Part shown: in pieces, positions 1 through 34,818 of the stretch
Position numbering within the stretch: the stretch's first letter is position 1
How the letters are laid out: the number at the start of each line of letters is the position of its first letter
NCBI GenBank assembly: GCA_007130045.1
Contig: SLTG01000105.1
Location: 1 to 34,818 of the forward strand
Direction: 5' to 3'
DNA: 34,818 bases
From: Opitutales bacterium
GTDB taxonomy: Bacteria > Verrucomicrobiota > Verrucomicrobiia > Opitutales > T3Sed10-336
Translations under genes and position numbers: made by a program
Notes under the pieces: model-generated
The model's database searches: none
What the model was told of the DNA's origin: nothing
Seen by the model: the letters and a program-made list of their open reading frames with translations, nothing else

Positions 1-37
1 GGCGGACCAACCCCTTTGACAAGGAGGCTTCCGTTGA

Positions 38-370
38 AGTGAAGTAGACTTCCGCTCGAAAGCCTGCCAGGAAGTCGTCGAACTGACCCGGGACATCGAG
101 AACGAGTCGGAAGGCCACGCCGCCGTGCTTCTGTGGAAGGGGAGGGCCCTGCGACCGCTTGGCCTGCACACGGTCGCCCGGGATGCCGTGACCGCCGCCT
201 TCAGGCGGAGGAAGGACCGCTCGCCGGTTCTGCTGCAGGCGATCCAATACGAACGCGCCCTCGCCTACGAGTCCCTCGGCCGGAAGAGCCGGTCACGCCA
301 GGAGCTGGAAAAGCTCTACGCCCGGGCTCCGGATTACGAGGATGTGGCGGAGCGACTGGGGGTGGGGTGA
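38..370 (+). pseudogene. C-terminal remnant of a TPR-like protein
   Basis: The frame is open from just after a TGA at 35-37 to the stop ending at 370. No ATG is visible; GTG at 125 is the first plausible start. The product is rich in paired-helix features: an ERALAYESLG helix is followed by SRQELEKLYARAPDYEDV, which looks like the last tetratricopeptide repeat of a longer scaffold protein. A second frame upstream (positions 3-47) reads as a protein-like stretch ending at TAG 48-50, so one frameshift near 40-50 may separate the two parts. The window edge prevents seeing the rest. It could instead be a genuinely short protein. Family assignment is by motif impression only. Confidence 0.35.
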
Positions 371-505
371 TGGGATTGAGCTCGGGCGCTTCGGGAGGAC
401 GGACAGCAGTGATCATCTGGGGGCCAAAAACACGAAAAATTGGATCCTTTGATTCCTCTCCGAACTCCCGACGAATGAGAGGGAAGCCCGCGACCCCGTT
501 AAGTG

Positions 506-661
506 TTAATTCAAGGGCTGACCCCAACGGGTTCCCCACTGTGCATCACCACGGCTTCGGGAGAGGGTGCGCACGCGGTGCCGCGCTACTTTTAGGCGCT
601 TAGATAAGGCAGTGCCGACGAGGCCGGACGCGCCGGTTACAAGAATGTGTTTTTCAGTCAT
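506..661 (-). pseudogene. Truncated NAD-dependent epimerase (TIGR01777/YfcH-like), N-terminal fragment
   Basis: An ATG at 661 opens MTEKHILVTGASGLVGTAL, a clear Rossmann start with the GxxGxxG dinucleotide-binding loop. It continues through RVRTLSRS, the second beta strand of the YfcH/SDR39U1 epimerase group. Family members are about 300 residues; this frame stops after 51 residues, and the last 8 or so do not look like epimerase. The break lies beside an AT-rich stretch (about 499-525) flanked by the inverted pair CCCGTT (495-500) and AACGGG (526-531). The start is 10 bp downstream of the stop of the cryptochrome pseudogene on the same strand, so it was the last gene of that cluster. Epimerases of this type often accompany FeS-type photolyases. 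Confidence 0.6.
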
Positions 662-671
662 ATTAAATTGT

Positions 672-2216
672 TTAATGGAGGGCGGGGTTATTACGGATTT
701 TTTCGGCGGTATTATGGATGGCTTGGCGCTCGGCCTCGTCGATGCGATCCAAGTTGCGCACTTGAAGCGCCATGCGGTTGTTTTTGCGCAACTTGCTTTC
801 GTGCCTGAGCAAGTAGTCCCAATAGAGAGTGGTGAAGGGGCAGGCATTTGCTCCTGTTTTTTCTTTTGGATTTTTCGGGCACTGGGCGCAATAGTTGCTC
901 GTTTTGTTGATGTAGCTGCCCGTGGCGATGTAGGGTTTTGAGGCCATGAGGCCACCGTCGGCGTATTGCGACATGCCGAGGGTGTTGGGTAATTCCACCC
1001 ATTCCACTGCGTCCACATAGACGGCGAGATACCATTGATGCAGTTTCTTGGGATGCACGCCCAGAAGCAAGGCATAGAGCTCCGTCACCATGAGGCGTTG
1101 GATGTGGTGGGCTTAGCCGTGCTTGAGGGTCTGGCCGATGGCGGCTTGCAGGCAGGTAAGTTCTGTATCTCCGGTCCAGTAAAACTCTGGCAAGGGTTCT
1201 TTGGCCTCCATCGCATTGCGCTCCACATACTCCGGCATGTGGGTCCAGTAGATGCCGCGCACGTATTCGCGCCAGCCCAGAATTTGCCGGATGAAGCCCT
1301 CTACCGCCGCCAGTGGTGCCCGCCCGTCGCGGTAAGCGCTCTCGGCCGCTGCCACTGCTTCGCGGGGGTCAAGCAATTTTAAGTTGAGCGAGCTGCTGAT
1401 GAGGGAGTGGTAGAGCCAGGCCTCTCCCGTCCACATGGCGTCTTGATGATCGCCGAACTCCGGCAAGCGGGTATCGATAAAGCGCTTGAGGGCGGCCTTG
1501 GCTTGCTTCGGGGTAACGGGCCAGGCAAAGGATGCGAGGGAGCCGGGATGCTTCTTAAAACGCTTTTCCACCAGCTCGATGACTGCCCGGGTGGTGGCGT
1601 CGGGCTGAAAATCAGGACCCGATCCGGGATCTTTCGGGCCTTTCTTGCCGAAGGCTTTGCGGTTGGCTTTGTCGTAGTTCCAGTCGCCGCCTTCCGGCTT
1701 GTCACCGGCCATCAGTACATTTTCGCGCTTGCGCAGCTCGCGGTAGAAAAATTCCATACGCAGGGACTTGCGGCCCTCGGCGTGTTTCCGGAAGTCTTCC
1801 GGGCTGGTGTTGAAGTGGCGATCCTCCGGAAGCTCAAGCGAGCAGGCCTCGGCATGGCAGACTTTTTTTAGGCCCTCTAATACCCGCCATTCGCCGGGCC
1901 GGACTGCGATGACCTTTTCCGGGCTCAAGCGCCGTAGGTCGATGGCAAGCCGATGGGAAAGACGGTCAGGCGGCTTGGGCGCATCCAGCTGGCTGTATTC
2001 CACTGTAATTTCTTCCGCCCGCAAGGCATCCCGAAAGTGGCGCATGGCGGATAGAAACAGCGCAATCCGCTGCCTGTGCGACCAGACATGGGTGGACTCG
2101 TTATCGACTTCCGCCATCCAGACGCGGTCGCAGGTCGGGTCGAAACCATCGAAGGCAGCGGAGTCCCTGTTCAGTTGATCACCGAAGAGGACAACAATGT
2201 TGCGGATTTTGGGCAT
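672..2216 (-). pseudogene. FeS bacterial cryptochrome/photolyase (CryB/PhrB-like) with one in-frame TAA
   Basis: The product resembles the deoxyribodipyrimidine photolyase-related family (FeS-BCP; (6-4) photolyases and CryB), which bind FAD and a 4Fe-4S cluster and are usually about 510 residues. Here 514 codons run in one frame from ATG 2216 to the stop at 672-674, except for TAA at 1113-1115 (codon 368). The surrounding codons read KHG-stop-AHHIQRLMV, where the family has tyrosine, so a single TAC/TAT-to-TAA change explains it. Four cluster cysteines are present at 355, 443, 446 and 459, with the spacing (88, 3, 13) I recall for Agrobacterium PhrB. The stop falls after the first of them, so the 367-residue product would lose three ligands. 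No ATG restart would restore the FAD domain. The upstream neighbour is the phrB fragment, the downstream one the epimerase fragment. Confidence 0.85.
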
Positions 2217-2280
2217 GGGTGCTGAGATTTTGAAATGATGAAAAACTGAAATGCTGAAACGCTAAAATGCTGTATCCCCC

Positions 2281-2997
2281 TTATTTACGAAATGTTTCAA
2301 AGGCTTTGAGGGCGTGTTCGCGGCCCGCTTTGTGTTCGATGATGGGCTTGGGGTAGTTTTTCCCGAGTTCGATGTTGGCTTTTTTGAGAAGGTGTTCCGG
2401 TGCTTCCCAGGGCTCATGAATGTAGGCGGCGTCGAGGTGCTTCAGCTCTGGCACGTAGCGGCGCACGTAGTCGCCCTCGGGGTCGAATTTCTTACCTTGG
2501 GTGATGGGGTTGAAGACGCGGAAGTAGGGTGCCGCGTCGGCACCGCAGCCGCCGCTCCATTGCCAGCCCAGGGTGTTGCTGGCCAGATCGGCATCGACTA
2601 GCGTATCCCAAAACCAACGTGCCCCCGCCTTCCAATCCTGGAGCAGGTGTTTGAGCAGCAGTGAGGCCACGATGATGCGTACGCGGTTATGCATCCATCC
2701 GGTCTCCCAGAGCTGCCGCATTCCGGCATCGACGATTGGGTAGCCAGTGCGGCCCTTTTGCCAGGCATGGAGTGCCTCGGCATCGGGTTTGTAGGGGAAA
2801 TCCGCATACTCTGGCCGCAGGGGAGCGTCTGCAGTTTCCGGAAAATGATAGAGCACATTGTAAGCGAATTCGCGCCAGTAAATTTCCTTCATGTAAATGA
2901 GCGGTCCGTTTTGCCGGAGGTCTTGGGCTTGGGTAAGCGCATGGACGATCTGGCGCGGCCCGATCTGCCCCCAGTGCAAGTAGGGCGAGAGGGCGGA
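2281..2997 (-). pseudogene. phrB: Class I deoxyribodipyrimidine photolyase, C-terminal FAD-binding half (5'-truncated)
   Basis: Homology begins abruptly at SALSPYLHWGQIGPRQI (about 2997) and runs to the natural C-terminus at 2281. FAD-domain motifs are intact: YWREFAYNVLYHFP, GYPIVDAGMRQLWETGWMHN and NTLGWQWSGGCGADAAPYFR. Family proteins are about 430-480 residues; the N-terminal antenna domain and the start of the FAD domain are missing. Reading further upstream in frame gives only a few unrelated codons before TGA at 3016-3018, and these codons lie inside a palindromic repeat (3005-3066). A TTG at 2979 is the only internal start and would not give a functional enzyme. The gene lies 64 bp upstream of the cryptochrome pseudogene on the same strand, so both light-repair genes of the locus are inactive. 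The truncation is certain; its cause is inferred. Confidence 0.85.
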
Positions 2998-3004
2998 TTG
3001 ATAA

Positions 3005-3066
3005 GAAATCGCTTTTCATGCGGTACGGACACCCACCCTCTGGAACCGGTCCGAAGGAGCGATTTC
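3005..3066. repeat. Imperfect palindromic element at the phrB breakpoint
   Basis: Nested inverted repeats are visible: GAAATCGCT (3005-3013) pairs with AGCGATTTC (3058-3066), and CGGAC (3026-3030) pairs with GTCCG (3049-3053). The left 27 nt (3006-3032) recur at 11123-11149 with three mismatches. The element sits exactly where phrB homology ends, which suggests a REP/MITE-like repeat that took part in the rearrangement. Confidence 0.5.
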
Positions 3067-3181
3067 ATGGAGAAGAGAGTACGGAAGAGCGGACGGGAAT
3101 GGCAAGCCCTTCGACAGCCCGGCTTCAACAGGGGCTTGATGGGCTAAGGAAACACTGCCCATAACCGGTTCGGTTTCGTAA

Positions 3182-3346
3182 GTCGGGGAAAACGGTCATC
3201 GCAGCAGGGCTCGACGACGCATTCGGGCAGAGCAGTGGATTGGTGAGACAACGGGCGTGGCCATCCCTGAGCCGGGAACGGTGGCTTTGTGGGTGGGGTT
3301 CGCGGTGGTCGTGGTGGTGCTGGTGGGGAGGAGGCGGGTGGGGTGA
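3182..3346 (+). pseudogene. Orphan PEP-CTERM sorting-signal tail
   Basis: The last 29 codons (3257-3343) read VAIPEPGTVALWVG, then an all-hydrophobic stretch, then GRRRVG and TGA 3344-3346. This is the full three-part PEP-CTERM signal: the PEP motif, one membrane helix and a basic tail. It normally directs surface or exopolysaccharide proteins to an exosortase. The 25 codons before it look like unrelated sequence and are closed by TAA at 3179-3181. The secreted body of the protein is therefore missing and only the 3' end survives. A short exosortase substrate cannot be excluded, but no start codon or signal peptide is seen. Confidence 0.55.
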
Positions 3347-3507
3347 CGGTGCGGCGGCGGGGAAGAAGGGAAACCGTTCCAGCTGGACAACACCTGGAAT
3401 GAATAAGAGGATCGGGCACGAAGGCGGACATGAACTATGTTTGATACGCCGGGATCCGCGAGAGGCTGGTCGGTGGCGGCGGGTTCTGCGTTAATGGCGG
3501 AAATTGA

Positions 3508-3798
3508 ATGAAAATAATTTTTTCGAGATCCGAGGCCGAATATATCGTCAATGATTCCGAGACTGACTTGATGCTGACTCGTGTCGGTATAGCTCTCGTT
3601 GAGCCATTGCTTCAAGATCATGGCGAAATTGAAGTGAATGCCTCTGATTCCGAGTTTCAGGAGTTTTTAGAAACCCTTCGTGAGGATTACATCGGGAAGG
3701 CGGAAAGATTACCAAGCCCCGAGCACCTCGTAGGTTTAGCGAGGAAGCTGCTCCCGGATTACGAATCCATTTCTCCGATGAAATTCGGCCAACAATAA
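3508..3798 (+). CDS. Hypothetical 96-residue acidic protein
   Basis: I do not recognise this protein. It is acidic and probably cytoplasmic, with no signal peptide or membrane helix. A stretch near residues 45-60 (SEFQEFLETLREDY) is predicted to be helical. The start is ATG 3508, with a weak GGCGGA about 14 nt upstream. Codon use is clearly less GC-rich than in the core genes, and a strong terminator follows 80 bp after the stop, which supports a real transcription unit. The gene stands between decayed fragments, so it may be recently acquired. No function is proposed. Confidence 0.45.
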   Translation: MKIIFSRSEAEYIVNDSETDLMLTRVGIALVEPLLQDHGEIEVNASDSEFQEFLETLREDYIGKAERLPSPEHLVGLARKLLPDYESISPMKFGQQ

Positions 3799-3878
3799 AG
3801 CCTCCATCCGACCTTCGCCCGGACTCGAACCATGGATGAACAAGCCGGAGCCGGATCTTGAGGAAATCTTAAGATCTA

Positions 3879-3916
3879 AAAAAGCCGTTCCCACCACCGG
3901 GTAGGAGCGGCTTTTT
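3879..3916. terminator. Bidirectional rho-independent terminator
   Basis: A 13-bp stem (AAAAAGCCGTTCC at 3879-3891 with GGAGCGGCTTTTT at 3904-3916, one G-T pair) encloses a 12-nt loop. It is A-rich before and T-rich after, so it can work on both strands. It would end transcription of the 3508-3798 gene. Confidence 0.75.
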
Positions 3917-4058
3917 GTTTTCCGGGCACCACATCCGGGCGTCGTGACCCACCCCCCCGGCCCTCTTTCCGTGGGTCCTGACACCTAAAGAGAAGCCCTC
4001 TCCAGCGCCGAAACAGCCGAATAAACCACGGAAACCAGTCGGACAGCAGAGCAGTGGT

Positions 4059-4184
4059 CTCGGCCAGTACAGCAAATCGTTCTTTTTCGTCCATCGGTTC
4101 GGTCTTTTTCCATGGCATAAACGCCATATTGAAGTGTAACCGATGTCCTTGGGATAACTGTTACCGATGTCTTTGGGTTGTACC
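4059..4184 (-). mobile_element. IS481-family remnant: end repeats plus transposase N-terminus
   Basis: On the minus strand an ATG at 4118 opens MPWKKTEPMDEKERFAVLAE, the typical opening of IS481-type DDE transposases (MPWKxxxxMDER...). After about 20 residues the match stops. Just upstream are two direct repeats, 4137-4153 and 4161-4177, with core ACCGATGTCNTTGGG and a 24-bp period. They resemble the 'gttacccatgtc' terminal repeats of this IS family. Only the left end of the element therefore remains (about 126 bp), and it cannot transpose. Confidence 0.55.
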
Positions 4185-4320
4185 CCAACCCGCATCGGCC
4201 AGTCAATTTGCCCGTCGCTGGATGCAGGATGAAAAGCGTGCCAAGGCTGTCCGGGCGCTGTGCCGGAAGATCAGGAGAGGCGCTGCCGAAGTATTGTGAG
4301 GAGACATTCAACAACACGCC

Positions 4321-4416
4321 CGATTGTCAATAGTCAAGACGTGACGTCTTCTAGGTCGCCTCGATTGTCAATAGTCAAGACGTGACGTCTTCTAGGTCGC
4401 CTTTCTTCTAGGTCGC
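4321..4416. repeat. 41-bp tandem duplication with internal 15-bp palindrome
   Basis: Two identical 41-bp units lie head to tail (4321-4361 and 4362-4402). They are followed by a 14-bp partial third copy of the unit's end (TTCTTCTAGGTCGC, 4403-4416). Each unit contains the perfect palindrome AAGACGTGACGTCTT. GTCAAGAC occurs once per unit and once more just after the array (4420-4427). There are no spacers, so this is not a CRISPR array. It may be a duplicated element end or a protein-binding site. Confidence 0.8.
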
Positions 4417-4690
4417 TTTTGTCAAGACTACACGACCTGATCGTCCGCTACGAACTTGTAGGAACGCCCGCCCTGGAAACCCCCTCCCAGTGTCACCGAG
4501 ACTTCACAGAGGTAAGGAGCCCTGATGCTGTGCATCGAGATCTTCGGTGTTCCGCTTCGGTTCGCGCCCGGTCTTGTCGCCGCGCTCGGAACCACACCGT
4601 GGGCATCGTCCCGAGACAAAGGGCTTGCAATGCCCCCGGACCGGCACTTAACTCGGGTAAAAAACGTCACTTACTTTGAAAGCAACTCAC
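4417..4690. other. Gene-free stretch upstream of the BNR_4 gene
   Basis: No gene can be supported on the plus strand. On the minus strand 4428-4670 is open, and its end (EVSVTLGGGFQGGRSYKFV) looks protein-like, so it may be the last part of a decayed gene. I cannot name the family. The promoter of the following secreted protein must lie here, but no convincing -35/-10 pair is visible. The preceding 4185-4320 is equally featureless. Confidence 0.35.
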
Positions 4691-6364
4691 ATGCGCATTC
4701 TGCAAAGCATCCTACTATTCTGTCTCTCAACAGCCTTTTCACTGGCATCGAACTCTGCAGCCATGAGCGAGCAAACCTTCCTGGAGCAAAGAGCGGCCCT
4801 GATTGAAATGCACTCAAAGCACGATACGACCTTCGCCGCCTTGCAACGGGAACTGGAAACTGAGAATTCCTTCAGCAGTGAATACTGGCGCTGGAGAATC
4901 GACCAGTACCTGTATGGTCAATACAACGAGTACCAGCCGATCTACGATGCCTACACAGAGGGCAAAGCATTCAATGAGATCTACGACTTGCCGGCAGAAA
5001 CCGTCCACCCTGCAAGCGAAGAGCCTGCCAAGCTGCCGGAGATCCCGGACGGCTTCTTCACCGACAATCTGCCCGGAAACGTTAGGACCGGCTGGACACA
5101 CCTCGCGGACGGCAAGATCTCCATCGCCTATCAGGGCTACCTCACCGACCCCTACATCGCTAGCTACGATCTCGAAAACGATAAATGGGACGGTCCTTAC
5201 AAAGCGGGACACAGCACGCTTTCCAAAAACGGCCGGAGGGTGGACAGTCATGGCCGCCCCGCGCTTGAACAGGACAGCGACGGATACTTTCATATCGTAT
5301 TCGGCGGACACGGAGGGGAAAGGGAGGACGGACTCAACCCTTTCTCCATCGACACACCTCATGCTGGCGGAAGACAAAAACACGTCGTCTCTGAAAGGCC
5401 CAATGACATCAGCTCCTTCTTGGAAAAGGACGACATCACGCCCTTCGCCTCCTACACGGCGATGTTCAAAATGGGTAACGGCGACATCTACTTTTTCACC
5501 CGCGCCGGAACCCACAAATCGCCATGGATGTACTACAAGATGAAAAGCGGCTCCCAAACCTTCGAGCCTCCAGTCTTCATCACCTGGCCCGTTCCCCGAA
5601 AGGACAACCCCATCGACGTGGATACCTTCTATCTCAGGCCCAAAAAGGTTTCGGATACTGAAATCATAATCACCTACCTGGGTCACATCTGCAACTTCAA
5701 GGAAGTCCACGACCGAACGCACTACAGTCGGATTAACACGTATTACATGAAAATGGATACGACGAATGACAGTTTTTACAACGTCGAGAACAAGAAACTG
5801 TCCCTCCCGCTTACCAGAGCCACATCCGATGAGCTGACCCTTGCCTACGACTCCGAAAAGAACAACGAGACCTGCTTCAGCACGCGCCCCCTCGTCCTGG
5901 AGGACGGACGGCCCGCAGCTGCCTACGAAGCCATGGGACCAGACTACCGCGAGTGGAGAATGACCGTTTACGAAGATGGCAGTTGGACGCACAGCTTGCC
6001 GATCCCGGGAACACAGAGCCGTAGCTTGAAGGATGCGGCCGGCAACGAGATCGAGAGGATCCAAGACCTCGAAATCATTGAAGGCCATGGCGAAGTTGTG
6101 ACCGCTGCCGTTCTCTATGAGAACGAGCAAGGGGAAAGCGTCTTCGCCATCGCAAAGAGCAGCTCCGCGACCGGCGCCGAAGAACAAGACTGGATCGTTC
6201 AAAGGGAATACTTCACCGTCTCCCAATCGAGACTGGCAATGCAAGCGGTAAGAGATGAAGCAGAAAAGGCAATCGCCTTGGTCCTCAACGTCAGAAAAGG
6301 AGCCTCCCAACGCCTTTACTTGTGGTACGACGGCGAATTCAGGCCTAACAACTCACTCCAGTAG
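4691..6364 (+). CDS. Secreted BNR_4-repeat protein, possible polysaccharide lyase
   Basis: This 557-residue protein starts at ATG 4691, followed by a signal peptide (MRILQSILLFCLSTAFSLAS); an in-frame TTG 15 nt upstream would spoil that signal. The mature part resembles the BNR_4 beta-propeller family: RTGWTHLADGKISIAYQGYL (about 132-151), a GHS motif (His174), HGRPALEQD (His187) and GYFHIVFGGHGG (His201, His207). Some PL24/PL25 ulvan lyases use this fold with histidine, tyrosine and arginine catalysts, so cleavage of a uronic-acid polysaccharide is a reasonable guess; many BNR_4 proteins are uncharacterised. It should act in the periplasm or outside the cell. It is an intact single gene among IS debris, with lower GC than the core, which suggests acquisition. 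An uncertain helical region (about 25-120) precedes the propeller. Confidence 0.65.
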   Translation: MRILQSILLFCLSTAFSLASNSAAMSEQTFLEQRAALIEMHSKHDTTFAALQRELETENSFSSEYWRWRIDQYLYGQYNEYQPIYDAYTEGKAFNEIYDLPAETVHPASEEPAKLPEIPDGFFTDNLPGNVRTGWTHLADGKISIAYQGYLTDPYIASYDLENDKWDGPYKAGHSTLSKNGRRVDSHGRPALEQDSDGYFHIVFGGHGGEREDGLNPFSIDTPHAGGRQKHVVSERPNDISSFLEKDDITPFASYTAMFKMGNGDIYFFTRAGTHKSPWMYYKMKSGSQTFEPPVFITWPVPRKDNPIDVDTFYLRPKKVSDTEIIITYLGHICNFKEVHDRTHYSRINTYYMKMDTTNDSFYNVENKKLSLPLTRATSDELTLAYDSEKNNETCFSTRPLVLEDGRPAAAYEAMGPDYREWRMTVYEDGSWTHSLPIPGTQSRSLKDAAGNEIERIQDLEIIEGHGEVVTAAVLYENEQGESVFAIAKSSSATGAEEQDWIVQREYFTVSQSRLAMQAVRDEAEKAIALVLNVRKGASQRLYLWYDGEFRPNNSLQ

Positions 6365-6406
6365 CCCAACAAGCGCCGACAAGCGGCTAGAGGGAATGGC
6401 ACTCTG

Positions 6407-6802
6407 TTAAGCAGGTTTATCGAGGATTTTCACTGCTGGATTCTCAGAGAGAAAGCACTCAAAATATAGGTGTCTGGGTTTCTGTAGCCATCGAGTGCAT
6501 TTCGGCCTTCGTTCGACCCTTCGAGGCTCGTTTCGTCCGGAGCGTTCGGTGACGAGTCTTTGGGCAATATGAGCCCACATTTTGATGCGTTGCTGGACTC
6601 GTAGTTTTGGACGGGACACCAGATTGTGGAAGTGTTCACGGCAGGCGTGGATAACCTGTTGAGTTCCTCGAAAGCTCAGGCGGCGGTGATTGACCGCGTG
6701 AGCGGCTCCGGCCTTGAGCATCACCAGACGCATCAGATTGTAAACGATCTGGTGCATGAGCAGTTCTTTTTCGATCATCTGCGGCGATTTTGTCCGCAGC
6801 CC
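6407..6802 (-). mobile_element. IS4-family transposase, C-terminal fragment
   Basis: The minus-strand reading LRTKSPQMIEKELLMHQIVY (about 6799 downward) continues through NLMRLVMLKAG and a basic tail to a stop at 6407-6409. This is the typical C-terminal region of IS4-type DDE transposases, holding the YREK-like K/E helix that follows the last catalytic Glu. The DDE-containing N-terminal two thirds are absent. The homology stops at about 6802, where it meets an ISL3-type fragment on the opposite strand. It is therefore a dead remnant. Confidence 0.7.
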
Positions 6803-7053
6803 GGGATTGAAGGAAATGCTCCGGGAAACCTGGGACTACTACTATCGGCGCGACGGAGAGGAGCATCTAAAGAGCTGGTATAGCTGGGCAATCCGATGTC
6901 GGATGGAGCCCTTTCAAAAGCTCGCTCGCACAATCAATGCGCATTGGGAAGGGATCCCGGGCTATTATCCCAACCGAGTGACCTCTGCGGCGATCGAGGC
7001 GATCAAGGGCTTAATCCAGACGGCCCGTCGCCGGGCTCGCTCGTTGATCGGGT
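6801..7053 (+). mobile_element. ISL3-family transposase, C-terminal fragment
   Basis: Plus-strand codons read PGLKEMLRETWDYYYRRDGE, then SWAIRCRMEPFQKLARTI, HWEGIPGYYPNRVTSAAIEA and a basic RRRARS end. These are the conserved C-terminal blocks of ISL3 transposases, including the Glu-containing segment TSAAIEAIKGLIQ. The family is about 400 residues; only the last 85 or so remain. The left edge abuts the IS4 fragment in opposite orientation at about 6800. After 7053 the sequence loses similarity and no terminal inverted repeat is obvious. Confidence 0.65.
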
Positions 7054-7446
7054 TAAGGTCCGCATATCCCGAAAGATTGCTTCGCGGCTCGCGAATACTT
7101 GTAAGGAGCGGTACAACATGGATATGTTGGTTCCAATGGCAGCAGTAAGGTTGAGCGAACACGGAAACGCCAGTCATGTCTTTACCGGCGTTGATCCCTC
7201 CAGGCGCGGCGCGCGGCGCGGAATCAATGCCTGTTGTCGGATGACGGTCACTCCGGTCGATCCGGCCGACCGCCTGAAAACGGCTTGGAGGGCTGCCGGG
7301 AGTTCGGTCCCGCCGCAGATTGTGTGCGGGGAGCCCACGCCGCGAGCGGGTCTGCCCGAAAAGCCGGAGCGATCCTTTCGTTCCCGCGAAGGGGCGACGC
7401 GAATACACCCATGACCCCGTACAGGAGAAATATCGAGAATGGCGTT
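7054..7446. other. Gene-free stretch after the IS debris
   Basis: Several frames are open because of high GC, but none gives protein-like sequence. A GC-only run sits near 7204-7222. Nothing else is recognisable. The promoter of the next gene would be expected here. Confidence 0.3.
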
Positions 7447-7932
7447 ATGACCCGTTGCGAGACGGAGCGTGCGAAACATTCGCGGAAGGAGGTCAAGTGG
7501 AACCCCGACCTTTCGAGGTTGGCGAGAAACCATAGTCACCGAATGTCGAGAAAGCGGAAGCTCTGGGAGCACTCCGAATCTTCGAAGATTCCCAAGCTGA
7601 TCAAGAACCCGATCGAAGCGTCGATTGCCTGGACCCTGATCACGCTGGGGTTTCTCGTTGCATGGGTATTCGCGCTTATAGGGGTCGTTATCCTTTGGGT
7701 GGGGCGTGAAGGATACAAAAAGAAGAAGAAGGAACATGTCGCCGTGATCCGGACTCGAAGCAACGACCGAGCGGGAGAGGGATCCGATGCAATTGCCGCG
7801 CGGTTGTATGACGAACTAGCCGGAGACGAAGGCTATCTCAAGAGCGTCGCCGATCCCGATTTCAAGCTCACGGGTATCGGTGTTTGGCGGAAACGGAATC
7901 GCATGTACATCACCCAGATCTTTTATGGATGA
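7447..7932 (+). CDS. Small single-helix membrane protein with CAP/SCP-like C-terminal tail
   Basis: The most natural start is ATG 7447, with ATG 7411 and 7543 as alternatives; the frame stays open further upstream. A basic N-terminus is followed by one strong membrane helix, WTLITLGFLVAWVFALIGVV (about residues 62-81), then a lysine-rich segment. The last 45 residues (DEGYLKSVADPDFKLTGIGV ... RMYITQIFYG) resemble the end of CAP/SCP domains, in which a residue block before 'NPxFxxxGIGV' is followed by a strand ending in 'Y.TQ.F'. The front half of a CAP domain, with its HxxxN motif, is not present, so this is either a truncated fusion or a convergent resemblance. I know of no named family with this layout. 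Confidence 0.4.
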   Translation: MTRCETERAKHSRKEVKWNPDLSRLARNHSHRMSRKRKLWEHSESSKIPKLIKNPIEASIAWTLITLGFLVAWVFALIGVVILWVGREGYKKKKKEHVAVIRTRSNDRAGEGSDAIAARLYDELAGDEGYLKSVADPDFKLTGIGVWRKRNRMYITQIFYG

Positions 7933-8217
7933 ACTTGAATTCGCGGGAATCGTGTGGAGCTTATTCGGCGGCCTTTCGTTTGTTGAAGCGTGATTCAATG
8001 AAGGAGCGGTAAGTCGCAAGTCGCCGCAGAGGTCGTCGTGCCGAAGTGGATGCCGATCAGGTAGCGGTTGGGCAACTGGGGGGAGGCCCAGTGGATCAAA
8101 CGGCCGGGAATCGGCAGCCGCGTGTTGTCTCTCCATTTTGGGTGCGGAATGCAGTGGGACACGTCAGAACGCGAGTCACTCCGTTCGGCAAGAAAATGAT
8201 GACTCAAACCTCCCGGC
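7933..8217. other. Intergenic region between convergent genes
   Basis: No supported gene. On the minus strand 7995-8207 encodes a short segment with PIPGRLIHWASPQLPNRYLI followed by GIHFG, faintly like the end of a PilZ domain. It is too short and isolated to call. No clear terminator hairpin is seen for either flanking gene. Confidence 0.3.
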
Positions 8218-11040
8218 TCATCGGCGTGACTCTGTTGCGCCGCCGGGACTGATGACGATGAAGTTGACGCCGTTACTCTTGATGCGGGCGGTCAGTTCAA
8301 GCGGGGCGCCGGCCCGTTGGTGGAGCGTGGCGGTGGAGGTGGGCTCAAGCGTGGCCAGCTGCTGGAACCGCTCGGCCTGTTCGGGAGACACAGCACGGAC
8401 GTTGCGGGCGATCACAAGGTCCGCGTCAAGCAGTGAGGCGCTTTGCTGGCGGATCTCGGTGTCGGCCGCGGTGCGCACGAATTCGGCGAACATGTCGAAC
8501 AACTCGTGGCCGTATTCGGTGGCGATCGCTTCCAGCTCCCTGGCGGCCGAGTCGCGTACCTGTTCTCCCTCTTCGGCGAGCATTTTCAAAACGGCACGCA
8601 GACGCGGCAGGTATGCGTCGTCGGTCTGCGTCTCGCGCAGCTTCGAAGCGAGTTGGAAGTAAGAATTATGGCGGCGGTCGAAACGGTACTCGGTCGCGCG
8701 GAGCTCGCCGGAGACGTGGAGATTCCGCAGATCGACGGTAACGTCGAACTCGTCACGGGACCGCGACTGGGTGTCGTCCGCCTGGTGGGCGTAGAGGACG
8801 AGGCGGACGGTTCCGTCGTCGTCGGTCGAAGCGAATCCACTGACTACGTGGCCGTCCACGGTCTTATCCGGCAACACGTGGAAATCGTCGCGCAGGTCGG
8901 AGAGCAACGTGAGCACGTGAAAGACGGGCACGGCAATGGTGAGCCTGCTATCGGCACGTCCGTCGCCGGTTGCATCAACGCCCAGCCGGCGGGTGACCGC
9001 GTTGAGCCCCTGGAGATTGCTCAGCGGAGGCCAGACGGTCATGATCGTTTCGCCGTAGGCGTAGCGGGGATCGCCGGCGGCCCGGCGGAGTTGCCGAGCG
9101 ACCAGGTCTATGCTCCAGGTCTTGAAGTAGCCGTTGCCGAGATAGGCGTCGGCCACGGCGGGGTCGGGCGGCGGCGCCCAATCCGGACAGGCTTCGTGCG
9201 AATTGACCCACAGGTCGCGGTAGTAGGCTTCGTCGATCTCCAGCGCCATTTCTTTTGCACGAAAAAGCTTCGCCGCGGCCATCTTGGAGGCGTTGTAAAG
9301 GTGGATTGAAACGAAATCCACCGGACTGCCGCGACCTTCGTTGGCGGCGCACAGCTTCTCGACGCGGCGCGAACGCAGGCCCTCGAGTCGCTCGTCAGCG
9401 AAGGCGGCGTTGACGGTGTCGAACTCGTCGTCAACGGCCGCGGGCGAGCAGTGCACGAGGAACGGGTGAAGCAGTGACAGGTTCGTGCCGAAGATGCCGC
9501 CGATCTCCAGACCTCCGATGAAAACGTCGTTTGAGTCGTAGCCGCGGTCCTCGAATGCCCGCAGGATAGCGTCGGCCGTGTAGTCGTAGAAACGCAGCAA
9601 CTCGTGCGGGTCCTGGCGCCAGAAGGCGTTGAGGTCGGGCTCGTTGAACACGCTCCATACGAAATCCAGCGAGGCATCGCCGTAGCGGTCCACCAGATGG
9701 CCCGTGATGGTGCGTACGACCTCGTGCCATTGGACGTAGTCCTTCGGCGCATAGCCCCCGCGGCCGGTAATGGAGATGAACGACGGGGCATCGACAAAGT
9801 TGGGCATGACGCGGCGGCCGTAACGGCCGTGCACCATGTCCCACTCTTTGTTCAGCCTTTCCCAGAAGTAAACCGGCGTACCGACCGGGTCGAATCGGTA
9901 AAGGTAGCAGCCGCCCGGGGGAAACAGGCCGGGCGCGTCGGGATCCTCCTCTTCCGGCAGCGGACCGGTGTATTGCAGTTGCCAGCCGCCGGCGGGTCGG
10001 TCCACGGCGCTGACCAGTACCGTGCGAGCGTCGTCGTCGACGGCCAGCACCTCGGCCCGCGCATCGTGGTGTCCATCGGCCAGAAGAATCTTGTGCCCCG
10101 GCTCGTAATCTTCGCTCAGCGGGCGGTTCGATTCGATGCCGTACTGCCGGTGGCCAAACACGTCCTCGAGGTGAAGCAGCAAGCCGTCCTCGTGCTCGTC
10201 GATGGCAGTGATGCGGCGCGTCTCCATTTCGGCGACGATGTTAGGCTGCGTGTTGGCCGAGAGAACGTTGGGCCGATGCTGAGTGCCGGTCAACCAGAAG
10301 TCACGCTGGAAGCTCCAGGCGTGTGGATGCTGCCGGCGGGCTTCGTGCATCAGCTCGTACGTTGGGCCGAACGTCTCCTGCTGGGTGCAGAACACGACGT
10401 TGCAGATGCCCGAGAAGAACGCTCCGTGCCAGTGCACCGGGTCTTCGTCAAGGTCGATCGTGAAAGCCGGAGTGTGCACCCGCGGCCGCTCCGCCGTGGT
10501 AAAGTGCCAGCGATCCGGTCCCGCCGTCCGTGCCCGCTCAGGGCCGGCGATCACGCGGAAGGAAAGCGGCGAGGGTAGATAGAGCGGGTCGCCGTCGGTG
10601 AACTCGATCCCCTTCCGCGAGCTGGCGTTGACGTGAACGGTGTACCGGGTGTCGGGCGCCAGAGGCTGTCCGGGGTCGAGGTGGATCATCACGCCGGGCA
10701 CGCCGCGAATGTTCCGCTGACGCACCCAGCCGGTGACGCCGTCGGCCAGCTTGCCTTCTTCGCCGATCAGCGCGATCGGCTCGTGCCCCTGGGCTTCGAG
10801 GCGGACACGCAGCGAATCGGTGGCGATGGTGTCGTCGTTGTCGCCGGCGACGACCAACTTGAAGAAAAAGCTGGTATCGAGGGGCACGTTCCGCGCGTCG
10901 CGGGCCGGACGCGGCACGCCGTGCGGGTCCTCCGCCCGCTCGGTCATGCGAATCTCACCACCGGACAACACCGCGGTGCAAGCCAGAACGACCGTTGCGG
11001 CGGCCACCTTGACAAACGTGCTGCTGATCGTGGAACCCAT
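8218..11040 (-). CDS. Large secreted clan GH-A glycoside hydrolase (GH39-like)
   Basis: This is a 940-residue protein starting at ATG 11040, chosen because AGAGGG lies about 9 nt upstream and a signal peptide follows (hydrophobic VAAATVVLACTAVL). Residues about 35-185 look like an Ig-like/SbsA-type beta domain with LAPDTRYTVHV. The (beta/alpha)8 barrel follows. FVWSVFNEPDLNAFWR gives the acid/base Glu467 in the clan GH-A 'NEP' motif, VDFVSIHLY matches strand 6, and WVNSHEACPDW offers Glu616 as the likely nucleophile. A C-terminal helical region (about 780-940) is of unknown role. GH39 enzymes hydrolyse xylosides, iduronides or related glycans; the substrate here is unknown. The gene is alone on its strand. 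A dispersed repeat lies about 85 bp upstream of the start. Confidence 0.65.
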   Translation of the reverse strand: MGSTISSTFVKVAAATVVLACTAVLSGGEIRMTERAEDPHGVPRPARDARNVPLDTSFFFKLVVAGDNDDTIATDSLRVRLEAQGHEPIALIGEEGKLADGVTGWVRQRNIRGVPGVMIHLDPGQPLAPDTRYTVHVNASSRKGIEFTDGDPLYLPSPLSFRVIAGPERARTAGPDRWHFTTAERPRVHTPAFTIDLDEDPVHWHGAFFSGICNVVFCTQQETFGPTYELMHEARRQHPHAWSFQRDFWLTGTQHRPNVLSANTQPNIVAEMETRRITAIDEHEDGLLLHLEDVFGHRQYGIESNRPLSEDYEPGHKILLADGHHDARAEVLAVDDDARTVLVSAVDRPAGGWQLQYTGPLPEEEDPDAPGLFPPGGCYLYRFDPVGTPVYFWERLNKEWDMVHGRYGRRVMPNFVDAPSFISITGRGGYAPKDYVQWHEVVRTITGHLVDRYGDASLDFVWSVFNEPDLNAFWRQDPHELLRFYDYTADAILRAFEDRGYDSNDVFIGGLEIGGIFGTNLSLLHPFLVHCSPAAVDDEFDTVNAAFADERLEGLRSRRVEKLCAANEGRGSPVDFVSIHLYNASKMAAAKLFRAKEMALEIDEAYYRDLWVNSHEACPDWAPPPDPAVADAYLGNGYFKTWSIDLVARQLRRAAGDPRYAYGETIMTVWPPLSNLQGLNAVTRRLGVDATGDGRADSRLTIAVPVFHVLTLLSDLRDDFHVLPDKTVDGHVVSGFASTDDDGTVRLVLYAHQADDTQSRSRDEFDVTVDLRNLHVSGELRATEYRFDRRHNSYFQLASKLRETQTDDAYLPRLRAVLKMLAEEGEQVRDSAARELEAIATEYGHELFDMFAEFVRTAADTEIRQQSASLLDADLVIARNVRAVSPEQAERFQQLATLEPTSTATLHQRAGAPLELTARIKSNGVNFIVISPGGATESRR

Positions 11041-11122
11041 GATTTCCCTCTTTGTCTGTCGTCTGCCTTGCGAGTCGAAGCGATGTCCGATTGATCGTAA
11101 TCCGTTGTGATAAACCGATGAA

Positions 11123-11149
11123 AAATCGCTTCTGATGCGGTGCGGACAC
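11123..11149. repeat. Second copy of the 27-nt palindromic-element arm
   Basis: This stretch matches 3006-3032 in 24 of 27 positions (AAATCGCTT...ATGCGGT.CGGACAC). Its right end begins a hairpin, GCGGAC-ACGC-GTCCGC (11142-11157). Here it lies in the 5' region of the glycoside hydrolase gene; at 3005 it lies at a gene breakpoint. Confidence 0.55.
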
Positions 11150-11315
11150 GCGTCCGCCTCACCCTGTCTCTGAAGCAACATTTGTGCAGCTCAAAACGGC
11201 CGAAATCAGTGTATGTTTAGATCCGTTACCACGTTGAGTCAACTTTTCCAGGAATTTCCCGGGCTCCCGCTTGATCTTTAGTGAATCCATCCATGACACA
11301 TGTGAAATGTGCGGG

Positions 11316-12236
11316 TTAGAGGGAATGGAACCATTCTCGGGCGGGCGGGGGGACTACGAGGGACTCGAGTTGTTCCTCGACGGTTTGGGGGCGGGTCTTC
11401 AGTTTTGTTCTGAGTCCGCTCAGATCGAACGTGAGGTTGGCGGGACGTTGCCGTCCCTGTTTATAGTCCAGGCGAGAGGCGGGTTCGATAAGCGACTCCG
11501 GGAGGTTGAAATGCCGGACGATTTTCCGCCCGAAATCCCATCGGCTGAGCCGCTCGGCGCCCGCCCAGTGGTGAATGCCGAGCAGGTCGTTGCGTTCGCA
11601 GAGTTCGACCATGACTTCGGCGGCGTTCTCGGCGAGGCAGGGCTGGCGGATCTCGTCGGTGTAGAGCCGGGCGGTTTCGCCGCCGGCCCACGAAGCGAAG
11701 AGTTTCTCGTGCGCGCTGCGGCGCCCGGTCGTGCTGTTGCCGTTCAACAGGGAGAGCCGGAGTACAAGCGCGAACGAGGGAGCCTGTTTGAGCACGGCCT
11801 TTTCCGCTTCGGTCTTTTGCCATCCGTAGAGGTTCGGCGGGCTCGGAGAGTCCGCGGGGGAGTAGTTCCCGCGCTCGCCGTCGAACACCATGTCCGTGGA
11901 TAGGTGAAGGAACAATGCGCTCAAATGGTGGGCGAGTTGCGCGAGATGGGCGGGAAGATCGACGTTGAGGGACTGCGAGGTTTCCGGGTTTGCTTCGCAT
12001 TCCCCGGCCTCGGAAATCGCCGCGGCGTTGACCAGCGCGTCCGGGAACCGGTCCAGCACGGTCTGAAACACCCAATTCCGGTCGGTGAGGTCGCCTTCAA
12101 GAGTGTTGTCAATGGGGAGGTCGTCCGGCGGCGGCGTTTTGTGGATTACGCCGGTTATGGTGTGACCGCGTCTCTTTGCGGCCCGGGCAAACGCGCTGCC
12201 CGCCAATCCGGCGACTCCCGTCAGGAAAATATGCAT
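11316..12236 (-). CDS. RmlD-like sugar-nucleotide reductase (extended SDR)
   Basis: 306 residues, typical for dTDP-4-dehydrorhamnose reductase-like proteins. The start is ATG 12236, because MHIFLTGVAGLAGSAFARAA is the Rossmann strand with GxxGxxG; the frame runs far upstream without homology. STDMVFDG and the catalytic YGWQK (YxxxK) are present, as is a C-terminal substrate-domain helix set. RmlD reduces dTDP-4-keto-rhamnose with NAD(P)H in O-antigen synthesis; RmlABC are not in the window, so the exact substrate is open (a SAM-synthetase beta-subunit-type protein is a close relative). It is divergent from the GnnA-like gene, with 150 bp between starts. Cytoplasmic. Confidence 0.7.
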   Translation of the reverse strand: MHIFLTGVAGLAGSAFARAAKRRGHTITGVIHKTPPPDDLPIDNTLEGDLTDRNWVFQTVLDRFPDALVNAAAISEAGECEANPETSQSLNVDLPAHLAQLAHHLSALFLHLSTDMVFDGERGNYSPADSPSPPNLYGWQKTEAEKAVLKQAPSFALVLRLSLLNGNSTTGRRSAHEKLFASWAGGETARLYTDEIRQPCLAENAAEVMVELCERNDLLGIHHWAGAERLSRWDFGRKIVRHFNLPESLIEPASRLDYKQGRQRPANLTFDLSGLRTKLKTRPQTVEEQLESLVVPPPAREWFHSL

Positions 12237-12386
12237 CCCGTCTTTGTCTGAAGAATCGAACCGTGAAACAAGAAAATTTGGTGCATCGACGATCGGGATC
12301 GGTTCCGGTGTGCCGCGCGCGTTTGCTCGAAATGGGTAGTGAGGGATTGCCATTTCGGGAGAATCCGGGTTTGGATGCTGATTCAA

Positions 12387-13367
12387 ATGAGTGACCAAAG
12401 CGCCAAACGAATCCGTTGCGGAGTTGCGGGGGTGGGATACCTGGGGCAGCACCACGCCCGCATTTATCATGAAATGGAGAGTTGTGAACTCGTCGGGGTT
12501 TACGACACCGATGCGAAGCGGGCGCGCGAGATCGCGGACCGTTACGGGTGTGCGGTGTTCGGTTCCCTGGAGGAGTTGGGGGCGGCGTGCGAGGGGGTCA
12601 GCGTGGTTGTTCCGACCGACGTGCATTGCGCGGTCGCGATCCCGTTGATGGAAGCCGGGTGCCACGTCCTGATCGAGAAACCGCTCTGTTACACCCTTGC
12701 GGAAGCGGAGAAAATTCTGGCGGTTGCCAAGGAGTACGACCGGCTGGTCCAGGTCGGTCACATCGAGCATTTCAATCCGGTTATGGGATACCTGGAAGGT
12801 GAGGTCGACCGCCCGCGCTATATCACGGCCGACCGTTTGGCGCCGTTCCAGCCCCGAGGCACGGAGGTCGGGGTGGTGCTGGACCTCATGATTCACGACA
12901 TCGGTGTCATCCTCCAGTTGGTGAAAGCGCCGGTTGACCGGGTGGAAAGCGTCGGGGTAAACGTGTTGTCATCGACCGAGGATATCGCCAACGCCCGGAT
13001 CCGCTTCACCGACGGCTGTGTGGCGAATTTGAACGCGAGCCGCGTCAGTCTGAAGAAACTGCGCGAGATCCGAATCTTCCAGCCTTCGGCGTACCTGAGC
13101 CTGGACTTCAAGAATCAGGCGGGTCATTTGATAAAAAAGGTCGGAACCGAACTCCAAAAGAAGGAGATCCCTCTTGAGAAGGAAGAGCCGTTGAAGCTGG
13201 AACTTTCAGCGTTTCTTCAGAGCATGACAGGTTCCGGCCAGCCGAAGGTCGGGGGTGCGCTCGGCAAGTCCGCGCTTGAATTGGCGATTACGATTACCGA
13301 ACAAATCCGCAGCGCAACCGTCTCCGAATCAACGCCCGACCCGGGTGAGGCGTCGCGTCGGGATTGA
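12387..13367 (+). CDS. Gfo/Idh/MocA oxidoreductase, GnnA-like (UDP-GlcNAc 3-dehydrogenase candidate)
   Basis: 326 residues from ATG 12387 (MSDQSAKRIRCGVAGVGYLG); ATG 12375 and GTG 12339 are less likely starts. The NAD(P) Rossmann fold has GVAGVGYLG, the EKPLCYTLAEAE motif of the family (catalytic Lys in EKP), and the GHIEHFNP and LDLMIHDIGVIL segments. DIANARIRFTDGCVANLNAS matches the subgroup that lies beside lpxB in many Gram-negatives. In Acidithiobacillus and Leptospira the homologue GnnA oxidises UDP-GlcNAc at C3 so that GnnB can aminate it, giving amide-linked acyl chains in lipid A. lpxB starts 33 bp after its stop, supporting a lipid A role. GnnB is not in this window, so the reaction is inferred. 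Confidence 0.65.
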   Translation: MSDQSAKRIRCGVAGVGYLGQHHARIYHEMESCELVGVYDTDAKRAREIADRYGCAVFGSLEELGAACEGVSVVVPTDVHCAVAIPLMEAGCHVLIEKPLCYTLAEAEKILAVAKEYDRLVQVGHIEHFNPVMGYLEGEVDRPRYITADRLAPFQPRGTEVGVVLDLMIHDIGVILQLVKAPVDRVESVGVNVLSSTEDIANARIRFTDGCVANLNASRVSLKKLREIRIFQPSAYLSLDFKNQAGHLIKKVGTELQKKEIPLEKEEPLKLELSAFLQSMTGSGQPKVGGALGKSALELAITITEQIRSATVSESTPDPGEASRRD

Positions 13368-13400
13368 GGGACAATTCCAGGAAGGTTTCGATCGCCCATT

Positions 13401-14633
13401 ATGTCTTCGTCTTTCACGCTTCCGTCATTCTTTCCCGCCCCCCCGGGCAAAGAGCGTCCCGACCTGCTCGTGATCGCGGGCGAACATTCGGGTGACCAGC
13501 ACGTTGCGGTGGCCGTGCGCGATCTCAGCGAACGGGACCCCGGGCTGACGATCGCCGCGATGGGCGGTCCGGCGCTGCGGGAGACGAACGCGACCTTCCT
13601 CTGCGACCTTACGGAGTCGTCGGTGGTCGGAGTATTCGAAGTCGTGAGGCATTTCGGATACTTTCGGGAACTTTTCGCGAGGACGCTCGATTGGGTGGAG
13701 ACCTGGCGACCGAAAAACATTTGTTTTGTCGATAATCCCGGTTTTAACCTGCGGCTGGCCGAAGCCCTTTACCGGCGCGGATTGAGCCGAAAAGCGGGGG
13801 GCGATATTCAGCTCCTTTATTACATTAGTCCCCAGGTCTGGGCCTGGAAGAAGAACCGCCGCTTTAAGATGGCACGGCATCTCGACGCACTGGCGGTGAT
13901 TTTCCCCTTCGAGACCGAATCGTACGCGGACACCGATCTGCCCGTGAGTTTTGTCGGTCACCCGTTTCTGTCCGAAGCGTACGATCCTTTTGTCCGGTAC
14001 GATTCCGAAGGCTCGATCCTGTTGCTTCCGGGGAGCCGGCGCATCGCGGTCGGCCGAATCCTGCCGATTCTGCTGCGGGGTGTCTGCGAATTGTTCAAGG
14101 AACGACCGGGCGAAACGGCGACGATTATCACACCGGACGAGACGATCCGCGCGGTCGTGGAGCGGGAAGCCGCGAAATGGCCTGAACTGGCCGACAAGCT
14201 CGAACTCGTGGACAAGGCCGACCGCGTGACGGGCAAGGCGGTACTGACGAGTTCGGGTACGATGTCTCTCAGTTGCGCGCTCGCCGGCGTTCCCGGCGCT
14301 ATTGTGTACCGGGCAAACGTCCTGACCTTTTGGCTGGGAAAGATGCTGATTACGATTCCGTACCTCGGTATCGCCAACCTGCTCTTGAATAAGCCGATGT
14401 ATCCCGAATTTCTGCAGGACCGCGCGACTCCCGCGAATCTGGTCGGCGAGTTGAAGGAGTGCCTGGATTCCGCGGAGAGACGGGAATCGACCCGGCGGGA
14501 TGCCGCCCGGCTTCGAGAACTCCTTTCGGCGCCGGGCACCGAAACGATCGGCCGCTGGCTGGCACGCCGCATACGGGAGGCCGACGACATATGCAACCCG
14601 CCGGGCCGGGGCCGGCGACGCGATGACAATTAA
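13401..14633 (+). CDS. lpxB: Lipid-A-disaccharide synthase
   Basis: This GT19 glycosyltransferase joins UDP-2,3-diacylglucosamine and lipid X to make the tetra-acyl disaccharide of lipid A at the inner membrane. The 410 residues match the family's 380-400 plus a short N-terminal extension. LLVIAGEHSGDQH replaces the usual GExSGD motif; DNPGFNLRLAE, YYISPQVWAWKKNR, LLLPGSR and SSGTMSLSCALAGVP (sugar-nucleotide site) are all recognisable. The start is ATG 13401, 33 bp after the GnnA-like gene, so the two are probably co-transcribed. The C-terminus is basic. Its presence shows an outer membrane with LPS. Confidence 0.93.
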   Translation: MSSSFTLPSFFPAPPGKERPDLLVIAGEHSGDQHVAVAVRDLSERDPGLTIAAMGGPALRETNATFLCDLTESSVVGVFEVVRHFGYFRELFARTLDWVETWRPKNICFVDNPGFNLRLAEALYRRGLSRKAGGDIQLLYYISPQVWAWKKNRRFKMARHLDALAVIFPFETESYADTDLPVSFVGHPFLSEAYDPFVRYDSEGSILLLPGSRRIAVGRILPILLRGVCELFKERPGETATIITPDETIRAVVEREAAKWPELADKLELVDKADRVTGKAVLTSSGTMSLSCALAGVPGAIVYRANVLTFWLGKMLITIPYLGIANLLLNKPMYPEFLQDRATPANLVGELKECLDSAERRESTRRDAARLRELLSAPGTETIGRWLARRIREADDICNPPGRGRRRDDN

Positions 14634-14637
14634 TGTT

Positions 14638-14665
14638 TTGAACTGCGCGGCGAATTTCCTATGAA
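14638..14665 (+). promoter_or_regulatory. Candidate sigma-70-type promoter of cimA
   Basis: TTGAAC (14638-14643), 16 bp, TATGAA (14660-14665), just after the lpxB stop. The short leader then contains a 5-bp hairpin (CGGGT ... ACCCG) ending next to ATG 14699. This is prediction by eye only. Confidence 0.35.
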
Positions 14666-14698
14666 TGAATATTTCGCGGGTTTTATGAGACCCGTTAA

Positions 14699-16312
14699 AT
14701 GGAAGCGAACAATTCAATCGACCGATTCACTATGACGACCGACCGTTCCGTAGTTATCTATGACACAACCCTGCGCGATGGCACGCAGGGAGAGGGGATC
14801 TCTTTTTCCGTCGCGGACAAGATTCGGATTACCGAAAAGTTCGATCAATTTGGAATCGACTACGTGGAAGGCGGTTGGCCCGGCTCGAATCCGCGCGACA
14901 TGGCGTATTTCGAGGGTGTGAAGAAGCTCAAGCTCAAACATGCGAAGGTCGCGGCGTTCGGTGCCACGCGGCGCGCGAAGGTTGGCGCCGGCGAAGATGC
15001 CCAACTCGGGCTCCTGCTTGACGCGGCCACGGAGGTCGTGACGATTTTCGGGAAGAGCTGGCTGCTTCACGTGACGGAGATTCTGCGCACCACCGCGGAA
15101 GCGAATCTCGAAATGATCGAGGATTCCGTACGCCTTCTCGTGGAAAACGGCAGGGAAGTGATCTACGACGCCGAGCACTTTTACGACGGGTACACCGACA
15201 ATCCCGAGTACGCAATCAAGACGCTGGAAGCAGCGGTCCGGGGCGGCGCCTCGTGGCTGGTGCTCTGCGATACCAACGGCGGAATGCTCGTCGAAGGAAT
15301 CAAGAGCATCACCGGCGATGTGATCGAGCGTTTTTCGGATTGCCGGGTCGGCGTTCACTGTCACAACGACTCGGGGGTCGGGGTCGCGGATACCCTGGCG
15401 GGAGTTCAGGTCGGCGCGCGGATGGTCCAGGGGACGATGAACGGGTACGGCGAGCGGATCGGCAATGCGAATCTCACGAGCATCATCCCGAATCTTGCCC
15501 TGAAGATGGACTACACGATGAACTGCGGCGAACACCTGTCCAAGCTAAGGGAGTTATCGCTTTTCCTGGACGACCTGGCGAACCTCCGGCCGAACACGAA
15601 GGAGCCGTTTGTCGGCGCATCAGCCTTCACGCACAAGGGAGGGGTGCACGCCAACGCCGCGCAGAAGGTCGCGCGCAGCTACGAACACATCGATCCTTCG
15701 TTCGTTGGGAATCGCCAGAGAGTCGTGATCTCCGACATGTCGGGGAGGAGCAGCGTGATGATGAAAGCCAAGGAACTCGGGATCCACCTTGACGAAACCG
15801 GCGACGACATCAAACAATTGCTCGATGGACTCAAACAGCTTGAGTTCAACGGTTATGAATACGAAGCGGCGGACGCTTCCTTCCAGCTCCTGCTCTCGAA
15901 GTGGCTCAAGCAGCAGAAGGATTTCTTCGTGCTGGAGGGGTATCGCGTGATCGTCGAAAAACGGGGCGCCGAAGAATCGCTGATTGCCGAAGCGACGGTC
16001 AAGCTATCCGTCAACGGAGAGATCCACCACACCGTGGCCGAATCCAACGGTCCGGTCGGAGCGCTCGACAAAGCCCTTCGCCTCGCCCTCGAGCGGGTGT
16101 ATCCGCAGATACAGTCCGTGGAACTGCGTGATTTCAAGGTGCGAATCCTCGACAGCGGCGAAGGAGCGAACTCGCGGATCCGTGTTCTCATCGAGTCCAG
16201 CGACGGCGAAGAAATCTGGGGAACGGTCGGAGTGAGCGACAACCTTATCGAAGCGAGCTGGGAGGCCCTCCGCGATTCGGTGGAGTACAAGCTGCTCAAG
16301 TCCACCCGATAG
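14699..16312 (+). CDS. cimA: (R)-citramalate synthase
   Basis: The enzyme condenses pyruvate and acetyl-CoA to citramalate, giving 2-oxobutyrate for isoleucine without threonine. It has 537 residues, the length of the CimA group. The HMGL-like barrel opens with VVIYDTTLRDGTQGEG (metal Asp and catalytic Arg); HCHNDSGVGVAD supplies the metal-binding histidines; GTMNGYGERIGNANL and FVGASAFTHKGGVHANA follow. A LeuA_dimer regulatory domain occupies about 400-530, where isoleucine feedback normally acts. The start is ATG 14699; ATG 14732 is an alternative closer to the domain. It is transcribed like its neighbours but separated from lpxB by 65 bp. 2-isopropylmalate synthase is the closest alternative, but the length and motifs favour CimA. 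Confidence 0.88.
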   Translation: MEANNSIDRFTMTTDRSVVIYDTTLRDGTQGEGISFSVADKIRITEKFDQFGIDYVEGGWPGSNPRDMAYFEGVKKLKLKHAKVAAFGATRRAKVGAGEDAQLGLLLDAATEVVTIFGKSWLLHVTEILRTTAEANLEMIEDSVRLLVENGREVIYDAEHFYDGYTDNPEYAIKTLEAAVRGGASWLVLCDTNGGMLVEGIKSITGDVIERFSDCRVGVHCHNDSGVGVADTLAGVQVGARMVQGTMNGYGERIGNANLTSIIPNLALKMDYTMNCGEHLSKLRELSLFLDDLANLRPNTKEPFVGASAFTHKGGVHANAAQKVARSYEHIDPSFVGNRQRVVISDMSGRSSVMMKAKELGIHLDETGDDIKQLLDGLKQLEFNGYEYEAADASFQLLLSKWLKQQKDFFVLEGYRVIVEKRGAEESLIAEATVKLSVNGEIHHTVAESNGPVGALDKALRLALERVYPQIQSVELRDFKVRILDSGEGANSRIRVLIESSDGEEIWGTVGVSDNLIEASWEALRDSVEYKLLKSTR

Positions 16313-16494
16313 GGGCGCCCCAGGGTCGGGTGGCCCTTTCGCGGGAATTCCGGGATGCATTTGCCAAACGCCTGTTTTGCGTGAAGGTTCCCAGTACGAC
16401 GAGCGAAGGGCGTCCTAATGTAAATCGCAGTTTTCGCACAGGAAAACGCAACTATCGCGTGTTTCCGGTGATTCACTTTACTAAGTAAGAACGT

Positions 16495-17325
16495 ATGAAA
16501 ATTCGAAGCGTTATCATTTTTGCGGGATTGATTTTCGCCGCCGGCCTGGTTCAGGCGCAGGAGCACGAAGGAGTCACCCTCGTCGAGGCAAGTCTGATCG
16601 CGGACAGCGAGACGCTGGTTCCCGGGCGCGGAGTGACCGTGGCGGTGCGGCTGGACATTGCCGAGGACTGGCACACCTATTGGGAAAACCCGGGCGATTC
16701 GGGCGCTCCTATGCGGATTGAGTGGGAAGCACCGGAGGGCGTGCGTATCGGGCCGATCCATTGGCCGCTTCCTTACAAACTGGTGGAGCCGGGGAACCTC
16801 AAGGTGTACGCATACAAGGAGGAAGTCCTCCTGCTGGCGCGCGTTTTCGCCTCTCCCGGGCTCGATCTCGACGAGGTGACCATTCGCGCGACCGCCGACT
16901 GGCTGGTTTGCCGGGAGCTCTGCCTCCCGGGCGAAGCCGAGTTTTCGTTGACTCTCGCCGTTGCGGAAGAACGGGAACCGGTCCACGAAGAACTGTTTGC
17001 AAAGCACCGTGAGCGCCTGCCGCGCCGGTTTGCGCTCGACGACAACGGCATCGAAACACGCTGGGAGCGTGATGGAAACACGATGTACCTGTTACTGAAG
17101 AACGTTTCGGAAGACGTTTCGGTGGACTTTTTCCCCCTGCTGCAGACGGGCGTGCTCCCCGGGCACGCGAGTAAGACCGATTCGTGGCCGGGTGAAGGCG
17201 ACTTTGTTCCCGACCGCGTTCTGGAGATCCCCCTTGATACGGCGCCGGCCGATCTGCGGGAACTTAAAGGGGTGCTCGTGGTCGAGGAAGACGGCGGCGG
17301 GCGGCGAACGGGTCTGATCCTGTAG
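16495..17325 (+). CDS. Secreted DsbD-alpha-like protein (DsbC domain), stand-alone
   Basis: 276 residues with a signal peptide (MKIRSVIIFAGLIFAAGLVQAQ). The domain matches the N-terminal part of DsbD/ScsB-type disulfide reductases: HTYWENPGDSGAP, the WPLPYKL segment, and TADWLVCRELCLPG carrying the CxxxC pair Cys139/Cys143. In full-length DsbD this periplasmic domain passes electrons from the membrane part to client proteins. No membrane helices or thioredoxin domain follow, so this copy must take electrons from another protein. The next gene, 95 bp on, encodes a secreted thioredoxin-fold protein that could be its partner. Periplasmic. Confidence 0.75.
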   Translation: MKIRSVIIFAGLIFAAGLVQAQEHEGVTLVEASLIADSETLVPGRGVTVAVRLDIAEDWHTYWENPGDSGAPMRIEWEAPEGVRIGPIHWPLPYKLVEPGNLKVYAYKEEVLLLARVFASPGLDLDEVTIRATADWLVCRELCLPGEAEFSLTLAVAEEREPVHEELFAKHRERLPRRFALDDNGIETRWERDGNTMYLLLKNVSEDVSVDFFPLLQTGVLPGHASKTDSWPGEGDFVPDRVLEIPLDTAPADLRELKGVLVVEEDGGGRRTGLIL

Positions 17326-17419
17326 CCCGACCCAACCGGCGAACGCCCTTCTTTGCCGCCTTGAGCCTTCTCTTCTGCTGTTAGTATCAATCACACTAAA
17401 ACCGATAACCGAAAGAAAT

Positions 17420-18031
17420 ATGAAACTACCGATTGCCGTAATTGCTGGTTTGGGAATGATCGTTGCCGCGTCCGCTTCGTTGATGGGCGCTAATCCCGGA
17501 GAGCCCGCTCCCGAGTTCACCTTGCTTGATTCCAATGGAAACGAACATTCCCTTTCCGATTACAAGGGGAAGTTTGTTGTGCTGGAATGGGTCAACCACG
17601 GCTGCCCCTTCGTCGTGAAATTCTATCGGCCGGGCGAAATGCAGCGCCTGCAAAAAAAGTACACCGAGCAGGGTGTCATCTGGTTCACCATCAACACTTC
17701 GGCGCCGGGATTGCAGGGGCACATGACGCCCGAACAGGCCAACGCGAGTATTGAAGAACTGAACGCTCACCCGACTGCGATCCTGCTCGACCATGACGGA
17801 GTCGTGGGCAGGCGGTACGATGCGCGCGTGACTCCGCACATGTACGTGATCGACCCGGAGGGCACCCTGATCTACAACGGGGCGATCGACAGCAATCCCT
17901 CAAGCCGTTCCTCGGACATTGAGGCCGCTGAAAACTACGTCGTGTCCGCCCTGACCGCCGCGATGAACGGAGAAGAGGTCGCGACACCCCGGACCCGTCC
18001 CTATGGATGCTCGATGAAATACGCGGATTGA
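17420..18031 (+). CDS. Secreted thioredoxin-fold (AhpC/TSA-Redoxin) protein
   Basis: 203 residues with a signal peptide (MKLPIAVIAGLGMIVAASAS). APEFTLLDSNGNEHSLSDYKG and FVVLEWVNHGCPFVVKFY are typical of the redoxin/AhpC-TSA group; Cys62 in NHGCPF is the active cysteine, and a second conserved Cys197 lies in YGCSMKY at the very end. VTPHMYVIDPEG is the cis-Pro strand. Relatives act as periplasmic peroxiredoxins or thiol reductases; the exact activity is unknown. The start is ATG 17420 with GAAAGAA just upstream. Together with the DsbD-alpha-like gene it forms a small redox pair, closed by a strong terminator. Confidence 0.8.
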   Translation: MKLPIAVIAGLGMIVAASASLMGANPGEPAPEFTLLDSNGNEHSLSDYKGKFVVLEWVNHGCPFVVKFYRPGEMQRLQKKYTEQGVIWFTINTSAPGLQGHMTPEQANASIEELNAHPTAILLDHDGVVGRRYDARVTPHMYVIDPEGTLIYNGAIDSNPSSRSSDIEAAENYVVSALTAAMNGEEVATPRTRPYGCSMKYAD

Positions 18032-18081
18032 AGAGATTCGGTCGGCGTGGACTCGCGATTTTTTTCCGAGTCTGATTTCAG

Positions 18082-18118
18082 AATGCCCCGCCGGATTTTT
18101 CCAGCGGGGCATTTTTTT
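18082..18118 (+). terminator. Rho-independent terminator after the redoxin gene
   Basis: A perfect 10-bp stem AATGCCCCGC (18082-18091) / GCGGGGCATT (18104-18113), followed by a run of T. It lies 50 bp after the redoxin stop and separates it from metK. Confidence 0.88.
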
Positions 18119-18203
18119 GTTAGAATCGGTATAAATCTCTTATATCAGGTCGCTTAAGAAATATATCCCGCATTGAATTACGGCTCCGTGCGCATAACAA
18201 ATC

Positions 18204-18229
18204 ATTTTATCCGAATATTTTGATAAAAT
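18204..18229. repeat. Perfect 8-bp inverted repeat upstream of metK
   Basis: ATTTTATC (18204-18211), 10-nt loop, GATAAAAT (18222-18229). It ends 3 bp before the candidate -35 of metK. It could be an operator. If transcription starts further upstream it would be a leader hairpin. No known SAM riboswitch core is visible in 18119-18269. Confidence 0.5.
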
Positions 18230-18231
18230 AC

Positions 18232-18261
18232 TTGCAAGGGGGGCGAACGGTGCTTTATGTT
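18232..18261 (+). promoter_or_regulatory. Candidate metK promoter, possibly giving a leaderless mRNA
   Basis: TTGCAA (18232-18237), 18 bp, TATGTT (18256-18261). Only 8 nt separate the -10 from ATG 18270, so the transcript would begin at or next to the start codon. An inverted repeat GCGAAC (18243-18248) / GTTCGC (18259-18264) overlaps the -10 and could be a repressor site. GCTTTATGTTC recurs at 26892-26902, 9 nt before another ATG. Confidence 0.4.
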
Positions 18262-18269
18262 CGCTCTCT

Positions 18270-19460
18270 ATGTCACAGAAATTTATTTTTTCTTCAGAAT
18301 CCGTGGGAGAAGGGCATCCGGACAAAGTTTCGGATTTCATCTCCGACAGCGTGCTGGACGCCTGCCTGGAGCAGGATCCCAAGAGCCGCGTTGCGTGCGA
18401 GACGCTCGTCAAGAGCAACCAGGTTGTGTTGGGCGGCGAGATCACGACCAACGCGAAATTGAATTACGAGCAGATTGTTCGTGACGCTATTCGAGAGATC
18501 GGGTACACGAATTCGGACGACATTTTTCATGCCGATGAAGTCTTCGTATCCAACTTCCTGACGCGTCAGTCGCCCGACATCGCGCAGGGCGTTGACGAAA
18601 AGAAGGCGGAAGGTAAGGAAACCGACGAGCAGGGCGCCGGCGATCAGGGGATTATGTTCGGTTACGCCTGTGACGAGACGCCGGAGCTGATGCCGTCGGC
18701 GATCATGTATTCGCACCGGCTTGGCGCGGAACTGACGCGCATTCGCAAGAGCGGCGAGGTTTCCTGGCTGCGTCCGGACGCGAAGTCCCAGGTTTCGATC
18801 AGCTACGAGGACGGAAAGCCTAAGGCGATCACGGCCGTGGTGATTTCGACCCAGCACACCCCTGAGGTGACGCATTCGGAGATCAGGGAGTTCTTGACCG
18901 AGAGTGTGATCAAGAAGGTATTGCCGGTCGAAATGATGAACGACGACACCGAGATCCTGATCAATCCGACCGGCAAGTTCGTGGTCGGAGGACCCGCGGG
19001 GGACTGCGGGCTCACCGGGCGAAAGATCATCGTCGATACCTACGGCGGCTGGAGCCGTCACGGCGGGGGAGCGTTTTCCGGAAAGGATCCGTCGAAGGTC
19101 GACCGTTCGGCCACGTACATGTGCCGGTGGGTCGCCAAGAATGTGGTCGCCGCCGGTCTCGCCGCGAAGGCGGAGTTGCAGGTCGCCTACGCGATCGGAC
19201 ATCCGCGTCCGGTAAGCATTTTTGTCGATACGTTCGGCACCGCGAAGGTCGACGAGGAAGTGATCCGCCAGGCGGTCATCGACGTTTTCGGCTTCAAGCC
19301 GACGGCGATCGTGGAACAGCTTGATCTGCTCCGTCCGATCTACCGCCGGACCACGAACTACGGCCATTTCGGCAAGAGCGATCTGCCGTGGGAGCAGACG
19401 AACCGTGTCGACGAGTTGAAGAGGGCCGTCGAGAAAGCCGGCGCAGCGGTTCCCGCTTAA
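18270..19460 (+). CDS. metK: S-adenosylmethionine synthetase
   Basis: Makes SAM from methionine and ATP. The 396 residues include GEGHPDK near the N-terminus, the ATP/phosphate motif [12 protein letters not shown] and the P-loop-like [17 protein letters not shown], all diagnostic. Length is normal for bacterial MetK. The start is ATG 18270; no Shine-Dalgarno lies at normal distance (a G-rich run sits over 25 nt upstream), in keeping with a possibly leaderless message. ahcY follows on the same strand after 179 bp, so the synthesis of SAM and the clearing of its product SAH are encoded together. Confidence 0.96.
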
Positions 19461-19639
19461 GAGCGCTCCGCTCCCAGGGGCGGGAATCGAGAGGGTTGCA
19501 TGGCGAGACCCCCGTTCGGGGACCTTGTCAAACCGTCGATCCTCAATTCGCCTCTCCGCCAAATTCGCGACATGGAAACACGGAGTGAGGCGGACTCCCC
19601 GCACCTGAAATCCAACACCTGAAACCAAATTATTAGTTT

Positions 19640-21064
19640 ATGAGTACACAAACCGCAGTCGAACAAGACTACAAAATCGCGGATATTTCCCTGGCCGATT
19701 GGGGCCGGAAAGAGATGGATATCGCGGAAATCGAAATGCCGGGCCTGATCTCGGTGAGAGAGAAATACGCATCCGAAAAGCCGCTCCAGGGCGTGCGGAT
19801 CACAGGATCGCTTCACATGACGATTCAGACCGCCGTCCTTATCGAAACGCTCCAGGCGCTGGGCGCGGAAGTGCGTTGGGCGAGCTGTAATATATTCTCG
19901 ACCCAGGATCATGCCGCCGCCGCGGTCGCGGAGCGCGGAACGCCGGTCTTTGCCTGGAAGGGCGAGACCCTTGAAGAGTACTGGTGGTGTACCCACCAGG
20001 CACTGACGTTCCCGGGCGGAAAGGGACCCCAGTTGATCGTCGATGACGGCGGCGACGCGACCCTTCTCATTCACAAGGGCTACGAGCTCGAGAACGGAAG
20101 CGAATGGGTGAATACCGACTCCGAGAACAAGGAGGAGGCGATCGTCAAAAACCTCCTGAAGAAGATTCACAAGGAAAACCCGAATCACTGGCACGAACTC
20201 GTGAAGGATTGGAAGGGCGTTTCCGAGGAGACGACCACCGGTGTCCACCGTCTCTACGCGATGATGAAGAACGGAACGCTTCTCGTTCCGGCGATCAACG
20301 TCAATGACTCCGTCACCAAGAGCAAGTTCGACAATCTCTACGGCTGCCGCGAGTCGCTCGTCGATGGCATCAAGCGCGCGACCGACGCGATGATCGCCGG
20401 CAAGGTGGCGGTGGTTTGCGGATATGGCGACGTCGGCAAGGGTTCGGCGCAGTCCCTGCGCGGTCTCGGCGCCCGGGTGATTGTCACCGAAATCGACCCG
20501 ATTTGCGCGCTTCAGGCGGCCATGGAAGGGTTCGAAGTCAAGACTTTGGAGGACACCTTGGGGTCGGCTGACATTTACGTGACGACCACGGGCAACCGCG
20601 ACGTCATCACGGCCGAGCACATGGGCAAGATGAAGGACCACGCCATCGTTTGCAATATCGGCCACTTCGACAACGAGATCCAGATCGACAAACTCGAAAA
20701 CCTCGACGGAGTCGAAAAGGTCAACATCAAGCCGCAGGTCGACAAGTTCACTTTCCCGGACGGACATTCGATTCTCGTCCTCGCCGAAGGGCGCCTGGTC
20801 AATCTGGGTTGCGCGACCGGACATCCGTCTTTCGTGATGTCGAACTCTTTCACCAACCAGACGCTGGCGCAGATCGAGCTCTGGAAGAACAAGGACAAGT
20901 ACGACAAGGAGGTTTACTTGCTTCCGAAGGAATTGGACGAAGAGGTGGCCCGCCTGCACCTCGAGCGCATCGGCGTCAAACTGACGAAGCTGACCAAGGG
21001 CCAGTCCGATTATCTCGGCATCCCGCAGGAAGGTCCCTTCAAGCCGGATACCTACCGGTACTAG
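19640..21064 (+). CDS. ahcY: Adenosylhomocysteinase (SAH hydrolase)
   Basis: Cleaves S-adenosylhomocysteine to adenosine and homocysteine using bound NAD, relieving product inhibition of methyltransferases. 474 residues, the longer bacterial form with the roughly 40-residue insert. Motifs: [32 protein letters not shown], the NAD-binding [24 protein letters not shown] and the C-terminal PFKPDTYRY. The start is ATG 19640, in an AT-rich context without a Shine-Dalgarno. The 179-bp gap after metK lacks the core of the SAH riboswitch that precedes ahcY in some bacteria. Two terminator hairpins follow the stop. Confidence 0.96.
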
Positions 21065-21097
21065 AGGCGCTCCGGGGAGAATCGGAATTTTGAAGTT

Positions 21098-21121
21098 CGC
21101 CGCGGGCAATCGCGGCGTTTT
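21098..21121 (+). terminator. First hairpin of a tandem terminator after ahcY
   Basis: CGCCGCG (21098-21104) / CGCGGCG (21111-21117), followed by TTTT. A short T-run makes it a weak terminator alone. Confidence 0.5.
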
Positions 21122-21140
21122 CCTCCTCCCTCCCAACCGG

Positions 21141-21174
21141 GGCCCCCGCGATATTGTCGCGGGGGCCTTCTTTT
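21141..21174 (+). terminator. Strong rho-independent terminator after ahcY
   Basis: A perfect 11-bp GC stem GGCCCCCGCGA (21141-21151) / TCGCGGGGGCC (21157-21167) with a 5-nt loop, followed by TTCTTTT. It separates ahcY from the aminotransferase gene. Confidence 0.85.
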
Positions 21175-21243
21175 CGCTCCGCGGTGCGGACAAAAACCTA
21201 GACAAGGCACGAGTCTTATCCCAAGTATAACCGCCTGCTGATT

Positions 21244-22110
21244 ATGAAGATTTACCTGGACGGAGACTATGTGGATGAAGCCGATGCCAGAATTTCCGTG
21301 TTCGATCACGGACTGCTGTACGGTGATGGCGTGTTCGAGGGCATCCGCCTTTACGAAGGGTGCGTTTTCCGCCTGGATGAACACCTTGAGAGGTTGGAGT
21401 TTTCCGCCAAGGCGATCTTGCTCGACCTGCCCCTTTCTCGTGATGAGATTTCGGAGATCGTGTGCGAGACCTGCCGGAGAAACGGCCTGACAAACGGTTA
21501 TATTCGCCTGATTGTCACCCGCGGCATAGGCAACCTGGGGTTGTCGCCGGACAGCTGCGGGCGGCCGACGGTGATTGTGATCGCCGATACGATCGAGCTG
21601 TATCCCGTCGAATATTACGAGAAAGGCCTGGACATCGTCACCGTGCCGACGCGACGGATCAATCCCGCGGCGCTGAACCCGGCGGTCAAGTCCCTGAATT
21701 ACCTGAACAACGTTCTCGCGCGGATCGAGGCGTCCCAGCACGGCGCGCCCGAGGCGATAATGCTCAACGACCAAGGATATGTCGCCGAGTGTACCGGAGA
21801 TAATATTTTCATGCTCAGCCGAGAGAAGGTTTACACGCCGGACACAAGTTGCGGGGCATTGAAGGGGATCACGCGCGACACGGTGATCGATATTGCCGAA
21901 GACCTGGGGATTCCGCTCGTCGAAGCCGACCTCACCCGATACGACTTTTGGACCGCCGAGGAATGCTTTCTGACCGGTACCGCCGCGGAGGTGGTTCCGG
22001 TTGTGCGAATCGACGGGCGCGCGATCGGAAACGGCAAGCCGGGGGCCGTCACGCAGCGTTTTATTGACAGCTTCCGCAAACGTGCGAGCCACGAGGGAAC
22101 CCGAATCTGA
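21244..22110 (+). CDS. ilvE: Branched-chain amino acid aminotransferase (class IV PLP)
   Basis: Transaminates the 2-oxo acids of valine, leucine and isoleucine with glutamate. 288 residues, a normal fold-type IV length. Seen: DHGLLYGDGVFEGIRLYEG, the Arg-containing RLIVTRG strand, VKSLNYLNNVLARIEA with the likely PLP lysine Lys149, and the cofactor-contact segment AECTGDNIFML. The start is ATG 21244. D-amino-acid transaminase or 4-amino-4-deoxychorismate lyase are relatives, but the EGIRLY and SLNYLNN pattern favours the IlvE group. With cimA in the same region it points to isoleucine synthesis. 275 bp separate it from mcsA. Confidence 0.85.
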   Translation: MKIYLDGDYVDEADARISVFDHGLLYGDGVFEGIRLYEGCVFRLDEHLERLEFSAKAILLDLPLSRDEISEIVCETCRRNGLTNGYIRLIVTRGIGNLGLSPDSCGRPTVIVIADTIELYPVEYYEKGLDIVTVPTRRINPAALNPAVKSLNYLNNVLARIEASQHGAPEAIMLNDQGYVAECTGDNIFMLSREKVYTPDTSCGALKGITRDTVIDIAEDLGIPLVEADLTRYDFWTAEECFLTGTAAEVVPVVRIDGRAIGNGKPGAVTQRFIDSFRKRASHEGTRI

Positions 22111-22385
22111 GATATACGGTTTCGCCGGCTCGGTTGCCGCGCGGTTGCGGGACAGGACGTCCGGACCATTGCGTCGTTTTGTCGCACGAGGGGCGTGTTC
22201 GAACGAATCGGTCCTTCATCGTTGCTGGAATTGCGCTCCGTTCAATCCGGGCTGAGAGCCCTGTACGCCGGCAATCGCTCCATTTTCGTTCGGTCGGCAT
22301 GCTTCGTGCAGGTTAATGCGAAGAAATGTCGTGGAATGAAATTCTTTTGTCGATCTAAGGGTAAAATAGTGATATAGTTTTCAAT

Positions 22386-22889
22386 ATGGCAAAAGCCTTG
22401 AAATGTAATCTTTGCGATAACCACGCGACCGTCCACCTAACGCAGATCCTGAACAACAAGATTCATAAGGTGGACCTGTGCGAGTCGTGTGCGCAGCAGA
22501 AAGGAGTGACCGATCCGAACGGCTTCTCCCTGGCCGACCTGTTGATCAAGTCGACCGGCGGCGAGGAGGCGGGCGCAGACCAGGCCCTGAAATGTCCGAC
22601 CTGCGGCTACACGCGGAGGAACTTCAGCAAGTCCGGCCGCCTCGGTTGTCCCGATTGCTACGATTACTTCAAGGATACTATCGATTCGATTCTGGCAAAC
22701 ATGCACAAGGGTACCACTCACTGCGGGAAGGTGCCGGTCAATGCCCGGGCGCACATTTCGTTGCGCGAGGAGGTTTCGCGCCTGGAGGAGGAGTTGAAAA
22801 AGGCCGTCGACGCCGAGCGGTACGAGGATGCCGCGCAATACCGGGACCGGATCCAGGAGGTGAGAAAGGCGCGCGACCAAAACGAGTGA
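22386..22889 (+). CDS. mcsA: McsA-like zinc-finger/UVR-motif activator of McsB
   Basis: 167 residues. Four CxxC pairs (Cys7/10, 32/35, 70/73, 88/91) form the two zinc-binding modules of McsA, with CNLCDNHATVHLTQ at the start. A C-terminal UVR (UvrB/UvrC) helical hairpin at about 128-165 reads LREEVSRLEEELKKAVDAER. In Firmicutes McsA activates the arginine kinase McsB and helps target ClpC. The gene is followed after 7 bp by mcsB. ATG 22386 has no Shine-Dalgarno, and a TATAGT hexamer ends 8 nt upstream, so a leaderless start is possible. Cytoplasmic. Confidence 0.88.
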   Translation: MAKALKCNLCDNHATVHLTQILNNKIHKVDLCESCAQQKGVTDPNGFSLADLLIKSTGGEEAGADQALKCPTCGYTRRNFSKSGRLGCPDCYDYFKDTIDSILANMHKGTTHCGKVPVNARAHISLREEVSRLEEELKKAVDAERYEDAAQYRDRIQEVRKARDQNE

Positions 22890-22896
22890 CTGGGCC

Positions 22897-23973
22897 ATGA
22901 TTATCAAACCATTACTGGATTCAAAGGCGGAGTTGACGCACGGGAACGTGACGAAGTGCCCGGTCGTGCTCAGCACACGCATTCGCCTTGCCCGCAACCT
23001 CGCGGCACACTTGTTTCCGGGATGGGCCGCGGAGTCCGAACGCAGCGAGATTCTCGCCAATTGTTTTGCGTCGATCGGTTCGGTGACCGGCATGAAACGT
23101 GGGTACAAGTTTAAGATCGAGGAGCTTGACGATCTCCAGAGAAAGATTCTTTACGAGCGCCACCTGATCAGCCGCGAACTGATGTCCAGCAACAACGGCG
23201 CGGGAACGCTCGTCAGTAAAGACCAGTCGTGCGTGGTCATGGTTAACGAGGAGGACCACCTGCGCATCCAGGTACTCCGGAGCGGATTTCATTTCAAGCG
23301 CGTTTGGCGAACGATCGACCGGATCGACTCGGCGATCGAGGAGCGGCTTCCCTACGCTTTTTCCGAGGAACTCGGATACCTGACGGCCTGCCCGACCAAC
23401 GTCGGTACCGGAATGCGTGCCTCGGCGATGATGCATCTCCCCGGTCTGGTCATTTCGAACCAGATGGAAAAGGTCATCCGGGCGGTCAATCAGCTCGGCA
23501 TTGTGGTCCGGGGCCTGTTTGGAGAAGGCTCCGACGCCAGCGGGAGCATCTTCCAGATTTCCAACCAGATGACGCTCGGAGAAACCGAGCAGCAGATCAT
23601 CAAACGTCTCTCCAGCGTTCTGGAAAGCATCATCGAGCAGGAAAACAACGCGCGGGGAAGACTGCTGGAGGCCGAACGGACGAAGCTTTTCGATAAGATC
23701 GCCCGCGCGTACGGGATACTCAGGAGCAGCCACGTCATGAGTTCCGCCGAGGCTATGAACCTGCTTTCGCTGATTCGGCTCGGCCTTGACATAAAGTTGT
23801 TCGAAGAAGAGAACAGAGAGATTCTCGACCGGCTTTTGATTGAGAGTCAACCCGGACATATTCAGTATTCCGCAAAACATCTTGCGGATTCCGAAGAGAG
23901 AGATGTGCTCCGTGCGGCCTATTTAAGAACCGAGTTTGAAAAAATCCAGGAACCGGATTTTGGTGATATTTAA
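22897..23973 (+). CDS. mcsB: Protein arginine kinase McsB
   Basis: Phosphorylates arginine side chains, marking proteins for ClpC. 358 residues, as in Bacillus. Phosphagen-kinase motifs are complete: LSTRIRLARNL, the catalytic NEEDHLRIQ, TACPTNVGTGMRAS (reactive Cys and phosphate loop) and DASGSIFQISNQMTLGE. The C-terminal part has RDVLRA (Arg335-Ala340), matching the RDxxRA motif that forms an allosteric phosphoarginine pocket in McsB. It therefore looks active and self-regulated. Spacing is 7 bp to mcsA and 29 bp to clpC, so they form one operon. The CtsR repressor usually found with it in Firmicutes is absent. Confidence 0.95.
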   Translation: MIIKPLLDSKAELTHGNVTKCPVVLSTRIRLARNLAAHLFPGWAAESERSEILANCFASIGSVTGMKRGYKFKIEELDDLQRKILYERHLISRELMSSNNGAGTLVSKDQSCVVMVNEEDHLRIQVLRSGFHFKRVWRTIDRIDSAIEERLPYAFSEELGYLTACPTNVGTGMRASAMMHLPGLVISNQMEKVIRAVNQLGIVVRGLFGEGSDASGSIFQISNQMTLGETEQQIIKRLSSVLESIIEQENNARGRLLEAERTKLFDKIARAYGILRSSHVMSSAEAMNLLSLIRLGLDIKLFEEENREILDRLLIESQPGHIQYSAKHLADSEERDVLRAAYLRTEFEKIQEPDFGDI

Positions 23974-24002
23974 ACCGAAAAGAACCAGGAAGGAATAGTC
24001 CC

Positions 24003-26489
24003 ATGGAACCAATGAACAATTTCACTCCCAGAGCGCAGCAAGTGCTTGCACTTGCTCGCAAAGAGGCCGATCGCTTTCACCACAACTATGTCGGCACCGA
24101 GCATATTCTCCTCGGGCTGATCAAGCTGGGGCAGGGGGTGGCCGTAAGCGTCCTCCAGAAGATGGGGCTCGACCTCGGCACCGTGCGCAACGCGGTGGAA
24201 AAACAGGTTGGCATGGGACCGGAAGGCAAACACTCCGGAAACATCCCCTACACGCCGAGAGTCAAGAAGGTCCTCTCGTTGGCGGGCAAGGAGGCGAAGG
24301 CCCTAAATCACAGTTACGTCGGCACCGAGCACATTCTGCTCGGATTGCTTCGGGAAGGAGAGGGCGTCGCCGCCCGGGTCCTCAAATCCCTTGAAATCGA
24401 TATCGAACGTACCCGGAATGAAATCCTCAGCGAACTCGATCCGCAATTCTCCGGCGAGGCCGAGGAGTCGATGGCTTCCGCCCGCTCCCACAGTGCGGAA
24501 GAGAAGAAGGACCAGAAGACGCCGGCTTTGAAGGCGTTCGGCCGCGACCTGACCGAGCTCGCCCAGAAAGGCGAACTGGACCCGGTGGTCGGTCGCAAGC
24601 CCGAAATCCGTCGTGTCGTTCAGATCCTCTGCCGCCGTACCAAGAACAATCCGGTGCTCATCGGCGAGGCCGGCGTCGGCAAGACGGCCATCGTCGAAGG
24701 GCTCGCCATTGAGGTCGCCAACGGCATCGTCCCTGAGATCCTCGCCGACAAGCGCATCATCACCCTCGACCTCGCACTGATGGTGGCGGGCACCAAGTAC
24801 CGCGGTCAATTCGAGGAACGCATCAAGGCGGTCATGGAGGAGATCAAGCGAATGAAGAACGTGATCATCTTCATCGACGAACTCCACACGATCGTCGGCG
24901 CGGGCGCCGCCGAAGGCGCCATGGACGCGTCGAACATTTTCAAGCCTGCGCTCTCCCGTGGAGAACTCCAGTGCATCGGCGCGACCACCCTCGGCGAGTA
25001 CCGCAAGTACATCGAGAAGGACAGTGCGCTCGACCGCCGCTTTCAGAGCGTCAAGGTGGACGCGCCCTCGGTGGACGACTCAGTCCTGATCCTCAAAGGG
25101 ATTCGCAGCAAGTACGAGGAGCACCACAAGGTGACATACACAGACCCCGCCCTCGATGCCGCGGTCAGGCTTTCGGACCGTTACATCACCGGACGATTCC
25201 TGCCCGACAAGGCGATCGACGTGCTCGACGAGGCCGGCGCCCGCGCGCGCATTTCCTCGCTCAACCGTCCCCCGGAGATCGAGGAACTGAGCAAGCAGAT
25301 CGAATCGATCTGTGAGAAAAAGGAAGAGGCCATCAGCCAACAGCATTTCGAAGAGGCCGCGAAGTTCCGCGATCAGGAGAAACGGCTTCGCGCGAAGCGT
25401 GAGAACGCGCTTGAGGAATGGAAGCGTTCCCGTAAGGAAACGCAGGTCACTGTGGACGAGGAAGAGATGCTCCAGATTGTCGCTGACTGGACGGGGATTC
25501 CGCTAAGCCGCCTCGAAAAGAAGGAGGCCGAGAAGCTCCTCGTTATCGAAAAGGAGCTTCAGAAGGCGGTTATCGGTCAGGACGACGCCACAGTGGCCAT
25601 CGCAAAGGCCCTGCGCCGGTCCCGCGCGGACCTCAAGGATCCGCGCCGGCCGATCGGATCGTTCCTGTTCCTGGGTCCGACCGGGGTCGGAAAGACTCAT
25701 TTGGCCAAGACACTCGCCGAAAAGATGTTCGGCGATCAGGACTCGATCATCCAGATCGATATGTCCGAATACATGGAGAAGTTCTCCGTGTCCCGCCTGA
25801 TCGGGTCTCCTCCCGGGTACGTGGGGTACGAGGAAGGCGGCCAGCTCTCCGAGGCCGTCCGCCGCCGTCCTTATTCGGTTATCCTTTTCGACGAGGTCGA
25901 GAAGGCGCATCCGGAAGTCATCCAACTCCTTCTCCAGGTGCTTGAAGACGGGCGTTTGACCGACAGCCTCGGACGCAAGGTGGACTTCCGCAATACCGTC
26001 ATCATCATGACCTCGAACATCGGGGCGCATTTGATCCAGAGACAGACCTCCATGGGCTTTGGCGCCACCAACACGGGGATGGATGACTTCGAAAAGACCA
26101 AGGAAAAGATTAACGAGGAGGCCAAACGGACCTTCAAGCCCGAGTTTCTCAACCGGATCAGCGACATCATAGTATTTCGCTCGCTGGGCAGACCCGAGAT
26201 TCTCAGCATTGTCGAACTCGAAGTCGCCCAGCTCTCGAAGCGGCTGGCAGGACGCAAAATAACCCTGGAGGTCAACAGCGAAGCGAGGGAGTTTATCGCC
26301 GAAAAGGGCTACGACGACAAGTATGGAGCCCGTCCGCTTCGCCGCGCGGTCGAGCAGTACATTGAGGATCCTTTGGCGGAAGCCATCCTCCGCGGTGATG
26401 TCAAGGCCGGCCAGCCGGTCAAGGTGATTCGCGAAGGCGACGGTCTTGGCTTCCAGCAGAACAGTCCGGCCGAAGAGATTTCCCGCTAA
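24003..26489 (+). CDS. clpC: ATP-dependent unfoldase ClpC
   Basis: HSP100 AAA+ unfoldase that feeds substrates to ClpP. 828 residues: a two-repeat Clp_N domain (1-150), AAA1 with Walker A GEAGVGKT and Walker [11 protein letters not shown], a UVR-type middle region (about 425-460, [20 protein letters not shown]), AAA2 with [16 protein letters not shown] and [12 protein letters not shown], and a D2-small domain. Both N-domain repeats keep GTEH (Glu33, Glu109), equivalent to the phosphoarginine-binding glutamates of Bacillus ClpC. The start is ATG 24003, after a strong AGGAAGGAA. It is the last gene of the mcsA-mcsB-clpC operon. Confidence 0.97.
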
Positions 26490-26762
26490 CCTGATCTTCC
26501 TCATAGACTCAACATTCGACGTGGCTATTGGCAATGGCTGAACTATTGGCGGGCGTTGGAGGATATCGAATTTGATGATATCGACCGCGAAGGCTTTGGA
26601 TATGTGTTGAGCTACCAGTACAAACCCACCTGCTTTTGGTTTGGGGGTCGAGTTCGAAATGCTTCCCGACCGGTTCGGTTCCGATGCCTATACTCCCCAG
26701 GCGTATGTGTTGCTGTGAGAGGTTGTTTATGCGTCTTGCCTTCTAAACGAATATTGGCCTGA
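26490..26762 (+). other. Open in-frame stretch behind the clpC stop, unassigned gene remnant
   Basis: Directly after the clpC TAA the same frame stays open for 90 codons to TGA 26760-26762. The middle reads like protein, with GYWQWLNYWRALEDIEFDDI and DREGFGYVLSYQYKPTCF; the end is cysteine-rich and doubtful. There is no ATG, only TTG 26556. The aromatic/acidic content could fit the tail of a beta-barrel protein, but I do not recognise it. It is most likely a 3' remnant of a lost gene. Beyond it, to 26873, there is only a 7-bp hairpin (ATCTTCG 26802-26808 / CGAAGAT 26816-26822). Confidence 0.3.
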
Positions 26763-26873
26763 TCGTTCGGGCCGGCTGACGTCGTCAAGGCCGAATCGTG
26801 AATCTTCGTTTTCTGCGAAGATGCATCGCTCGTGAGGGATCATCGGTGGTTGAGTCCGTAGCCGATCCCGTTC

Positions 26874-26901
26874 TTGCGTTCGCCGCACAGGGCTTTATGT
26901 T
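26874..26901 (+). promoter_or_regulatory. Candidate promoter of the ethylbenzene-dehydrogenase-like gene
   Basis: TTGCGT (26874-26879), 16 bp, TATGTT (26896-26901), 9 nt before ATG 26911. It shares GCTTTATGTTC with the metK promoter region and would likewise give a nearly leaderless mRNA. Confidence 0.35.
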
Positions 26902-26910
26902 CCGCGTGTT

Positions 26911-28107
26911 ATGACGGAGATACCTAAAGATAGCGCTCTGTGGAAGTTTTGGTGGCGCCTGGCGCCGGGTTTGTTTGTTGTCGCATTATCCGCATGCGCG
27001 GAGGCCGAGGTCGATCCGGCCGAGGACCAGGAAGTCGCCACGCTCCGCGTGGGGGCGGTTTACAATGAGACCGACTTTCAGATCCGCTTCGTTTTCGCCA
27101 CGGAGAATCCATCCTGGTACCATCAGTATTGGGTTTACGAGAATGGCGAGTGGGTGCGTCACGGCAGCGGGGCGGAGGGGCGGGATCCGGACGGTTTGTA
27201 CGAGGATCGGATTTCGATAATGATCGACGACGGCTCGGTGCCCGCATTCGCCGAAACCGGGGGCCATGTGACCGTGCATCCCGGCATGCGCTCGACATCC
27301 ACGGCCGCCGAGGCGGACGAGGTCCGCGGGCATCCCCACCTGGGCGAGCGTCTGGGCGTTTCGGACGTGCGCAAGTTCATCATGGAGTCGCGGTCCGGCG
27401 CCTACGGGCCGGACTCCTGGAAAAACGTGCGCTCACCCGAGGAGCTGAAACGTCTGCGGGAGGAAGGGGTCTTTCTCGATCTGTGGCAGTGGCGAGCCCA
27501 CCGCTCGAATCCCATCGGGTATGCGGATAATGGGTACGTACTGGAGTACCGTCACAGCTCGTCCGGACGTTCCATGTTCACCGACAATCGGGACGAGGGG
27601 ACCGGATTGCCGCTGCGGATGTTTGATCCCGAAGCGACCGGGAGCCGGGCGCTGCGATTGGAAGCATTGCGGGCGCGGGAGTACGGTCAGGACGATCCGT
27701 ATTTTCTGACCGAGGAGGACTCCGTGCCCTTCGAACCGGATCATGATTGGCGGGAGGGCGACGCCATTCCCCAGCGCTTGTTGCGCGAGCCGGACGGCAG
27801 CCGGGGCGCGATACGCGCCCGCAGCGAGTACAGCGACGGCGCCTGGCATGTGCGCCTGACCCGTTCCCTGGAGGCGCCGGATCCGCTGGACAGCAAGGCA
27901 CTGGAGCCCGGCGAGAGCTATCACGTCGCTTTCGCGGTGCACAACGCGGCCGGGGGGCGTTTTCACCGCGTGTCCCTGCCGCTGACGCTGGGGCTGGGGG
28001 TGGAAGCCGACCTGGAGGCGCGGAAAGTCGAGGGCGATTTGCATGAGGCCGCAGTGGACTGGACCGAGGTCACGATCTTTTACTTTGGCGACCCCACGGA
28101 TGGATAG
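26911..28107 (+). CDS. Ethylbenzene-dehydrogenase-related heme-binding-domain lipoprotein
   Basis: 398 residues. The N-terminus has a hydrophobic segment ending in LSAC (Cys29), a good lipobox, so it is probably a membrane-anchored lipoprotein. The body resembles the EB_dh (ethylbenzene dehydrogenase gamma-type, DOMON-like) domain: HQYWVYENGEWVRHG, LYEDRISIMIDDGSVPAF, EEGVFLDLWQWRAHRSNPIG, and the late strand YHVAFAVHN. Such domains bind heme b in molybdenum-enzyme gamma subunits or stand alone in electron-transfer lipoproteins. The HVTVHPGMR segment lies where relatives often have a cysteine next to the histidine, so heme ligation may differ. No dehydrogenase subunits or cytochromes are nearby, so its partner is unknown. 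Confidence 0.7.
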   Translation: MTEIPKDSALWKFWWRLAPGLFVVALSACAEAEVDPAEDQEVATLRVGAVYNETDFQIRFVFATENPSWYHQYWVYENGEWVRHGSGAEGRDPDGLYEDRISIMIDDGSVPAFAETGGHVTVHPGMRSTSTAAEADEVRGHPHLGERLGVSDVRKFIMESRSGAYGPDSWKNVRSPEELKRLREEGVFLDLWQWRAHRSNPIGYADNGYVLEYRHSSSGRSMFTDNRDEGTGLPLRMFDPEATGSRALRLEALRAREYGQDDPYFLTEEDSVPFEPDHDWREGDAIPQRLLREPDGSRGAIRARSEYSDGAWHVRLTRSLEAPDPLDSKALEPGESYHVAFAVHNAAGGRFHRVSLPLTLGLGVEADLEARKVEGDLHEAAVDWTEVTIFYFGDPTDG

Positions 28108-28168
28108 GGCTTCCCACAGCACCGGCGGGGAACGCTCCCGCGGGGATGGGCCGTCCTTTTGAGAGGGC

Positions 28169-28480
28169 CTGAAAATCTGGGTGAAGATCGGCCTGCTCAG
28201 TTTTGGCGGTCCCGCCGGGCAGATCGGGTTGATGCACTCGGAACTGGTGGAGAAACGGAGGTGGATCAGCGACCGGCGTTTCCTGCATGCGCTCAATTAC
28301 CGTATGCTCCTTCCCGGACCGGAAGCCCAGCAGTTGGCCATCTACACCGGCTGACTGCTGCACCGCGCCTGGGGCGGGATGGTGGCGGGCGCTTTGTTTG
28401 TGTTGCCCGGGGCTTTGCTCATGTTCGTCATCTCCTGGGTGTACGTGGTCTTCGGAAATGTGCCGATGGTGGTCGCCTGG
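28169..28480 (+). pseudogene. chrA: Chromate transporter ChrA, broken N-terminal domain
   Basis: [20 protein letters not shown], then [18 protein letters not shown] and [11 protein letters not shown], are the hallmark of the first CHR domain (SFGGP and PGPEAQQ motifs). The expected tryptophan of 'YIGWLLHR' is a TGA at 28352-28354, after which LLHRAWGGMVAGALFVLPGA continues in the same frame. At about 28480 the frame is lost, and AAGLLLYVAG appears in another frame. No start codon exists: TGA 28160-28162 closes the frame just upstream. Functional ChrA is about 400 residues with 10-12 helices, so three separate lesions make this inactive. Confidence 0.8.
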
Positions 28481-28656
28481 GGGCGGCCGCTGGTCTGTTG
28501 CTCTACGTGGCCGGATTATGAAATCGTGAAGTGCCCTGGATTGGACGTTGGAATCCATTAGATGGAGCCAGGGAGATTTCCAAGAGGTTCGGAGGGATTC
28601 CTGTCAGGAAGGCCTGATGTCTTCGCAGTTTGCTCGACCATTCCTCCTGGCCATTA

Positions 28657-29796
28657 TCAGGCGTTGGGCGAGAGTGCTTGTGCGAACGGGACCGCGGTGA
28701 TCTTATCTCCCATGGCATAGGTACGCGTGCCCGGATAGATGACCTTGAGTTCGTGGAGTTTGAGATCGTCGATAACGACCTGCATCGAACGTGTGCGGCG
28801 CGGAGCATCTGACCATTTGATTTCCACACCGACGCGGCGGCCTTCGCATTGAAAGAAGAGATCCAGTTCGGAGCCGTTGTGCACGGCGTGGAAATACGGC
28901 TCGGATATCTTCCAGGACTCGAGGATTTGTTCCAGGATAAACCCTTCCCACGAAGCGCCCAGTTTGGGGTGATTATGGAGCGCGTCGAGTGTATCGATGC
29001 CCTGAAGCGAGTGGAATAGTCCGGGGTCTCGAAAATAGAGTTTGGGCGTTTTCACCAATCGTTTGCCGAGGTTTTTAAACCAGGGCGGCAAGCGTCGAAT
29101 CATATAGGTTTGTTCCAGCGCATCGAGGTAGTGGCGCGCTGTGTTAGGGGAAACGCCCATGGAAGAGGCGACTTCGGAGGCGTTCCAGATTTGCGCGTGG
29201 TAATGGGAGACCATTCTCCAGAAACGTCTCATAGCGGAGGGCGCCATACCGAAGCCCAGGTTGGCCAGGTCGCGCTCCAGGAAAGTTTGAATAAAGTCGT
29301 GACGCCAACGGAAACTTTCGAGGTCGCTCTGAGCCAGAAACGAGCGGGGAAACCCACCGCGCAACCAGAGACGATTCCATTTGGGTTTCTCGATTTCATG
29401 ACAACCGAACCCACGCATTTCAATCAGATAGACCCTTCCGGCAAGCGATTCCAAGGCTTGGCGGGAGAGTTCGGGGGAGGCGCTGCCCAGGATTAAGAAT
29501 GTTGCCGGATTCCGTTCGCGGTCGGCGAGGACGCGCAGAATGGGAAATACATCCGGCATTCGTTGTGCCTCATCGATAACCACCACGCCCTTCAGTCGCC
29601 TCAGGGTGGTCATTGGATTTTCCATAAGGGTCCGGACCTCCGGATCTTCCAGATCGAAATATTTCTCTGAATTCGGGGGTACTATCTGTCTTGCGAGCGT
29701 TGTTTTCCCGCATTGCCTCGGCCCGAGCAGTGCCACGATAGGGCTTTTTCCCAGTGCCGACCGAACGTGCTCCAGATACTCCCTCCTCGAAATCAT
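28657..29796 (-). CDS. AAA ATPase with DUF4143 domain
   Basis: 379 residues from ATG 29796. The N-terminal AAA_14 domain has Walker A LLGPRQCGKTT (24-34) and Walker B VVVIDEAQRMPD (71-82), followed by a GSAS sensor segment. The C-terminal DUF4143 region (about 180-330) includes the helix-turn-helix-like WNASEVASSMGVSPNTARHY and a PD-(D/E)xK-like end (ELDLFF ... VGVEIKWS). Members are widespread, often near mobile or defence genes, and their role is not established. The gene is complete and alone on its strand, between the broken chrA and a repeat-rich region. Horizontal transfer is likely but not proven. Confidence 0.85.
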   Translation of the reverse strand: MISRREYLEHVRSALGKSPIVALLGPRQCGKTTLARQIVPPNSEKYFDLEDPEVRTLMENPMTTLRRLKGVVVIDEAQRMPDVFPILRVLADRERNPATFLILGSASPELSRQALESLAGRVYLIEMRGFGCHEIEKPKWNRLWLRGGFPRSFLAQSDLESFRWRHDFIQTFLERDLANLGFGMAPSAMRRFWRMVSHYHAQIWNASEVASSMGVSPNTARHYLDALEQTYMIRRLPPWFKNLGKRLVKTPKLYFRDPGLFHSLQGIDTLDALHNHPKLGASWEGFILEQILESWKISEPYFHAVHNGSELDLFFQCEGRRVGVEIKWSDAPRRTRSMQVVIDDLKLHELKVIYPGTRTYAMGDKITAVPFAQALSPNA

Positions 29797-30319
29797 ACAT
29801 GAAATATTGCAATAACAATGACAATTTTCAAGTTAAAAAGGAGGGCGACGTGATTGAAATGCTCCTGTGATCTGTGCCTGAGAAGGCGAAAAGCGGAAAG
29901 GAACAAATTCTTTAACCACGAAGAGCACGAAGAGGAAAGGGGGCGGACTGTAGCATCGGCGCTTCCGCCGATCGGTTTTGCTCCCGAACGCGGCAAGAGA
30001 AAGTAGCGCCCTGCTTAAGCGGGCGAATCGCGGTGACAATGCGGGAGGATGTTCCCATCAGCCCTAGAAGTGATACGGGATCAGCCAAACGTCGAAGTTC
30101 GAATGTCGATAGTCGAAGGCGTGAAATCCGACCGCTTCCGCAATTTCGGCATTTGAAATTCCTCATTCGAAATTCTTTTGGGACGGGTTGAGGATCGGTC
30201 TGCGGGGAGGAACTCACGGGATGGAAATTTGCCGGTAAAGGGTTGGGATGGAAAGAAAGAAGTAACCGGAGTATCTGGATCGTGTGGCCTTGATGGTCCA
30301 TGGTTTCACGCACAGCCTT
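29797..30319. other. Repeat-rich intergenic region
   Basis: No gene supported. It contains a purine-rich 'accacgaagagcacgaag' tract near 29916, a 21-nt motif at 29946-29966 whose exact inverse occurs at 33944-33964, and the leader copy at 30184-30258. Such motifs recur between genes in Verrucomicrobia-type genomes. They look like the scars of repeated insertion and recombination. Confidence 0.5.
30184..30258 (-). repeat. Leader cassette copy A (75 bp)
   Basis: It matches 33437-33511 at 71 of 75 positions. Read on the minus strand it holds a C/T-rich leader, then GTG and the codons for MSSSPQTDPQP, the start of the MmeI-like gene. After that the two copies diverge, so copy A is a decapitated duplicate. 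It lies just beyond the 3' end of the restriction gene. Confidence 0.75.
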
Positions 30320-31054
30320 TCATCCGGTGGTCTCAATCTCAACATGGGCGAGAAACCGGGCTATCAGTTGATTCAGGGAGGTAGTGGTGGACAGGTCGGT
30401 GAATCGACCGGATTTGGCGGCACTGGGCGGTGAAGCAACAACAGCGGCGGCGGTGTAAATGCGTTCTTGGACCATGCGTTCGCAGAGGATACGCATACGC
30501 TCTTGATAGGATGCGGTGCGGAAGACAGGATCGGACGCAAAATGAATGGAGGGGTTGCCGCGTTTGGGCACGCAGCGGGATTTATCTTCGTCTTCGACGA
30601 GGATGCAATAGGCAATAAATGGGTTGGCACCGGCTCCGAAGCGGCCTTCGCGTTGGGCGACCGAGAGATCGATCCCGGAGCCGAGGGCTTCTTCGCAGCG
30701 GTTGTTGGCGTTGTTACCGAACGATGGGCCGCCGAGCGCTTTGAATTCGAGTGTCGCGATGAGTCGGCCCTTATCGATCAGCACCAGATCCCATTGCTTC
30801 GTCGGGCGAAAATGGCCGGGGAGAACACCCTTGGCCTTATTCTGATAGATCACGAGGGCATTCCCGCCGTGTTTCTTCGCGAGTGCGGCGAACATATCTG
30901 CGAAGCCGGTGAAGTTTTTTCCGGCGGTGGCCGCACCTCGTCGCCCTTGGTCGACTCTTTGACCCGCTTGATTCTTTTTGAGGGCGGTATTCTTACTTTT
31001 CCAGTAAGACCGGACCGCTTTTCGAATCGAGTCGGAGTAATCGGCTTTTGGCAT
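30320..31054 (-). CDS. PaeR7I-family type II restriction endonuclease
   Basis: 244 residues, as expected (PaeR7I is about 246). WDLVLIDKGRLIATLEFKAL contains the PD-(D/E)xK core (Asp89, Glu103, Lys105), and GPSFGNNANNRCEEALGSGI is the family signature. PaeR7I and its relatives cut CTCGAG (XhoI specificity); that specificity here is inferred. Such sites occur in the window, for example at 16088, 20087 and 20960, so protection by the neighbouring methylase is needed. The start ATG 31054 is 15 bp after the methylase stop on the same strand, giving methylase-first order. Confidence 0.85.
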   Translation of the reverse strand: MPKADYSDSIRKAVRSYWKSKNTALKKNQAGQRVDQGRRGAATAGKNFTGFADMFAALAKKHGGNALVIYQNKAKGVLPGHFRPTKQWDLVLIDKGRLIATLEFKALGGPSFGNNANNRCEEALGSGIDLSVAQREGRFGAGANPFIAYCILVEDEDKSRCVPKRGNPSIHFASDPVFRTASYQERMRILCERMVQERIYTAAAVVASPPSAAKSGRFTDLSTTTSLNQLIARFLAHVEIETTG

Positions 31055-31069
31055 GTTCGTCGGCGGTTA

Positions 31070-32755
31070 TCAGTCTGCACACAATGCATTCCAATCCGTT
31101 TCGTCGAGACCGTAGAGTGAGCGAACGGTATCCTCGATTCGTGGGATGTCATCGGATTCGGCGAGGGATTTGAGGGTGGTTTGGAGCTCACTGGAGAGCG
31201 TCGACCAGCGCGGGAGGCGGATACGGCGGAGGTATTGGGCCTGGAAGCGGAGGCAGTCGCCGCGCATGCGCAAGGAGTAGGTGGCCACGAAGGCGTTGGC
31301 CAAGCGGCTGCGGAGGACGGTTTGCAGGGCGCGCAGGTCCCATTCGCTTGCAGTGATATAATAGAGATTGTGGTGGGGGTAGAACTCGCCGTTGTCGTAG
31401 GCGACCTGGGGCTCACCCTGAATGTCGGGAATCACCAGTTTCGGTGTGCCGGAGAGTGCGGGATAGATGCGATCAATGGTCTTGAACCAAGTGTGTGGAT
31501 TCTTTTTGGCGACGTGGCGGTCTTGGATTTGGTCACGGTGGGTGTCGAGGTAGGCCTTGAATCTCGGGAAGTCGTGGGGGTCGACCAGGCCGGGGCGGTC
31601 GCCGTCGAAGGGGTTGAGCACGTATTTTCCGGTCCATTCAACGCGGTTGTTTTTGAGATCCCGTCGAGTGAGCAGGCGCAATTTGCGCTCAGGCTCGACG
31701 TCGAGTTCGGCATCGGTGCCGATATAGACCTTGTCGGCCCCGGTGGCGACGCCGATGCCGACTTTACAGCCCGCCTCTTCCAAAGTGGGGAGGGTGCGTT
31801 CCAAGTGTTGAATGACCGTAAGCCGCGAAGCATTGGAGAGCAGCCAGGGAGCGCGGCTGTCGGCGATGCCGTTCATTTCCTTGATCCGGGGATCCGGCCG
31901 ATGGTTGAGCAAGCATTCCGCCAGTTCTGGCAGAGCCTCGCTATAAATATCCTCTTTTTCGATCACGCGGGTCGAGTTCCCGGAGCCATTGCGAATCACG
32001 GTGACGGCGGGGTAGGCGATGACTTCGCCGTGAAAGGCATCCACTCCCGTAAAATCGACGTACGTCTCCATGTGGAAGGCTTCGGCGATCATTTCGCGGA
32101 GCGGACCACCGTAGCGGTTTTTGATCCAGCGGTTGGCGCAGATGTAGCCGAGTTTGCCCTCGGGTTCGAGCAGGGAAAGTCCTTTTTCAAAGAAGGCGAT
32201 GTAGAGGTCCGCGCGATCATACATGGTGCGGAACTGGGCGCGGTAGCGCTGCATCAAGGGCCTTGGCAGCGATTCGATGCGCAGGTAGGGAGGGTTGCCG
32301 ACAACATGGGTGAAGCGCGTCGTGAACGGACGGCTGAGAAAATCCGCGTGGTGCAGCCAGGCATCGGTCAGGGTTTGGATTTCCGGTGTCGAGAAACCGG
32401 ATTGTTCCAGTTCGACGCTAACGCGTTGTTTCAGGCTATCGTAGGCAACCCGATTGACCTCGACGGCACAGAGACAGGGTTCCAATTGTTCAGTGGTGGC
32501 ATGCGGTGCATCCTCGAGCAGACGCCGAAGGGCGGGCATCAGGAAATCGCCGGAACCGCAGGAGGGTTCCAACAGCCGTTTCGACAAAAGGTTTTTGCCC
32601 ACCCGCCAACCGACCAGATCGAGGATAAAACCGGCGACTTCGGGTTTGGTGAAGACCTCTCCTCGGGTTTCCGCCGCTGATTCCGCCCAGTAATGAACCG
32701 CGTCAAGCGACTCTACGCCGGGCAGCGGGATGTCGAGTTGTGTCGCGATAGGCAT
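31070..32755 (-). CDS. N6-adenine DNA methyltransferase, M.PaeR7I/Eco57I-like
   Basis: 561 residues from ATG 32755. Motif I is LLEPSCGSGDF (61-71), motif IV is GNPPYLRIESLP (NPPY at 154-157), and a target-recognition half follows with EWTGKYVLNPFDGDRP and TWFKTIDRIYPAL. This is the gamma-type N6-adenine methylase of PaeR7I-like systems, which would protect CTCGAG sites. The endonuclease gene follows after 15 bp. The 5' end overlaps the frame of the MmeI-like remnant, as if the pair had been inserted into that gene. Both R and M look intact, so the system may be active. Confidence 0.88.
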   Translation of the reverse strand: MPIATQLDIPLPGVESLDAVHYWAESAAETRGEVFTKPEVAGFILDLVGWRVGKNLLSKRLLEPSCGSGDFLMPALRRLLEDAPHATTEQLEPCLCAVEVNRVAYDSLKQRVSVELEQSGFSTPEIQTLTDAWLHHADFLSRPFTTRFTHVVGNPPYLRIESLPRPLMQRYRAQFRTMYDRADLYIAFFEKGLSLLEPEGKLGYICANRWIKNRYGGPLREMIAEAFHMETYVDFTGVDAFHGEVIAYPAVTVIRNGSGNSTRVIEKEDIYSEALPELAECLLNHRPDPRIKEMNGIADSRAPWLLSNASRLTVIQHLERTLPTLEEAGCKVGIGVATGADKVYIGTDAELDVEPERKLRLLTRRDLKNNRVEWTGKYVLNPFDGDRPGLVDPHDFPRFKAYLDTHRDQIQDRHVAKKNPHTWFKTIDRIYPALSGTPKLVIPDIQGEPQVAYDNGEFYPHHNLYYITASEWDLRALQTVLRSRLANAFVATYSLRMRGDCLRFQAQYLRRIRLPRWSTLSSELQTTLKSLAESDDIPRIEDTVRSLYGLDETDWNALCAD

Positions 32756-33470
32756 GGTGGAACGGTGAACAAGAATTCAGTCGTAAATTGAGCGCGTCTT
32801 CGGAGATGAAGCAAGGGGAAAATAGGGATGAAGGATGAAGTTGAATCGGCGTAGGTAGTGAGAGGCTTGCCGACTTGTTGTTCGGGATAGATTTCGGTGC
32901 TTTCGCGGGGGGAACGACGGAGTGGGGTTTGGTGGTGCGGCCGTCCCAGTGGGTTTTGGGGCGGCCGGATTCGTCGCGGACGATTTGTTTGGCGTCGTAG
33001 GTGAGGATGGCGTCGCGGGTTTCGATGTTTTGCGCGTCTTCCAGGATGGGTTCGCTGACGGTTTTGACGTCGCCGGCCGTTCGTAGATGCCATTGGAGGT
33101 AGCCGATCCAGAGGACGAGTTCGGCGATGACGGCCGCCCGGGGGTTGATCTCGATGCCGCGCATTTGGTTGGGGCGGACGGTGGCGGTGTCCATTTCGAG
33201 GCTGCGGTTGCCGCCGAAGCGTTCGAGGGTGTCGAGCACTTCGCCTTCGAGGCGCTTGAGGTGTTCGAGGGTGACGTAGAGGAAGTTGCCGGTGCCGCCG
33301 GCGGGGTCGGGTGCGGGGGCGCCGAGCAGGTCACAGAGTTCGCCGATGAAGAGCTGGTAGTTGGCGCGTTCGCCGCCGTCTTTGTCCGCCCACTTTGCGA
33401 TGAAGGCGGCGGCCTCTTCTTCCCCGGTTGTCGGGGCGGGTTGAGGATCGGTCTGAGGGGAGGAACTCAC
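32703..33470 (-). pseudogene. MmeI-like restriction-methylation enzyme, internally deleted and 3'-truncated
   Basis: A GTG at 33470 opens MSSSPQTDPQ, then AAAFIAKWADKDGGERANYQ, LCDLLGAP: the N-terminal start of MmeI-like (type IIL) enzymes. At codon 57 (about 33300) it jumps from PAPDPA directly into GGTGNFLYVTLEHLKRLEGE, the methylase motif I region (normally DPACGSGNF). The nuclease domain and linker in between, several hundred residues in the family, are missing, apparently joined at a repeated 'DPA' sequence. The motif I Cys is Gly. Homology continues with VRPNQMRGIEINPRAAVIAE to about 32921 and then degenerates. The NPP(F/Y) motif and specificity domain are lost, so it is inactive. It overlaps the start of the PaeR7I-like methylase gene. 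Confidence 0.75.
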
Positions 33471-33616
33471 AGGAGAGAAATTTGCCGGTAAAGGGTTGGG
33501 ATGGAAAGAAAAAAGGCGTGCGGGTCAGGGTCTCTCACGGAATTTTTGACCATAGATTTCTCAGGTTGCACGGATACAAGGGCGGAGAACTGATCTTTTA
33601 CCACGAAGGGCGCGCC
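33437..33616 (-). repeat. Leader cassette copy B
   Basis: Positions 33437-33511 match copy A, and 33465-33616 match copy C (34592-34743) over 152 bp of equal length with scattered mismatches. It covers the GTG start and 5' leader of the MmeI-like gene. All three copies have the same orientation. Confidence 0.75.
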
Positions 33617-33627
33617 TTCGTGGTAAA
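33597..33627. repeat. Perfect 13-bp inverted repeat around GCGCG
   Basis: TTTACCACGAAGG (33597-33609), 5-nt centre, CCTTCGTGGTAAA (33615-33627). It is formed where two oppositely oriented 'accacgaagg' motifs meet. Its left arm is the edge of leader copy B. Confidence 0.7.
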
Positions 33628-33991
33628 GCCTGGTTCCGATTCTGGGGATCGGACGGTTTGTCGGCCGGTTGGTGACAACGTCTGAAAAGCGGCGCTACGG
33701 TTGAGCGACCGCAGGGGCGGGTGTGGATGCCCGCATTTCCCATCCCACGACCCTCGCCCCCCGTCCCAATCTGTGCCCATCTGTGAAATCTGTGGTTGGA
33801 ATTCTTAGTTCTTGGTTCGGGGTTCCTGGTTCCGCTGCCTTACCCTTCGTGTCTTTCACCGGCCTGAGCTCGTCGAAGGCGTGTCCTTCGTGGTGAGCAT
33901 TCCGGTTCGGGGAATTCGGACTTCGGCGAGCTTGGTCGGGCACGGAAGCGCCGATGCTACAGTCGCGCACGGAAGCCTCCAAACGGTAATG
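33628..33991. other. Repeat-rich intergenic region
   Basis: No gene supported. It holds 'cacagatt/catctgtgaaatctgtgg'-type simple motifs (33768-33797), an inverted counterpart of 34745-34780 around 33846-33880 (CACCGGCCTGAGCT core), and the inverse 21-nt motif at 33944-33964 that pairs with 29946-29966. It is likely recombination scar material. Confidence 0.45.
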
Positions 33992-34228
33992 TCAGCCAAC
34001 CTGACGAACGCACAACACTTCATCCGATCGCAAGGGTTCCAAAGCGGCGACCGGAACGGTGGCAGTTGCGATCGTATGGCCCATGGCGTTGAAGACTTCT
34101 ATGGAAAAGCCTTCCGTACCGTCGGGGGCGGTGTGCCGGTCAACGAGACGGACCACATCGCCACGTTTGAGGTGGTTCTTGGGAAAATCGTCTGTCAGGA
34201 CGGCGTCTTTGTAGAGTTCAAGGCTCAT
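33992..34228 (-). CDS. DUF4926 small protein (putative immunity/antitoxin-like partner)
   Basis: 78 residues from ATG 34228. LTDDFPKNHLKRGDVVRLVD followed by a GFSIEVFNAMGHTIATATV segment matches DUF4926, a small SH3-like barrel in which 'LKRGDVGTVV...YEVEF' is typical. Its function is unknown. The start lies 11 bp inside the end of the upstream DUF6883 gene, so the two are translationally coupled. I infer a pair in which this small protein may neutralise or regulate its partner. Confidence 0.65.
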   Translation of the reverse strand: MSLELYKDAVLTDDFPKNHLKRGDVVRLVDRHTAPDGTEGFSIEVFNAMGHTIATATVPVAALEPLRSDEVLCVRQVG

Positions 34229-34559
34229 GATCCGTTTTGGTTATAGGAATCAAGGTAATGAATTTTGTGATTCCTGACAAGTGTTCGGTCATCCAGATTG
34301 TCCGAACGGACAATCGTCTTCCATTCGGGCCTCTGAGTTCGCCCACGATTTCAAAATTTTGGCCGAACTCGTTGGATTCAAGCGGTATGGCATCCAGAGG
34401 CAGAAGTTGCTCGATTAGGTCTTGGCGAAGTTGATCCGCAATTTCGAGTGTGTAGCCAGCCAGTCGGAGAAAGCGGGATTTGTCGCCACGTTCCTGTTGT
34501 ACCAGCAGGTAACGGGTGATCTTCTCGTCCGCGATAATCGTCGTTGACGGTAACTTCAT
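34218..34559 (-). CDS. DUF6883-like protein (putative toxin-like partner)
   Basis: 113 residues. The start ATG 34559 (MKLPSTTIIADEKITRYLLV) was chosen over TTG 34565 because the family begins 'MKLPNA...I...KLTxYLL', and GGGAGG lies upstream. Further features are DKSRFLRLAGYTLEIADQLR and GRRLSVRTIWMTEH, like the strand pair 'VRTAWI' near the end of DUF6883 domains. DUF6883 proteins occur alone beside DUF4926 or at the end of polymorphic toxins; no activity is established. Leader cassette copy C lies directly upstream. It is close to the window end but complete. Confidence 0.6.
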   Translation of the reverse strand: MKLPSTTIIADEKITRYLLVQQERGDKSRFLRLAGYTLEIADQLRQDLIEQLLPLDAIPLESNEFGQNFEIVGELRGPNGRRLSVRTIWMTEHLSGITKFITLIPITKTDHEP

Positions 34560-34591
34560 GCACAAAACATCCTGCCTCCCGGCTAGGAGCC

Positions 34592-34743
34592 ACTCACAGG
34601 AAGTGAATTTGCCGGTAAAGGGTTGGGATGGAAAGAAAAAAGGGGTGTGGGGTCAGGGTCTCACACGGAATTTTGACCATAGATTGCCCAGATTGCACGG
34701 ATTCAAAGACTGGGAACCGATCTCTAACCACGAAGGGCGCGCC
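34592..34743 (-). repeat. Leader cassette copy C
   Basis: 152 bp matching 33465-33616, including the TTTCTTTCCATCCCAACCC block and the CCACGAAGGGCGCGCC edge. Read on the minus strand it contains GTG AGT then a stop after two more codons, so the original gene start is dead and the DUF6883 gene now follows it. After it, 34744-34818 holds only GC-rich intergenic sequence. Confidence 0.75.
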
Positions 34744-34818
34744 CTCGACAAGCTCAGGCCGGTGAAAGAGCACGAAGAAGGATCTTATGGCGGGCGGGAC
34801 GCCCGCGGCGTTCCCCGA

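What the first reader, a model, noticed from the sequence alone, without database searches (positions are those of the whole stretch)
30184..33511. Intact PaeR7I-type system bracketed by 75-bp direct repeats and lodged in an MmeI-like gene
Leader copies A and B (71/75 identical) flank the R-M pair in the same orientation. The pair overlaps the truncated 3' end of the MmeI remnant. One restriction system appears to have replaced another, perhaps by recombination between the repeats, which could also excise the module.
Basis: partly seen in the sequence, partly recalled or inferred. Interest (0 to 1): 0.6.

Follow-up and report, generated by a model that had tools for sequence, protein, structure and literature searches.

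The report
Restriction pair inside decayed restriction gene
A complete XhoI/PaeR7I-like restriction-modification gene pair sits inside the wreck of an older MmeI-like restriction gene; the repeats on either side are copies of the start of that older gene rather than the ends of an excisable element, so this is a fairly ordinary scar of gene turnover.

Summary
They flank an intact M-R pair: R belongs to Pfam XhoI, M is a type II adenine methylase. The MmeI-like gene is worse than truncated: its first 57 codons are fused to methylase motif I (about 385 codons lost) and its homology stops at 32916.

The repeat is the 5' leader plus first codons of the MmeI-like gene. The same leader precedes that gene in another genus without an XhoI pair. 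A fourth copy lies on another contig without R-M, and a third precedes a DUF6883 gene. The MmeI-like gene is also broken in relatives without the pair.

Copy A may be left from a long target duplication made when the pair inserted: unrelated 110-200-bp repeats flank sister pairs in the phylum, one a 131-bp, 99% copy of a trpB 3' end. But A is no closer to B than other leader copies are, and control loci also show flanking repeats. Excision is unsupported. New member of a known kind.

The parts
30320..31054 (-). R gene, XhoI/PaeR7I-family restriction endonuclease, 244 aa, intact
   Evidence: PF04555 190.9 bits; PADLOC REase_II 229.8 bits; D89, E103, K105 kept at positions conserved in 27 aligned sequences
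31070..32755 (-). M gene, type II adenine methylase, 561 aa, intact, 15 nt upstream of R
   Evidence: PF07669 and PF12950; PADLOC MTase_II 668.6 bits over 24-557; BseCI and TaqI methylases in PDB
32916..33470 (-). MmeI-like gene remnant: codons 1-57 fused near 33300 to methylase motif I, cut off at 32916
   Evidence: PF20473, 5hr4, alignments to L070, L071 and L069
33433..33515 (-). Repeat B: 45 nt of 5' leader plus first ~13 codons of the MmeI-like gene, in its native place
   Evidence: same leader before the MmeI-like gene in G006
30180..30262 (-). Repeat A: same leader and first ~13 codons, then unrelated sequence
34586..34747 (-). Repeat C: leader without MmeI codons plus upstream sequence shared with B, in front of the DUF6883 gene
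32756..32915 (.). Spacer between the end of MmeI homology and M; homology to the relative in L100 reaches only to 32788
30263..30319 (.). Spacer between the R stop and repeat A; no match found in the relatives compared

Best explanation
An ordinary, probably active type II restriction-modification pair of the XhoI/PaeR7I kind (M then R, probably one operon) was gained horizontally; by family inference it methylates and cuts CTCGAG. It now lies inside the remains of an MmeI-like restriction gene. The flanking repeats are copies of that gene's 5' leader and first codons; they belong to the older gene, not to the pair, and are not the ends of an excisable module. For copy A the single most likely origin is a target duplication made when the pair inserted into the MmeI-like gene (new R-side junction at the leader's 5' edge, M-side junction near 32916), the distal copy being later eroded to 83 bp; I give this step about 45%. 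Shown: gene identities, leader identity, further leader copies, absence of the repeats beside the closest relatives, decay of the MmeI-like gene. Inferred: activity, specificity, horizontal gain as a unit, and how A arose.
For: R and M families and intact frames. Leader plus MmeI-like gene in G006 at 91-93%, with M not found there. Leader copies in this genome without R-M. Pair in no other of the 8 genomes of the family, but in other families of the order. G126 homology limited to the genes (33 nt upstream of M to near the R stop) and G165 intact pair without flanking repeats or MmeI. Target duplication for A: sister pairs with unrelated direct repeats, L130 131 bp at 99% (trpB 3' end), L093 117 bp, L077 202 bp; all five repeat pairs of 2-4 kb spacing enclose the R-M genes; reviews describe R-M insertion with target duplications of the order of 100 bp (PMC3874152; PMC3031569).
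Against: For the A step: A differs from B at 6 of 83 positions, as much as the G006 copy (6) or C2 (5) does; A is not followed by MmeI sequence, so a later deletion must be assumed; control loci in related genomes also have repeats bracketing an ordinary gene; no empty site is available. Activity and CTCGAG specificity are not tested; CTCGAG is scarce (14 versus 25.6 expected) but so is GTCGAC.
Confidence: 0.7

Rival explanations
1. Copy A is an independent relic of another MmeI-like gene copy. The leader-MmeI unit arrived or was duplicated several times in this genome and decayed; the pair's position between two relics is a coincidence in a turnover hot spot.
For: At least four leader copies with different truncation points, one on another contig without R-M; A no closer to B than C2 or G006 is; leader and MmeI-like gene 91-93% alike in G006 whereas a neighbouring vertical gene is about 80%; flanking repeats also occur around an ordinary gene.
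Against: A and B share two bases (TTTC against TTCA in the other copies); A lies only 57 nt from the R stop, in the same orientation as B.
Confidence: 0.38
2. Excisable module: A and B are recombination sites through which the R-M pair is lost or gained, for example by integration of a circle that carried one leader.
For: 83-bp, 93% direct repeats in the same orientation, in principle long enough for homologous recombination.
Against: Closest pairs lack the leader; the leader occurs without R-M; no exact leader match in viral contigs; no recombinase gene recognised between the repeats.
Confidence: 0.07
3. The pair replaced the MmeI-like system: its insertion destroyed a working MmeI-like gene.
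For: MmeI homology ends at 32916, just before the pair's region, and the rest of the gene is not in the genome.
Against: The remnant also carries an internal deletion of about 385 codons that the insertion does not explain; the gene has in-frame stops in G001 and G006, where the pair was not found.
Confidence: 0.2

Closest known systems
PaeR7I / XhoI type II restriction-modification systems
   Same: M-R order, XhoI-family R, adenine methylase M; plasmid homologues annotated PaeR7I family at 43-46% identity
   Different: No difference seen in the genes; specificity not tested; chromosomal contig, inside a decayed restriction gene
R-M insertion with long target duplication (Nobusato et al. 2000; Furuta et al. 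2010, read only through PMC3874152 and PMC3031569)
   Same: R-M pair without transposase between direct repeats of the order of 100 bp
   Different: Repeat A is not continuous with the rest of the target, the M-side gap holds a gene remnant, no empty site; several leader copies exist elsewhere
MmeI-like type IIG/IIL single-chain restriction-modification enzymes
   Same: Remnant aligns to the MmeI methylase domain and to MmeI-like genes in G001 and G006
   Different: Dead here: most of the N-terminal part, the NPPY motif and the recognition domain are missing

Membership tests
PaeR7I/XhoI type II R-M | Endonuclease of the XhoI family with its catalytic residues | tested here: met
   PF04555 2.7e-56; D89, E103, K105 conserved
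PaeR7I/XhoI type II R-M | Cognate adenine methylase gene beside R | tested here: met
   M ends 15 nt before R; PADLOC MTase_II 668.6 bits
PaeR7I/XhoI type II R-M | Recognition and methylation of CTCGAG | not testable with these tools
   Inferred from the family; CTCGAG counts not specific
R-M insertion with long target duplication | Direct repeats flanking the R-M unit | tested here: met
   A and B, 77/83
R-M insertion with long target duplication | Repeats abut the insert and each continues into the original target | tested here: inconclusive
   R side abuts within 57 nt; beyond A there is no MmeI sequence
R-M insertion with long target duplication | Empty site with a single copy in a relative | tested here: inconclusive
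   Locus not found in the family's other genomes
Excisable R-M module | Repeats travel with the R-M pair | tested here: not met
   G165 and G126 pairs lack them; the leader occurs without R-M in G006 and on G000:C2
MmeI-like type IIG/IIL enzyme | Full-length nuclease, methylase and recognition parts | tested here: not met
   Internal deletion and truncation; MmeI_Mtase profile positions 25-127 of 259 only

The most novel reading that the evidence does not exclude
XhoI/PaeR7I-type R-M pairs in this phylum behave as self-standing mobile units of about 2.5 kb that repeatedly insert at gene ends with 100-200-bp (sometimes longer) target duplications and without a transposase; the window is an old, eroded case that hit another restriction gene.
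Probability: 0.3. Interest if true: 0.45.

Novelty: new member of a known kind. Interest (0 to 1): 0.25.

Why it matters
It corrects a tempting 'excisable restriction module' reading: repeats around a defence pair can simply be relics of the older gene it landed in. As a by-product it points to a clean case (L130, a pair between two 99%-identical 131-bp copies of a trpB 3' end) for studying how restriction-modification genes insert without a transposase, a mechanism proposed from genome comparison in 2000.

Tried and rejected
Leader as a phage or mobile-element end: no exact match in viral contigs; no M relatives there either. Leader as a widespread repeat: in 372 genomes of the order only G000 and G006 have full-length matches, the rest being 19-29-nt matches near chance. 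Missing parts of the MmeI-like gene elsewhere in the genome: not found. Empty site in relatives: locus not found. trpB-ilvD empty site for L130: ilvD does not follow trpB in the eight relatives examined. 'Flanking repeats prove insertion': weakened by control loci L172 and L173. CTCGAG avoidance: not specific. Furuta 2010 is not held, so it is cited only through other papers.

Full report
What was checked. The window is the whole of contig C36 of a 3.4-Mb, 146-contig genome. The nearest named relative of the pair is an Opitutales MAG. Repeats A 30180-30262 and B 33433-33515 are 93% identical over 83 bp in the same orientation, well beyond chance.

The pair. Read on the minus strand, M (32755-31070) is followed 15 nt later by R (31054-30320). 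R matches Pfam XhoI with 190.9 bits and keeps the D...E-x-K residues conserved among 27 aligned sequences. M matches a PADLOC type II methylase model over nearly its whole length and has BseCI and TaqI methylases as relatives in the PDB. Plasmid homologues of R at 43-46% identity are in part annotated 'PaeR7I family'. I infer an active CTCGAG system; site counts do not test this usefully, since GTCGAC is equally scarce.

The MmeI-like relic. The frame 33470-32703 aligns over its first 57 codons to the N-terminus of MmeI-like genes in G006 and G001. It then jumps to methylase motif I, losing about 385 codons at a short shared 'DPA' stretch, and follows the G001 gene until 32916. What follows down to 32703 is a run-on frame. 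The missing parts are not found elsewhere in the genome. In G001 and G006, where M was not found, the gene carries an in-frame stop (TAA, TAG). Decay of this gene is therefore not tied to the arrival of the pair; these are draft contigs, so single stops could be assembly errors.

What the repeat is. Repeat B consists of 45 nt of leader plus the first ~13 codons of the MmeI-like gene. The same 83 bp (93%) stands in front of the MmeI-like gene in G006, a different genus of the family, although a vertically inherited stretch near the window's locus is only about 80% identical between the two. A fourth copy with about 25 codons lies on contig C2 with no R-M annotated or detected there. A copy without MmeI codons (34586-34747) stands in front of a DUF6883 gene. 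Among 372 genomes of the order only G000 and G006 have full-length matches. The leader is thus the 5' end of the MmeI-like gene, not an end of the R-M module.

Relatives of the pair. The pair occurs in no other of the eight genomes of the family. The closest is in G126/L100 (84% nt; split M and internally deleted R); its homology runs only from 33 nt upstream of M to near the R stop, without leader or relic. G165 has an intact pair (71% and 76% aa) with no repeats shared between its 4-kb flanks and no MmeI-like gene.

How copy A may have arisen. Four other XhoI-type loci in the phylum have unrelated direct repeats enclosing the pair or the R gene and its neighbour: L077 (202 bp, 80%, gene 3' end), L079 (145 bp, 88%), L093 (117 bp, 87%, gene 3' end) and L130 (131 bp, 99%, trpB 3' end and the sequence after it). 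With the window, all five repeat pairs of at least 79% identity and 2-4 kb spacing enclose the R-M genes; random placement would do so with probability 0.006-0.05 each. Published reviews describe R-M insertion with target duplications of the order of 100 bp (PMC3874152; PMC3031569). In the window this works if the duplicated stretch ran from the leader's 5' edge (33515) to about 32916, leaving 57 nt on the R side and 160 nt on the M side, the distal copy being later cut back to 83 bp. That is inference.

Limits. A is as far from B as the C2 or G006 copies are, A lacks any following MmeI sequence, and repeat-rich control loci in related genomes show the same kind of bracketing around an ordinary gene (L172, L173). 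The spacing criterion was chosen after seeing the data. I therefore hold target duplication (about 45%) only slightly above independent relic (about 38%). No empty site is available.

Verdict. Ordinary biology: a horizontally gained PaeR7I/XhoI-type R-M pair inside a decayed MmeI-like gene, a new member of a known kind. The excisable-module idea is not supported.

Noticed in passing
L130 (G494:C12) 6421-6551 and 9043-9173: A XhoI-type pair lies between two 99%-identical 131-bp copies of the 3' end of trpB and the sequence after it, a clean candidate for insertion with long target duplication.
   Followed up: partly
L069 (G001:C219) near 575; L070 (G006:C51) near 2924: The MmeI-like gene has an in-frame stop in both relatives (TAA, TAG), so it seems to be decaying across the family.
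   Followed up: partly
34218-34565 (-) and about 33990-34230 (-): A DUF6883 gene and a small downstream frame stand behind leader copy C; a remnant of the DUF6883 start also lies near the MmeI leader copy on G000:C2 (L014 8837-8871).
   Followed up: no
33544-33620 and 34671-34747: A dispersed repeat (GACCATAGATT...GATTGCACGGAT) is shared by leader copies B, C and C2, with partial matches on several other contigs.
   Followed up: no
L124/L100 (G126:C125): The related pair in an Opitutales MAG is in pieces: M split between two copies of a sulfatase-gene end, R internally deleted.
   Followed up: partly
L173 (G001:C201) 926-1051 and 3083-3208: 126-bp, 99% direct repeats bracket an ordinary EB_dh gene, showing that tight flanking repeats are not special to R-M in this family.
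   Followed up: no
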